NCBI RefSeq assembly: GCF_003574135.1
Contig: NZ_AP018341.1
Span: 620,001 to 684,000 of the forward strand
Length of the DNA stretch: 64,000 nucleotides
Direction: 5' to 3'
From: a cyanobacterium endosymbiont of Rhopalodia gibberula
Lineage (GTDB): Bacteria > Cyanobacteriota > Cyanobacteriia > Cyanobacteriales > Microcystaceae
Positions 1-64,000 of this stretch are shown one piece after another (the first letter of the stretch is position 1; every line of letters begins with the position of its first letter). Below the pieces are notes generated by a model. The model had not been told where the DNA came from, ran no database searches, and saw only the letters and a list, made by a program, of their open reading frames with translations. The translations under genes were made by a program, and so were the position numbers.

Positions 1-1
1 T

Positions 2-1726
2 TTTACCACTGACTCTCGAGTTCAACCTAGAGCCCAATTGATTCCTAATCCAACCCGTGTTGTCCTTGACTTACCTGGAATTATTTTAGAGCGTCCTAGT
101 GTTAATCAAGCAATTGGAGGAACAATTAAAAGTGTCCGAATAGGACAGTTCAATGCTCAAACCACCCGATTGGTGATCGAATTAGCCCCAGGATATACTC
201 TCGATCCTCAGAAAGTTACAGTTAAAGGGATTTCTCCTACTCAATGGAGTGTAGACCTTCCCACTCCCCAGCGAATTGCTCGTCCATCAACCTCTCCTTC
301 TCTACCTCCGCGTTCTACCCCTGCGCCTCTTCGTCCCCTCTCTAAACCTCCGGCTCGGACTTCTAATGACTTTCAAGTAACTCGTAGTGGTCTTTTTATT
401 AAATTAGAACGCAACGGAAGTAACAGTCAAATTCAGGTAAACCGTAGTGACGATAAAAAAACTATTGAGTTTATTTTGCCAGAGGCATCTCTTCCCCAGT
501 CACTACTTAACCAAGCCCAATCGGTAAATAAGTATGGGGTCAGTGAAATTCGATTTGAGCAAACCCGAACTTCACCCCTAGAAGCTCGTATTACGATGCG
601 GGTAGCTAAAGATAGCCCTAACTGGCAAGGCTATTATTCCAGGTTAGGAGGACTAGTTCTCCTGCCAAAAGGAGGTATTTCTCAAGTCAGAGATTTAACT
701 CCCCCTAAACCATTGGCTAACAATAATCCTAGTAATTCGGTTTCCCAGAACCAACTACCGACCATTTCTGCCATTCAACTAATTAACAACAATACTCAAC
801 TGTTAATTCAGTCCGATCAACCTATCAGAGGGCATGGCAATTTTGACCGACTGACGGGAGTGTATACCATTAATATTCCCAATGCTCAACTAGCTGAACC
901 GGTAGTAGGCCCGCAATTAAAGAAAAATAGTCCTATTAACGAGTTGAAGGTTCGTCAACTCAACCCTGAATCGGTGGAAATTTTAGTCAAACCCTCTTCA
1001 GGGATTCATTTTGGGGAGCTCACTCAGCCCAATCAACAGGTCTTAGCTTTAGATGTTCATTCTTCACAAACTTTGACTCTTAGTCCTGATCATAAGCCGA
1101 TTAACATTCTTCTACCTCCGGCAAATGCTTCTGTACCTCCAATTACCTCTTGTCCCACTGTCTCCTCTTCTGGAGCTCCTAAAGGACGGGTACTTGTCAT
1201 TATTGACCCCGGACATGGAGGTAAAGATCCAGGAGCAGTGGGTCTCAGAGGATTACAGGAAAAAGATGTTATTCTTCCTATTTCTTTAGATGTTTCTCGC
1301 TTATTACAAGAACAAGGGGTTCAAGTTAAGTTGACACGTAACGCAGATTATTTTGTAAGTTTACAAGGACGGGCTGATTTGGCCAATCGAGTGGGAGCCG
1401 ATATTTTTGTAAGTATCCATGCTAATGCGGTTGGGGGAAGTCGTTCCAACATCAATGGGATGGAAGTTTTTTATTATGGACATCAAGATTTATCAGAAGC
1501 TATCCACCGCAGCATTGTCTGTAGCATTAATGTGGATGATCGTGGGGTAAAAAAAGGACGGTTTTATGTCTTGAGAAAGTCAGGGATGCCGGCTTCTTTG
1601 GTGGAAGTTGGTTTTGTCACGGGAACTGAAGACAATCGTAAATTGAGTGATCCTGCTTATCGTCTTCAAATGGCTCAGGCAATTGCTCAAGGAATTTTAG
1701 ATTATATTCAACAAAAAAGACTTTAA
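2..1726 (+). CDS. amiC: N-acetylmuramoyl-L-alanine amidase with AMIN domains (5' end outside window)
   Basis: Periplasmic amidase that cuts the amide bond between MurNAc and the stem peptide during septum splitting. The reading frame is open from base 2 with no stop, so the true N-terminus (signal peptide) lies before the window; the TTG at 38 is only the first in-window start-like codon. The first half has AMIN-type beta-rich repeats (about residues 1-70, 110-210 and 240-340 counted from base 38) separated by a Pro/Ser linker. The last 180 residues are an Amidase_3 domain with the zinc and catalytic signatures DPGHGGKDPGA, LQEKD, SIHANA and VEVGF all intact. murI follows 91 bases later on the same strand, a peptidoglycan pairing. 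The amiC assignment rests on domain architecture. Confidence 0.9.
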   Translation, partial: FTTDSRVQPRAQLIPNPTRVVLDLPGIILERPSVNQAIGGTIKSVRIGQFNAQTTRLVIELAPGYTLDPQKVTVKGISPTQWSVDLPTPQRIARPSTSPSLPPRSTPAPLRPLSKPPARTSNDFQVTRSGLFIKLERNGSNSQIQVNRSDDKKTIEFILPEASLPQSLLNQAQSVNKYGVSEIRFEQTRTSPLEARITMRVAKDSPNWQGYYSRLGGLVLLPKGGISQVRDLTPPKPLANNNPSNSVSQNQLPTISAIQLINNNTQLLIQSDQPIRGHGNFDRLTGVYTINIPNAQLAEPVVGPQLKKNSPINELKVRQLNPESVEILVKPSSGIHFGELTQPNQQVLALDVHSSQTLTLSPDHKPINILLPPANASVPPITSCPTVSSSGAPKGRVLVIIDPGHGGKDPGAVGLRGLQEKDVILPISLDVSRLLQEQGVQVKLTRNADYFVSLQGRADLANRVGADIFVSIHANAVGGSRSNINGMEVFYYGHQDLSEAIHRSIVCSINVDDRGVKKGRFYVLRKSGMPASLVEVGFVTGTEDNRKLSDPAYRLQMAQAIAQGILDYIQQKRL

Positions 1727-1817
1727 GATATATTTATCTTCCCAAGATATATTTACTTCTCTGAAGATTCTGTGTTTCAATTATGAACAACTTAAAGTGT
1801 GGTGTGTTAAATTGTTT

Positions 1818-2666
1818 ATGAACAACGTTCAAAATAGTCCCATTGGCGTTTTCGACAGTGGCGTGGGGGGACTAACAGTTTTACGGGAACTTTACCAACA
1901 GTTGCCCCAGGAATCGATTATTTATTTTGCGGACACAGCTCGTCTACCTTATGGAAATCGTTCTGAGGCGGAGATCTTGCGGTTTGTTCGAGAAATTCTT
2001 CTCTGGATGGACCAACAAAACGTCAAAATGGTAATCATGGCTTGTAATACCAGTTCAGCCTTGGCATTAGAGACAGTTCGCAGTGAGTTCAACTTTCCCA
2101 TTTTAGGGGTTATTTTGCCAGGGGCAAGGGCAGCAGTCAAACAAGGAGGTCAACGCATTGGGGTTATTTCCACCCCAGCAACAGCAAAAAGTGGTGCTTA
2201 TCGCCAAGCAATTCAAGAAATCAACCCCGATGCCCAAGTCTGGCAAGTAGGATGTCCTGAATTTGTACCCCTGATTGAACAAAACCGAATCTATGACCCT
2301 TACACAAAACAGGTCGCTCTACGGTATGTGAGTCCGTTACTGGCTCGTAATATTGATACTCTAATCTACGGGTGTACTCACTATCGTCATCTTGCTCCAA
2401 TCTTTCATGAGATTCTTTCCTCAACTGTCAACCTCATCGATCCTGCAAGTTTTGTGGTGCAAGCCGCTGAAAAAGAATTGAAATTAATGGGATTATACCG
2501 AAATAATACTTCTCAACCTACTCGTTTTTATGTCAGTGGTTGTCCCAAGACTTTTTCAAAAGTTTCCCAGCAATGGTTAGGTTATTGTCCAATCGTTGAG
2601 TCTGTTCCTCTTCCAAAGATAGTAAGATCTTCCTGGGTTCGAGAAGAAACTGAAATTCTTGAATAG
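1818..2666 (+). CDS. murI: Glutamate racemase
   Basis: Cytoplasmic cofactor-independent enzyme interconverting L- and D-glutamate to supply D-Glu for peptidoglycan stem peptides. Visible signatures are FDSGVGGLTVL near the N-terminus (catalytic Asp), ACNTSSA (first catalytic Cys) and GCTHY (second catalytic Cys). I chose the ATG at 1818 (282 aa), which puts the conserved IGVFDSG about ten residues in. An upstream in-frame GTG at 1797 would add seven atypical residues. It lies just after the amidase gene, giving a small cell-wall cluster. Length is normal for the family and nothing appears broken. Confidence 0.93.
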   Translation: MNNVQNSPIGVFDSGVGGLTVLRELYQQLPQESIIYFADTARLPYGNRSEAEILRFVREILLWMDQQNVKMVIMACNTSSALALETVRSEFNFPILGVILPGARAAVKQGGQRIGVISTPATAKSGAYRQAIQEINPDAQVWQVGCPEFVPLIEQNRIYDPYTKQVALRYVSPLLARNIDTLIYGCTHYRHLAPIFHEILSSTVNLIDPASFVVQAAEKELKLMGLYRNNTSQPTRFYVSGCPKTFSKVSQQWLGYCPIVESVPLPKIVRSSWVREETEILE

Positions 2667-2670
2667 AAAA

Positions 2671-2711
2671 GGATTGGTTTGTGAGAGCACCCTTGATACA
2701 GTTACCAATCC
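2671..2711 (+). terminator. Hairpin after murI
   Basis: GGATTGGT at 2671-2678 pairs perfectly with ACCAATCC at 2704-2711, 5 bases after the murI stop. The loop is 25 bases and no long T-run follows, so this may be an RNA 3'-end stabiliser rather than a strong intrinsic terminator. Confidence 0.4.
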
Positions 2712-2794
2712 TGAAAGAATTAATCAATTCTTTTTGACTCGACATTTATCATTTTACTGATTGATTGATCATCATAAATGATTATGGATTCTGT

Positions 2795-2911
2795 TTATCC
2801 TAAATCACGGCGAGGTGGAAACATCCACTTTCCCGTCCGCTTAGCAAGGATAAGTAATCCGTAAATCATTAATAAATAGAGGGCAGCGAGAAGCACAGTG
2901 ATCACAGGCAT
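2795..2911 (-). CDS. 38-residue single-pass membrane protein (candidate)
   Basis: A short open frame from ATG at 2911 to TAA at 2797-2795. It starts MPVITVLLAALYLLMIYG, forms one clear hydrophobic helix (residues 3-23), and ends in a basic tail containing KRTGKW and PPRRD. It is the size and shape of the small single-helix subunits of cyanobacterial photosynthetic or NDH-1 complexes; an NdhP/NdhQ-type subunit is possible but I cannot confirm it from memory. No good Shine-Dalgarno is visible. Its clean frame and positive-inside tail in otherwise decayed DNA argue for a real gene, but a chance frame or relic cannot be excluded. Confidence 0.45.
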   Translation of the reverse strand: MPVITVLLAALYLLMIYGLLILAKRTGKWMFPPRRDLG

Positions 2912-3473
2912 TTTTCGTTATTAGTCTTTCATTGCTAAGGTGGACATGGAAGTAAAGTTAATGACATAAATAGTCATATATATCGAACTGCCCGAACATT
3001 CAGCGCCTCAAGGGTACTAGCGATGGCGGGACAAAAACAAGCATTCTCCCTCTATGCTTTGAGGACACTCACTTTCAAGAGTAAACAAGACTGAAGATCA
3101 GTTTAAGGCTAACCTAAGCTAATCCCCTCCGATTGCTTGACAATCTTGAACCGAGCAATTCTGAGTCGACACGCCTGAATAACTAGTTAGATAAGGAATC
3201 TAGCCGGATCATATTGACCAAAACTTCCTCAGTTAAGGAGATACCTCTGAAGAGCTTGATAATTGAGAAGATAGGAAATCCTTAAAAACCCCTATTTTTA
3301 GGTTAACATAAGAAATTAGGTTAGGTCAGTTTTTTTAAGGGATTTTACCGAATTAGTTGAGGTATTTAGTCAAAAAAGTAGACAATTTCGTTTCCTTGTC
3401 TGGAAAGGTTAGCTTATTATGAATATAAGAATATGTAAATTTTCGTAACTGATGCGCCAGGTTTGGCTGACCC
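2912..3473. other. Gene-free spacer with a GC-richer, hairpin-rich segment
   Basis: No protein relic is recognised. Bases about 2990-3260 are less AT-rich than surrounding spacers. On the + strand CCTCAA (about 3007) can pair with TTGAGG (about 3058), enclosing AAGCAT/ATGCTT; GATTG/CAATC is a further small hairpin. This could be an unrecognised structured RNA or a leader for the downstream sds gene. It lacks recognisable tmRNA, RNase P or SRP RNA signatures. Confidence 0.3.
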
Positions 3474-4445
3474 ATGATAACAAGTACCTCTCTCTTTGCT
3501 ACTGTTGACGACGATCTACGCCTCTTGACTGATAATCTCAAACGGTTGGTCGGAGCCCGCCATCCAATCTTAGGAGCAGCGGCTGAACATTTGTTTGATG
3601 CTGGGGGAAAACGCATTCGTCCGGCTATTGTTCTCTTAGTTTCACGGGCAACCCTGTTGGATAGAGAGCTGACACCCCGTCATCGTCGGCTGGCAGAAAT
3701 TACTGAGATGATTCACACTGCAAGTCTAGTACACGACGATGTAGTCGACGAAGCAGAATTACGTCGTAACGTCCCTACCGTTAACAATTTATTCGATAAT
3801 CGCATTGCCGTCTTGGCTGGTGATTTTTTGTTTGCTCAGTCTTCTTGGTATTTAGCTAATTTAGATAACTTAGATGTGGTTAAACTTTTATCTAAAGTTA
3901 TTCGCGATTTTGCTGAAGGAGAAATTCTCCAGGGAATTAATCGTTTTGACACCAGTCTTACTCTAGAAGCTTATTTAGAAAAAAGTTACTATAAAACAGC
4001 TTCATTAATAGCCAATAGCGCCAAAGCAGCTGCGGTGTTAAGCGAGACTTCACCTGAAGTTAGGGGACATCTTTATGCTTACGGACGAGACCTAGGATTA
4101 GCTTTTCAAATTGTCGATGATATCCTAGATTTTACAACTCCAACAGAGGTTTTAGGAAAACCAGCTGGTTCTGATTTAATTAGTGGCAATCTTACTGCTC
4201 CTGCCTTATTTGCTATGGAGGAAAACCCATATTTAGAAACTTTAATTGAACGGGAATTTAGTGAGGCAGGAGATATTGAAAAAGCCTTGTCTATTGTTAA
4301 TCAAAGTCAAGGAATTGAACGGTCACGGGAGTTAGCTTCCTATCACGGAAACCTAGCCTTCCAACATCTTAACTGTCTCAAGCCTTCTACCTCTTCCCAG
4401 ATTTTAAAGGACTTGGTAGATCATGTCTTAAGTAGACTTTACTGA
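3474..4445 (+). CDS. sds: Solanesyl diphosphate synthase (trans-polyprenyl synthase)
   Basis: Chain-elongating prenyltransferase making the long isoprenoid side chain of plastoquinone from FPP/GGPP plus IPP. The 323-residue protein shows GGKRIRP, the first Asp-rich motif HDDVVDE (about residues 83-89) and the second, VDDILDF (about residue 213). The N-terminus LFATVDDDLRLL...AAEHLFDAGGKR is typical of the cyanobacterial SDS subfamily rather than CrtE, though a different chain length cannot be excluded by eye. Keeping it fits a need for plastoquinone in respiration even after photosystem loss. Confidence 0.88.
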   Translation: MITSTSLFATVDDDLRLLTDNLKRLVGARHPILGAAAEHLFDAGGKRIRPAIVLLVSRATLLDRELTPRHRRLAEITEMIHTASLVHDDVVDEAELRRNVPTVNNLFDNRIAVLAGDFLFAQSSWYLANLDNLDVVKLLSKVIRDFAEGEILQGINRFDTSLTLEAYLEKSYYKTASLIANSAKAAAVLSETSPEVRGHLYAYGRDLGLAFQIVDDILDFTTPTEVLGKPAGSDLISGNLTAPALFAMEENPYLETLIEREFSEAGDIEKALSIVNQSQGIERSRELASYHGNLAFQHLNCLKPSTSSQILKDLVDHVLSRLY

Positions 4446-4982
4446 GTACTTTTATTCCTTAAAAATAGGAATTTTACTTTATTCTTTAACTATTCTCTAG
4501 GTTGGATATCTTCCGAGTTTATACCAACAAAATCTAATTAAAATGATGATAACTTGAGTAAAATTAATAGACAAGTTCACAGTCATTCTCTACTATGATC
4601 AAACATTACTTTTATGCCTTGATCGTTGTGTGCTATGTTTAAACTCTGGGTCTGTAAAAATTTAGTAATTGCGGCAAAAAAAATTAAGTTTTAGCAGATT
4701 CGACAAAACAATCTTAGATAGTAACAGACTGATCAGTTAAAAGTTTAAGATCTGAATCAAAGTCGGTGATAATGGACTCTGCCCTCATGCTAAAGACATG
4801 AGCTTAGTTCCGATAATCTCCTTGATTTTTTAACGTTTATTTAGAGTTGTCTGCTTAGTTCTATTAATTTATGAAGGAAGTGATTCAGGGATCAGCTAGA
4901 AACCTAAACATTACCGGCATGACTTGTCCCCAATGTTATTATGTCGACCACTCCCCTTCAGATTTTCTCTAAGAAAGACTAG
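4446..4982. other. Spacer between convergent sds and grpE
   Basis: 537 bases with no recognisable gene. It holds a perfect 6-bp hairpin CTCATG/CATGAG around 4785-4803 and, at the grpE stop, the perfect 14-bp palindrome ACTAGTTAACTAGT (4978-4991). dnaK, often near grpE, is not here. Confidence 0.4.
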
Positions 4983-5750
4983 TTAACTAGTTGGAGAACT
5001 ACCGCCATTCGTTGAAGTAGACTCTTCGGGAGTCACGGGGGATTCTCCTGTCGGGGCTGCTACTTTAACCATGGCATGGCGTAATACCTGTTCTCCTAAA
5101 AGATATCCTCTCACTAACTGTTCGATAACTGTTCCTTCAGGATAGTCGTTAGTACATTCTCTTAACATAGCTTCATGGTATAGGGGATTAAATGGTTCTC
5201 CTTCAGGACGCATAGGGGCTACGCCTAAACGTTTAAGACTCTCGACAAGATTTTTATAAACCCCTTGATAGCTTTTATGAATTCCTAGTTCTCCATCGTT
5301 AGCAGGTTGGATTTGTCCTCTTGCCCGTTCGAAGTTATCGACTACTGACAGTAATTCACAAATTGTCCGGCACTTAACTTGAATTTCCAGTTCTTTTTTC
5401 TCGTTTTCAGTTCGTTTACGGAAATTATCAAATTCTGCTGCTAGGGTGATGTAACGTTTCTTCAAAATTTCGGACTGTTGATCTTCTTCGGTTAATTTTC
5501 TTTGTAAGACTTCCACTTCCTGAGTTAGAGTGGCTATAACCTGCTCAGGAGTCGGTTCCTCTTCAGCAGATTTAGGTTCAGATGCTACCGGCTCTGCTAC
5601 AAATGATTCTAAATCAGGAGTCTCGGACGTTATTGTTGACTCTAGTTGGTCAATTACTTTGATTTTAGGACTTACCTCTGAAGTATCAACATTTTTTGAT
5701 ACTTCAGAGGTTTTTGAGGGTTTTCCTAGCTTCTGTTGCTCGTTGTTCAT
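4983..5750 (-). CDS. grpE: Nucleotide exchange factor GrpE
   Basis: DnaK co-chaperone that releases ADP from Hsp70. Of 255 residues, about the first 75 are a Ser/Glu/Thr-rich low-complexity leader. A coiled coil follows (about 75-140, with [11 protein letters not shown]) and then the beta-wing domain with the family signature around [16 protein letters not shown] and [10 protein letters not shown]. The Ser/Thr/Pro-rich C-terminal tail is normal for cyanobacterial GrpE. Its usual partners dnaK and dnaJ are not adjacent in this window. Confidence 0.93.
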
Positions 5751-5942
5751 AGTAGGTTTTCTAAACTCCTGTAGAGAAGATTGGACTTAATGGTTTCTTG
5801 TCTTTCTTTAGAGATTATGTTTTTTTGAGGTGTCTCATTACCAGTATAAAGGACTCATCGTGACATTTTGAGAAGAAACATACTCAAATGTAAACTCAAA
5901 ATAAAAACTCTTTTGCCCTCATAAGTGTTTATCAAAAAAATA

Positions 5943-6333
5943 ATGACTCATCATCAAGTAATTAAGACAACAAAAGCCTCTACCTCTATTGGACCTTATA
6001 ATCAAGCGATCGCTGCTAGGGGTAAATTTTTGTTTGTGGACGGACCAATCCCCCTAAGTCATGAAATAGGAGATGTTACAGGAACAGGAAATATTATTCA
6101 ACAAACTCAACAAGTTATGGCTAATATTAAGGCGATTTTAATTTCAGCTAAAATGAATTGAAATAATGTAGTTAAAACAACGATTTTCATGAGTGATTTA
6201 ACTAATTTTTATTCTATAAATCAAGTTCGTACCTAATACTTTGATAAATACACAGCTCTAGCTCGTATTTATGTAGAAGTTTCTCGCTTACTAAAAGATG
6301 TATTGATAGGAATTGAATGTATTGTGTGTTTTA
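5943..6333 (+). pseudogene. ridA: Dead RidA/YjgF-family enamine deaminase
   Basis: The first 72 codons read as a good RidA N-terminus (SIGPYNQAIAARGKFLF...). A TGA at 6159-6161 stops the frame, but the same frame continues as NNVVKTTIFMSDLTNFYSIN, meets a TAA near 6234, and goes on through ARIYVEVSRL and IGIECIV, the conserved RidA C-terminus. No indel is needed, so the gene is broken by two nonsense changes and further substitutions. RidA normally removes reactive enamine/imine intermediates. About 150 bases of AT-rich spacer follow. Confidence 0.85.
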
Positions 6334-6514
6334 AACAAAATTCCTTTAAATATATTATTATTTAATAATAGTTAAAATCCTTATTATTACTTTATTTAGT
6401 AATCTTAAAAACTAAATTTTAGAGTTACAATAACTTTAATAAAGCAATAGTTTTAGCTTCTTTTTATTGAAATTTTGTTACAGTTAATCCAGAATAACTA
6501 TTTTCAATTTTAAG

Positions 6515-6739
6515 TTAATCAGATTGCTCAAAAAAAGTTTCTAGACAAACTTGAGTGCAAGCGTGATAATTTGTAATTGATTGAGAAATATCATCATTCT
6601 GATTTTGTAAGAGAAACAAGGATAAAGCAGCAGTAAAAACCCGATCAAGATCCCAGTTAGGATGGGTCTCTAAAAAATTTTTTAGAGATTCATATAACTC
6701 TTCTGGAATTTCAGCGAAAATACTGACAGATGTATTCAT
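6515..6739 (-). CDS. DUF2811 family small protein
   Basis: A 74-residue cyanobacterial conserved protein of unknown function. The N-terminus, MNTSVSIFAEIPEEL followed by LETHPNWDLDRVFTAALSLFLLQN, matches the DUF2811 pattern as I know it. It is soluble and mostly helical, with two Cys residues near the C-terminus (CTQVC). It stands alone, flanked by the dead ridA and an AT-rich spacer. Confidence 0.8.
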   Translation of the reverse strand: MNTSVSIFAEIPEELYESLKNFLETHPNWDLDRVFTAALSLFLLQNQNDDISQSITNYHACTQVCLETFFEQSD

Positions 6740-7205
6740 AAAAATACCTCAATTGACAACAAAAACTTCCCTATTAACTGGGATTTTTTTTTTAACTCAG
6801 CTACCTTAGGAGAAGAGATTTGTGTGGATACCATTCTGCTCAAGAAAAGTCTGGCTTGTCAATGCTATAAAATTTTATAAAAATGGTTAATAATCTATTT
6901 ACACGTAAAAATTAGCTTTTTTTCTTTTTTTTTACGAATATTTATTAAATTTAAATATTTCGAGCTTAGTCAATAAAATTCCCCACAATACACTTAAGGA
7001 TTGATGTTGTCGTAATCAGTTGTGGAAAACCCTGGGCAAATTTTGGAAAACTTTAAGAAGTACTATGGGAAGTCTGGGAAATAGTGTGAGGAAAATTGAC
7101 TTGTAAAAATACAAATTACAGATTTTTTAAGGAGTCTAAAGAATTATTCTGTGTCAATTACGTGTAAGATGAGACTTTGAGATAAAACCTCTGTCAGTAA
7201 TAATT
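6740..7205. other. AT-rich spacer, probable ndhO upstream region
   Basis: 466 bases; no gene or relic recognised. It contains homopolymeric T/A runs near 6780 and 6920. The last 200 bases presumably hold the ndhO promoter, which I cannot place reliably. Confidence 0.4.
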
Positions 7206-7427
7206 ATGTCAGCTAAAATCAAGAAAGGCTCACTTGTTCGTACCGTGCGTGAAAGACTTGAAAATAGTTTGGAAGCGCAGTCCAGCGATTCGCGGCACTT
7301 TCCTCGCTATATTTTTGAAAGTAAGGGTGAAATTCTTGAGTTAAATGATGAATATGCCCTTGTTAAATTCTATATTCCGACTCCGAATGTTTGGTTTCGC
7401 CTTGATCAACTAGAAATAATCGATTAA
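7206..7427 (+). CDS. ndhO: NAD(P)H-quinone oxidoreductase subunit O
   Basis: Small peripheral subunit of cyanobacterial NDH-1, the thylakoid complex passing electrons from ferredoxin to plastoquinone. The 73 residues are normal length. The pattern IKKGSLVRTVRERLENSLEA...PRYIFESKGEI...PTPNVWFRLDQLE is the NdhO signature with its terminal WxRLDQLE. Retention with sds and the ATP synthase cluster suggests a surviving respiratory chain in an organism that has lost photosystems. Confidence 0.9.
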   Translation: MSAKIKKGSLVRTVRERLENSLEAQSSDSRHFPRYIFESKGEILELNDEYALVKFYIPTPNVWFRLDQLEIID

Positions 7428-7439
7428 AGTTCATTTAAT

Positions 7440-8185
7440 CAAAATTTAAGAGAAATTTTTCCTCGGCAAATCTTCTCGTATTTCCGTTGTTGGTCTAGGC
7501 AATGTCGGTAGGACTTTAACCTCACTTTTTCTTGAAAAAATATCGCCTATGTTGTCTTAATTGATGGTTTTAAAGATTAGCCCCAAGAAATTCCCCTTGA
7601 TTTAGTGACTGTTTAAAGTCTTAAACAGCACAATAATCGAGTTGGAAAGACCAATAACGGTTATTGTGGGGAGCTGTGCTTCTCTGATAGAAGGGTGGTT
7701 GAGTAAGGAGAGTTTAAAGCAAATTAAGTTCAAAACTGTTGCTTTAGATTTCTTAAGACTATAAATTTTTGTTGCAATAAAATTAGACACCTGTAACGTC
7801 GATATTACGACTTTGGTGTTAGAAGAGAGAATTAAAATTTAATGTTGCTTCCATTGCTCTACTATAATATCGACATTGATTATTTAAACGTATCTTTTAT
7901 GGAGGTGCGGATATCTTTAAAAAGTTACAAACAAGAAAAGCCTAATTATTTTCGTACTTTCTCTGTCTATTTAACCATAGTAATAAATCTTAAAAGATAA
8001 ATCAAGATTACTTTCAGCTGCTGCTTATGTATTAAGGAAATATTGCTGAAAAAAACCATAATATAAGATTCCCTATTTATTAAAATGTTATAATAACCAA
8101 CAAGTTTTGGAAGTCGCTTTAACGAATTAAAAAGAAGAAAATCTGCATGTTATAGCTAATTATATACGTAAAAATATAAAGTTAA
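7440..8185 (+). pseudogene. mdh: Dead malate dehydrogenase
   Basis: Pieces of an MDH/LDH-family protein can be read in order across frames. The Rossmann start is RISVVGLGNVGRTLTSLFLEK. After a one-base deletion comes NIAYVVLIDGFKD, a stop, then PQEIPLDLV. Further on are a piece like LSKESLKQI, then YGGADIFKKLQT, then KDKSRLLSAAAYVL, then NNQQVLEVALT. These match the order of cyanobacterial MDH (GAGNVGRTLAQ, VVLLD, PQGIALDL, GGAEIV.LLKT, QSRLLPVAAYL, VEEVLEV.LT). Multiple frameshifts and stops leave no functional product. Confidence 0.85.
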
Positions 8186-9305
8186 TTTGAGAATATTTGA
8201 GGGTAGTATAAACAGTAAATGAGTAATAGATAAATAGTCTCTTTTTATCTCAAAATTAAAACTTTAATAAACTATGATCATGCTTAAATAGCCAACTCAT
8301 CGAAAATGATGTATGAGTACGGTTATGTATTTCGATATAACGAATGTATTCTGATAATTTTTTTACACTTAACTGAGATAACTTGATTAAGAAATTAAAA
8401 AAAATTAGTTCTACTCATTTATAGGCTATAAATGGATTCTAAAACAGATTATTATCCATTGTCGCAAGTCCGGATAAACTACATAATATTGCACCAGGAA
8501 AAATAGCAAGAATAAACTAATAATTGTTAAAAAATAACTAGAAAACTGACTATTTTTATTGCTTAGACAAAAATAATTAAGAAAGACTTCATTAGCAATA
8601 AACAAGAAATATTCTGATATATTATACTATTGGACTACTAGATAGATAGTCTTCTGTTTTTGAGGATTTATTAATCATTAAGTTTAATTTTTATTTAATA
8701 ACTTACGTTAAATTTTAATTAAGTTAGAATAAACATCACTATTTCGATAAAGCATATATCTGTTTATTTTCTATAAATAAACTATAAAGATTGTCTTAAA
8801 AAGGCTGTTCCAAGAAGTACTAAAGTATCTGGAGTAATGTTCAAGATTTGAGTTTATTCATCTCATTGTGTTTATTGAACTGTTAACAGTTTTTTCTCTA
8901 TGACTATATTTTCTTTTGAAAGAAATATTCTAAAATAAATAGTTTTGCGTAAGTAATATTGAAACTATTCATATCCTTGTTATTTCTAAAAAGTGATAGG
9001 TTGTAAGGAGCTGTAAATTTGTTGTGGTAACTTAATCCTTGATTTTCTACTAATAGATGACTCTTTGGACGTAATTTATATTCAAGATTATCGTTGTTTT
9101 TATATGGGAAAAAATTTTTAAGAAAGTCTGCATATAAACCGATCAACAATCTAACGATAGGTCATTAATTACAACTAATTAATCCGATAAACTAATTACG
9201 GTTTCTATAACTAACTAATGCACAATAATTGTTTATAAAACAATTTAAACTAAAGATAGTTAATGAGAGATATTACTATATATTACCTCTTGTTCTTTCC
9301 TAAAA
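8186..9305. other. AT-rich decayed spacer
   Basis: About 1.1 kb with no assignable gene. A minus-strand open stretch around 8904-9149 (81 codons; contains PKSHLLVENQGLSYH) has a plausible protein-like composition and may be an old relic, but I cannot name it. Stops are frequent elsewhere. Confidence 0.4.
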
Positions 9306-9671
9306 TCAACAACTCCCATCTTCTTGATGAGGAGTAGGAGCAACTGTTGGAATGGTTCCATCAACTACCTTTTTGATGGCTGTTTCAGGATCAGTTTCGC
9401 TAGTAATATAAACGGTAATTCCTCGACGACTTAAACGTTCTGTCAACCCTTCTCCTGCTTCTCTGGTAATTAACACCATTTCATCAATTCGATGGGGAGT
9501 GATATCATCAGTATGAAGATCATGAAAAGTTGCCTCCGTGTCAGGAACTTCTAACTTTTCCAGTAAAGTCACTTCACCTTCTGTATTAGTTTCGTACACT
9601 AAAAACCTACGAGCACGTCCGGTTTTGCCTGTAATAGTTTGGAAATCTTGACTGACAACAGCAACTTTCAT
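9306..9671 (-). CDS. NifX/NifB-type dinitrogenase cofactor-binding domain protein
   Basis: A 121-residue protein of the NifX/NafY/VnfX fold that binds Fe-S cluster intermediates of nitrogenase cofactor assembly. The core runs MKVAVVSQDFQTITGKTGRARRF, then DLHTDDITPHRIDEMVLITREAGEGL, then RRGITVYITSETDPETAI. It ends in a short tail with a terminal Cys. It is a free-standing family member, not in a nif cluster: neighbours are dead mdh and an AT-rich spacer. Cyanobacterial diazotrophs carry such orphan paralogues, so a cofactor-handling role is likely but its exact step is unknown. Confidence 0.8.
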   Translation of the reverse strand: MKVAVVSQDFQTITGKTGRARRFLVYETNTEGEVTLLEKLEVPDTEATFHDLHTDDITPHRIDEMVLITREAGEGLTERLSRRGITVYITSETDPETAIKKVVDGTIPTVAPTPHQEDGSC

Positions 9672-10204
9672 TAGATTTTCTTTACTTTAGAACCTATAGC
9701 ATTCGGATTCTAACATAAATTTATGCTTAAGGTTTAACAAGAGAGGTAAAATATCTAGGGTTTTCTAACAAAAGTTATCCATAAAATTAGTTCTATAAAG
9801 ATAGGTAACAAGAATAAAACCAAAGATTTTAATCGTTCTACCTCATTTACTATGCCAATCTAACATTTAGTTAAAAAAACAAGGTCTTATTCTTGGACTA
9901 TAGAGTCTGTCTTTGTGAGCTAAATTGATGAGTCACGTAGACGAAATTTATTCGCCAAGCTTAACCATTTAAAATTTTAAGTTAATCGTCTATTTTATTA
10001 GAATTAATACCACTTTTATTAAGTTATTTGTATATCGGTATACTCGTCGCGATAAATAAATTCTTTTACTTTGTAGAGTAGATTGTACACTTTTTTTAGG
10101 CAATTAAACTATGTAAGAAATCCCTAATTGGGAGACTTTATTTGTGAAAATTTATTGTTATATGCCGATGGCAACTAATGAGAAAAAAGTATTTTAGAGG
10201 ATTT
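9672..10204. other. AT-rich spacer
   Basis: Upstream of the NifX-like gene. No gene or relic recognised; any promoter of the minus-strand gene would lie in its first 100 bases. Confidence 0.4.
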
Positions 10205-10390
10205 TTTTATATCTAATACAATTAGAAAAGATAGACGGCTTAACAATTTTGAGGCAGATCCTAAAGTTTATCACACTAAACTTTTTAGTCAGTCATAAAA
10301 GTATAATTATCTTATTTTCATAGTTACTGCATTTTTATTAGCAAATACTTTATTTCCTATTACTGTTTATATGTCTTTTACTACTAGGAT
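10205..10390 (+). pseudogene. Probable dead Psb34/ssl1498-type photosystem II-associated small protein
   Basis: One frame reads RKDRRLNNFEADPKVYHTK, a stop (TAA near 10298), then KYNYLIFIVTAFLLANTLF. The combination of RLNNF.xEPKVY plus a single membrane helix is the hallmark of the ssl1498/Psb34 family, a one-helix protein involved in photosystem II assembly. The in-frame stop sits between the soluble motif and the helix, and no proper start region is visible. The assignment is from remembered family pattern. Confidence 0.55.
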
Positions 10391-11005
10391 TAGCTAAGAG
10401 ACTCAACTAAATTTACGGTTATGAGTATAGTATGGATATATTGTTGTTAGTTACAGAACTTACACTAATTTAATCATGAGATTTTTTGTAGCTGAAGCTG
10501 TAAAAAAAGTAGGTTATAGGATATTTTTTTATTGAGTAAATAGTTTTATAATATAGTTTTATAATAAAGACAAAATAATTAGAAAGTAATTAAATATAAT
10601 ATTATAAAAATATAAAGAATAAATAAAAGATTTAAGCAAAGATATAGATAAAGTTAAAATAGGACAATGATAATCAAAAGAGAAATATTTTTTTGTATAA
10701 AAGAAGTCTATTAAAATATCACAAATATGTTTATATATAGTGTTTATATATAGTTTAACTAAACATATTAAACAAAATTTCGTTTCAAACCGATAACATT
10801 TAATAAAAATTAAGAGTTATGTTATATTACTTTAATGGCTAAATACATAGGTGTAAAATAACTTGTTTTTTAACGTTTATTTAAATTCTCGATCAATAGA
10901 CAGTTAATGATTAATAATTGATGATAGGTTAATTAATTTTTGATACTCTATTTTAAAAGATCAAAAAAGAAACATTCTTTCGATAACAATTAAAAACGAG
11001 TAGAT
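10391..11005. other. AT-rich spacer upstream of sbcD
   Basis: Very AT-rich with no assignable coding remains. It contains a short direct repeat TGTTTATATATAG at about 10727-10753. Confidence 0.4.
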
Positions 11006-12280
11006 ATGATAAAAATTGTTCATCTATCTGACATTCATCTTGGTAGTGGCTTTACCCATGGTCAGCTCAATCCTAAAACAGGTTTAAATACCCGTTTTGA
11101 AGATTTTACCAACACATTAAGTTTATGTATTGATCGAGCGGTGAGAGAAAAGGTTGATCTTGTTTTATTTGGGGGAGATGCTTTTCCTGATGCTACCCCT
11201 CCTCCCTATGTTCAAGAAGCTTTTGCTTCTCAATTTCATCGTCTGGCTGATGCCAAGATTCCTACGGTATTATTAGTTGGAAATCATGACCAACATTCTC
11301 AAGGAGATGGAGGTGCAAGTCTTTGTATTTATAGGACATTAGGGGTTCCAGGATTTATTGTGGGGGACAGTCTTAAAACCAATAAAATTTCGACTAAAAA
11401 TGGAGAAATTCAGGTGATCACTTTACCTTGGTTAACCCATTCTACCCTCTTGACCCGTCGTAAAACTGATGGCTTATCTTTTGAAGAAGTTCAGCATTTA
11501 TTAATTGAAAGTTTGACCTTAGCTTTAGAAGGAGAAATTCGTCAACTTGATTCCCAACTTCCAACTATTTTGTTAGGTCATCTGATGGCAGATCGTGCTA
11601 ATTTTGGATCAGAAAAATTCCTTGCTGTTGGCAAGGGATTTACCATTCCTATGTCTTTATTAATTCGTCCCGAATTTGATTATGTTGCCCTTGGTCATGT
11701 TCATAAACACCAAAATTTAAATCCTACTAATGATCCTCCTGTAATTTACTCAGGAAGTATTGAGCGGGTAGATTTTAGTGAAGAAAAAGAGGACAAAGGT
11801 TATATTACTTTAGAAGTAAATAAAGAACAAGTTAATTGGCAATTTAATCCACTTCCTAGCCGCAATTTTTGTTCTATTAATATTAATGTTTCTGAGGAAT
11901 CTGACCCTCAATCTGTTATCCTTAAAGCCATTCAAAAAAAGTTTATACAAAATTCAGTAGTACGCTTGATTTACAAAATTCGTTCTGAACAATTAGAATT
12001 AATTAATACAGGGGAGATTTATAAAGCATTAGAAGAGTCCCACAGTTATACTATTAGACCGGAATTAGTTAGTCAATTATCCCGTTCTCGTTTACCAGAA
12101 TTAGGGGTAGGAAATAATTTAGATCCTATATCTGCTTTACAAGCTTATTTAGATAGCAAAGAAGATCTCAAAGATATCGTTAAAGATATGTTAGAAACTG
12201 CTGAAATTTTACTGAATAATGACGATCCGAACTTAGATATATCCGTTAAACAGGAAATTTTACCATTAAAAGATTTATAA
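11006..12280 (+). CDS. sbcD: Metallophosphoesterase / SbcD-type DNA repair nuclease subunit
   Basis: Calcineurin-like phosphoesterase of the SbcD/Mre11 group, which acts with the SMC-like ATPase SbcC to open hairpins and process DNA ends. All phosphoesterase motifs are visible: HLSDIHLGS (residues 6-14), FGGDAFPD (about 56), GNHDQ (about 95), GHLMAD (about 192) and LGHVHKHQ (about 231). The C-terminal 150 residues form the capping/ATPase-contact region. 424 residues is normal. No sbcC follows; downstream is 2 kb of AT-rich spacer. The gene is isolated and apparently intact. Confidence 0.85.
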   Translation: MIKIVHLSDIHLGSGFTHGQLNPKTGLNTRFEDFTNTLSLCIDRAVREKVDLVLFGGDAFPDATPPPYVQEAFASQFHRLADAKIPTVLLVGNHDQHSQGDGGASLCIYRTLGVPGFIVGDSLKTNKISTKNGEIQVITLPWLTHSTLLTRRKTDGLSFEEVQHLLIESLTLALEGEIRQLDSQLPTILLGHLMADRANFGSEKFLAVGKGFTIPMSLLIRPEFDYVALGHVHKHQNLNPTNDPPVIYSGSIERVDFSEEKEDKGYITLEVNKEQVNWQFNPLPSRNFCSININVSEESDPQSVILKAIQKKFIQNSVVRLIYKIRSEQLELINTGEIYKALEESHSYTIRPELVSQLSRSRLPELGVGNNLDPISALQAYLDSKEDLKDIVKDMLETAEILLNNDDPNLDISVKQEILPLKDL

Positions 12281-14254
12281 ACTTTAAGTTTCGGGCAATA
12301 AGGAATAACGCGGATTTAAGTTCAATTAATTTTGCTAGATTTAGTTTTTACTAAGTTTAATGACATTTGTGTAAGCCGATTGCTAAGCTCTTAAGACTTT
12401 CAGGTGCCGATTCTCACGATGACTACTTTGGGGAATACAGGCGTCAATCAAATTAGGAAGTTGGGTACAGAGGCTAATAATTATATTATGCCTTTAATTT
12501 ATCTGTATTATCTACACAGGTTCTAACTTTTTTGTATCTTAAAAAGACTAGTATGGTTATTTAAATCTATAAAAATTTATGACCATATTCTAGTACCTAT
12601 CAGGTTACCTATATAGTCTTTAATTACAATTATTAGCTATAAAATAAGATTTTAATATTCTTTATTATATACGAAAAATATCAACCATTCTATCTTATAT
12701 ATTAAAGATTATGGTTGATTAATATACATAAAAAAAGTACGTTTATATATATAGTTAAGATTACTGCTACTATTAAATATAATTTACAGAAAAAATATCT
12801 ATATTTTTTTGTTTTTTTTAAAAAAATTTCATAAAACATACAAATTTATTGGTGATTTAACTGACTTTAAAATAAAGGTTATGGGCTACTAAAAAAGCAA
12901 TCCTAAGATAGGAAATACAGATTCTCTCACACTGGCTATCTATGTTATATTATTTAATTGTCAGCTAAACAGTTCGAGCTAAATTCTGAATTTTAATAAA
13001 AAAAGTTACCAAAAGTAAAAGTAGACGAATATAAATAAACAATACTATAATAATAATTATTAAAGGAGTAAATAAACTGTCAATTTATACTTAAAAAATT
13101 AACACCTTTTCTAGCTTATATATCTCAAGTAAAGCTAGAAAACAACACATATATTAATAATTGTAAAATTAAAACTAATTATTGATTTTGTCACATAAAA
13201 ATTGAGCTATTATGCTTGGTTTATAGCTAATCAATTTTCTTAAATTTTTGATGCTTAATTAAGAATTATCTACATTTTTAAATGTTTTTATACTAAGCAG
13301 AATTATTATTTTGTAAACAATTTCGATAATTGATAATTTATTGTATTATTGTTACCAATTTATATTCATTTTTTAAGACTTAAAAATATAATTAAAACTT
13401 TTTTATTCTTTGCCATTTATTCTCAATAATATTTATTTTTGATAGATGAGAATTTAAATTTTAAAGAGTTTTTAAAAATTAATTAAAATTAAAACCTTTT
13501 TCCTATTTCTGATAAACTACATATCTTTAACATTTCACTTTTTTTATCGGACTGTTAAATTCTTTTTTGTCCCTCTTTTTTAGACTAGCTATAAGTGGTA
13601 GTTGACCAGAAATTATAGTCTGATTGATATATATATTTTACAAACATTTTCCCCACAGCTTCGCTAAGTATTTCACAATCCCATTAATCTAAGTTAATTT
13701 CACCAATAAATTTTTGTATAAACTATCAAAAAAAACAATTTTAAACAAATGGCAATTTCCTTTACTTTCCACCCTATTGCCAACGATTCAATCGCACTAG
13801 CTCTATCTCTTGTTCTTTAAGAAACTTTTTGAGCTTAACTGTACTAAAGTGAAATTTATTTCTGCTCCAACTTTGGAAATGTCCTTAAACGACAAGATAG
13901 CATTAATTGATCAGAGTTTTTATAGTCAACTTTACCAACACATGTTGATGTCTATTCGTGGTATTTACTTTTAAATATGCAATACATATTAACATAGTAT
14001 CGCTTAATTTTATTGCCGATAATGAAACTTGAAACTAATTCTTCAAAGATAACACTAGACTAGTGCCACAATTATGAAGACTAGGACCCCAATGCTAAAC
14101 TCTTTATATAACACTTTATATAACAATACACGAGTCACTATAACTACAATGGCAGCTCCTTGTCATTGATATAACAAGTAAAACCACTTCTCATTATCTA
14201 GGTGTACTGGTTATCCTAATAAGTCTTTTATACATAATTTAAGGCTTAAAACAC
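12281..14254. other. 2-kb AT-rich spacer
   Basis: No intact gene. Around 12340-12470 and 13740-13960 base composition is less extreme, hinting at very old coding remains, but no family could be recognised in any frame. The rest is dominated by A/T runs with dense stops on both strands. Confidence 0.45.
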
Positions 14255-16198
14255 TCAAGTCCCTTTTTTTTGTACTTTGGGACGAGGAAACTCAGAAGCA
14301 GCAGGAAAATATTTAATCGGCTCATTGACCATTGCTTGTTTCATAAAATCTCGCCAGATAGGGGCCGCATTACCGCCTCCTGTGACCCCTCGCCCTAAAG
14401 CGCGGTTAGCATCATCCCCTACCCAAACTGCTGTGGCTAATTGAGGAACATAACCCACAAACCAAACATCACGTTCTGAATCCGTGGTTCCTGTTTTACC
14501 CGCGGCAGGACGGTCAATATTAGCTGCTCTCCCTGTTCCACTCGTAATAACTCCCTGTAAAACTGCCGTTAAGTTAGCCGTTGCCCAGGGATCTAAAACT
14601 AATTGGGGTTCTGGAGTATTGTCTAATAAAACATTGCCAAGACTGTCTGTGATTCGAACGATAGCTGTTGGTTTAGAGTACCAACCATTACTAGCAAAGG
14701 TAGCATAGGCTCCCGCTATTTCTAGAGGAGTGACATCTCCAGCTCCTAAGGGAAGGGAAGTGACCGCTTGTAACGGACTTTTAATTCCTATACGACGACA
14801 GATCTCAATAACTTTACTAACTCCAACCTTACTCCCGATAATCACTGCCGGAACGTTACGCGATTGTATCAAAGCAGTACGAATAGGCATTGGACCTCTA
14901 TAATTACCTCCATAGTTTTTAGGACTATAGATATTTTTCCCATCGCGGAAACTTACAGGATTATCATTGACAATGGAGTCGGGGGTAAATTTGCCACTAG
15001 CAAAGGCAGCATAGTAAACAAATGGCTTAAAGGAAGATCCAGGCTGGCGACGAGATTGGGTAACACGATTTAGCTGACTTTTATTGTAATCAACTCCTCC
15101 TACGATTGCTTTAATAAAGTGAGTGCGAGGATCAACGGACACTAAAGCGATCTGTAAATCTTTAGCAGAAATTCCCCATCGCCGTAAGTTACGATAACCT
15201 TTTTCCACACTTTCTTTAGCTTTAAGCTGAAGATAATAGTCAACGCTGGTTTGAATCCGCATTCCCCCTTTTAGAGTAACTTCTTCGCCGAATTTATCCT
15301 CCAACTCTTCCATAACAGTGTCGGTCACATAAGGAAGTTTACTATTCTGCCATGCTGTAGGTTTACCCATTCTTAAAGGTTCTTTTTTTGCTGCTTCAGC
15401 CTCTTGAGCAGAAATCCATCCCAAACCCCGCATCCTGTCTAAAACCATTGCTTGTCTTTGTTTAGATTTGGAATAATTAATAAAAGGGCTATAGGTTTCT
15501 GGAGCTTGGATGAGTCCGGCCATCAAAGCCGATTCAGCTAAGTTTAATTCGGATGCCGGTTTATTAAAATAACTTTCTGCTGCAGTTTGCGCCCCATAGT
15601 TATTATGACCCCAATAGATATTATTTAGGTACATTTCCAGGATTTTATCCTTCTCAAAAACCTGTTCTACCCGGAGAGAAAGAACCGCCTCAGAAAGTTT
15701 GCGGTTAAAGGTTCGATCTGTCGACAAAAAGATATTTTTGACTAATTGCATGGTAATGGTAGACGCGCCTTCTACCACACCACCACTTTTATAGTTTACC
15801 CAAAGCGCGCGACCAATACTTGTGAGGTTGATCCCGTGGTGATGATAAAAGTGACTATCTTCAATCGCTAGTACCGCCCTTTTGAGTTCAGGAGACATAT
15901 AGTTTAGAGTTGTCACTTCTCGGTTGGCTTCTTCATGAAGTCTCGATAAGAGCCGTCCTTTGATATCGTAGATATAAGTGGTTTCTGGTGGGGCGTAGTT
16001 ATTTAGACTCCGAACGTCTGGGAGGTTGCGAAAGCTAATGGCAAGTCCAACGAGTCCCCCTGCAATAATGGAACTGGCCAACAAGGAGAGACTAAGTACA
16101 GTTCCCCCAGCTACTTTGACTACACCTTGCCTAAAGGAGGCTTTAGGAGAGGGGGGCTTGTTTGGATTAGTTTGTTGTCGAATAGTGCTAGACGACAC
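14255..16198 (-). CDS. Class A penicillin-binding protein (transglycosylase/transpeptidase)
   Basis: Bifunctional PBP1A-type enzyme polymerising and cross-linking peptidoglycan outside the plasma membrane. Of 647 residues, about 30-54 form the signal anchor. A GT51 glycosyltransferase domain follows with EDSHFYHHHG (about 112) and GASTITMQL. The transpeptidase domain has SxxK in PGSSFKPF (about 388), SRN (about 446) and KTGTT (about 567). All catalytic motifs are present and the length is typical. It stands alone on the minus strand, divergent from thrB. The organism clearly still builds a wall. Confidence 0.93.
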   Translation of the reverse strand: MSSSTIRQQTNPNKPPSPKASFRQGVVKVAGGTVLSLSLLASSIIAGGLVGLAISFRNLPDVRSLNNYAPPETTYIYDIKGRLLSRLHEEANREVTTLNYMSPELKRAVLAIEDSHFYHHHGINLTSIGRALWVNYKSGGVVEGASTITMQLVKNIFLSTDRTFNRKLSEAVLSLRVEQVFEKDKILEMYLNNIYWGHNNYGAQTAAESYFNKPASELNLAESALMAGLIQAPETYSPFINYSKSKQRQAMVLDRMRGLGWISAQEAEAAKKEPLRMGKPTAWQNSKLPYVTDTVMEELEDKFGEEVTLKGGMRIQTSVDYYLQLKAKESVEKGYRNLRRWGISAKDLQIALVSVDPRTHFIKAIVGGVDYNKSQLNRVTQSRRQPGSSFKPFVYYAAFASGKFTPDSIVNDNPVSFRDGKNIYSPKNYGGNYRGPMPIRTALIQSRNVPAVIIGSKVGVSKVIEICRRIGIKSPLQAVTSLPLGAGDVTPLEIAGAYATFASNGWYSKPTAIVRITDSLGNVLLDNTPEPQLVLDPWATANLTAVLQGVITSGTGRAANIDRPAAGKTGTTDSERDVWFVGYVPQLATAVWVGDDANRALGRGVTGGGNAAPIWRDFMKQAMVNEPIKYFPAASEFPRPKVQKKGT

Positions 16199-16415
16199 GA
16201 TAGTTTTACTTTCTCACTCCAAGTATAGGTTTATGAATTAGCGGGAGACCTGGCATAAATAAAGTTTTTTACAGGTAGCTTATAGGAATTTGGCCGAGAT
16301 TCAATCCCCTAGTCTCATTTATTATGCCCTATACCCGAAATAAATTCCTAGCATTATGTCTATACACAAAATTTTCCATCATGTTAAGTAAGTTTTTTTT
16401 GATGAGGATTTGATT

Positions 16416-17330
16416 ATGTCTACTGTTAAAGTTTCAGTTCCAGCGACAACAGCTAATTTAGGACCAGGTTTCGACTGCATTGGAGTTGCTTTAAACCAAT
16501 ATAACCACTTTAAGTTTAGTCCCATTGAATCGGAAAGCCCTAACCTAACTATTGCTATAACAGGAAAAGAAGCCCCAAAAGTAAATTGTGATAGCACTAA
16601 TTTGGTTTATCAGTCTTTTCTTAGACTATATCAATACTTGGGACAAACGCCTCCTAACGTCGCCATTAATATTGAACTAGGAGTTCCTTTAGCTAGAGGG
16701 TTAGGAAGTTCAGCTACCGCTATTATTGGTGGTTTAATGGGAGGAAATCAACTGGCTGGCGAACCTCTTTCCTTATCCGAGATTATGGAATTGGCAATCA
16801 CTATTGAAGGTCATCCTGATAATGTAGTTCCTGCTTTATTAGGAAATTGTCAATTATCTGTAGGAGAAGCAGGAAATTGGCAAATCTGCCCTATTGTTTG
16901 GCATCCAGATTTAGTTCCTGTAGTTGCTATTCCTAATTTTGAACTGTCTACTCAAGAGGCGCGAGCCGTTTTACCTACTAATCTAAGTCGCCATGATGCT
17001 ATCTTCAATATTGCTCGTCTGGGATTATTAATTAAAGCATTAGAAACAGGCAATCGAGACTGGTTAATAATGGCGTTGGATGATAGGCTCCATCAGCCTT
17101 ATCGTCAGACATTGATCAAGGGCTTTAATTCTTTGAAGAAAGCCTCCTTATCCGTGGGGGCTTATGGGGTGGTCATTAGTGGGGCGGGGCCTACAGTACT
17201 CGCCTTAACTTCTTCTGAGCATGCCAAGCAAGTATCACTTGCTATGACTAATGCATGGATGCATGCAGGAGTTGAAGCAGAAGCGCTATTACTATCGATT
17301 GATTTCGATGGTGCTAGGGTTGTCACTTAA
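16416..17330 (+). CDS. thrB: Homoserine kinase
   Basis: GHMP-family kinase phosphorylating L-homoserine in threonine biosynthesis, cytoplasmic. The N-terminus VSVPATTANLGPGFDC and the ATP-binding loop PLARGLGSSATA (about residue 90) are diagnostic. The third motif region is GVVISGAGPTVLAL. I chose the ATG at 16416 (304 aa), preceded by GATGAGG at 16401-16407. A TTG six bases upstream is less likely. The stop lies one base from the convergent tRNA-Leu gene. Confidence 0.93.
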   Translation: MSTVKVSVPATTANLGPGFDCIGVALNQYNHFKFSPIESESPNLTIAITGKEAPKVNCDSTNLVYQSFLRLYQYLGQTPPNVAINIELGVPLARGLGSSATAIIGGLMGGNQLAGEPLSLSEIMELAITIEGHPDNVVPALLGNCQLSVGEAGNWQICPIVWHPDLVPVVAIPNFELSTQEARAVLPTNLSRHDAIFNIARLGLLIKALETGNRDWLIMALDDRLHQPYRQTLIKGFNSLKKASLSVGAYGVVISGAGPTVLALTSSEHAKQVSLAMTNAWMHAGVEAEALLLSIDFDGARVVT

Positions 17331-17331
17331 A

Positions 17332-17413
17332 TGCGGACGGCGAGACTTGAACTCGCATGGCACAAGCCACACGCCCCTCAAGCGTGCGTGTCTACCGATT
17401 CCACCACATCCGC
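17332..17413 (-). tRNA. tRNA-Leu (anticodon GAG)
   Basis: On the minus strand the acceptor GCGGATG pairs with CGTCCGC, with A73 as discriminator. The anticodon stem CACGC/GCGTG holds the 7-base loop TTGAGGG, so the anticodon is GAG. A long class II variable arm and the T arm GCGAG-TTCAAGT-CTCGC complete the cloverleaf. CCA is not encoded, as is usual in cyanobacteria. It is 82 nt long and its 3' end abuts the thrB stop. Confidence 0.96.
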
Positions 17414-17635
17414 ATCGTAATCGTTAGCATATACTATCATAATCAAAGGCTAAAATACAAGGAAGATTTTAAACTATTCTTCAAGTTTTCTAATGAGTTG
17501 CCAGGAATTACCAGGGTAAAAAAGAAAAACACAGAAAAAAATATTAAAACAAGAGGCTAAGATCGAGCCTCCACCAGAAAACCCTGTAATAATTTTTAGA
17601 CAGGGAACCCTGTATTTACCTCAAACTAAATAATC

Positions 17636-18838
17636 ATGAGTATTTCCATCAAACAATTATGTGTCTACGTTGCACTCCTAGCTGTAGGTAGCAGTTTTGG
17701 ATTGTGGAGAAGTCACTACACAAATCAACCATTGGTCACTCAGACGGTTCAAAACCCTCCAGTGGTTCCCACAAATCTGAATCCTTTATATTTTCCTTCT
17801 AGATCTTCGGGTGTAAATAATCTTAATTTTATTGCCAAAGCTGCTCAAAAAGTTGGGCCAGCAGTCGTTCGCATTGATGCAGCCAGACAAGTATCTAGTA
17901 ATCGTCCCGACTCGTTTGAAAATCCTTTTTTTCGTCGTTTTTTTGGTAAGGAAATTCCGATTCCCAAGGAACATATTGAACGGGGAACGGGCTCAGGATT
18001 TATTCTTAGTGAAGATGGCCAATTATTGACAAATGCCCATGTGGTTGATGGAACAAAACAAGTTAAAGTGACTTTGAAAAATGGACAAATCTATCGAGGA
18101 CAAGTATTAGGAATTGATAAAATGACTGATGTGGCTGTGGTCAAAATTGGAGCTACGGATCTGCCCACAGTTAAATTAGGGGCGGCTGAGAATTTACAAC
18201 CTGGAGAATGGGCAATTGCTATTGGGAATCCTTTAGGGTTAGATAATACTGTAACGGTAGGAATTATCAGTGCTTTGGGGCGGTCAAGTTCAGAAGTTGG
18301 GGTTCCCGACAAGCGATTAAGGTTTATTCAAACCGACGCAGCTATTAATCCAGGAAATTCAGGAGGTCCTCTTCTCAATTCTAATGGAGAAGTGGTGGGT
18401 ATCAATACAGCGATTCGTGCAGATGCTCAAGGATTAGGGTTTGCTATTCCTATTGAAACAGCCCAACGGGTAGCCCAACAATTGTTTATTAAGGGAAAAG
18501 CCGATCATCCTTATTTAGGTATTCACATGGTTACATTGGACGGAGAGTTACAAAAAGAACTTAATCAAGAGAATAAATTAGATTTTGAAGTGACTGAAAC
18601 TAAAGGAGTTTTAGTAGTTAGTGTAGTGAATAATTCTCCTGCTGCTGAGGCTGGTTTTAAACCTGGAGATGTAATTTTAAAAGTTGGGGGCAAATCAGTA
18701 AAAACTGCGACGGATGTACAAGAACAAGTAGAGTTAAGTTCTATTGGAAAAATTCTTGATGTAGAGGTAATTCGTCAAGGAAATCCTAATTCTAAGACTT
18801 TAGCAGTATGTCCAGAATCTTTCCCAATTAATAATTAA
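17636..18838 (+). CDS. HtrA/Deg-family trypsin-like serine protease with PDZ domain
   Basis: Envelope-located quality-control protease of the HhoA/HhoB/HtrA group. Of 400 residues, 5-22 form an N-terminal hydrophobic segment (signal/anchor). The protease domain carries the triad His135 (TNAHVV), Asp165 (MTDVAVV) and Ser242 (NPGNSGGPL). A single PDZ domain occupies about 290-385 (GVLVVSVVNNSPAAEAGFKPGDVIL). All catalytic residues are present. Which of the three cyanobacterial paralogues it represents cannot be fixed by eye. Confidence 0.92.
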   Translation: MSISIKQLCVYVALLAVGSSFGLWRSHYTNQPLVTQTVQNPPVVPTNLNPLYFPSRSSGVNNLNFIAKAAQKVGPAVVRIDAARQVSSNRPDSFENPFFRRFFGKEIPIPKEHIERGTGSGFILSEDGQLLTNAHVVDGTKQVKVTLKNGQIYRGQVLGIDKMTDVAVVKIGATDLPTVKLGAAENLQPGEWAIAIGNPLGLDNTVTVGIISALGRSSSEVGVPDKRLRFIQTDAAINPGNSGGPLLNSNGEVVGINTAIRADAQGLGFAIPIETAQRVAQQLFIKGKADHPYLGIHMVTLDGELQKELNQENKLDFEVTETKGVLVVSVVNNSPAAEAGFKPGDVILKVGGKSVKTATDVQEQVELSSIGKILDVEVIRQGNPNSKTLAVCPESFPINN

Positions 18839-19209
18839 TATTCAATAGTTTCAATATTATTTAATAGTGGGTTGCCTTAGCTTAAAATTTTTTAATTGAT
18901 TCTAATATCTATCGCCATTCAGCCCACCTTACACCGTCAATATTTAAAATAAACTATGAAAGAATAAGTAATTTTGTATCGCTATATTTAACTTATTAAA
19001 GTTAGGTTAATACTGCTTTAATTAGTGTTTTTTATAGGTTTCTTTAGCAAGAGATATTAGTTTGACAAAATTCAAAAATACGGTTGTAATTTTTAACAAC
19101 TAAGTCAAAATACAATGAGGGTTAAGAATTATATAAAACGATAACCGCCAACGATCAAAACTAAAATAATTGAGCGAAAAACAGCATAACATAATACCAA
19201 CCTACTTTT
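18839..19209. other. AT-rich spacer
   Basis: 371 bases between the HtrA gene and the IS982 relic. No gene recognised. Confidence 0.4.
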
Positions 19210-20014
19210 TGAGTCTAAATCAAGAGAGAGTTTTTTGGATAAATAAGTATGAGCAATTAATCAATTAACTAGGTAAACAACAAAATTTTAAACCACCTAA
19301 TTTCTCGAATGCTTAATATAAAAAATCTCTTTGAGTGGTCGTTAACCATTTTAATCAAAAACATTTATCAAGTTAAACTTTATTGATCAATCTCACTAAC
19401 TTTTACTCTATTTTCTATAGATAACGAATAATTAATTAAAATCCTTGCTTATAGCGCTTTTCAAATAGTTCTTGGGTGACATATCCTCGGTTCTATAATA
19501 ATCAGTCAATCAAATCTTGCTTGAACCCAGAGAAAAGTTTACAGTCATTTACAAAGCTAATAATTTATCGCAGTCGTTTTTAGTTAAATAAAGTTCAAGT
19601 CTATAATACTATTCCATATAATTCTGGATAGATCCGACTAAGTCTTCAAAACTCGGTGCACTCTACTGCAAGATTGATAACAGACTTATATTGGAGTTTA
19701 ATTAATAAAACTAATTTCTGTGTTTTCTCTCTTGCAAGTCTGTAAAAAATAGTGCAGTGACATCATTGTACAGGGCACAAATTCTACCAAATGATGATAT
19801 TTGATTAGATTAGAAAATACCTTTCTGCAATGGGAAAGAACTTGCAATATATAAAATTTTTTTCATGGTTTAGAATAAAAAATCATAAAAAGTAATTACC
19901 ATAGTTATGGCTTTATCTGTTCTCAACAGAATGATGGTACTGTTCAAATCTTTAATGAGGGTTATCTAGATTACAAAATACTTCAACGAGATTGGGACGA
20001 GATTTTATATTCAT
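19210..20014 (-). pseudogene. Dead IS982-family transposase (copy 1)
   Basis: Read on the minus strand from ATG at 20014, pieces of an IS982/DDE transposase appear in order. First comes SNLIKYHHLVEFVPCTMMSL, then TEISFIN followed by STPI-like residues and RVHRVLK. Later come GYVTQELFEKRYKQ, KHSRN, and finally NFVVYLVN-stop-LIAHTYLSKK. These match the family segments NRFVELMP, GISFIDSTPL.VC, GYVTQELFEKL, KHSRNRS..NFVVNL and GLIAYTYLPKKPSL. Many frameshifts and stops are present. A second, more divergent copy lies at 49860-50302. Confidence 0.8.
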
Positions 20015-20180
20015 AGTAAAAATCTCGATAAATGCTGCTTCCTTTTCCACAAAACTTATACTTTAAATTAATAAAAATATTTTAGTAGTCCATACAGTAA
20101 ATTAAATTTAGTAGATTTAAAAATCTCTAAAACACCGAGTTTTTAATAAAAAATCTCAAATTCTTTTAAGAGTCTTAGAT

Positions 20181-22235
20181 TTAACTCGAACGATTACTGT
20201 CCATTGTTTTTTTAGTCCTTTTACAAGGAATAGTGTTGAGAAAAATAGGAACAGTAAAATGAAATTGACTTCCGAGATCTTTCCCATCTGATTCTGCCCA
20301 GATCTCACCGCCCCACCCCTGAACAATCTGACGACAAATAGCTAAACCTAACCCCGTTCCCCCTGTACTACGCCGTAATGCCCCTTCTTCTTGATAAAAT
20401 CGATCAAAAACTGTTTCTAAACAATTGGGCTCAATACCTCGTCCCGTATCAGCTACCGTAACTTCTAAACTACCAGGATGAGTACTACTAACTTCAATGG
20501 TTACGCTTCCTTTAGAACTGGTAAACTTACATGCGTTGTCGAGTAATTTGGCTAACACTTCCACTAACCATTCCCCATCAGCTTGAATTAAGGGAAGTTC
20601 AAAAGTCACTAAGTTTTTAATGTTGGGTAAATTGCTATCTCGGTTACGGGACCTAACATTACTCAGAGATAGTTCAACACATTCAGCTAAATCTAAGGGT
20701 TCAGGATGCCATTCCACTCGTCCACTTTCTAACCGAGAAAGAGTCAGAAAATCTTGGACTAGCTTACGCATGCGTTCAGCATCTTGCAAGGCGGTATTAA
20801 GCATCACTTGACGCAATTTGGGAGACATGTCAGGTTCAGTGGCCAAACTTTCTAAACAAATTTGAATAGTAGACAGAGGGGTGCGTAATTCATGTCCGGT
20901 AATAGCAACTAAATTGGAACGGGTGCGATCGAGAGCTTCAAGTTGTTCATTAAGATCTTGTAGATTAGCATAAGCTTCAGCTTGAATTAAGGCCACACCA
21001 ATTTGAGTGGTAATGGCATTAACTAAAGCCACATCTTCATCTTTCCAGTCCACAGGATTAGGACCACAGTGATGTAACTCTAACATCCCCAAAAGTCTTC
21101 CACGATATAGAATGGGGACTAGTAGCCAAGATAGGATCGAACACTTAATAACAAGACTTTGAAGAGATTTTGAATCTGAATCGGACTTTGTTCGGTTGAA
21201 AATGCGAGGATCATTATTTGCATCTTCAATCATCAAAGAATCACGCAACTCCATCACTTCCTGGAATAAGGGATTGTCGTGTAACGGCCAAGTCTCTCCT
21301 TTAATTGAAGCAATACCGGCACTTAAAAATTCATGTTGAATTGTAGCTGTGGTATCGGTTTCCCGACAGCGATAGACAAGACAACGACAGACTCCCAACC
21401 CTTCCCCTAATTTCTGAACAGCCAAGTGTAAAATTTCTTCAGGATCTAGTGAGCGTCGAATAGCAATGGTGACCGAGTTAATCAGACGTTCTTTATGTTC
21501 TTTGGAGGCTAGGGAACGGTTGGCCTTAAGCAGTTTATATTGACCAGCTTGTAGATAACTAACGAGGCGTTGCACAAAGGGATCAGGGTGTCTGTTGGGA
21601 CAATCCCACGTTAAATTATTAACTTCTTTTTGTTTAAGATTTACTCCTTTTTGTTTTAAAGTGGTCACCGGTAAATATTTCTGGCGAGCTTGCTTGATTT
21701 TTGTCTTTAATTCCGGTCGATAAGCGAGAATCCGTCGTAACAAGGTATCCGCAGCCTGTTGACTTACTTGACGATCAAATGTCCAAATTCCTTCAAAACG
21801 TCGGCTATTGTCCATAGCTGAGCCAACACGGTCATTAGTATCATCATGGTTTATCCCAATGCGTTCTTGACATACTAAGCAACTCGCATAATCTTGAGCA
21901 ATAACAATTAAGTTCCATTCTTGAGCCAAGCTGTCTGTTGATTCAAAGGCGATCTTTTCATAAACTTCAGAACTATTTTCAAAATCGGCTTCTGGAGCAG
22001 CCAATACATAAACCTGATCTGTTTTTTGGGCGATTCGCTGATATCGTTGAGCTTCTTGCCGATAAAACCGTTCTCGTTGAAAACTGGCAATAACTAGAGG
22101 ATAACCTGAACCGGCTAAGACTTGATCTTCCATAGCATGAGATAAAGCTGTCAAGGAAGCCTTGAAATACATTTGAGGCCGCCAATAGGGGAAAATTTGC
22201 AACAGTCTTGTTAAAACCGATATTGAGTTGCTCAT
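20181..22235 (-). CDS. Sensor histidine kinase (DICT-GAF-HisKA-HATPase)
   Basis: Cytoplasmic two-component sensor kinase without membrane segments. From the chosen ATG at 22235 it runs: DICT sensory domain (about 1-210; PQMYFKASLTALSHAMEDQV), linker, GAF domain (about 265-420), HisKA with H-box GHELRTPLS (His448), and HATPase_c with LDNACKF, VADTGRGI and GGTGLGLAI. In-frame starts at 22274 (ATG) and 22301 (TTG) would add 13 or 22 residues; I prefer the start directly before the DICT domain. DICT domains are linked to c-di-GMP and light-type sensing in cyanobacteria. No response regulator is adjacent, and the ligand is unknown. Confidence 0.88.
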   Translation of the reverse strand: MSNSISVLTRLLQIFPYWRPQMYFKASLTALSHAMEDQVLAGSGYPLVIASFQRERFYRQEAQRYQRIAQKTDQVYVLAAPEADFENSSEVYEKIAFESTDSLAQEWNLIVIAQDYASCLVCQERIGINHDDTNDRVGSAMDNSRRFEGIWTFDRQVSQQAADTLLRRILAYRPELKTKIKQARQKYLPVTTLKQKGVNLKQKEVNNLTWDCPNRHPDPFVQRLVSYLQAGQYKLLKANRSLASKEHKERLINSVTIAIRRSLDPEEILHLAVQKLGEGLGVCRCLVYRCRETDTTATIQHEFLSAGIASIKGETWPLHDNPLFQEVMELRDSLMIEDANNDPRIFNRTKSDSDSKSLQSLVIKCSILSWLLVPILYRGRLLGMLELHHCGPNPVDWKDEDVALVNAITTQIGVALIQAEAYANLQDLNEQLEALDRTRSNLVAITGHELRTPLSTIQICLESLATEPDMSPKLRQVMLNTALQDAERMRKLVQDFLTLSRLESGRVEWHPEPLDLAECVELSLSNVRSRNRDSNLPNIKNLVTFELPLIQADGEWLVEVLAKLLDNACKFTSSKGSVTIEVSSTHPGSLEVTVADTGRGIEPNCLETVFDRFYQEEGALRRSTGGTGLGLAICRQIVQGWGGEIWAESDGKDLGSQFHFTVPIFLNTIPCKRTKKTMDSNRSS

Positions 22236-22301
22236 CGACGTCTTTTTGATATCTCCTGGCAAAATCGATGTCATATCGCCTTTATAGCCTTCATATTGCA
22301 A

Positions 22302-23007
22302 TTATGTCCCCTTAAAGAGGGGTGTTGAACTATAAACAGAAAGTCTATGTTTAGAGTTACCCCTCATTGTAACGGGATTGCTATAGTGGCTAACGATAAT
22401 GTTATTAGGATTCACTTAATTCTATGGACATAGCTTAGATAAGTTATTTTGTCCTTAAACTCCATTCTATTAGAAAAACTTGATGTATTCTTGTCATTAA
22501 ATCTGTGCACATCCTCTATCTAGCCTAAAAGATCAATAATCACTCTTCAATCAACAAAAAGTTTTTGGATGTCTTTCTAGAGTTTCGATTCCAAGAATTT
22601 TTTCTGTACACTTTTACTCCTAATACGCTATTAAAATCACTAAATCTTCCCAAAATCCTTTTCGAGACAATGATGCTTTTTGAATCGGTCTTTTCATAAC
22701 CTTATTATTGAGGGATTACAAAATTTGTCATTATTTTCTGATCTTTTAGGAAAAATTGGAGATCTTATCAGTAGTTGTAAATATCAAGAAAAATTGACAA
22801 AATAATCTCTCAAAGTCTGATAAATTCGTCAATGATCTTGTAAGTTAACGATCTCACTTCTTGACCATTTCCCCTATTTTTTTGTTACATAAAATTAAGC
22901 AAACGATCCCCACAATCCAAATTCTATGAGTTAACCATAATTCACATGAAACTCTTAAGACCTTACCAAGAGCTATTTGTTACCTACATCATCGGAGAGT
23001 GTATCTC
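22302..23007. other. Divergent spacer between kinase and DUF4912 gene
   Basis: About 700 bases holding both promoters. GAG-rich AGAGGGGTG sits near 22316 next to the kinase start region. No relic gene recognised. Confidence 0.4.
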
Positions 23008-24303
23008 ATGGCGCAAGAGCAACCATTGTTAGAGGAAATGACCCTCAGACAGCTACGCAGAGTAGCTAGTGAATATAATGTCTCACGTTACAGCAGAATG
23101 CGTAAAGCACAATTGTTGTCTGCTATAAAACAACTTATTCAGGAACAAATTATTCAACAACCAAAAATAAAAAAAATGACAATAAGTCCAACATTCGTTC
23201 AGGAGGAACAGGAAATGGAAGCATCTAAATTTAAAATAGGTCAAGACGATATCGTAGAGGGACTTTCATCCTCTGTTGATGACGGGCTTGGTGATCTCCC
23301 CGATGGCTACGGAGAAAGCCGCATTGTTATTTTGCCTCGTGATCCGCAATGGTCTTATGCTTATTGGGATGTTCCCAATGATGCTAAAGAAGAATTACGT
23401 CGCCAAGGAGGACAACAGTTAGCCCTACGTCTTTATGATGTAACTGATATTGAGCTTAATTGCCAAAGTCCCCACAGTATCCAAGAGTACCTCTGTGATG
23501 AGTTAGCACGGGAATGGTATTTACCGATCCCGGTGAGTGATCGTGATTATGTTCTTGACATCGGTTATCGTTGTTTCGATGGACGTTGGTTGGTTCTCGC
23601 CCGTTCAGCTTCTGTTCATATTCCCCCTGTCTATCCTTCTGACTGGGTGGAGGACATCTTTGTTACTGTCGACTCAAACCAAGAACTCCAAGGTAAGACT
23701 GTTTACAATTTTGTTCCTCCCACTCACAGTCAAGCAATCCCCGGCGACAATTCTGTCTACGACGAAATTTTTGGTATGGCTCAGGGAGTTGAAGCTCAGC
23801 GCACGGCAGGTTCTGTGTTCGGTTCTGTACAACACCTCACAGGTTCAGTGGTTAATCCCTACGTTCATCAAGAAGTGGTTAGTCCCTACGTTCATCAAGA
23901 AGTGGTTAGTTCTTATGTCCTTCCTTCTGGTGTTGGAATGTGGGCAATTCCTACTATTTCTGGGGCGAATGTCTCCACTATGTCTGGTGTGTGGTCAGGA
24001 GTTCCTATTTCTACACTGCCCGGGTATCCCCGTAAGTTCTGGTTAGTGGCTGATGCTGAGTTAATTGTTTATGGGGCTACTGATCCTGATGCTACTGTTA
24101 CCATTGGGGGTCACCCTATTGAACTTAATCCTGATGGTACTTTCCGCTTCCAGATGTCTTTCCAAGATGGTTTGATTGATTATCCTATAGTAGCCGTAGC
24201 TGTTGATGGAGAACAAACCCGTTCTATCCATATGAAGTTTAGTCGTAAAACCTCTGAGTCTCATGCTAATTCTAAGGAAGAAACAGTTTTGGAGTGGACT
24301 TGA
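23008..24303 (+). CDS. DUF4912 domain protein with N-terminal SAP/Rho-N-like motif
   Basis: A 431-residue cyanobacterial protein of unknown function. The N-terminus (EEMTLRQLRRVASEYNVSRYSRMRK...LLSAI) resembles the short helical SAP/Rho-N nucleic-acid-binding motif. About residues 100-220 form the DUF4912 domain (RIVILPRDPQWSYAYWDVP). A low-complexity linker follows, then a second beta-rich module near the C-terminus (LVADAELIVYGATDPDATVTIGG). The linker contains a perfect 30-base tandem duplication giving the repeat YVHQEVVSP YVHQEVVSS. I chose ATG 23008 because it has CGGAGAG just upstream. No neighbour suggests a role. Confidence 0.82.
   Translation: MAQEQPLLEEMTLRQLRRVASEYNVSRYSRMRKAQLLSAIKQLIQEQIIQQPKIKKMTISPTFVQEEQEMEASKFKIGQDDIVEGLSSSVDDGLGDLPDGYGESRIVILPRDPQWSYAYWDVPNDAKEELRRQGGQQLALRLYDVTDIELNCQSPHSIQEYLCDELAREWYLPIPVSDRDYVLDIGYRCFDGRWLVLARSASVHIPPVYPSDWVEDIFVTVDSNQELQGKTVYNFVPPTHSQAIPGDNSVYDEIFGMAQGVEAQRTAGSVFGSVQHLTGSVVNPYVHQEVVSPYVHQEVVSSYVLPSGVGMWAIPTISGANVSTMSGVWSGVPISTLPGYPRKFWLVADAELIVYGATDPDATVTIGGHPIELNPDGTFRFQMSFQDGLIDYPIVAVAVDGEQTRSIHMKFSRKTSESHANSKEETVLEWT
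23853..23912 (+). repeat. 30-bp tandem duplication inside the DUF4912 gene
   Basis: Two adjacent near-perfect 30-base units, each encoding a decapeptide containing YVHQEVV. The duplication is in frame and keeps the gene open, suggesting recent replication slippage in a tolerant linker. Confidence 0.8.
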
Positions 24304-24370
24304 ACTTAGTCTATAACTCAAGACGATAGTTGCTTTTTTTAAGCATTCTTAAAAATTCGCCAACTTGATT

Positions 24371-24402
24371 GCTCCCGATGGATTCGTCGGGGGCTTATTT
24401 TC
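24371..24402 (+). terminator. Intrinsic terminator after the DUF4912 gene
   Basis: GCTCCCGATG at 24371-24380 pairs with CGTCGGGGGC at 24385-24394 around a GATT tetraloop, with two G-T pairs, followed by TTATTTTC. It lies 68 bases after the stop. It is one of the most GC-rich stems in an AT-rich background. Confidence 0.8.
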
Positions 24403-24494
24403 AAAAAATAGAGAAATTCTTAATTTCTGTAAGAGAACGTTAACCTCCCAAAATTCTATATTAAAATATAATAAATATTAACTTTCCTTAAGAG

Positions 24495-24686
24495 ATGTTG
24501 AGCCCAATTTTAATATTTGATCTGGCTTTAGTTGCCTGGTCACTTCACTTAATGCAAGAAGCGGTTGACCAACAAGAATTCTCCTTAATGCTAGCAGGAA
24601 CTTTAGTAGCTATGTCTGCTGCAGCAATGCTAGTGGTTTATTTTCTGATGGGGAACTGTTTAAGCTATCTAATTCAACTCCATTAG
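24495..24686 (+). CDS. Small conserved-type membrane protein, function unknown
   Basis: A 63-residue protein with two hydrophobic segments (about 3-19 and 33-55) joined by the polar loop HLMQEAVDQQEF. It ends CLSYLIQLH. It begins with ATG preceded by AAGAGA. Its composition is clean and it lies between intact genes, so it is probably real. I do not recognise a named family; similar short two-helix proteins occur in unicellular cyanobacteria. No functional clue from context: recJ follows 293 bases later. Confidence 0.6.
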   Translation: MLSPILIFDLALVAWSLHLMQEAVDQQEFSLMLAGTLVAMSAAAMLVVYFLMGNCLSYLIQLH

Positions 24687-24979
24687 GTTTTCTAAAAATA
24701 GGTAGGAAGAATCCATAAATCTGAATGTGACAAACGACATACAAACAGAATAAAAAAATATTTATTTTCTCTTCTTCTATTCTCACAAAAGTTGATTGCG
24801 TAACATGTACTTTATGTTTGATTATAGTGTTGCACTTTCATTAAGTAATCAAAAAAAATCTCTAAAATTTTCTCTAGTATGGTATTGTCGTTAAAATTAA
24901 ATCCCAAGAATTTTGAATAGGCTCTAAACTAATAATCTCCGATAATCAAGTAATCTCCAATAATTAAGATTTGATCCCG

Positions 24980-26950
24980 ATGAAATTGCCCCATCAACGA
25001 TGGCAAGTTGCTATTCCTAATCCCGAACAAGTCGAGCAACTGATCAAAACAACTGAACTACTACCTTTAATTGCCCAAGTTATCATTAATCGGGGTATTG
25101 AGACTCCTAATGATACCGCAATCTACCTCAATCCTGAAGCCCAAACTCTTCCTTTACCTTTAGAGGAATTTCCTGATTTAGAGATTAGTGTGAAATTATT
25201 AAAAGATGCGATTACCACAGAGAAAAAAATTGCTATTTGTGGGGACTATGATGCTGATGGTATGACTAGTACTGCCTTATTATTGCGTGCTCTCAGTCAC
25301 TTGGGTGCTGATGTTTGCTATAAAATTCCCAGTCGGATGAAAGATGGTTATGGCATTAATGAACGTATTGTAGAATCTTGTGCTAATGAAGGAGTAGGGT
25401 TAATTTTAACAGTTGACAATGGCATTACAGCTTATGAACCGATTCAACGAGCGGTACAGTTGGGGTTAAATGTTATTATCACCGATCATCATAATCTTCC
25501 TAAAGAATTACCTCCAGCAGATGCGATTCTTAATCCCAAATTACTTCGAGAAACTTCTCCCTATCGTGGATTAGCAGGAGTTGGAGTAGCATATATTTTA
25601 GCAGTAACAACGGCTCAACATTTTGGGTTACTCAAGGGTTTAGTCGACCCATTATTAGAACTATTTACATTAGGAACTATAGCAGATTTAGTCCCTCTCG
25701 TTGGGGTCAACCGACGTTGGTTAAAACGGGGTTTACGGAAACTTCCTCACTCAAAATTAGCAGGAGTTCAAGCCCTCATGCAAGTTACCGGAATCAGTGA
25801 AGAACAAAAACAACTCAAACCTGATGATATTGGCTTTCGGTTAGGACCAAGAATTAACGCAGTAGGACGCATTGGTGAGCCTCAAATAGCTATTGAATTA
25901 TTAACTACTGATGACTCTAAAATTGCATTAGAAAGAGCGATGCAATGTGAACAAATTAACAGTAAACGTAAGGACATGTGTGAACAAATTGAATTAGAAG
26001 CTATTCATTTAATAGAAGATACTCCAATTTGTTGGAAACGTGATCGAGTTTTGGTGGTGATTCAATCTCAATGGCATCATGGGGTTATTGGCATTGTGGC
26101 TTCCCGTTTAGTGGAGCGTTACGGAGTTCCTGTTTTTATCGGAACCTATGAAGAAAACTCTAGTCAAATTAGAGGATCTGCACGAGGAATTAAAGAATTT
26201 AATGTAGTTGAGGGATTGGATTTTTGTCAAGATATTTTGGAAAAATATGGAGGACATAAAGCAGCAGGTGGATTCAGTTTATCAGCTAGTAAATTAGAGG
26301 CTTTCAAACAAAGATTAAGCATCTTCGCCCATAAATGTTTAAAAACTCAACACCTCAAACCTTTAGTGATGATTGACGCTCAGGTTGATTTCGAACAATT
26401 GACCCCTAATTTATATCAGTCCATTGATCAACTTCAACCTTGGGGAATTGGCAATTCTCATCCAATTTTTTGGACTCCTAATATTTATATTGTTCAGCAA
26501 AAAATAGTAGGAAAAAATCATCTTAAGTTGGGAATTTCTCAAAATGATTATAATCAAGCAGAGATAGAGGCAATTGCTTGGCGTTGGGGTGAGTATTTTC
26601 CCTTACCTAAACGAGTTGATATTGCCTATAAACTAACAGAAAATTGCTGGAATAGTAATTATAAAATTGAACTAGACATTGTAGGAATACGATTACCATT
26701 GTTTTCTTTGTCCGATTCTGATCATAAGCCAGAAATCTTTCAATATCAAGGGCGAAACTATCAATGTAGTTTTTCTAAAACCGAGAAAGAATTAAGAATT
26801 AAAAATGATCGAGGAAAGGTATTAACAGTTAAAAGAGGACAACGACAAGGGTTCTTAGGAACAACGCGAGAAAATTTTCATAAAGTCGATATTACTCAGC
26901 CCCGCTACTTTAACTTGATTAAAACAGCCATGGTGGTTTTAGAGTTATGA
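24980..26950 (+). CDS. recJ: Single-stranded-DNA-specific exonuclease RecJ
   Basis: 5'-3' ssDNA exonuclease of the DHH superfamily, working in mismatch, base-excision and RecF-type repair. Motifs visible include GDYDADGMTSTALL (about residue 84), DNGITA, ITDHHNLP (the DHH motif), GTIADLVPL and the DHHA1 nucleotide-binding motif GGHKAAGGFS (about residue 428). A C-terminal OB-like region follows. ATG 24980 gives 656 residues; a TTG nine bases upstream is less likely. Intact and normal in length apart from the long C-terminus common in cyanobacteria. Confidence 0.92.
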   Translation: MKLPHQRWQVAIPNPEQVEQLIKTTELLPLIAQVIINRGIETPNDTAIYLNPEAQTLPLPLEEFPDLEISVKLLKDAITTEKKIAICGDYDADGMTSTALLLRALSHLGADVCYKIPSRMKDGYGINERIVESCANEGVGLILTVDNGITAYEPIQRAVQLGLNVIITDHHNLPKELPPADAILNPKLLRETSPYRGLAGVGVAYILAVTTAQHFGLLKGLVDPLLELFTLGTIADLVPLVGVNRRWLKRGLRKLPHSKLAGVQALMQVTGISEEQKQLKPDDIGFRLGPRINAVGRIGEPQIAIELLTTDDSKIALERAMQCEQINSKRKDMCEQIELEAIHLIEDTPICWKRDRVLVVIQSQWHHGVIGIVASRLVERYGVPVFIGTYEENSSQIRGSARGIKEFNVVEGLDFCQDILEKYGGHKAAGGFSLSASKLEAFKQRLSIFAHKCLKTQHLKPLVMIDAQVDFEQLTPNLYQSIDQLQPWGIGNSHPIFWTPNIYIVQQKIVGKNHLKLGISQNDYNQAEIEAIAWRWGEYFPLPKRVDIAYKLTENCWNSNYKIELDIVGIRLPLFSLSDSDHKPEIFQYQGRNYQCSFSKTEKELRIKNDRGKVLTVKRGQRQGFLGTTRENFHKVDITQPRYFNLIKTAMVVLEL

Positions 26951-27337
26951 ATCCTCGATCTACCTAAATCTATTGAGTCAAATCGCTCAATCTTCATTTC
27001 CTATTATTCAGATGGCAGAAGAAAAATACATAGATAATTAATTGTTAATAAATAAAGTAGTTTTTTAGATTAAAATTTAGCATTTGCTTTAAAAATTGGT
27101 AAAAAAAAGCCTTAAAATATAAAGTTGCAGCCTACCATCACCTATGGTAGATTGTATTTAAATTTGCAAAAAAGCTAGTTTCTTTAGGAATAAAAACATA
27201 AAAAAGCTAAATTTTAAGGGTAAGTAAAGTCATCTGAACTAGAATTATTAATTAACTACTCTAAACCAGTTATTGTCTTTAGAAGTTGACTTAAGAATAT
27301 TGCGATCTTTTGAATCCTACTAAGAGAGGTTAACTCT
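26951..27337. other. Spacer upstream of the TPR cassette
   Basis: 387 bases. A perfect 7-bp hairpin CTACCAT/ATGGTAG lies at 27132-27150, loop CACCT. It probably includes the promoter of the three-gene cassette; I saw no clear NtcA box (GTAN8TAC). Confidence 0.4.
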
Positions 27338-28306
27338 GTGATCATAACCTTAAGTGATGCCAACGTAAAAGCTGCTTTAGCTGCCATTGAATCTGATGGA
27401 GCTACCCTAGACGAAAAAATCGAGATGTTAATTGAAATAGCTATGGGGCTGCAAAAAAAGCCGAAGAATTCCCAACAATTCGAAGACGCGGTTTTTCTTT
27501 ATCGTAGGGGATTAGAACTATGTCCTCCTGACTATCCCTTGTTACGAGCAAGATGTTTATCGGGAATGGGAACTGCATTGCGAACAATTCCTGCAGAAGG
27601 AGAGAGCTTACTCTTAGAAGCAAAAACTGCTTACGAAACCGCCCTTCCCATACTTGAAAAATATGCGTCTCCCGAAGAAGTCGCTGAGGTATACATGAAC
27701 ATAGGGGTTGTGCTACAAGGGTTGGTTCCCTTTCAAAAAGCAGCCATGCAAGATGCTATAAAGGCTTATCAAAAAGCGGCAAGAATATTTACTGGAGAGA
27801 ATTACCCTCAAGAATTCTCCATATTACAAAATAACATCGCGATCGCTTATCTTTCAATGCCTCTAGCTCTGAACGGGGAAGAAATGTGTCAAGCCATTGC
27901 AGTTCAGTCTTTTGAAGCGGCTTTGAAATGGGTGACGCTAACCGATCATCCTAGCGAATATGCTATGCTGAATAATAATTTCGCTAACGCTCTACAATCT
28001 CTTCCGAGTGCTCATCCGATAGAAAATAACTTAAAAGCTCTAGCTGCATACAATGAGGCGTTAAAGGTTCGTACTCCTCAAGATACTCCCCTTGAATGGG
28101 CCAACACTATCTCAAATAAGGCGAACGTTTTGTTCAATTTACCTGATGATATTGAGCACCCTGAAAGGGGTAATCAAAGTAATCTTATAGAAGCTAAAAC
28201 TTACTATCAAAAAGCTCAAGGAGTATTTAGTCAATACGGACAATGGGAACAAGTAGAGGTTGTGAAAAAAGCTTTACAAGATATAGAGGTACAATTAAGG
28301 AGTTAG
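27338..28306 (+). CDS. TPR-like repeat protein of a hydrogenase/nif-associated type cassette
   Basis: A 322-residue soluble helical protein. GTG start preceded by AGAGAGG. After a short helical N-terminus it contains about five TPR-like repeats, for example EAKTAYETALPILEKYA, DAIKAYQKAARIFTG, QSFEAALKWVTL, KALAAYNEALKVRTP and EAKTYYQKAQGVFSQYG. It is followed with short spacing by two small membrane proteins and then a dead NifU-Rieske gene. From memory, heterocystous cyanobacteria carry a comparable set (TPR, two small membrane proteins, NifU-like) in the extended hyp (hydrogenase maturation) operon. If so, it may act in hydrogenase or Fe-S protein assembly; that link is inference. Confidence 0.7.
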   Translation: MIITLSDANVKAALAAIESDGATLDEKIEMLIEIAMGLQKKPKNSQQFEDAVFLYRRGLELCPPDYPLLRARCLSGMGTALRTIPAEGESLLLEAKTAYETALPILEKYASPEEVAEVYMNIGVVLQGLVPFQKAAMQDAIKAYQKAARIFTGENYPQEFSILQNNIAIAYLSMPLALNGEEMCQAIAVQSFEAALKWVTLTDHPSEYAMLNNNFANALQSLPSAHPIENNLKALAAYNEALKVRTPQDTPLEWANTISNKANVLFNLPDDIEHPERGNQSNLIEAKTYYQKAQGVFSQYGQWEQVEVVKKALQDIEVQLRS

Positions 28307-28337
28307 TAATTTAATTTGTCTAAGGAGCGTAATTAAA

Positions 28338-28607
28338 ATGACTGAAATTCTAGATAACTTAGGGACAAATCCAACCATTCATAATTTTTTTACAAATCTA
28401 ATGATGGGAGAGATAACCTTAGTAACAGGCTTACTCTGGTTAGTAGTGGCTGCTATCATTTCTGTTATCAGTGGAGCTATCGGTGGAGTGTTATTGGCAG
28501 GTAAGGATATTGGCTATCAACTGTCTATCATGATGGGTAGTTTGTTGGGTCCCGCGGGGGTTATTCCAGTTGTTGTTATTGGACTTATTCTGTTGAGATT
28601 AGTGTAG
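28338..28607 (+). CDS. Small membrane protein (cassette member 1)
   Basis: An 89-residue protein with two or three membrane segments: about 25-55 (GLLWLVVAAIISVISGAIGGVLLAG) and 68-88 (PAGVIPVVVIGLILLRL). It is Gly-rich. It starts 31 bases after the TPR gene with AAGGAG upstream, so very likely co-transcribed. I know no biochemical function; context places it with the TPR and NifU-Rieske genes. Confidence 0.7.
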   Translation: MTEILDNLGTNPTIHNFFTNLMMGEITLVTGLLWLVVAAIISVISGAIGGVLLAGKDIGYQLSIMMGSLLGPAGVIPVVVIGLILLRLV

Positions 28608-28619
28608 GAGTTACAGATA

Positions 28620-28844
28620 ATGTTAAGACTGACCTGGTATTCTGCAAAATTGTTTTTCAAAGGCAAATTAATCCGTAATCCTGGATATTTTTACAAACAA
28701 TTTGCTTTGGGGTTTCTTATCGGATTGTTATTATTAGTTGGACTAGGTAAAATGGAAATTAATTTAGCTTTAGCTATTGCAGTATCTAGTCTAGTGACAG
28801 GAATGCTTATGCCTTTTTTGCTTAAAGATATAAAAATGCAGTGA
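28620..28844 (+). CDS. Small membrane protein (cassette member 2)
   Basis: A 74-residue protein with two membrane helices (about 28-45 and 50-67) after a basic amphipathic N-terminus (WYSAKLFFKGKLIRNPGYFYK). It starts 12 bases after the previous gene and its Shine-Dalgarno (TAGGAG) overlaps that gene's stop, so it is translationally coupled. Function unknown. Both membrane genes look intact although the next gene is dead. Confidence 0.7.
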   Translation: MLRLTWYSAKLFFKGKLIRNPGYFYKQFALGFLIGLLLLVGLGKMEINLALAIAVSSLVTGMLMPFLLKDIKMQ

Positions 28845-28945
28845 TTATTCGCATTTAGCTCTTCAGACTTTATAGTGGCTAGTCGTTAACTATTTACTAT
28901 AGAGTCTCTGCTGTTAATCTATAAATCAATCTACCTTCACATTAA

Positions 28946-29810
28946 GACAAGTGAAGACTTTAGAAAGCCTAGTAGAAGAAGTTAGTCTCTGTAAACTAAT
29001 AACATTCTAATGAAATGAGAATCAAAAGGTGATTGTTGAAGGGTTGAAAGGAACAGTTGAGGAATTACATAAGGAAGGGTTAACTCGTCTAAATTCGTGG
29101 TATTAAACGATAACTAATGGGTATATTGCCCCATGCAGTTGAAGATAAAATTGTTTATATATTATTACGTTATCATCAATTAATTAAACCTCCAACTCCG
29201 CCCCTAAAATAATATTTTTAAAAAGCATTAGGAGCTGTTCGATCAGGATTGGAAAGTCATAATGAGGATGTAGAATTAGTGGCGCTTGAACTACCTGAGA
29301 GTGTCGCAGTTCAACTGATGAGGACTTGTAAGAATTGTCCAGTTTCTGCCCTAACCTTAAAACGAGAAATTGAACAGGTGATAAAAGCCTATTGTCCTGA
29401 AATTACGAAGATCTTATCAGTTAACAACTCTGCAATAGTTAGTTATAAAGATAACAGCTATTTTAGTGGTTCATTTTCTTTATTCCAAAAGATAGGTTAA
29501 ATATCTTTAACAACCATTGATGAGATATTCAATGAAGGAATTTCCCCGCTGGAAATTAAAAAATTAAAGTTTCTTTAAACAAGACAAGATGAGCAAGTAA
29601 TTAGGTATGGCAATAGTTATAATCATTGAGCAATATCCTTAGACACTAGAGAAGTTGAAGATGATATTTTAAATTGCCCATATTATTGGTTTAAATATCG
29701 CTTAGCCACGGGATAATGTTTAACGGTACCTAGAATATCTCTGGAAGCTTATTCTGTTAAATGATATGGAGATCGCGTGTTGTTCCAAGTTTTTTCGGAA
29801 AAATGATATA
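28946..29810 (+). pseudogene. Dead NifU-domain plus Rieske [2Fe-2S] fusion protein
   Basis: Remains run in order: QVKTLESLVEEVSL, VEGLKGTVEELHKEGLTRL, YHQLIKPPTPPL, then an open NifU C-terminal domain (LESHNEDVELVALELPE... with CKNCP, the cluster-binding CxxC). After a stop region come HEY-less Rieske pieces: SLDTREVEDDILNCPYYWFKYRLATG and LEAYSVK, YGDRVL. The Rieske ligands are spoiled: the first C-x-H reads Y-N-H and CPYHGF reads CPYYWF. Several stops and frameshifts separate the blocks. It would have been an Fe-S carrier or electron-transfer protein of the cassette at 27338-28844. Confidence 0.75.
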
Positions 29811-31180
29811 AGCTATCCAGAAAACGATTAGTTTTAACTTTATATAAGAAAAGTTAATTGTTTAATAACAACTAATGTCTTAAATTATGCTAAACTGATA
29901 ACGTAAAGCTAACCAGTAAACTGTTAAGTTTAGAAGTTTTTGAGACTGAGAATTGACATAATTTCTGAAGCTATAAGCTTTTCTTTGATTTATATTTAAT
30001 ATTTTCTACTTTTCCTTAATTTGTTCCTCCGTATAAGTAAACAATAATTCTTTTGAATATAACGCTTGATTATTCTTCATTTTTTTAGTTCGATGGATAA
30101 GCGTCTAAAAACTTATTTTTATAAATTTAATCGTTTTGAAACTAGTCTAATCTTTTTAGATAAATATTCTAAATATTTCTTTTAATTGGTATATTTTTAG
30201 TTGTCTTATGTTTAAAATTGCCAGAACAGTTTTTGACTAGTCTTTTAAGTCTTTTAACTTCACATTATAGGATTTTTATTTAGTTATCTAATTAAGATAA
30301 AACCCGTTTTATTATATCAAATTTATTTGCTATTTTTTTAGTCTGTGGCATTAATTTACTTAGTAAAAAACTTTTATAAAAAGTCTCTAATTATGCCGCA
30401 TTTTTTTAAAATTCTTATTTCTATCCTTTCTGTACTAACTCTTTTACCTAAATCAACTAGCACTACATAACAACTCACTTGTTATTTAATCACATTAATT
30501 TTATTAATTACCAACCGTTTCAATATCTAAAGTTTGTTTATCTATAAATCTTAGATCAAATTATTAATTTTTTATCTATATTTTTACCGTTACTGTTTAG
30601 TGCTTTTTCAATATTTTTTTTTGCATTGATTATATCTCATATGACGACGATTAAATTTTAAATAGACCACTTTCTTTATAAGAAAAATTTATCTAACAGT
30701 TAATTTATGATTTTAATGAAGTTTTTTAGTATGTAAAATACAATAAATACAAGTTTTTGTTGTATTTATTGTTCTGATAAATTAAACTATTTCTAGTTTA
30801 ATTTAAATCTAAATAATAGAAAATTATAATTTTTGATAAATTTAAAATTTATTTAACTTAGTTAAATAGTTGACGATATAAATCTAAAATAGATAGTAGT
30901 CCTTGTATTTATAAGATAAAATTTAGACACAAAAAAATAAAAAATAATCAATAATTATGTTTTTAAATTAAAAATATTTTATATTTTTACTATGGTAGTA
31001 TATTAAATATATCTAATATAAAGTAGTATTTTTATTTATTTTAGATGATTGATGTTGTCTATTAATGCTTAACTTTTAAAGTTAATAACTCAAGGAATAA
31101 AATTAATTTTACAGTAAAAAATAGATAATCTAGGTCCTAAGATATTTATAAATAGTGATTAAAGTTAAAACTAATAATCT
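29811..31180. other. Extremely AT-rich spacer
   Basis: 1.4 kb dominated by A/T runs with dense stops on both strands. Nothing assignable. Confidence 0.5.
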
Positions 31181-31189
31181 ATACTTTTG

Positions 31190-31895
31190 ATTTCCTGATC
31201 AACATTAATGACTTAAAAATAGATAGAACTTCTATATAATGAAAATTCGTTTTACATTAACTGATTCTTTTTTATTAGTTGTTGCTGGAAAAGCAACCAT
31301 GTTATCATAACCAGAAGCTCACCTACGACCTTTAGAATTCAAAAAAGTTGTCCCACTATAAAAGATAACTTTAAAATCACCTTAAAAATCAGTCTTAAAA
31401 CTGTTAATAATAAGCAAACCTATATTCCATTTACCCACTAGATTATTCATAATAAAAAAGAAGAAAATTTGTTTATCTCCAGGTCACTTAACAGTGATAC
31501 TTTGAAACTTAATACCGCTTTCTATAAAATTAAGTACACTATTCTTATCAACAGCTATTTCAACGGCGATTTATTCTAAATTAATAGTCTAATCGGGTAG
31601 GAACTTACTAGGAACAAATGGAACTTTTTTGTGTTTGCTGACAAATTTTTTTAAAAAAATCTGTTTTTAGGGTTATAGACACAAATCTTCCACCACGTAA
31701 GTTATCCCTACCACGACAAGAATTGATCTCCGAGTAAATTTGAAAATTTTGAGAAATTTGTTGGCTAATCCCGTATTTATAATTTCATCATGGGTCAAAT
31801 TCTGAGGATTAACTAAATTTACAGGTCTATCGCTACAAACCATTAACATCTCCAAACACAGTATCAGAAAGACAATAATTTAAAACACAAAGTCT
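31190..31895 (-). pseudogene. psbO: Dead photosystem II manganese-stabilising protein
   Basis: On the minus strand the lipoprotein-like start ILCLEMLMVCSDRP is followed by NLTHDEIINTGLANK, then PFVPSKFLPD, IESGIKFQSITVK, PGDKQIFFFFIMNNLV, KTDF-stop-GDFKVIFYSGTTFLNSKGRR and ASGYDNMVAFPA. These match, in order, the PsbO segments LTYDQIRGTGLANKC, FVPGKLLTR, EKGGIDFQAITV, LPGGE..PFFF.VKNLVA, STDFKGDF.VPSYRG..FLDPKGRG and GYDNAVALPA. The conserved Cys of GLANKC is lost and at least five stops interrupt the frame. The oxygen-evolving-complex cap can no longer be made. Confidence 0.9.
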
Positions 31896-32094
31896 TTCGT
31901 TCCACCTCGTTGTGTTCGTCTCAAATTAAAAATATCTTGTTCCTATAAGTATTTTTAGTGAAAAAGATAACATATAGCGTTTTAGATAAGTTACGTTAAC
32001 AACGTCGGAGTCTACTCTACCAAAAAATCGTAACTACTCTCCTCCTCTTCCCTTTATCATGAAAATGATTGGGAAAAAGATTCAAGGAACAAGG

Positions 32095-32427
32095 ATGACG
32101 CAACAAGTAAAACCACATGAAGCCAACTATTTGTATAATCAGCAAAACAGTTCACTGTCCCAACGTTTTCAAGAAATAGTGGACATTGTCGAAACCCTAG
32201 CTTCTGATTGTAAAGGCAATACCTATGACTTGCTGTCTTTATTGCGCATTTTAGAAACTTTACACCGACAAATTCGGTCAGATATGTTTGAACCTTCTTT
32301 GCCCGATACTCGTAAGAACTTATATGAAGTTCTAAGAGATATTGAAGAAACGGGAGGTTGGCCTTATATTGAACGAATGAAACTCCAAAAATTTCTTGAG
32401 CATTGGCTCAATTCGACCTCTTTCTAA
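32095..32427 (+). CDS. Conserved-type hypothetical protein upstream of thf1
   Basis: A 110-residue soluble, mostly helical protein from the ATG at 32095 (an in-frame ATG at 32059 would add 12 basic residues). It contains FQEIVDIVETLASDCKGNTYDLLSLLRILETLHRQI and ends with a Trp-containing helix. No membrane segment or catalytic motif is seen. I do not recognise a named family. It is 144 bases upstream of thf1 on the same strand. Base composition matches the intact genes. Confidence 0.65.
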   Translation: MTQQVKPHEANYLYNQQNSSLSQRFQEIVDIVETLASDCKGNTYDLLSLLRILETLHRQIRSDMFEPSLPDTRKNLYEVLRDIEETGGWPYIERMKLQKFLEHWLNSTSF

Positions 32428-32571
32428 ATTTTGAGAGATGGCGAGAGAAAGACTCTAAGATTAGCTCGTTAACTTCCACTTAGTGGCTTGTTTTTCCTTG
32501 TCTTGGCAAAGAAGTCTTTACAAGGGACAATAGATCGCAGTTACTATCTCAATTAAATTTAAGTCTCTTTT

Positions 32572-33309
32572 GTGGATAAAGTTCGTACTGTTTCGGATAC
32601 CAAACGGGATTTCTACACCCATCACGCCCGACCCATAAACTCTATTTACCGCCGTTTTATTGAAGAGTTATTGGTAGAGATGCACCTGCTCTCGGTTAAT
32701 GTAGATTTTCGTTACGATCCCATTTATGCTCTAGGGGTTGTTACTTCTTTCGAGCGTTTTGTTCAAGGATATCGACCTCAAAAAGACAAAGACTCTATTT
32801 TTTCAGCGTTGTGTTATTCAGTTGGAGGCAATCCTGAACAATATCGACGAGAAGCTCGAACTCTCTTAACTCAGGTTAAAGGAATGTCGGTTTCAGATTT
32901 TATGGAGATTCTCAAAGCTGCTAGTTCACCAGTTCGCGGTGATGGAATATTATGTGAAACTTTACAAGCGATTGCTCAAAATTCTCGGTTTAAATATAGT
33001 CGTCTGTTTTCGGTGGGTTTATATACCTTAATAATGGAACTTGATTCTGATTTAGTCGAAAATCAGGATCAAAATAACCAAATTTTTGGTAAAATAGCCG
33101 AAGTGCTTCATTTATCTTTAGAAAAACTCCAAAAAGATTTAGATCTCTATCGTAGTAATCTTGATAAAATGGAACAGCTACTCGCTGTTGTTGAAGATAC
33201 TCTCAAAGCAGAACAAAAAAAACGACAAAAAGCAACACAACAAACACAGACAACTGATTCTTCCGTTAATTCAAACAATGACTCTAAAGATGACTCGATT
33301 AACTCATAA
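32572..33309 (+). CDS. thf1: Thylakoid formation / PSII-associated protein Thf1 (Psb29)
   Basis: A 245-residue protein starting at a GTG. The N-terminal RTVSDTKRDFYTHHARPINSIYRRFIEELLVEMHLL and VDFRYDPIYALGVV are the Thf1/Psb29 signature. The C-terminal 60 residues form a charged coiled coil (LEKLQKDLDLYRSNLDKMEQL) and a Gln/Asn/Ser tail. In phototrophs it affects PSII biogenesis and FtsH-mediated turnover in thylakoids. It looks intact while psbA and psbO in the same window are dead, suggesting a role beyond PSII or a recent loss. Confidence 0.9.
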   Translation: MDKVRTVSDTKRDFYTHHARPINSIYRRFIEELLVEMHLLSVNVDFRYDPIYALGVVTSFERFVQGYRPQKDKDSIFSALCYSVGGNPEQYRREARTLLTQVKGMSVSDFMEILKAASSPVRGDGILCETLQAIAQNSRFKYSRLFSVGLYTLIMELDSDLVENQDQNNQIFGKIAEVLHLSLEKLQKDLDLYRSNLDKMEQLLAVVEDTLKAEQKKRQKATQQTQTTDSSVNSNNDSKDDSINS

Positions 33310-34084
33310 TAGATGTATTTACGCAAAGATTTAGCTAAATTTAACTGAGAAAAAGGGAAAAGGGAAGAGTTTAGAGAATTTGATTATCTTATTATCATCA
33401 GATAATCAACATAAAACTACAATTATCAGTTTAGACTTTTTACTTTTTTCCAATCCCTAATTCTTAATTTCTAATCACCTCTATAGTTGAAATTTTAATC
33501 CAATAAAAAAAATCAACTTTCACAAATTTTACTGGCAGATTACTCTTCTTGTTGATCGTTCTCTATTAATTACTACATTAATCTGAGTCTTCTATCTGAT
33601 CCTAAGATATCAATTAAGATCTTCTAGGGATTCAGTTTATTTTTTAATAGTGATTTTATGAGAGAAGATATTTAGGAGATTTTGGAGGACTAATTTATAT
33701 TTTTCTTAGAAATTTATAGATATTATCTATGTCAGTAACAGTTGTCTACTTTTTGTTTAAAACTGCTGCATTTGAGTTTATTTATAGGTAAAATACTCAT
33801 AAAATATTAAGAATGGACACTATATCTATAGTAGTTAGTTAAAACCATAGTCTCAACTTTAGAGGGTATATAACAATTCTTACAAAGATTTATCTCCTAT
33901 TGAGAATAATCTCAGTAAGAATTATTAAATTTTTTTAAAAAAAATACCCACTAGACTGAAGCTGACCCCAGCCGACAGTCAACTTCATTACAATAAACAA
34001 TGATTATGCGATAAGCCCGAAGACTGAAGATACAATCTTTTGGGTCTGAGGGTGTGAGAAGATTAATTAAAGATTTTATTACTC
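33310..34084. other. AT-rich spacer with a nested hairpin before the SPOR gene
   Basis: 775 bases without a gene. At 33954-33980 GACTG/CAGTC encloses GCTG/CAGC, a compact two-tier hairpin about 100 bases upstream of the SPOR gene. The 33950-34080 segment is less AT-rich and is probably its leader. Confidence 0.4.
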
Positions 34085-34696
34085 ATGGATACAGCTCGAA
34101 TTCCCCAGCTTAAAAAATTGACATACGGTTTACATCAATGGTTCCCAAAACGAGTTTCTGACAGTCAACTTTGGTTGTTTTTCGTCATTCCCATTGTTGT
34201 AAGTTTTCCTTCGGTGAGTGTTTCCCAAAGTTTAGGAACTCTGCCCCCTCCCCCTCTTCTTCGAGTTCCTGAAAATGCAGTTCCTAATACTTCTACTGAA
34301 CCAAGTTCTGAATTTAATAGTTTTATTCCAGTTGAGGTAGCTCCAGCCAAACCTATGTCCCCTATGAGCGTTCGTGAATATACTTTTCAAGCCCCCACTA
34401 GCCCCCCGTCTTCTGTCCTCATTACCCCTGTCCCCCCTAAAAGCTCGGCTTCATCTTCCCAATCAAACAAGACTCCTAGTCTCTATCGGGTAGAGGTTGT
34501 TGGTAGAAATACATCGGTTTTATCTCAGGTTCAAACTGTGGAGCCTCTCGCGTTTATTCGTCAAAGTGAAGGGGTTATTCATGCAGGGATATTTAAGCAA
34601 TCCCAACAAGCTCAAAAACGGGTTGTTGAATTGCAGCGCAAAGGGCTATCTGCAAGTGTCGTTCGAGTTTATGAAAGTAAGGAACGACGTAATTAG
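34085..34696 (+). CDS. SPOR-domain envelope protein
   Basis: A 203-residue protein with a basic N-terminus and hydrophobic segment at about 28-47 (LWLFFVIPIVVSFPSVSVS; signal or anchor), then a long Pro/Ser-rich linker. The last 70 residues (YRVEVVGRNTSVLSQVQ...GVIHAGIFKQSQQAQKRVVELQRKGLSASVVRVY) look like a SPOR domain. SPOR domains bind denuded septal peptidoglycan, which fits the amidase and PBP genes elsewhere in the window. Not in an operon. Confidence 0.78.
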   Translation: MDTARIPQLKKLTYGLHQWFPKRVSDSQLWLFFVIPIVVSFPSVSVSQSLGTLPPPPLLRVPENAVPNTSTEPSSEFNSFIPVEVAPAKPMSPMSVREYTFQAPTSPPSSVLITPVPPKSSASSSQSNKTPSLYRVEVVGRNTSVLSQVQTVEPLAFIRQSEGVIHAGIFKQSQQAQKRVVELQRKGLSASVVRVYESKERRN

Positions 34697-35255
34697 ATAG
34701 GTAAAAATCGCAAATAAGCAGTCAATATATTGTTGAATTAATCGTGCTAGAGGTCAATTTCCATTAACCTTTAGTACAACTCGCCGATGGAAATATAACT
34801 GAAAAAGATTGAAGTCTTAGCGGTTTTTAGTTTATTTAACAAATCATAGGAACCTCAATAGAATACATGTTAACCTTAATTTCTCTACGTTAATTTTTTT
34901 TGTAAGTATTTACTGTACTTATTTATATGAATAAATAAAAGTTGAATTAAAAAAGTAAAAACAATAATGCTGAGCTTTTTATTATCTTGTTCTTTATTAA
35001 TTTGATCGTCGCCGCAGTAATCATGACCATAGCTCATTTTCATAGTGAACCAACTAAACCTATCCACGAGAGAAAATAGCCTTCTGAGTCCTTTGAAATC
35101 TTGTTTAAATCCATATCCTGATAAAGGAATAAGCTACAGAGCTCGTTCCCTTGTCTTTAACATTAATGTCTATGGTAGTCAAAATCTATCAATTAGCTAA
35201 AACCTGTAGAGGTCAAAAGCTGTTAACCGCTATTAACTTTTTCAAGTGAAAATTA
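34697..35255. other. Spacer between SPOR gene and cysQ
   Basis: 559 bases. A minus-strand open stretch (34885-35067) begins with a Met and ends hydrophobic, but I cannot match it; possibly an old relic. Confidence 0.35.
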
Positions 35256-36155
35256 TTACTGCTTATCAATTTTAGCTAATAATTTGATAGCTTCCTGGCA
35301 TAGAAGTTCATGACAATGACCATTACTGGCTATCAGTCCTCCCCATTGTTTAACATCTCCCTTGTTATAGGTTAGGGGTGTGCCATCAAAATTAGTGAAT
35401 TTTCCTCCTGCTTCTATAAGTATCAACTCAGGAGCAGCGAAGTCCCAATCTTTAGGAGCAGACTTACCAGATAAAGAAACATAAACATCAGATTTTTGTT
35501 CAAGAATAGTAGAAATCTTTACCCCAACACTCCCCATATAGTTACAATCTTTCAACGGTAAACTATTGATCAATTTCTGAAAACGATCATCACGATGGGT
35601 TCGACTTACCACTAAGAATAAGTTCTCCATTTGATTGCGTCCTGAAACCCGAATAGGTTTAACTATTCCGTCAGGAGTTTCGACAAAAGTCCCCTGATGT
35701 TTAGCTGCGAAATATAATTTTTCAGCTTCAGGAATACCAACTACGGAAACAACAGGATGACCTTTATAAACTAGGGCAATATGTAAAGCATATTCCCCAG
35801 TTTTATCAATAAAATCTCTAGTGCCATCAAGAGGATCAATAATCCACACCCAGTCTTGATGGATAGGATCAGATTCTTGGTAAGTTTCTTCACTAAGATA
35901 ACCAAAACTATCAGTATCAAAAACTTCTTGTAATTTCTCTAAAATATAGTGGTTGGCAGCCAAATCAGCCACAGTAACTGGTCCATCTTTTTTGTCTTGA
36001 TTAACTCCTAGATTTCCTTGATTGGCTTCTCCTCGGTAGTAAGAACGAAGGATTTCAGCAGCTCCCCAAGCAACAGAGCGAACAACATCCAAAATTTCTT
36101 TTAAATTTTTTGTTTGTGTAGTTTCCAAAATATCCTCAACTTTACTTTTTGTCAT
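35256..36155 (-). CDS. cysQ: 3'(2'),5'-bisphosphate nucleotidase / inositol monophosphatase family
   Basis: Mg2+-dependent phosphatase of the CysQ/SAL1/IMPase fold, likely hydrolysing PAP to AMP in sulfate assimilation. Motifs: YLSEETYQ (metal-binding Glu), IDPLDGTRDF (about residue 108; the DPxDGT signature) and KDWDFAAPELILIEAGG (WDxAA motif). 299 residues is typical. Its first 14 bases overlap the end of the upstream TPR gene, so the two are co-transcribed. Substrate choice between PAP and inositol phosphates cannot be settled by eye. Confidence 0.85.
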   Translation of the reverse strand: MTKSKVEDILETTQTKNLKEILDVVRSVAWGAAEILRSYYRGEANQGNLGVNQDKKDGPVTVADLAANHYILEKLQEVFDTDSFGYLSEETYQESDPIHQDWVWIIDPLDGTRDFIDKTGEYALHIALVYKGHPVVSVVGIPEAEKLYFAAKHQGTFVETPDGIVKPIRVSGRNQMENLFLVVSRTHRDDRFQKLINSLPLKDCNYMGSVGVKISTILEQKSDVYVSLSGKSAPKDWDFAAPELILIEAGGKFTNFDGTPLTYNKGDVKQWGGLIASNGHCHELLCQEAIKLLAKIDKQ

Positions 36156-36666
36156 TTTTAATTGTAAGAGGATGCCCTACCTGTCTTAAAAGTTTTTTAG
36201 TTTCTTGATAAAGAAAAGAATTTACCTGTTTTTTAAATAATTCCGCCGCCGTTTGTAGATCTCTAATAGCTCCAGGTTGATTATTTAAGACTAGACAAAC
36301 TTTAGCTCTTTCGAGGTAGACTTCAGCTAATTCATTATCTAGACGTAAGGCATAGTTAAAATCAGCGATTGCTTGGGAATAGTCGTTGATTTTACTATAG
36401 GCAATGCCTCGATTGTAGTAGGCTTCTGTATCGTAAACATTAATGCGAATCACTTGAGTAAAATCTGCAATTGCCCCTTGATAATCCCCTTTAATCCCTT
36501 TTTCCATACCTCGAATCAAGATTTCTTCAAGGTTATGAACATCATTGAACTGTTGACTCAAAAAACAAACTTTCTGGAAAGAACTATAAAGAATACTATG
36601 TCCTTGCATAAAGGGTAAAACAATCAAGATCCCAAGATAGTTAAAATAAAATAAATTTATGATCAT
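36142..36666 (-). CDS. TPR repeat protein
   Basis: A 174-residue protein with an N-terminal hydrophobic stretch (about 8-19) and then two to three TPR units: GMEKGIKGDYQGAIADFTQVIR, YYNRGIAYSKINDYSQAIADFN and YLERAKVCLVLNNQPGAIRDLQ. It overlaps cysQ by 14 bases. TPRs mediate protein contacts; the partner is unknown. ATG start at 36666, family size normal. Confidence 0.75.
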   Translation of the reverse strand: MIINLFYFNYLGILIVLPFMQGHSILYSSFQKVCFLSQQFNDVHNLEEILIRGMEKGIKGDYQGAIADFTQVIRINVYDTEAYYNRGIAYSKINDYSQAIADFNYALRLDNELAEVYLERAKVCLVLNNQPGAIRDLQTAAELFKKQVNSFLYQETKKLLRQVGHPLTIKNDKK

Positions 36667-38547
36667 CAGGGTATGAAAGACAGTTTTTTATATGTAATGT
36701 TGAATACTTATGATTTTTAGCACATCTGGGAATTCTTAGAAAAAATAGACTGTTTAATCAAAATGAATTTTCTCCATACTCCTCTTTAAGGACATTGAGC
36801 AATTTACCCAATTTCTTTTTAGTAGCTAATTGATCGAGTCAGGTTACATTAATATAACTCAAATGCAGCAGGTATTGATTGAATCTCGAAATCTAGATCG
36901 CCTGTTTACAACATTCCTTGAATAGAGTGACTAGCAATCTATTCTACCTGACTTAATGTGACAAAATTGAAAGTTCATCAGAGGTAGGGGTTTCCTTGGC
37001 AGTGGCTATGATAAATTATAGTAATATTAATGTCCAAAATAATTTAGTAAAAGAATTATAATTAATGATTTGGTAACGTTAGGAACCTGTATGAATAGAA
37101 ATAAAATAAAAAATAACTTAAAAATATATTAAGTAACGCAAATAATTTAGATTTTTTCTGATTTTTTCAAAGAAAAAAAGAATAAAAATAAATTCATAAC
37201 CCTTAATTTTTAAGAAAAACTTTACCGCTATTCGAATTATTCTATTAATTAATAAAATTTACAATAAGGTTTTTTTAAAAAAGTTAATTTAACTAAAAAT
37301 TAACCTGAAAAACAAAAGTTTATTATCAGTTACCGTCAAGAGCTAAAAAGAAGCCCAAAATAACTATAGCATGATACAAAAACAGTGGAATAGCTTTTAA
37401 AGACAATATTTATACATTCTCTAACTGTTTTAAAATTTAGGTAACATCTGTTCGAGCTAATCTGATTGTAAGATATTATCAGTTTTGTTTAAATTTAGAA
37501 AATTAGGTAAAAAATACTACAGTTCATATCCAGCTTCTTCTAAAAGTTTTTTCTTATAAAGAGTTACATTATTCACAATAACGATATATCTTGATTCTAT
37601 TCTAAAAGCTAATTTTTTAAATAGTTAAGATTTCAATATGTTTTTACTGCTGGTCATCTTAACACTTATAAAGTGAAAAAAATAAAAAAGCTATTTTTTT
37701 CACTTTAAGCTTATCTGATTGAAACCCACTATAAACAATTTTAAAAAACTTCTGATTTCCTTGACCTAAAAATTTTAATAACCCAAACAGGCTATTGACT
37801 TTACTTTTTCTTTTTCTGGTAATTTTAACTTTAAAGTTAAAATTATTTGTGCAGCTTTGAATAAGGTACAGAACTGGGAATAATTTGAAGATGATATTGA
37901 CATTAGTAGAGAAATGAACTTAGCTAAATTTTCAGCTTATATTGGTCTTAATCAAGAAATAAAGCTAATTCTTTTATCTATAAATAATTAACTAATCTAG
38001 GAGATTAAGAACTCCTGGATCAAAAACTTCAATTTATTTAGAAAATTATCGTGGAGTATTTTTTACATTAAGAGAGGTTAACAAGTAGTTAGGAATTCAA
38101 TCCTTTTTAGATAATATCTTAACTTTTTATAAAGTAGATTTTGAAGAAATTGTATGGTATATCAACGCAACATAATATATAAAATATTTTACGGTAAACT
38201 ACAACAGGAAAAAAGATAAATCGCTGAAAAACTGTAGTTTACCAAAACTATCCTAGTAAATGCTTTTTCTGCAGAGGTTTTTTAAAGAAATTTCGTATTT
38301 CTTCTCAAGAAAGCTTATTTATTAGTCTTTCTCATGAAAAGGGACTGACGTTCTTCTATTTATAAAATAAGAAAGTGTTGACCAAAGTATATCCATGAGA
38401 AACCGCAGATGATTGCAGATTTCTAAGAGCAGTTTGTATCTTATGCTACAAATTACAAGATTTATCTTAAAATTTGTAACAATAATTCTATCTCCTTCAG
38501 CATTAGCGGTGTTAAACTTACGTTTGCTGTGAATTTGAGAATAAAAA
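36667..38547. other. 1.9-kb decayed spacer upstream of gcvH
   Basis: No intact gene. Around 37840-38165 on the + strand, pieces such as NLAKFSAYIGLNQEIKL, KTSIYLENYRGVFFTLREVN and LTFYKVDFEEIVWYI can be read across frames. These look protein-like and are probably a broken gene I cannot name. The last 100 bases lead into gcvH. Confidence 0.45.
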
Positions 38548-38943
38548 ATGGACTTGGAATATCCCGATGATCTAAGATACTTAGACTCCCATGAATACAT
38601 TCGTTTAGATGGGGAAATTGCTACTATTGGCATTAGTGCTTATGCGATAGAACAACTTGGAGATATAGTGTTTTTGGAATTACCCGAAGTAGGAGATTCC
38701 ATAGAGGTTGGAGAAGTTTTTGGGGCAATTGAATCAGTAAAAGCGGCTGAGGATCTCTATCCTCCCGTATCAGGAACTGTAGTAGATCGCAATGAACAGA
38801 TGGTTGAAACTCCTGAACAGATCGCTGATGACCCGTACGGAGATGGGTGGTTACTCAAAGTTCGGGTTGAAAACCTTGATGATCATTTGGACAATACTTT
38901 ATCTGCTAGTGAATATCAAGCTCAAGTAGAAGGAGAAGAATAA
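38548..38943 (+). CDS. gcvH: Glycine cleavage system H protein
   Basis: Lipoyl carrier shuttling the aminomethyl group between the P, T and L proteins. 131 residues. The lipoylation site is the Lys in [13 protein letters not shown]. The start [33 protein letters not shown] is diagnostic. gcvP, often next to gcvH in cyanobacteria, is not here; a dead psbA lies downstream in the opposite direction. A very stable hairpin follows the gene. Confidence 0.95.
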
Positions 38944-38983
38944 CATTATTGATATGTTACTTTGCTATAAATGAACCAAAACA

Positions 38984-39011
38984 AAGGTGTTCTCGTTGTA
39001 GAGAACACCTT
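38984..39011. terminator. Perfect 11-bp hairpin between gcvH and the psbA relic
   Basis: AAGGTGTTCTC (38984-38994) pairs perfectly with GAGAACACCTT (39001-39011), loop GTTGTA, followed by AAAATC. On the minus strand the stem is followed by a T-rich stretch, as expected of a terminator for the psbA relic; it may also serve gcvH. The stem is uneroded although the psbA next to it is dead. Confidence 0.75.
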
Positions 39012-39034
39012 AAAATCAACTTGGAATGTTTGCT

Positions 39035-40110
39035 ATAAATGATAGAAGCTGTCAAAGCTGTGGGGATTTGCTCACCACTAGCTAAATCTAAGGGGGAGTT
39101 GTGAGCGTCGCGCTATTACATTATTTTCATTCTTCCAATTCCTGCACGGTTTAAGATATTAGTCTAGATACTCATCGTATAATTTTAAGAATCAAATACT
39201 GATTGGTCGAAATTAAATCAATTTAAAGTTAAAATCCATTATGTTTACTTCCATAGTTATTAACCAGATACTAATGACAGGCTATGCTCCTAAAAAAAAT
39301 AAGTGTAAATTGCAGCTATTATTAAATAATATATATTGAAAGATTAAGTGAACAAAATAACTGTTAATAGTCATACTATTATAGTTTTCTTTTTCTTATT
39401 TGAATTTGTAATTATATTTCTGAGACTCAGAATAAAAAACGATATTGTACCACTAAATATACCGGCGACTCCCAACAAATAAAATTGGTGTATCAAGATA
39501 TTATATTTTGATTGAAACACAACCATAAAACTAGAAGTTCCACAGCGAAGGATCCTCACTAATTAGGATAGAGAAGAAAAACGGTGGTTGTCGTAGAAAT
39601 ATATATACTATAAGTCATAAAAATTCAAGAAGCTATCTCTAAACGGTTAATAGAGTTCTCATTGTTTTTACCTTTAACAAAAAATTCCAATCTGAGAATA
39701 GAAAATTACTAACGAACAGAGATTTTATTTGTACAGCAACTCATCAAAGGAGGTTATTTACCAAATGTAATAAAAATGCAATCTAATAGTTTTAAATAAA
39801 GAGATAACGGCTTCAGAAATAATATTATTTCTCTTAAGAAAAGAAACTGCTACAATTTTGCTGAAACTATCAATATCCACAGTCAAATAAAGAGTGTTTT
39901 AGCTAATAAAAATTGCAATAAAAGTAATAATAAAACAAATAATTGTAGTGGAAATAGTGAGAATAAAAATAACATTAAACAAATCGATATATAGATATTT
40001 ATTAGTGCTAGTAACCAACTAATAAAATTGTTTATATAAAAATATATTTTCTCTAGTTTATAAAGTTATTACGAGAAAATAATTGCTTCATCACAACATT
40101 TAAAATCTGT
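39035..40110 (-). pseudogene. psbA: Dead photosystem II D1 protein
   Basis: Minus strand, almost the whole D1 protein is readable. NFISWLLA is followed by VDIDSFSKIVAVSFLKRNNIIS (D1: [23 protein letters not shown]), then LHFYYIW-stop-ITSFDELLY, then FMVVFQSKYNILIHQFYLLGVAGIF (D1: [25 protein letters not shown]). Further on are LIFQYILFNNSCNLHLFFLGA, HNSPLDLA and SGEQIPTALTA, the D1 C-terminus. Many stops and frameshifts are present. The iron-ligand His in HPFH is replaced. Clearly a relic of full length, not a fragment. Confidence 0.95.
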
Positions 40111-40372
40111 AATTTAGCAATAAATACGTTGTCCGAATCTCTACTCTAAAGTAGATTTATTTCTTTAGTCTATGATCAACTATTTTCCCTTTTTTGTAAA
40201 AAAAATTTTTTTATAACTATGTTCTTTATTGTTACTTTAATAATTTAAAACGGTTGATTAAATTTTAAACTCAACTATATTTACTTGAATTTTATCAAAG
40301 ATAAAAGTGATTTTTATCGAAAAACTACTTTCCAATGTAGAGTTTATAAACTGCTATTTTATTTTACTTCTG

Positions 40373-41554
40373 TTAACTATTTCCCGTTCGCTTTAAAACA
40401 TCTTCGGCTGATAGACCATCCCCTTGATAACCAAAGTACCATAAGGCGGCTGCGGCTTGAGCGCGAGTTACAGTTTTTTTAGGTTGAAACAACATTGTAT
40501 AACCAAAGACACGGCGGACGTTCCCCTGTTCTCCATTTTGGAAATCAGCATATAATCCCCGTAATCCTATAGGACCAATTTGAGTAGTATCTTGAAATCC
40601 CCAAGTTTCTTTAATCCCATCAATAGAAGCTTTAGGTAGACTTCTACCCATGTCTAAAGGGACTTTCCAAGTAATTAAATCAGACCGTGTTAAAAATTCA
40701 TCAGGACGGAATAAGAAAGTGTTACTGTCTCCTGTAAGATGCGAAGAAACTAACCCTGCCTCGGCTAATCCTTGAATTACGGGAAAATCAGCGTCATTTG
40801 AAGGAACATCATTAAAAGCCGGTTTAGCATTTTTTAACCCTAAACGGATTTGTTGCTCAGGGGAATCTTGATAAAATTTATTTTTAGCCTTGACTAACCA
40901 TCGTGCATATTCTCGACGAGTAATCGGTTCATTAGGGTGAAATTGGTTATTTTCTTTAGCGGTTAAAATACCCAAGTTTGCTACGTCTTGAACATAGGGA
41001 CGTAAAGCTTCAGGAACTTGATTAAGATCAGAAAAATTAGCAGGTTTACTAGTAACAGTTGAAAACTGGTTAGACGAACCATTATTTAATTGAGTGGTAT
41101 CAGCCTGTTTATATTCAAGGGTGAATTCTGTTGTTGATTTTCTAGGGAATAGAGACAGTCTAATTTTTAGATTATCTTTTTGAGCAACTAATGAACTTTC
41201 TTCAGAGTTAGACGAAAAAGGCTGAATAATTTCCCATTTTTGTAACTTTAATTGCTGTCGATAAAAATTCTTAATTTCCTCAGTAGGTTTATCAGTTTTC
41301 CAACTAGCTGCCCCATTATTTTCTGTGATTTCTTGAGTTATTTCTTGTAAAGTAGCTTGGGGATATTGGGGGATTTCTGAGGGAAAATTATTCGGAAGTT
41401 TAATGGTTGAATTTTGGTGAGTTTCTAAATTTTTTGTGAATTTAGGATTTGCAGAAAATCGACCTTCCAACCCCTCGATTCCACTACACGCTGTTAATAG
41501 TCCTATTAAGGAAATCAAAATACTGTAACGTATCACAACCATAAGCCTAGACAA
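40373..41554 (-). CDS. S-layer homology (SLH) domain lipoprotein
   Basis: A 393-residue exported protein. The N-terminus ends in a lipobox (LLTACSG, Cys about 23), so it is probably lipidated. A beta-rich middle region follows (about 60-150; KPTEEIKNFYRQQLKLQKWEI resembles a small ligand-binding fold). Two or three SLH repeats then occupy about 190-385 (PYVQDVANLGILTAKENNQFHPNEPITRREYARWLV; RPDEFLTRSDLITW; FQPKKTVTRAQAAAALW). SLH repeats anchor proteins to cell-wall polymers. Isolated gene, apparently intact. Confidence 0.85.
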   Translation of the reverse strand: MSRLMVVIRYSILISLIGLLTACSGIEGLEGRFSANPKFTKNLETHQNSTIKLPNNFPSEIPQYPQATLQEITQEITENNGAASWKTDKPTEEIKNFYRQQLKLQKWEIIQPFSSNSEESSLVAQKDNLKIRLSLFPRKSTTEFTLEYKQADTTQLNNGSSNQFSTVTSKPANFSDLNQVPEALRPYVQDVANLGILTAKENNQFHPNEPITRREYARWLVKAKNKFYQDSPEQQIRLGLKNAKPAFNDVPSNDADFPVIQGLAEAGLVSSHLTGDSNTFLFRPDEFLTRSDLITWKVPLDMGRSLPKASIDGIKETWGFQDTTQIGPIGLRGLYADFQNGEQGNVRRVFGYTMLFQPKKTVTRAQAAAALWYFGYQGDGLSAEDVLKRTGNS

Positions 41555-44500
41555 TACCTCAAGAATGAAGAGTTCGTCTATCTAGACTAACGCATTGCAG
41601 CAAAAGTAGAGGAAGTAGATATTATGTTCCTTATAAATATCTAAAATCAAATTATTATTTTTTATTTTAAATATTAATGTTATTACAAAGCAAGCAACAA
41701 AATAAGTAGACAATTTTAAATAAAGTTAAAGAAAAATGAATTACTTTATATCTCTATATCTACTGAAATAGAGATATCGTCATATTATTTTAATATATTT
41801 CTATTATAGATAATATAAGATTATTTGTTTTACTTTATGATACTATTTTATTTAAGCGAATAAATTTTACTATATTTTAGGTATTTTTTTTATTAAAAAT
41901 TATGTTTTTTGAAATTTAGGTAATCTTTTATGTTATGCTGAAAGGCAAATTATTATTACTCATAATGTTTCTTGTTTTTTTATAAAAAATCTTTTCTACT
42001 TCACTAGAAACTTTTTTTATCCTCTTATATTTAAATATATATTTATACTTTTGTTCTCATTCTATAGAATATTTTTGGATACGAGTCAACCTTAAGAATT
42101 TCTACTATCCTAATTGTGTTAGCTATAATTTTCCTAATTAGAAATAATGAATATCTAGTGAGTACTCCTTTTAACTACTTTTCTATTTTGTACTTATTTT
42201 AAATTTATTAACTTACTCAATTAATATTGGAGTCAACCCATTCTAATAAAGTAATCTTAGTTATTAACTTTTAATTATTAGTAAATACAAAAAAATCTTT
42301 TTTTCTTTTAACATATTTATTAACCTACTAAATAAATAAACTATAGCTAGCCTAAAAAAGCTATGATAAGCTCATAATAATAAAAATAAAATCATTAATT
42401 AATAGAGTTGCTAAAGCTTCAATAATTTTTTTAAAAAAAGTTATAGGAGAAGTATTGTAAGTTATTAATTACTCTAGAATAGATTTAAACATAAATAGAA
42501 TTGATATTTAAATTTGTATTAAAATCCTATAAAATAGGATTTTAATCACTAATAAAGTAGCCAATATCTCTCTAAAGAGTAATTTTACTAAACTTTATAT
42601 ATTAAATTATAAATACAAAAAAATAATCTTTAATATTTTTTCTTTAAAAGAAATTAAAATGTACTTATTTCTTGTCTTAATTTATATTAATATTTATTGT
42701 GTTATTTTTTAAATAAAATTTAATAAAAACCTAATAATAAACAATTTTTAAATTTAAAATAAAGTATAAATATAACTAATAAAAACTTATATTTTTTGTA
42801 ATTTAATTAATAAAAAATTATATCAAAAAATGAATTAACTGTTACAAGATTGCCTTGGGTATAAAAAGGTTTTTACTTTGAAATAAACATTTTTCATATA
42901 TCATATAATTAATACATAAATAAATTCACATAACAGTTAGCTTAAAAAAAAACCTAAAAATATAACTAAAACAAATGAAGTAAATGAACAAAACATAGAA
43001 ACAATATTTAAATATTTTACCTACCCCAAAAAAATATATATAAAAACTTAAAGTTTTAAGCCGTTCACAATTAATAAAATTCCACTAAGTGAAGTACAAC
43101 AACATTATTATCTAATGTTAATAGATTTAGACCAAATAAAGAAGTAAATATAGAAATTATACAAACATAAAAATCTAAATAAATAGTGAAATAAATAGAA
43201 TTTTAGAAAAAGAAATCTTGACTAAAATTAAAGTAATTAGTTTATATATTTAGTAACTGTATAAGAATAAAATTAATAAATTTTTAAATAAATTATTACT
43301 TTAAAATAAAATGGCATGAAATATATTTAGGTAATTAAACATTAACTCATTTAATGAGATTTTTTTAAAAAATTTTAAATAAGAAGTCAAACAGCTTAAA
43401 ATACCAGTGAACAATAAAACCTCTTTTCAGGTTTTTATTAAGGGAAAAAAGCTAAAATAAACCAGAAATATAGAATTTAGCTAGTTATCTTAAAACTATA
43501 CCAATTAGCTGATTGGTATAAAAAAATAGGCGTTGGATTAAAAAAATTACTGTTTATTTTAATTAACAAATAAATCAAGATAGAGTAGACGGCGTTGATA
43601 ATTAATTGAAGTCAATAAAAAAAGAGCCTATTAATTCAGGAATTTTGTCAATTATTAACTGCAATTTTTGTTGAAATTAACATTTCAACAATTAATTATA
43701 TATCGTAAGTTTAGTTGTTTCGAAATAAGGTGAATAAATTCTAGTTTAGATATTTTAATAGTAAATTATGATTATCTTTAAAAGACACTTGTATTTAAGA
43801 TATAAAACTATTTATCAATTAGCTTTTTACATTTTATTAATTTTTATTAAATAAGAAAATTATTAAACATTAAAAAGTTAAAAAAAAACTTATTGATTGT
43901 ATCAAAAAATAATAAAACCTAGTAGTCAAATTTAACAATTTAATGAGTTTTTTTAATTAAAAACCTGGATTATTGCTCACTTTATTTAAGTCTTAAACAT
44001 CTTAATAAGAGATAATAAAATGATATATTTTTTGTATTTTTTCTTAAAACTTTAACTTTTCTGAAGTGTTTTAAACAAGCGATTTTTCTATATTTTAAAA
44101 TATTCAACCAACTGGTACTCTTTTTTGTTGATTGAAAATTATCAATTTTTAGCTATATCTATCATTAAATCTAATATCTCAGATGAGCGATCACAGCCTA
44201 AAAATTTAGATTTAGCTATCTAAACTGCTATTTTGATAATTTCTTTTTTTTATTAGCTTTCTACTTTTTATTTTCAACGCTCAAACAATCACCTTACATT
44301 TTAGTACACCTCATATTTAAGTTCATCTGTTAAGGTGTGACTCTTACCTCCACAATCAGATTATTTGTTTTAAGTTCGACATGAGAATCTTATTTAGAGA
44401 ACTAGAAAAAGTTAGAAGTCGAAAAAACTATAACTCCAACCTTTTAACTTTATAAAAATCTTTTTACCGCCTTGAAGAAGCACTCAGATGCAATTACTGA

Positions 44501-45793
44501 ATTTTTTAGTAAAACACCGGCTTTTTCCGATACTGAAGACAGATTAGGAAAAGAACCTTCCCCCAACCCGACTCTAATTATATCTTTTGTCTATTGCTGT
44601 CTATATATTTTCTTCTATCTCTATAAGAGAATTCACACTATATCTAAATATATTTTAGGAAAAAATATTTAGATATTCAATTAATTTACAGGAAGTTTTT
44701 TATGTGGTTATTTCTATTTGAAGATTTTAGAAAAAAACTTCTACCATGAATAGAAAATAATATTTCTACACCTGTTATATGTCCTTTATCAAAATTAAAA
44801 TAGTTGGAAATAGGTTTGACCTGAAACAAAAATTTTTTAAATTCCTACTCACTATACTAGATAGTTAGAATCAGATCCTAAATGATAGGATATCACATAA
44901 TCAACCCTTACATGGTACTTAACAAATAGTTAACAACTTATTTTCACTCTAAACCTTGAAATTTGTTCCGCAAACACTGAATCTACAACAGTCATTGTAA
45001 CCACAACTTAAAAGCATTTGCGTTCATAGTTAACTTCTTCGTTTAAAGACTATGTTACTGACAACATTTGTCTTAATCATTAGTAGCTATAACGCCTACG
45101 TCAGAAATTACAAAGCTTATTCTTAGTTCATTTAAACCGCTTTATTTTACATCTACTTCATCTCAAACTGTTGCGTTAAGCTAAAATCAGAAGATGTTGA
45201 CTTTATACAGACTTCTTAAAAAAAGTAAAAACTTCATTTATACTACCCCAATGAAGTTAATCTCTCATAAGATAAAGCAATGTAACAAAAGCTTAATAAA
45301 ATGTCTGGCTTATAGGTTTTTAACTTCATGAATTTTTAGCTTTGATAGTTTTTTGTACCAAATCAATAACCTCTATAAGTCGATGAAACGCGTACACAAC
45401 ATTATTTTTGGCAAGACCTTTTTCCAAAATTTACTCAGCATGAACAAAATATATAAGTAAATCTACTCAAAAAATCAGAAAGTTTGAATAACTTTCTTTC
45501 AAATCATTTAACGAATACTGTAAACAATCTGTAATAATCTAAAAGGGCAGTGTATTTTAAAGTCCCTATTCATTGGCAGAACTGTTCAAGATTGAAACAA
45601 AATCGTCAGTGATCACCCCATCAGCACAGTTAGAGGTAAGGCAATTTTGACGGCACGAGCCAATATGACTAGCAAAAATCTGGTTTTTTTGGAAATGCGT
45701 CTCTGGAAAATCTCTACGTAAGTCATATTCGATATGGCTGATCAGTGCTAAACCAATGAGTTTTTTCTAAACCAATCAATGGAGGTATATCCC
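41555..45793. other. 4.2-kb AT-rich gene desert
   Basis: The longest empty stretch in the window. From about 41640 to 44330 it is nearly all A/T with stops every few codons in all frames, so any former genes are erased. From about 44330 to 45778 composition recovers somewhat, but no family could be recognised. The last 250 bases contain the leader of the RNA-binding protein gene. No tRNA, repeat array or CRISPR was seen. Confidence 0.6.
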
Positions 45794-46258
45794 ATGCCCA
45801 TTCGCTTATATGTCGGTAACTTACCCAAAGAACCTATCGAACGCCAAGCTTTGCAAGAAATGTTTGCTGATGCTGGTGAAATTATGTCCACCAAAGTAAT
45901 TAAAGATCGCAAAACGGGGAAATGTCGAGGGTTTGCTTTTGTCACTGTAGCCACAGATGAATTGGCCGATGCGTTTATTGAGAAATATAACGGTCAACCT
46001 TTCATGGACAGTTCTCTCAAGATTGAAAAAGCCCTACCAAGAGCTAAAAACATAGGCAAAGAAGAAAAACAAGAGGAAAAGTTTACCCAAACTTCGGCTC
46101 CAGCTCCAAAATCATTAGCGAAAAAAGGTGGTGCAAAAAAACGGTCTCGTGCTCAAGGCAGTGGTAGTAGTCCCTCTGGCGATAGCTTTCAACCTGATCC
46201 TCGTTGGGCTGATGAATTAGCTAAGCTTAAAGAAATGCTGGCTACTTCATCTAATTAG
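45794..46258 (+). CDS. RRM-type RNA-binding protein
   Basis: Cyanobacterial Rbp-type glycine-poor RRM protein, 154 residues from ATG 45794, which has GGAGG at 45781-45785 (8-base spacing). RNP2 is LYVGNL (residues 4-9) and RNP1 is RGFAFVTV (about 43-50). A basic linker (KKGGAKKRSR) and a conserved-looking Trp-containing C-terminal segment (PDPRWADELAKLKEML) follow. Such proteins bind U-rich mRNA and some are cold-induced or help target mRNAs to thylakoids. rpiA follows 122 bases later. Confidence 0.9.
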   Translation: MPIRLYVGNLPKEPIERQALQEMFADAGEIMSTKVIKDRKTGKCRGFAFVTVATDELADAFIEKYNGQPFMDSSLKIEKALPRAKNIGKEEKQEEKFTQTSAPAPKSLAKKGGAKKRSRAQGSGSSPSGDSFQPDPRWADELAKLKEMLATSSN

Positions 46259-46380
46259 AAGAATGCTAGGGTAAAGGGTGGGTTTATAAACAATGATTGA
46301 TTAAGTAATTACTCATCCTCTATTCTTGAGGTTGAAATCTAAAGACCCAGACAAATAGTCTGCTGTTAAGGAGTTTAGCC

Positions 46381-47091
46381 ATGTCAATAACTAATGATCC
46401 TGTTGTGCTCATGAAACAAGAGGTGGGAAAAGCCGCTGTTGCCCGTGTTCAATCTGATTCCATTGTCGGGTTAGGAACGGGCTCGACGACGGCCTATGCT
46501 ATTCAATACATTGGAGAACGCCTCAAATCAGGAGATTTGAAAAATATTGTTGGGGTGACGACTTCTTTTCAAGGAGAAGTTCTAGCCAGAAAATACAATA
46601 TTCCCCTAACTACCCTTGATGTGATTGATCACATTGACATTGCAATTGATGGCGCCGATGAAGTTGATCCGCATAAAAATTTAATTAAGGGAGGTGGCGC
46701 TGCTCACACTCAAGAAAAAATAGTAGACAGCTTAGCCAAATTTTTTATTGTGGTAATTGATAGTAATAAACTAGTAGATAAATTGGGCTCAACTTGTCTG
46801 TTACCTGTGGAAGTAATCCCCAAAGCGGTAACTCCTGTTATGCGTCAATTAAAACGACTGGGAGGAAAACCAGAACTACGAATGGCAATCAAAAAAGCCG
46901 GACCTGTGGTTACAGATCAGGGAAATTTAGTTATTGATGTCAAATTTGAAGAGATTAACAATCCAGACGCCTTAGAAGTTACCATTAACAATATTCCAGG
47001 GGTACTAGAAAACGGTTTGTTTGTTGGGATAACTGACGCAGTCTTAGTAGGGGAAATTATCAACGGTAAGCCGATAGTACGAGAACTATAA
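46381..47091 (+). CDS. rpiA: Ribose-5-phosphate isomerase A
   Basis: Interconverts ribose-5-phosphate and ribulose-5-phosphate in the pentose phosphate/Calvin pathways; cytoplasmic. Motifs: [13 protein letters not shown] (phosphate loop, about residue 29), DGADEVD (about 84) and [12 protein letters not shown] (about 97, with catalytic residues). 236 residues, normal. AAGGAG lies 8 bases before the start. A strong terminator follows. Confidence 0.95.
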
Positions 47092-47120
47092 ACTATAGCT
47101 GTTTTTTCCTAATTAATATC

Positions 47121-47151
47121 GATCCCCCCGTTTCTCACAAACGAGGGGATC
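47121..47151 (+). terminator. Terminator after rpiA
   Basis: GATCCCC(C)CGTTT at 47121-47133 pairs with AAACGAGGGGATC at 47139-47151, with one mismatch, 30 bases after the stop. No long T-run follows, but the stem is very stable for this AT-rich genome. Confidence 0.7.
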
Positions 47152-47894
47152 TGTGCCACCTGACTGTTTTTTGGTTTGTGTCAAGACAATCGTATTTAAT
47201 AAAATTAGTGTGTTATGGAGAATAAACAGTAAAAACTGTAAAAAAATATTTATCCCCGATTTGAGTACATAAGAACCAAAAGACTTCTAATTCAAATAAT
47301 GACTCTGTACATCTTGAAAGAGATAAGAATTGTAAACATCAAATAATCCTGCAACTTAGCTACGAATAGTGCCTATAGTCAATATTCCTTGAATAAGATA
47401 GCCATCATCAAAAACCAGTAGAAACGTCAGCAGTTCTGTTATAGCCAACTAAGCTCAGCAACTTCAGGAATATGACAAACAGCTAACAATTATAATTGAT
47501 TCTACCCTTAACAACAACAGAGGGGTCATGAAGCCCAACGATGCAGTTAACAAAGTAAGTTAGACACAATGATAATCTTCGAATAAACAAAACATGCTTC
47601 AGTTCAACTAAACGAATCGTATTTACTTTTCTTTTATAAAAAAGTAATCCTTTTGTCCAGAACGTAATACCGAAATATCTTTAATTTTTATTAAAAATCT
47701 TGGTGGATATATCAAATGATGAGCTCGAATCATGGCTCATGGTATGTCCAATGACATTCATAAAATCCAGTATAAAATTTATAGACGCTCATGGTATAGA
47801 ATCGATTTCATCTAAGCTATATTATCTTTAATAGAGATAATATAGCTTTTTAGTCAAAAAAACACCTTCTTTGTTCTGTGTTTCCTATTGCTTT
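47152..47894. other. Decayed spacer
   Basis: About 740 bases. No intact frame. Minus-strand pieces such as NCIVGLHDPSVVVKGRINYN look protein-like, but I cannot assign them. Confidence 0.35.
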
Positions 47895-48720
47895 GAACTA
47901 TTCCCTGTTTTCACAGTCAACACTTGAGGGAGAGTAACATCAGGGGAATAGAGAAAGTTTATCCTGACCAGTTTCCATAGTTAGGGACGAATCGTTTGTT
48001 TTACAAAGGGTTTGCCAAATTTACATTTGCTCAAGATAACGTACGCTAATTAGTCCTTGAAAAAAGACCTGTCAAGTAGGGAAGAAAGGAAACTTAACCT
48101 TCCAATTAGTTTATTCAGTTGAATGGAAACTTGTAGTATAATTGTAACTGTTTAGATTTCTGAAGTGGAATTATACAAAGGGAGTGTCAGGCTGTACTGT
48201 ATTCCATAATTACCATAAGCTTGATAAGCGGTGTTGAGATAATGGACTAACATAGGAGCGCTTTGCACTTGCTTAGTACCTAGAGTTCCTCCTTGTAGGG
48301 AGCATAATGGGTAAGAGATAGCTGAACTTTTAAGAGGAATGGTTAACCCATTTCCTTGATTTGTCAGTCTTCCTTGCCAGATAGAGCCTAAAGAGACACC
48401 TGCTATTCGACCATAAATAATGGGTTCAATCTCAGGGCGAGTAGCAGGGCAGTCACGGGAAAGGAAGTCACTAAATTTCCATTTTGTAGAACTGTTTTCT
48501 ATTCTTGTAAAGTAGGTGGTCGTTCTTCTCCGTTTTTATCAAGAGGAGCAAATTTTGCTAAACTCGCCATATAGACATTACCATTAGTCTCAAGACGAAC
48601 ATAATGTAGATCGTCCGTTTAAAAGAGGATCGAGATCTTTAACGGGAATAGGCAAATTCATTCACATTCGACTTTGCCTTCCATGAAGGATCAAATAAGG
48701 AGAAAAAATCTCCTCGATGT
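47895..48720 (-). pseudogene. Dead DUF3370-family protein
   Basis: Minus-strand pieces read HYVRLETNGNVYMASLAKFAP, then RPEIEPIIYGRIAGVSLGSIWQGRLTNQGN, GTLGTKQVQSAPMLVHYLNTAYQAYGNYGIQYSLTLPL and, near the 3' end, LYSPDVTLPQVLTVKTGNS. As I recall the cyanobacterial DUF3370 family, these are its conserved blocks in order (GVASGSIWQG, GTQQVQSAPIVVRY.DTAYQAHGNYGV.Y, DATPPQVLTVKT). At least two frameshifts and several stops break it. The protein was probably exported; function unknown. Confidence 0.7.
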
Positions 48721-49109
48721 TACCTTCTGTCTTTTTATAGTTATCAGTTAAGTTAGTCCTAGATTAGGATAGTAATGTCTTGATGATTGTTTGTATAGCG
48801 CTAATGGTTAAGTATTTCCAGTAGACTCAACTTGTTGATTTACAACTGGTAGCTCTAGCAATTAGTATCCTGACAAGAATACTTTTGATCAGCACATTAG
48901 CCTCTAGAATTACTAAATTAAGTTTAAAAATTTAACTCTAACCAGACTTATAGACTTTATTTCTAGGAAATGGCTTACGTTAGTTACTGATGAAGTTTTC
49001 TATCAAACTATATCTGAGAGTCTAATGTATAACTCGATCACATAGGGTTAATTAAGGTTCTATGTCAAGGGAAATATAGCCCAAAGTATAGTCAAGATCA
49101 AAAAAGTGG

Positions 49110-49790
49110 TAAAACCATCTCCCGAGACTTATGGCTAAACTAGTGTCGCTAAGGTTTTTATCCTGATATACTTCTCTTGCTCCCGGAGAAATTTTTTTTG
49201 ATGTTACCCCCTAAAAACTTGAAGATCATCTCAAATTTATTAAACATTAGGGATTAACTTTTATTAGCCTTAATTTACTTCTATTAAGATCTACAAGAAA
49301 ACATTTATGTGCCTAATAAACTCATCTTACTAGACTTTGATGATGCTTATTAGGGTAATCTTTCATATATTCTCTTACTAAGACACTACAGTTATTCTGC
49401 TGTGTTCTTACTGTATTTCAAGAAAATAAAAGATAAAATAAAACAAGCTGATTAAACCCGGCTATAACTTCGAGAAATGGCTAACAATTTGTTAGTAACT
49501 ATTGCTTTTTATACTACCAGTCATTCTCCCTAATTTAAGGAATTTGTCAGATAATCAACTATTTCGGACGTTAATAAACTCTAAATAAATTCTTAAGTAA
49601 TTACAAACTCCTATCTGTTCTTTTACATCTCCTAGAGAAAGAGCAGAATATCTATTAGTTTTAATTAGTAATTACTTAAGAATTTATTGTCTTTTCTCGA
49701 TCTTAATCAAATCTTAATAGATACTTATATTAGACACAACCCGTAAAAATTTTAGCAATTTGTTCAATTTTACTATGCTTAGACATAGAA
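49110..49790 (+). pseudogene. Dead polysaccharide deacetylase (NodB fold)
   Basis: Plus-strand pieces: KNLEDHLKFIKH-stop-GLTFISLN, then after a shift KLILLDFDDAY-stop-GNLSYILL and HYSYSAVF. Next come LVTIAFYTTSHSPN with RNLSDNQLFR, and PICSFTSPRERA. These match the NodB order: F..HLKFLKDHGF..ISL, KPILLTFDDGY..NY, YPAVFF, V.IASHT.SHP.L..LS..QL, and the TYP.G motif. The metal Asp pair DD survives, but the H-x3-H motif is damaged. Several stops and frameshifts. A 21-bp inverted repeat lies inside. Confidence 0.75.
49584..49688. repeat. Perfect 21-bp inverted repeat
   Basis: AATAAATTCTTAAGTAATTAC (49584-49604 reads as the reverse complement of 49668-49688) with 63 bases between the arms. Both arms contain the CTTAAG core. 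No target duplication is obvious. Confidence 0.85.
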
Positions 49791-49859
49791 CTTTCTGGGG
49801 TATTTATCAATCGGGACAGCTTATAATTGGAGTTTTTAAAAATAAGGTGGATTTGAGAA

Positions 49860-50302
49860 AAAGTAATGTCTAGATTAGGGGTAAGTATCTTCTTAGGTTA
49901 TCAGAGAGAATTTTTAGTTGGTTATATTTCTCATACCGTCTTTCATGTGGTGATGTTTCTACCGGGAATTCCCTCTTAGTAAATTTGGTCGAATCACACT
50001 TATTGGAAGAGAATCGATGAAATAAATTCCTGTAAATTGTCCCTTGTGAGTAGGTAGAAAACAGTACAATAACATCATTGCCTAGGGAATGAGCTCTACA
50101 AAATTATGATAGCCGACCAAATTAAAAAATACTTTTTCTCAATAGATAAGGACCTGTGATGTATAACTTTTAAGAAAAGTATCTCTTTTTTTAAAAAAAC
50201 CTTCAATTAAAGAACAAAATAACAGTGTTGTTCAAATTTTCGATAGAAATTATCTATATAACTAAGTAATCCAGTAAGATAAGGATAAGATTGTATATTC
50301 AT
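49860..50302 (-). pseudogene. Dead IS982-family transposase (copy 2)
   Basis: Nucleotide-level resemblance to the relic at 19210-20014: both contain a start like MNIxSxP, the phrase around ACATCATTG with CTCTAC/TTCTAC, and matching spacing from start to C-terminal blocks. Here FVELIP-like residues are lost, but GQFTGIYFIDSLPISV (family: TGISFIDSTPL.VC) is readable before stops take over. The 3' half is missing or erased. The two copies differ greatly, so they are old. Confidence 0.6.
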
Positions 50303-50449
50303 AGCACCAGACCTCAATAGATTTTGCTTCTCTTTTCCTGCTTAATTCTTCGTCCAACTTTCAATTATAAAATCAGGTTTTAAGTCAAATATTCAGTTCA
50401 ATATAGCTAAAGCCCTTGCTTTACATTGCCTTGGATTGCAAAACAGTTT

Positions 50450-51790
50450 TTAATCTAAATTACCTGTCAAACTAAACGCACGAGCTTCAGTGATTTTAAC
50501 TTCAACAATTTGACCTTTTAATTGATTAATGTTACCCCTAAAAAAGGTTAAACGATTACCCTGAGTTCGCCCCATTACTTGGGTTTTATCTTGTGGGTTT
50601 TGTCCTTCTACTAATACCTTTTCCATACGTCCTAAATACCGTTGTGATCTTTCCGCAGCTTTTTGTGCTACCAAGTGATTGAGACGTTGTAGGCGTTCGC
50701 TCTTAACGTCTTCACTTAATTGATTCTCCCACAAAGCTGCAGATGTTCCAGGACGGGGGGAATAAGCTGCCGTGTTGAGTTGATCAAATCCAATATCAGC
50801 GACCAATTTTAAGGTCTTCTCAAATTGTTTTTCTGTTTCTCCAGGAAACCCCACAATAGCATCAGCACTAATGGAAGCGTCGGGCATAAGATCCCGAATT
50901 TTAGAAATAATTCGGCGGTATTTCTCTTGGGTATAACCCCGTTTCATAGCTTTGAGTATTTCATTATCTCCTGACTGAAAGGGAATATGGAAGTGTTCGC
51001 ATACCTTAGATAATTCTTGACAAGCAACTATTAAACGTTCAGTAAAATAACGAGGATGACTTGTAGCGAAACGAATGCGCTCAATTCCAGGAATATCATG
51101 AACAGTGTAAAGTAAATCTGTTAGGGTGTATCGATGTCTACCCGTTTGTGTCACTCCCGGTAAATCTCGTCCATAGGCATCAATATTTTGTCCTAAGAGG
51201 GTAACTTCTTTGTATCCTTGTTGTCCTAAGACTTTTATCTCTTTTAGAATCTCTTCTGAAGTTCTCGATTGTTCCACACCACGTACATTAGGAACCACAC
51301 AATAAGTGCAACGTTCGTTACAGCCATAGATAATATTCACCCAAGCAGTAATAGTACTTTCTCTACGGGGTTTTGTGATATCTTCAACAATATGGATGGG
51401 TTCAGTGGCAACTACTTGATTACCATCATAGACTTGTTGTAGTAGATCTTCTAGACGGTTAGCGTGTTGTGGTCCCATAACTAAGTCCAATTCAGGAACC
51501 CGACGCAGGATTCTCTGTCCTTCTTGTTGTGCGACACAACCAGCCACTACTAGGGTTAAACTGGGGTTTTTATGTTTTCGTTTGGCCTGTTTTCCCAAGT
51601 ATGAATAGACTTTTTGTTCAGCATTATCCCTGATGGTACAGGTATTGTAGAGAATTAAATCAGCGTTGTTAGGATTTTCTGACCAAACGAACCCCATATC
51701 TTCGAGGATACCTGCCATGCGCTCCGAGTCAGCTTTGTTCATCTGACAGCCAAAGGTAATTATATGGTAGTAACGTGGGGAAGAAGCCAT
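50450..51790 (-). CDS. miaB: tRNA-2-methylthio-N6-dimethylallyladenosine synthase
   Basis: Radical-SAM methylthiotransferase modifying A37 of tRNAs that read UNN codons. The N-terminal UPF0004 domain has three Cys ligands ([25 protein letters not shown]). The radical SAM core has [11 protein letters not shown] (about residues 157-167). The C-terminal 70 residues are the TRAM RNA-binding domain ([26 protein letters not shown]). 446 residues, all clusters intact, ATG start. Isolated gene. Confidence 0.95.
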
Positions 51791-52353
51791 AGCTTAGGTT
51801 GTAGACTAAATATTTTTTTAGAAGAGTCTAGTCCCCTATTATAATCTGTTCATCATCTACATGACTTGTCCTAAAAACTAAAATAGACGATACCAGCTGA
51901 AATTGGACAACAAAACCACTAAACTTCAAACTAACTTTCAGTGAAGAATATTAACAACTAAGATGGGAAAGATCGTAATTAGTGTAGTAGGTTTTAGAGA
52001 AAAAAATTCTTAATATTCGTTCAAGATTTCCTTAACTTATGGACGTCGCCAGCGTCGTGATCTTGATATTTCCGTAATCTAAGCGGAACAAGCATTATTT
52101 TTAAGACCAACTAGTTCGATTGAAGGATTGTTTTGTAGTGGAGATTCTAATTTATAGATATATTGGTGATAGGGAGAAATTTAAGTTGTTTGTCATCATA
52201 AGTAGCTACTTGTGATTGTTCCGGGAGAAGAGAGGAATTGCTTAAAAGTAAAAGCAGAGAGCAGCATAAGAGCTTACTCTCTAGCAAATTAACCGAATCA
52301 AATAGGAAGGAAGTAATCACACAATTGGAATGTTTTTTTTCCGAAATCTGAGA
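51791..52353. other. Spacer between miaB and cop23
   Basis: 563 bases. Minus-strand pieces near 52030-52300, such as LLLLLSNSSLLPEQSQVATYDD and LLRKYQDHDAGD, suggest a broken exported protein, but I cannot name it. No clear terminator. Confidence 0.4.
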
Positions 52354-53049
52354 TTATTCCACAACAGGAGGTAATTCCCCAACAGCAAGTTCAGGACCAC
52401 CAATTCCTTCAGCAATACCGCCAGAAACACCAATCTTGAATTGGGTTAGGGTTGTAGCTGCGTGCTGTGCGTTCTCAGGCTTGAGGGTGAAAATTACGTT
52501 TCTGGTAGACGCATTTTCGGGATCATGAGAAAGGAAGATTACCCGTTCTCCATTAACTTTCCCCACTAAGCTAGATTCGCTAAGTTGTGCTACCTGTTCG
52601 GGGGTAACTAAACCAAAGGCGTAGGAAAGATTGGTTAAGCGAGCACTAACGGTTTGACAACGACTTTCAGGAATGTAAGCTCCATCAGGATGGCTGGAAG
52701 GCAGGGTTGCTGTCCAAACCATCATGGGCTGACTATCTAGACCGTACTCAGCAGAAATATCCTCTGTGGTATAAACAGGATAGTGATCAGGATCCATTGT
52801 TTCCCGTACTGCTTTTTCTACAGTTGCGTAGCTTCCGTCCCCTTGAGCTTCACAGGTAAAAACAACCTTTTCTTGAATATGGGGAATCACTGCGCGGTTG
52901 CTGTCCCAATCTACACTAGAAGGAAATCCTTCTGAGACCATGTTATACTGGGGATATTTAGGATGAGCTTGGGCTCCAGAAATTGTGCTTAGTAAACCAA
53001 GGGTGGCTAATGCACTTGCCGCAACAACTTTAACTGAATTGTTAACCAT
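52354..53049 (-). CDS. COP23-type circadian-oscillating exported protein
   Basis: A 231-residue protein with a clean Sec signal peptide (SVKVVAASALATLGLLSTISG, cleavage after AQA about residue 29). A mature COP23-like domain follows (VVFTCEAQGDGSYATVEKAVR..., VWTATLPSSHPDGAYIPESRCQTVSARL, GKVNGERVIFLS, RNVIFTLKPENA) with two conserved Cys. COP23 was described as a membrane-associated circadian protein in Cyanothece and is restricted to nitrogen-fixing unicellular relatives as far as I recall. ATG 53049 is chosen for its strong GGAGGTCAAA leader. The gene is intact. Confidence 0.8.
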   Translation of the reverse strand: MVNNSVKVVAASALATLGLLSTISGAQAHPKYPQYNMVSEGFPSSVDWDSNRAVIPHIQEKVVFTCEAQGDGSYATVEKAVRETMDPDHYPVYTTEDISAEYGLDSQPMMVWTATLPSSHPDGAYIPESRCQTVSARLTNLSYAFGLVTPEQVAQLSESSLVGKVNGERVIFLSHDPENASTRNVIFTLKPENAQHAATTLTQFKIGVSGGIAEGIGGPELAVGELPPVVE

Positions 53050-53479
53050 TTTGACCTCCAAAGAGTGTAAGAAGCAGTGATTAATAGCTACTGCTATATT
53101 TTTATAAAACTTCCTATTAGCTAAAAGGCTTTAGGATAGTTCCACTTCCTCACCTCACACATTACGTCGTACAGGTCGTCAACCGTCGCGCCTTAACTTA
53201 CGCGCCTTGTCTACAACTATAGACATCCTAACCTTATCATTATGTTCAAAGCTTACAATCATAGCATTATTTTACAATTGAGTTAAGAAACTAAGATTCC
53301 CCTTCTTGCATCAGTTCCTGCTAACCCAAAATGGTCCAAGACCGGATGCTAGTGCAAAGAAAAGGGATAATTTTTAAACTTAATATCGGTTTTATGATTT
53401 AAGAGGTCGGCTCTATAATTTAAGAGGGAAAGAATAAAATTTAGGAGTTAAATTGAGTTAGAATTAACAAAAAAATATT
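53050..53479. other. Divergent spacer between cop23 and the DUF2301 gene
   Basis: 430 bases carrying both promoters. Bases 53150-53215 are unusually GC-rich for this genome and contain two copies of CGCGCC/GGCGCG spaced 12 bases apart; this belongs to the cop23 leader. Confidence 0.4.
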
Positions 53480-54142
53480 ATGAGTACTAAAACTGAACAA
53501 CTAGCCGTTTATAAAGGACAATTTGGGGAATTTATTATTACTCAAAATGATCGCATAGAGGTCATTATCTATCGTTTGGGGTTATGTTTAGCGGCCTTCA
53601 GCTTTGGGATTGCTACCCTTTTGGTGTTGATCATTGGAGAACAACTCTGGGTACTAAACTTGCTAACCCTATTATTTATACTGTTTTCAGTGGGATTAGG
53701 GATTAGTTTAGCAACTATTCATATTTATCTCCGTGCTCTCCATCGACTATTACAGGTGTTTTGGATGATTGGGACAATCACGGCATTAATTATTGCCTGG
53801 CAAAGTCCTGATCCTCTAGCCCTATTTGTCTACAATCATCCTTCAACCTTATTCGGGATTGGTTTTACTTTTGCTGCTTTAACAGGGATCTTCTTTAAAG
53901 AAGCCTTTTGTTTTAATCGTTTAGAAACCAAATTTATGACCTTTTTAGTTCCCAGTCTCTTGTTAGGTCATTTAACAGGAATTCTACCGGTTGTGGTAGA
54001 AGCAGTATTATTAGCCATTTGTGGATTTTTATTTATTATTTTTGGTTCACGCAAAGCGATTCAAGCTATCCCCCCTGATATTGGTGATAAATCTGTATTC
54101 ACCCATCTTGAACAACAACGCTCTATATCACTATCATCGTAG
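53480..54142 (+). CDS. DUF2301 integral membrane protein
   Basis: A 220-residue polytopic membrane protein with about six hydrophobic helices (roughly 30-55, 58-82, 88-105, 112-130, 140-160, 170-195). The core GIGFTFAALTGIFFKEAFCFNRLETKFMTFLVPSLLLGHL matches the DUF2301 family of cyanobacteria and plastids. Function unknown. ATG start, no operon partner. mutM lies beyond a spacer on the other strand. Confidence 0.85.
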   Translation: MSTKTEQLAVYKGQFGEFIITQNDRIEVIIYRLGLCLAAFSFGIATLLVLIIGEQLWVLNLLTLLFILFSVGLGISLATIHIYLRALHRLLQVFWMIGTITALIIAWQSPDPLALFVYNHPSTLFGIGFTFAALTGIFFKEAFCFNRLETKFMTFLVPSLLLGHLTGILPVVVEAVLLAICGFLFIIFGSRKAIQAIPPDIGDKSVFTHLEQQRSISLSS

Positions 54143-54803
54143 TGAATGGGTCGGAGATGAAGTTAACCTTTTAACTCTTCAGGTTTTTCTATCCTTCAAC
54201 AACCATCAGAATTATGTCACATACAGATAAAGGACTTCAGTGAATATCAACTTTTTGAGGCTGATGTTTGGTTATGCTGTCAATAAGATTCGGAGCTATT
54301 CAAGGTAATTTCTATAATCAATTCCATCGTTAAAGCCAACCGAACTGCTACTTTAATTATGGCGTTTAAGGACTGATTGTCTTAGTTGAATTTAGAAATT
54401 ACGAAGGCAACTCTTTATTCATATCATGTTTATACCTGAGACATTTGGTCTGCCGATATCAACAAAACATAAAAATAAATAGTTTAATATTGTACATTTT
54501 GTATTTTACCAAAAACTTTAAGGCAAGATGTAAAGCCCGTAGGACCAGTATAGAATAGGACCACTTCAAGGCTTTGAATTATGGGCTCACTAGTTACAGG
54601 AATTGTTTTAGCAATTTTGTGCTCCTATAACGGAGTCTTAAAATCTGAGTTCTCAGGATTTAGGTCCAAACGTATCTTAGAAAGCTTACAACATCGACTT
54701 TTCAGACCATGGCAGCCCCAACTTTCATTGGTCTTTATAAGGGATAGAAATTAGAAAAAGTAGTATGAGAAGTATTTTAAAGGGCAGAAGTGAGTGTTAC
54801 AAT
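54143..54803. other. Spacer between convergent DUF2301 and mutM genes
   Basis: 661 bases. A plus-strand frame from ATG 54581 stays open for 57 codons (MGSLVTGIVLAILCSYNG...), but it has no ribosome-binding site and no recognised match; probably chance or a relic. Confidence 0.4.
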
Positions 54804-55652
54804 TTACCTTTGACATTGTGGACAGAAGTGAGTAGAACGTCCTCCCAATTTTAAACGCTCAATGGCTATTCCACAAACTCGACAGGATTCTCCGGTGCGA
54901 CCATAGACCCAGGCAATCCTTCCATAATTACCCTTTGTTCCCGTCAATCCTCGAAAATCACTAAAAGTCATCCCTCCTTTTTCGATAGCCTCTTTCAATA
55001 CTTCAATAATTGACCTTCTTAACTTTTGGAGTTGTTTATGGTTTAAATTTTTAGCCATTATGGTCGGTCGAATGCCACTCTTGAATAATGCTTCATCTGC
55101 ATAAATATTTCCTAATCCTGCCACAATCCCTTGATCTAATAACAAAGTTTTAATATTGCGTTGACTAATTCTTAATTTTTCAATTAAATAACCTAAAGAG
55201 AATTCCTCAGAAAAAGGTTCAGGACCCAATTTTTTTAACCCCGTGATAATTATTTCTGGGTTTTGGTTTGGGGGAACCCACCATAGCCTACCAAAAGTGC
55301 GAATATCAACAAAACGTAACTCTTTATCTTTACCACAAAACAAACGTAGGCGCGTATGGGTCTGTTGCGGTTCAAGTTGATTCAACCACAACAACTGACC
55401 GGTCATTCGTAAATGAATGCCTAAAAAACCTCCATTTTCACCCGACTCTTTTTTCAATCTTCCTAATAAATATTTTCCTCGTCGCTCCCAACCATTAACA
55501 GTGACATTGGTGATATTAGTCAAAAATTCCGTAACTGACAAAGGATGAGCGAGAGTACGATTCAGTAATACTTCGCCACCTCGTATTGTTATTCCTAAAG
55601 TTAATCGATTAAGTTCTTTACGAACAGTTTCTACTTCGGGAAGTTCTGGCAC
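54804..55652 (-). CDS. mutM: Formamidopyrimidine-DNA glycosylase
   Basis: Bifunctional base-excision enzyme (Fpg) removing 8-oxoguanine and nicking the abasic site. The N-terminal PELPEVETVRKEL has the catalytic Pro2 and Glu3. The middle carries the helix-two-turn-helix around QGIVAGLGNIYADEALF. The C-terminal zinc finger CRVCG...HFCPQCQR is complete. 282 residues from a GTG start. The psaE relic lies immediately upstream on the same strand, an order found in many cyanobacteria as I recall. Confidence 0.95.
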   Translation of the reverse strand: MPELPEVETVRKELNRLTLGITIRGGEVLLNRTLAHPLSVTEFLTNITNVTVNGWERRGKYLLGRLKKESGENGGFLGIHLRMTGQLLWLNQLEPQQTHTRLRLFCGKDKELRFVDIRTFGRLWWVPPNQNPEIIITGLKKLGPEPFSEEFSLGYLIEKLRISQRNIKTLLLDQGIVAGLGNIYADEALFKSGIRPTIMAKNLNHKQLQKLRRSIIEVLKEAIEKGGMTFSDFRGLTGTKGNYGRIAWVYGRTGESCRVCGIAIERLKLGGRSTHFCPQCQR

Positions 55653-55772
55653 AATCTTATCCTAAAAATTATGGTTAGCAACAATAGTCCAGTCCTAGTA
55701 ATCTTAATTTAAGAGTGCTTCCTTCGTAATAGCAAGGGATTTTTCCTTGGCGGATACTAAAAAATACGATGT

Positions 55773-55945
55773 TTAATTTTTTACAAGGACAAAAAAGTTG
55801 CTAGTGTCAATGCCACCAAGACTGCCACTAGAGTTATCATAATTAATTCTATATAAAGCTGGCGATAATCAGGATGGATGATTCCAGATTTGTCAACACC
55901 AGCAACAGTTTCTATATCTTCCGGGATTATCTAATCCTCCTAATA
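55773..55945 (-). pseudogene. psaE: Probable dead photosystem I subunit PsaE
   Basis: One minus frame reads EDIETVAGVDKSGIIHP (PsaE: NDVGTVASVEKSGILYP). After a shift of frame comes YRINYDNSSGSLGGIDTSNFF (PsaE: DRVNYNGFSGSASGVNTNNFA), aligned without gaps and at nearly the right distance. The PsaE N-terminus is reduced to fragments and no proper start exists. Complication: the first frame alone stays open to a TAA and its shifted tail looks like a membrane helix; that hydrophobicity can arise from the run of pyrimidine-ending codons of the PsaE frame. Position directly upstream of mutM supports psaE. Confidence 0.6.
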
Positions 55946-56808
55946 GATACTATTAGATAGTAGAATCTTAATGATCAAAATTTTAAGTTTTATTGTAAAT
56001 TTGACTATATTACCTCAACAAAATTAAGTGAAGTGTCTCCAAAATCTTGAAAACAGGAAAGTTTTAACTAATTAAAGTCTAAAGTTTTTCGACGAAAGTA
56101 ACGTACTTTTGTGCTCATAGTTCTAGGTTGAAGGCTAATTTGGTAGCTGTAGTGGGAGCTATCACTAACCCAATAAATTATTCAAGTTGGTTGTAAGTTC
56201 AGTAAATTTTGAATTCCCAATAGTTAAGAATCTAAATTTTTCAACGTTGCGCTTAAGATCCAAACGGTTGCAATGTTTTAGGCTCGGATTTGGCACACCA
56301 AGGGGAATTCTTCTGACTTTGTAATGGATCTCAATAATTTGGATAAGTCACTATGTTCTATATTAGTTGGAATGGATGGTAGTTCAAATCCCAAAGACTA
56401 TAAACATTAGACTGAGTATGGGTACTCATAAGGTAGGGATAGGTCAGTTAGAAATCACTAACAGTCGACTTAATTCGGCTTATACTTGAGAAACGTACGA
56501 TTAATTTTTCGCTATTATAATTTTTTTTTACTCATCAAAATTTCTCTATCTTCTTACTTACAAGAGTTTGCTATAAAAAATATTGACTAAGAAAAAACAG
56601 TTTTATGCTTAAGTAGTTCATTAGAAGATTGGGCAGTTACAGTGTGGTATCAGCAATTAAAAACAATCTTGACGGATTATAGTGATCCCAAGAATCCCTC
56701 ACCTCTAGTGAAGGGAGTGTCAAAACAGGTACCCTTCCATGATATCATTGCTGACGGTTCGCTATTGGCTTCATGGATTGATTCTAATAGCTTCATTTGT
56801 CTAACACT
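55946..56808. other. Upstream region of the ATP synthase cluster
   Basis: About 860 bases. No protein relic recognised. The segment 56630-56800 is less AT-rich and conserved-looking, and probably holds the promoter and leader of the atp operon. Confidence 0.4.
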
Positions 56809-57231
56809 ATGCCTGTGATTGATCGTCAAACCCCGACGGCTGAAACCGTTTCCCCCTCAGTTGATCCTATGAGAGATTACTATCGATTGCAACGCACTTT
56901 GTTGTTATTGAGTTTATCTCTTACGGGGATTATTTTTATCTGTGTCTGGACTGCTTATTCCCTAGATACAGCTCTTAACTACTTGATAGGAGCTATTGTC
57001 GGCATTGTTTATTTGAAACTATTAGCCAGGGACGTAGCACAACTTGGTTTAGTCCATAAACGGATGGGGAATAGAGGGATGGGGTTATTTGTGATCTTAA
57101 TTGTTGTGGCTAGTCAATGGCAGAAAATGCATGTCCTCCCAGCTTTTCTGGGATTTCTGACTTATAAAGCCGCCATAATCGCCTATATGCTCAAAAGTGT
57201 TTTAACACCGGAATCTGAGCCAAGGTATTAG
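56809..57231 (+). CDS. atp1: ATP synthase protein I
   Basis: Membrane accessory protein encoded first in cyanobacterial atp operons, thought to help assemble the c-ring. 140 residues from ATG 56809 (a TTG four codons upstream is less likely). Four hydrophobic helices lie at about 31-51, 55-73, 89-103 and 110-128. It starts 480 bases before atpB, the usual position. Nothing odd. Confidence 0.85.
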   Translation: MPVIDRQTPTAETVSPSVDPMRDYYRLQRTLLLLSLSLTGIIFICVWTAYSLDTALNYLIGAIVGIVYLKLLARDVAQLGLVHKRMGNRGMGLFVILIVVASQWQKMHVLPAFLGFLTYKAAIIAYMLKSVLTPESEPRY

Positions 57232-57287
57232 GGCATCGAGGAAATTAACCATTCTCGTATTTTGATTAAGTAAATAAATCTCACCGA

Positions 57288-58034
57288 ATGACAATGTTAG
57301 ATGGTTTGAGTTTTGTACAAACATTTCCTCTTGCTTCATTAGAAGTCGGTCAGCATTGGTACTGGGAAATTGGGAACTATAGGGTACATGGACAAGTATT
57401 CATGACCTCCTGGTTCGTGATTAGCCTCTTGGTGATAGCATCTTTAGCCGCCACTCAGAATGTGCAACGCATCCCCAATGGAATGCAAAATTTTATGGAG
57501 TATGTCCTAGAATTTTTGCGAGACTTGGCTAAAAATCAATTAGGAGAAAAGGAATATAGGCCTTGGTTACCCTTCATTGGGACCTTGTTTTTATTTATCT
57601 TTGTCTCCAACTGGTCAGGTGCGTTAGTTCCTTGGGCGTTAATTAAACTTCCAGAAGGAGAATTAGCTGCTCCTACCAACGACATCAATACCACTGTTGC
57701 CTTAGCACTACTAACTTCTCTAGCGTACTTCTACGCTGGTCTAAGCAAGAAAGGATTGAGCTATTTTTCTCACTATGTAGAGCCAATTCCTGTTCTCTTA
57801 CCAATTAAGATCTTAGAAGATTTCACCAAGCCTTTATCTCTAAGCTTCCGTTTGTTTGGAAACATCCTCGCGGATGAATTAGTGGTGGCGGTATTGGTCT
57901 TCTTAGTGCCTTTGTTCATTCCCTTACCTATTATGGCCTTGGGGTTATTCACAAGTGCGATCCAAGCCTTGGTATTTGCCACCTTAGCGGGGGCTTATAT
58001 TCATGAGGCGATCGAATCTGAAGAAGAACATTAA
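57288..58034 (+). CDS. atpB: ATP synthase Fo subunit a
   Basis: Membrane stator subunit forming the proton half-channels against the c-ring. 248 residues. Diagnostic [17 protein letters not shown] contains the essential Arg (about residue 188), and the C-terminal [23 protein letters not shown] carries the Gln/Glu/His residues of the channel. Five to six membrane helices. Second gene of the cluster, 56 bases after atp1. Confidence 0.95.
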
Positions 58035-58607
<573 letters not shown>

Positions 58608-58865
58608 GCGGTTTTGAAACAGTAGAGACGCGCGCTGTGTGAAGACAAAAAGCAAAAAGAGACGATACAGACCTTACTGCTTTTACTAATGTCGGCTCAG
58701 ACAACATCGGGTGTAGTAAATCAAAAAAAGTTTGTATTAACTTGGCTACTTGTGACTTCAATCATTGTCTCGTCTCTACTGATTCCTCCACCATACCAAC
58801 CAGAGATTCGTTAGCCGCTTGAATCTTTTTTGTTTTGACTGAAACATTAATGGGAACCGCAAAAA

Positions 58866-59297
58866 ATGTTTGATTTTGATGCAACTATGCCTTTAATGGC
58901 TTTACAATTTGTTCTCTTGGCAGTTGTCCTCAATGGAATTTTTTACAAGCCCTTGAGTAAAGCATTAGACGAGCGAGCAGATTATATCCATCAGAAAGAG
59001 ACTGATGAAAAAAAGCGTCTAGCTAAAGCTAAAGAATTGGCTCTAGAATATGAAGCGCAGCTTGCCGATGCGCGTAAGCGGTCTCAAGAAGTAATCGCAC
59101 AAGCTCAGGCTGACGCACAAAAAATTGCAGCCAAAGCTTTAGCTAATGCTCAACGAAAAGCCCAAGAGGAAAAAGAGAAAGTTGCCCAAGAAATCACCCA
59201 ACAACGCCAAGAAGCACTGGGTGTTCTAGAACAACAGGTTGATATCCTAAGCCGTAAAATTCTAGAAAAACTTCTAGGGCCTGAATTTGTAAATTAA
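58866..59297 (+). CDS. atpG: ATP synthase Fo subunit b'
   Basis: One of the two b-type stator subunits in phototroph-type ATP synthases. 143 residues: an N-terminal membrane helix ([16 protein letters not shown], about 12-27) and then a long charged coiled coil rich in Ala/Gln/Lys/Glu. Lies 258 bases after atpE and 37 before atpF. Intact. Confidence 0.93.
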
Positions 59298-59334
59298 ATC
59301 TGCCATCGATTGAGTTTTCACTAGCAAAATACGT

Positions 59335-59871
59335 ATGATCGATTCTTTTTTTATATTAGCTACAGAAGCCCATGAGGCCAGTCAAGGTGGGTTCGGCTTA
59401 GATTTTAATCTTCTAGAAACGAACCTTCTTAATCTTGTTATTCTCATTGGGGTGTTGGTATTCTACGGCAGCAAAGTTTTGGGAAATATCTTGAGTGAGC
59501 GGAGATTGCAGATTGCTGGTGCTATTCAAGAAGCTGAGGAACGTCAACGCAAAGCAGCCGATGCTTTGGGAAAGGAACAGCAGAAATTAACGCAAGCTCA
59601 AGCTGAAGCTAAACGAATTTGTCAAAGGGCTAAAGACAGAGCTGCTACTCTAGCTAAAGAAATTGCTGAAAAAAGTAGGCAAGATGTGGAGCGTCTTAAA
59701 GAGACGGCTGCAGCCGATCTTAGTAGTGAGCAAGAACGAGTCATTGCTCAATTGAAAAAACAAATTGCTCAAATGGCTATCAATAAAGCGGAAAGCCAAC
59801 TCAAAGAACAGGTCAATGAGGATATGCAACATCTCCTAATCGACCGTAGTATCGCTCAGTTAGGAGGTTGA
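59335..59871 (+). CDS. atpF: ATP synthase Fo subunit b
   Basis: Peripheral-stalk subunit. 178 residues: a hydrophobic helix at about 30-50 (NLVILIGVLVFYGSKVL) followed by a coiled coil to the end. The last codons contain GGAGG, which serves as the ribosome-binding site of atpH three bases downstream of the stop, a classic translational coupling. Confidence 0.93.
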   Translation: MIDSFFILATEAHEASQGGFGLDFNLLETNLLNLVILIGVLVFYGSKVLGNILSERRLQIAGAIQEAEERQRKAADALGKEQQKLTQAQAEAKRICQRAKDRAATLAKEIAEKSRQDVERLKETAAADLSSEQERVIAQLKKQIAQMAINKAESQLKEQVNEDMQHLLIDRSIAQLGG

Positions 59872-59874
59872 TTA

Positions 59875-60432
59875 ATGAAAGGTTCCCTCATTAGTACTGC
59901 GATTGCTGAACCTTACGCTCAAGCGTTAATGTCAGTGGCTTTGAACCACGATCTCGCCGATGCCTTTGGGGAAGAATGCCGGTCCTTAGTTGCCTTATTG
60001 GAAGAGTCTCCTGATTTGGAAGCATTTATTGCATCCCCAGTGATCAAAGAAATAGACAAAAAAACTGTTTTGAGACAGATCATGGGAGAAGGAGCTAATT
60101 TTTATCTACTCAATTTTATGATGTTGTTGGTAGATAAACGGCGGATTATCTTCCTTGAAAAAATTTGCCAGCAATATATTGCCCTATTGCGGAAGTTGAC
60201 CAATATCGTTTTAGCCGAAGTTACTTCAGTCAAAGAATTGAGCAAAGAACAAAGTGAGTCTATAGCCAACAAAATTGAAGAACTTACTGGTGCGAGAGGC
60301 GTAGAAATCAAAACGAAAATTGATCCTGACTTGATTGGGGGTGTCACTATTAAAGTAGGGTCTCAAGTCTTTGATGCCAGCCTTCGAGGACAACTACGCC
60401 GTGTCAGTCTTAGCTTAAGCGGTATCGCTTAG
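59875..60432 (+). CDS. atpH: ATP synthase F1 subunit delta
   Basis: Caps the F1 head and binds the peripheral stalk. 185 residues; [11 protein letters not shown] near the N-terminus and the C-terminal signature [25 protein letters not shown] are diagnostic. Starts 3 bases after the atpF stop with its ribosome-binding site inside atpF. Intact. Confidence 0.95.
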
Positions 60433-60480
60433 GTTATTTGTGTTTCATTGTATCCATTCGACTTCTAGAACAACTTAACT

Positions 60481-61992
60481 ATGGTTAGCATCAGACCCGA
60501 CGAAATTAGCAGCATTATTCGCCAGCAAATTGAATCCTACGATCAAACTGTAACAGTTTCTAACGTGGGAACAGTGCTTCAAGTAGGAGATGGAACTGCC
60601 CGTATTTATGGCTTAGAACAAGCCATGGCTGGAGAACTTCTTGAATTTGAAGATGGAACTATCGGAATCGCTCTCAACCTTGAAGAAGATAACGTTGGGG
60701 CCGTATTAATGGGAACCGGTCTTGATATTCAAGAAGGGAGTACCGTTAAAGCTACTGGAAGAATTGCCCAAGTTCCCGTAGGGGAAGCAATGATAGGACG
60801 GGTGGTTGATTCCCTAGGTCGTCCTCTTGATGGTAAAGGAGATATTAATACTTCTGAAACTGGTCTAATCGAATCGATGGCCCCTGGGATTGTTGCTCGC
60901 AAATCCGTTTGTGAACCTATGCAAACAGGAATTACAGCTATTGATGCGATGATTCCTGTGGGACGGGGACAACGGGAATTGATTATCGGTGATCGTAAAA
61001 CGGGAAAAACGGCAATTGCGATTGATACCATCATTAATCAGAAGTCCGAAGACGTAATCTGTGTCTATGTAGCGATTGGACAAAAAGCATCTACTGTCGC
61101 ACAGGTGATAAGAACCCTCGAAGAAAATGGTGCGATGGACTATACCATAGTCGTCGCCGCTAACGCAAATGATCCAGCCACATTACAGTATCTTGCTCCC
61201 TATACGGGAGCCACCCTTGCTGAGTACTTTATGTATAAGGGCAAGGCTACCTTGATAATTTACGATGACCTCTCCAAACAAGCTCAAGCTTACCGTCAGT
61301 TATCTTTATTACTAAAACGCCCTCCTGGTCGGGAAGCTTATCCTGGAGATGTGTTCTATATCCACTCTCGCTTATTGGAACGTGCTGCAAAACTTAGCGA
61401 CAATCTCGGTGGGGGTAGTATGACAGCGTTACCCGTGATTGAAACCCAAGCAGGTGACGTTTCTGCTTACATTCCTACGAACGTAATTTCTATCACTGAC
61501 GGACAGATCTTCCTTTCTAGCGACTTGTTTAACTCAGGTTTCCGTCCCGCTATCAATGCAGGGATTTCAGTAAGTAGAGTAGGATCTGCGGCTCAAACCA
61601 AGGCTATGAAAAAGGTCGCTGGTAAATTGAAACTAGAATTAGCACAATTTGCTGAATTAGAAGCGTTTTCCCAATTTGCCTCTGATCTAGATACCGCTAC
61701 TCAGTCTCAACTATCACGGGGTCAACGGTTACGTGAAGTATTGAAGCAACCTGAAAATTCTCCCTTAGCAGTGTGGGAACAGGTAGCAATTTCCTATGCA
61801 GGATTAAATGGTTATCTTGATGAAGTTGCTGTGGAGAAGGTGACTAAATTTACCATGGGACTACGAAACTATATTAAAACCAGTAAAGCAAGATTTACTG
61901 AGATCATTGGAGTCGAGAAAACACTTACTGATGAAGCAGAAAGCCTCCTCAAAGAAGCTATTGAGGAATATAAACAGGCCTTTGCAGCGTAA
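60481..61992 (+). CDS. atpA: ATP synthase F1 subunit alpha
   Basis: Non-catalytic nucleotide-binding subunit of the F1 hexamer. 503 residues. Walker [12 protein letters not shown] (about 169-179), Walker B ATLIIYDD (about 258-265) and the signature [13 protein letters not shown] (about 360) are present. The N-terminal [14 protein letters not shown] binds delta. Highly conserved and uneroded. The beta and epsilon genes are not in this window, as expected for cyanobacteria where they form a separate operon. Confidence 0.98.
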
Positions 61993-62086
61993 TTTACCAT
62001 AAGTCAGTGGTTAGTCATTTCCTAACGAACGAGAAGGGAGGCTAACCACCCACGATTCCTTATGAATAATTAATCCAAAAAAAAAT

Positions 62087-63031
62087 ATGCCTAACCTCAA
62101 AGCTATCCGTGATCGGATTGAATCCGTCAAAAATACAAAAAAAATTACCGAGGCTATGCGTCTGGTAGCCGCCGCTAAGGTTCGCCGGGCTCAAGAACAG
62201 GTAATGTCTACTCGTCCTTTTGCTGATAATTTAGCCAATGTTCTTTATAATTTGCTCAACCGTCTCAAGTATGGGGATGTAAATCTCCCCCTATTGCAAC
62301 AAAGACAGGTCAAAACTGTAGCTATAGTTGTTGTCTCAGGTGATCGGGGGTTATGTGGTGGATATAACTCTTATGTGATTCGTCGTGCAGAACAACGCAA
62401 AAAAGAATTAGAAGCTCAAGGACTTGATTATTGTTTCATCACCATTGGACGTAAATCAACTCAATATTTTTCTCGTCGCGAAGTTCCCATTGCAACTAAG
62501 TATATAGGACTAAATCAAATCCCTACAGCCGATGAAGCTGGATCTATTGCTGACGAGTTATTATCTCTGTTTTTGTCGGAAACAGTTGACCGAGTGGAGT
62601 TAATTTATACTCGTTTTGTTTCCTTGATCAGTTCTCGTCCTGTGATTCAAACTCTGTTACCTTTGACTCTTCAGGGGTTGGAAGTTGAAGACGATGAAAT
62701 ATTCCGCTTAATTACCCGTGAAGGGAGATTGCAGATAGAAAGAGAAACGATTACTCAAGAGCTCGAGAGTTTTCCCCAAGACATGATCTTCGAACAAGAT
62801 CCCTTGCAAATTCTCGATTCCCTGTTACCTCTATATATCAACAACCAATTACTTAGGGGATTGGAAGAAGCATCGGCGAGCGAATTAGCAGCTCGAATGA
62901 CGGCGATGAGTAACGCGAGTGATAATGCTGGACAGTTAATTAACAGTCTTACTCTATCCTACAACAAAGCGCGTCAAGCAGCAATTACTCAACAGTTAAT
63001 GGAAGTGGTTGCTGGTGCTAATGCTTTGTAG
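62087..63031 (+). CDS. atpC: ATP synthase F1 subunit gamma
   Basis: Central rotor shaft. 314 residues. The N-terminal [30 protein letters not shown] and C-terminal [21 protein letters not shown]...[22 protein letters not shown] helices form the coiled-coil shaft. The middle lacks the plant-type regulatory Cys pair, as in other cyanobacteria. Last gene of the cluster, followed by a terminator. Confidence 0.97.
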
Positions 63032-63064
63032 GAGTTAACTATTAGAACAATTTAATAATCTTTC

Positions 63065-63092
63065 GAGCGTTTAGAAATTTTTCTAAACGCTT
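63065..63092 (+). terminator. Terminator of the atp cluster
   Basis: GCGTTTAGAAA at 63067-63077 pairs perfectly with TTTCTAAACGC at 63080-63090 around a minimal TT loop, extended by A-T and G-T pairs, 35 bases after the atpC stop. Followed by TTGTTCTTT. Confidence 0.8.
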
Positions 63093-63164
63093 GTTCTTTA
63101 ACAAATAGCAAACACCTTTGATGTCCTATCTATCTTAGTGTTAGAATATCGTCAGTTGTCTAAG

Positions 63165-63945
63165 TTGACGATAGTATACGAGGCATCTCGCCAGAGAATA
63201 TATCCCGATACTAAACAAAAGCAAGTATTAGTTAAAACCTTTAGGTGATGTCGGTAATGTTGGGAATGTTTATTTTTCAGACTGACTCATGCAAGAAAAA
63301 TTATTAAAAGACAAGTAGAAATTTATCGAGGAAGTTGTTCAAAGTCTTTTGTCAGGACTTAAAAAAGAAATTCTTAGCTGAGTGATACTTTTTTTCAGTG
63401 CTTATAAGCATTTACAAGTTGTGGCTTTAAGTCTATTGTGGTCTGTCTAATATATCTTCGACAAAATAAAAAAATCAATAAAACAAAACAAGCTATTTTA
63501 CAAGCACAAAAAGAGTACACTCGTCAAAGGAAAGTTAGTTGCCAAGATCCCTCCCACGAGCTCTAGATGTGAAGTGGATTTCTGCAAAAACTATCACATT
63601 GTTTAATCAATAAAAACCAAGTAATTGCTGTGAAAAACGACTAAAAGGCATAAGAAAAAACCAAAACTATCTATACGCTATTCGTGATTCTAGTTAAGTA
63701 ATGTTCTGTGCAATACTTAAGTGTAAGGTAGAAAACAAAGGAAAGACTTACATTAGAATTGACAGATTCTTCTCTAGTTATAAGATATATAACAGTTGTA
63801 TAGATCAAGCAAGCAGATTGCCTCTTAATTTTGAGAATTAGACTTACGAATGTTACAAAACTCACTATAATTGAGACATAAACACATCAATAAACGCTAC
63901 AAATCAAGTCTTACGTACACTGTCGCCATGGAATGGTGACACTTA
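63165..63945 (+). pseudogene. tnpB: Dead TnpB (IS200/IS605-family accessory nuclease)
   Basis: Plus strand. The TnpB start RIYPDTKQKQVLVKTF is followed by remains, then ILQAQKEYTRQRKVS, INKNQVIAVKND, KTKTIYTLFVI, and finally ENKGKTYIRIDRFFSSYKIYNSC, LPLNFEN and DINTSINATNQVLRT. These match family blocks YPTPQQ..L..TFG, KLAR.H.K..N, ...VIAVEDL, LVKIDRFFPSSQICS.CG and DINAAVNI. The catalytic DED region and zinc-finger Cys pairs are damaged and many stops intervene; the middle is partly deleted. No tnpA was seen nearby. Confidence 0.8.
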
Positions 63946-64000
63946 GTCGAGGAAGTATAATATGGCTAGGAATAAAATCTATTATTTCTTGGAAGCAACT

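Follow-up and report, generated by a model that had tools for sequence, protein, structure and literature searches.

The extended hyp-operon of Nostoc sp. PCC 7120 and Nostoc punctiforme comprises four gene types (asr0689-alr0692 in Nostoc), and a role in the maturation of the uptake hydrogenase has been proposed for their products (PMC2408588, PMC3126725). The position of the set already varies among known members, e.g., in Trichodesmium (PMC2408588). A 2010 genome comparison gives asr0689 and hupSL as present and alr0692 as absent in Cylindrospermopsis raciborskii CS-505, and both hupSL and asr0689 as absent in strain D9 (PMC2821919). Within the literature searched, outside which most subscription journals lay, the locus names of the set occurred in two papers on the operon, one on the hupSL promoter and the 2010 comparison. 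The alr0692-type gene encodes HucE, which combines a NifU CxxC domain with a Rieske motif and is associated with group 2a [NiFe]-hydrogenases. What accepts the electrons of the uptake hydrogenase in cyanobacteria has been called long enigmatic, and HucE was put forward for group 2a; H2 consumption by M. smegmatis requires HucE, and both truncated HucE and hydrogenase-bearing species without HucE/HhyE have been reported (PMC6883350). For Huc, the hydrogenase of M. smegmatis, HucM provides the link to the membrane, and direct reduction of quinone has been reported (PMC10017518).

Here, a cluster of this type is described in which hucE has decayed. Together, the four genes make up the accessory cluster of HupSL, the group 2a uptake hydrogenase of cyanobacteria. 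It is already known that HucE is not universal, and its absence as such is not new; what is new is that hucE is dead or not found in all six endosymbiont-type genomes with an uninterrupted HupL (6/6), with at least two separate losses.

Architecture of the cluster

The window, i.e., the whole stretch of 64,000 nucleotides that was analysed, corresponds to positions 620001-684000 of a genome assembled as one contig (3,020,309 bp), which we take to be of the diatom-endosymbiont kind, as judged from genome decay and kinship. Three intact genes on the + strand (27338-28844), with intergenic gaps of 31 and 12 bp, lie upstream of a dead NifU-Rieske gene (Table 1). The open reading frames and an alignment thus bear out an earlier note on this DNA, which had described three tightly spaced intact genes before a dead NifU-Rieske gene and had likened the set to the extended hyp-operon: the TPR, asr0689-type, asr0690-type and NifU-like genes are adjacent and co-oriented here, the fourth being a pseudogene. 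The TPR protein matches Pfam TPR_12 at 1.6e-6, slightly below the curated cut-off. The 89-aa product is a member of the asr0689 family (106.1 bits against NCBIfam NF052670.1, cut-off 95), and the name asr0690 for the type of the 74-aa gene is taken from PMC2408588. Neither small protein has a Pfam match at an E-value of 1.

Table 1. Features of the cluster (positions are those of the window).
Feature	Position	Strand	Basis
TPR superhelix protein, alr0691 / Npun_R0367-type orthologue, 322 aa, GTG start, intact	27338..28306	+	ORF, Pfam, AlphaFold2, PDB folds
Small membrane protein, 89 aa, asr0689 family, two predicted hydrophobic spans, intact	28338..28607	+	ORF, NCBIfam, hydropathy
Small membrane protein, 74 aa, asr0690 type by position, two predicted hydrophobic spans, intact	28620..28844	+	ORF, hydropathy
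Dead hucE (NifU-Rieske fusion, alr0692 type), boundaries approximate	28921..29791	+	Alignment to intact relative
Readable NifU-domain remnant, 83-aa ORF inside dead hucE	29249..29500	+	ORF, Pfam NifU 1.8e-11

The order TPR, 89-aa, 74-aa, NifU-Rieske is repeated in free-living relatives, which argues for a cluster beyond chance, and the conservation of the neighbourhood in other cyanobacteria, on which the earlier note had made its reading depend, is thereby found. On the 3.02 Mb contig, the cluster lies at 0.65 Mb, hypD at 2.68 Mb and hupSL at 2.88 Mb, and not between hupSL and the hyp genes as published. It is a rearranged form of the extended hyp-operon set and not the operon in its published position. 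An 80% identical relative of the gene that directly follows hucE in the free-living relative G002 is found at window positions 40376-41554 on the - strand; it now lies about 11 kb away in the opposite orientation, which indicates that the neighbourhood has been rearranged. Downstream of the dead hucE, about 2 kb of A+T-rich DNA without a long ORF (window 29850-32000) are likely to be further decayed sequence. In eight genomes, the 500 bp upstream of the TPR gene contain no strict NtcA-like pattern; an NtcA-like site before the cluster was rejected, the whole window having 12 strict matches as against 12.2 expected by chance.

Decay of hucE

The window copy of hucE was aligned with the intact copy of G002. 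Its start codon has changed from ATG to ATA, one frameshifting 1-bp insertion is present, and ten stops interrupt the reference frame. Intact relatives of hucE encode both a NifU and a Rieske domain; in the window, the Rieske ligand motifs read 'SYNH' and 'CPYYWF' where the intact relative has 'SCNH' and 'CLYHGF', which corresponds to the changes C to Y and H to Y. The ligand losses read by the earlier note are therefore real, and part of the NifU domain is still readable in the form of the 83-aa remnant. NifU and Rieske domains with intact ligands in a single frame, by which HucE was recognised here, do not occur together in the window copy, which is a decayed hucE. The earlier note had named an intact NifU-Rieske paralogue as evidence that would count against it; none was found elsewhere in the genome.

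Compared with G002, hucE of the endosymbiont EcSB (G001) is interrupted by three stops, has three indels of 1 bp and has lost 92 bp in one deletion, and hucE of G003, presumably the Epithemia turgida endosymbiont, carries eight stops and five indels. The change of the start codon to ATA is common to the window, EcSB and G003, as is a stop at reference codon 218, and a further stop at codon 280 is found in the window and EcSB. The shared loss of the start suggests that hucE was inactivated before these three lineages diverged; parallel G-to-A changes in A+T-rich genomes may be an alternative source of the shared ATA. In G004, only a trace of 49 residues is left, and a genome-wide search at an E-value of 1e-8 returned no hucE. 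In the genomes of G013 and G021 (1.44 and 1.49 Mb), both of which we take to be UCYN-A, hucE was not found.

Status of the uptake hydrogenase

The search for hupSL and hyp genes that the earlier note had proposed revealed that the window genome encodes an intact HupL (2881231-2882826), an intact HupS immediately upstream of it and an intact HypD (2675725-2676777). HupL is also uninterrupted in G001, G003, G004, G013 and G021, with identities of 88-97%; the stops shown for HupL in G004 and G013 are located before the start and result from the extended start of the query. Ten conserved cysteine columns of HupS are unaltered in 36 aligned sequences. All conserved HupS cysteines are present in G021, taken as a UCYN-A2-type genome, and the loss of some Fe-S ligands described for UCYN-A2 HupS in a phylum survey (PMC5186783) was thus not reproduced. 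When HupSL of six hucE-less and seven hucE-bearing genomes of the family were aligned, 3 of 869 columns differed consistently (A/S, D/E, A/V).

According to a genome comparison from 2026, the uptake hydrogenase is encoded by all the endosymbionts (PMC12903740). HupL protein was reported to be stable in the E. clementina endosymbiont, and an immunoblot of this endosymbiont and a free-living relative displays apo and mature HupL, the legend assigning no organism to either form (PMC11070190).

Selection on the trio

Between the window and EcSB, pN/pS amounts to 0.91 for the dead hucE, as compared with 0.19 for the TPR gene and with 0.22 and 0.35 for the 89-aa and 74-aa genes, respectively. With hucE as the reference, Fisher tests of nonsynonymous against synonymous changes gave 3.5e-9 for the TPR gene, 6.8e-5 for the 89-aa gene and 6.9e-5 when the two small genes were combined; the 74-aa gene alone is not clearly different from the dead hucE in this pair (p = 0.07). 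Between the window and G003, the corresponding pN/pS values are 0.88 for hucE, 0.43 for the 89-aa gene (p = 0.035), 0.18 for the 74-aa gene (1.6e-4) and 0.29 for the small genes together (1.4e-4). The hucE genes of the free-living pair G002/G006 show a pN/pS of 0.17. Between the UCYN-A-like genomes G013 and G021, dN/dS is 0.13 for the TPR gene, 0.07 for the 89-aa gene and 0.08 for the 74-aa gene. The trio is under purifying selection.

The trio could also merely be drifting and not yet have decayed, which would suit the decaying look of the A+T-rich sequence without long ORFs downstream of the cluster and the fact that the TPR gene is already dead in G003. However, this explanation was tested and is disfavoured by the pN/pS of the trio, which is lower than that of the adjacent dead hucE when the same two genomes are compared, and the trio is intact in the strongly conserved form described above in the UCYN-A-like genomes of 1.44 and 1.49 Mb; we regard drift as the least probable of all readings.

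Co-occurrence with HupL

The distribution of the genes was determined in a class sample of 290 genomes, with E-value cut-offs of up to 1e-150 for HupL, 1e-60 for the TPR orthologue and 1e-5 for the 74-aa protein. HupL was found in 25 genomes and the TPR orthologue likewise in 25, 24 of them being common to both sets. The 74-aa gene is present in 25/25 HupL genomes and in 0/265 others (Fisher 1.2e-36, a value that is overstated since genomes are treated as independent), and the 89-aa gene adjoins it in 25/25. Because the 74-aa gene occurs in exactly the HupL-bearing genomes of the class sample, its function appears to be tied to the uptake hydrogenase. HupL was sought in 36 of 58 relatives and found in 15 of the 36, which are the same 15 that carry the TPR orthologue (14 intact, a pseudogene in G003), and all 15 have both small genes.

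Full-length hucE is less widespread. It was found in 18 of the 25 HupL genomes of the class sample; the remaining seven comprise three with truncated or broken pieces (G154, G174, G283), one with a dead gene (G000) and three with none (G188, G246, G309), and Rieske-only matches in G036 and G299 were not counted as hucE. In the union of 39 HupL genomes, the membrane pair is present in 39, an intact TPR gene in 37 and full-length hucE in 25; the 14 genomes without full-length hucE include G005 (87% complete) and G052 (94%, fragmented), for which assembly gaps are possible. Two genomes have also lost the TPR gene: in G003, both the TPR gene and hucE are dead and the membrane pair is intact, and G188 (3.76 Mb, Anabaena/Cylindrospermum family, f25) lacks hucE and retains, besides hupSL and the membrane pair, a short remnant of the TPR gene. 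With the TPR gene lost in both, the membrane pair, and not the whole trio, appears to be the core of the set. The remnant in G188, of about 50 residues, stands directly before the intact asr0689-asr0690 pair (L167:7948-8643), a reduction that matches the one in G003 but is found in a lineage far removed from it.

At the level of single loci, 80 named loci were fetched by means of the TPR gene, and each small gene was found in 77 of them; at L101, L110 and L112, neither is nearby. Nine of the 80 contain the trio and hupSL without hucE nearby (L074, L080, L083, L088, L111, L113, L118, L137, L139), which is a local view only. For this table, weak NifU-Rieske matches of less than 60 bits were discarded and each locus is represented by its best segment alone, so the table is not used to claim truncation. 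In G252, there are two hup clusters (L149, L185), one of which has a split hupL; each has its own TPR gene and membrane pair, and there is only one hucE. In G167, a TPR orthologue is located beside an apparent hypF (L143:9496-10479), with no HupL match in the genome; it is possibly a relic or has been recruited to another hydrogenase.

A HupS+HupL tree was calculated with FastTree for 36 of the 39 HupL genomes and midpoint rooted, with no support values used; G283, G304 and G309 were left out, as hupSL was not, or not fully, contained in the fetched stretches. G013 and G021 group with the hucE-bearing G023, G029 and G033 and apart from the diatom endosymbionts, which argues for separate losses of hucE. 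Over the tree, five losses are counted, or six if truncated genes are included (with G005 treated as unknown and G052 possibly an assembly gap). As judged from this tree, hucE has been lost at least twice separately among endosymbiont-type genomes, and it is also dead or not found in some free-living genomes.

It could be argued that the function of HucE is still needed and is supplied by host import or by Nfu, NifU or another Rieske protein. Indeed, the window genome retains an Nfu of 85 aa, a NifU of 302 aa and four further Rieske loci. Nfu- and NifU-type proteins, however, are also found in genomes that retain HucE, and the hucE-less G188, G246 (Anabaena sp. UHCC 0187) and G309 look free-living by their family label, which leaves no host as a supplier. 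We therefore consider such a substitution improbable.

The earlier note had suggested that continued selection on the trio without its Fe-S partner would point to a separate, undescribed function. Continued selection is confirmed by the pN/pS values; the separateness does not hold in the form proposed. As HupL, HupS and HypD are intact and the 74-aa gene co-occurs with HupL, the function of the trio seems to be separate from HucE and not from the hydrogenase; most likely, the trio works for the latter. A role outside hydrogen metabolism would fit the distance of the trio from hupSL and hypD in the window genome and the one TPR gene seen without HupL (G167), but it leaves the strict distribution of the 74-aa gene unexplained, and hupSL and the trio are neighbours in many free-living strains; such a function is very improbable.

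Possible roles of the membrane pair, the TPR protein and HucE

The AlphaFold2 model of the TPR protein (pLDDT 91.4) is an all-helical superhelix, whose best fold matches in the PDB are TPR superhelices such as LGN, i.e., peptide-binding scaffolds; a sequence relative in the PDB was not found at an E-value of 0.01. The model of the 89-aa protein is moderate (pLDDT 75.2, pTM 0.48), and the topology predicted for the two small membrane proteins is otherwise derived from hydropathy. The window copies of both small proteins contain no cysteine. Across the 77 copies of each, 73 of the 89-aa and 54 of the 74-aa proteins are free of cysteine, and 57 and 66, respectively, are free of histidine. Since neither residue is conserved in the pair, asr0689 and asr0690 are unlikely to be electron carriers.

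We give an even chance to a model in which the asr0689/asr0690 pair docks HupSL on the membrane, the TPR protein aids assembly and HucE is dispensable. The two hairpin-like membrane proteins would form a docking module on the quinone side that holds the cytoplasmic HupSL, and the docked HupS would reduce quinone at the membrane without HucE. The TPR protein would act as an assembly adaptor, helpful and not strictly needed, and HucE would be an auxiliary electron-transfer or Fe-S protein that is expendable for cyanobacteria. Membrane docking is favoured by the strict tie of the pair to HupL as against the looser tie of the TPR protein and HucE.

The main rival is that the trio consists of maturation factors, which support Fe-S assembly or chaperoning of HupS and are not a stable part of the working enzyme. 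This role was proposed by Agervald and colleagues based on co-transcription with hyp genes (PMC2408588, PMC3126725); a TPR superhelix suits a chaperone, and the co-occurrence with HupL is equally consistent with it. However, HucE, which most resembles an Fe-S factor, is the protein most often lost, and the most constant partners are small membrane proteins without conserved cysteine or histidine. We consider maturation possible and less probable than membrane docking.

Within the docking model, a more far-reaching proposal is given somewhat less than an even chance: the pair might be an unrecognised membrane anchor and quinone-access module, HucE might not be the obligatory electron acceptor, and gene loss might have pared the set towards the pair in the diatom endosymbionts, the UCYN-A-like genomes and the 3.76 Mb genome of the Anabaena/Cylindrospermum family. 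The repeated natural loss of hucE in genomes that keep HupSL argues that HucE may be dispensable in cyanobacteria; since it is required in M. smegmatis, it may matter in other phyla or conditions. The analysis singles out two unstudied small membrane proteins whose genes can be deleted in Nostoc, and it bears on the recycling of H2 from nitrogenase in endosymbionts of the diatom and UCYN-A kinds.

Comparison with known systems

Within group 2a hydrogenases, the small pair is a module at the level of clades and is not universal. Nine of 35 records with a HupL-like match were opened. In five of five alphaproteobacterial plasmid operons (Mesorhizobium, Bradyrhizobium, Octadecabacter, Sphingopyxis and Novosphingobium, the last two being near copies of one operon), the TPR protein, both small proteins (profile E-values of 4e-4 to 3e-18) and HucE are encoded beside hupSL, together with hypF; three of these operons also have an NHL-annotated gene downstream. 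These operons share with the window the TPR protein and the proteins matching the asr0689 and asr0690 profiles; unlike in the window, all genes are located beside hupSL and HucE is intact, and the small proteins are weakly similar. That the pair is universal to group 2a was rejected: the same profiles did not find it in four of four operons from other phyla (Thermus, Sulfobacillus, Runella and Hymenobacter), and the Thermus and Sulfobacillus operons contain the TPR protein and HucE.

The closest described system is the extended hyp-operon of Nostoc sp. PCC 7120 and N. punctiforme, which has the same four gene types and the same co-occurrence with hupSL (PMC2408588, PMC3126725). The window cluster opens with the TPR gene, an order shared with N. 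punctiforme, and it differs in that it lies away from hupSL and hypD and its hucE is dead. M. smegmatis needs HucE for H2 consumption, whereas here, and also in the sister endosymbionts, hucE is a pseudogene while HupSL persists. HucM, as described in PMC10017518, is a helical stalk peripheral to the membrane, whereas asr0689 and asr0690 are small membrane proteins, and no sequence relation is claimed. The proposed likeness is one of an analogous job only, in that both would bring a group 2a enzyme to the membrane for quinone.
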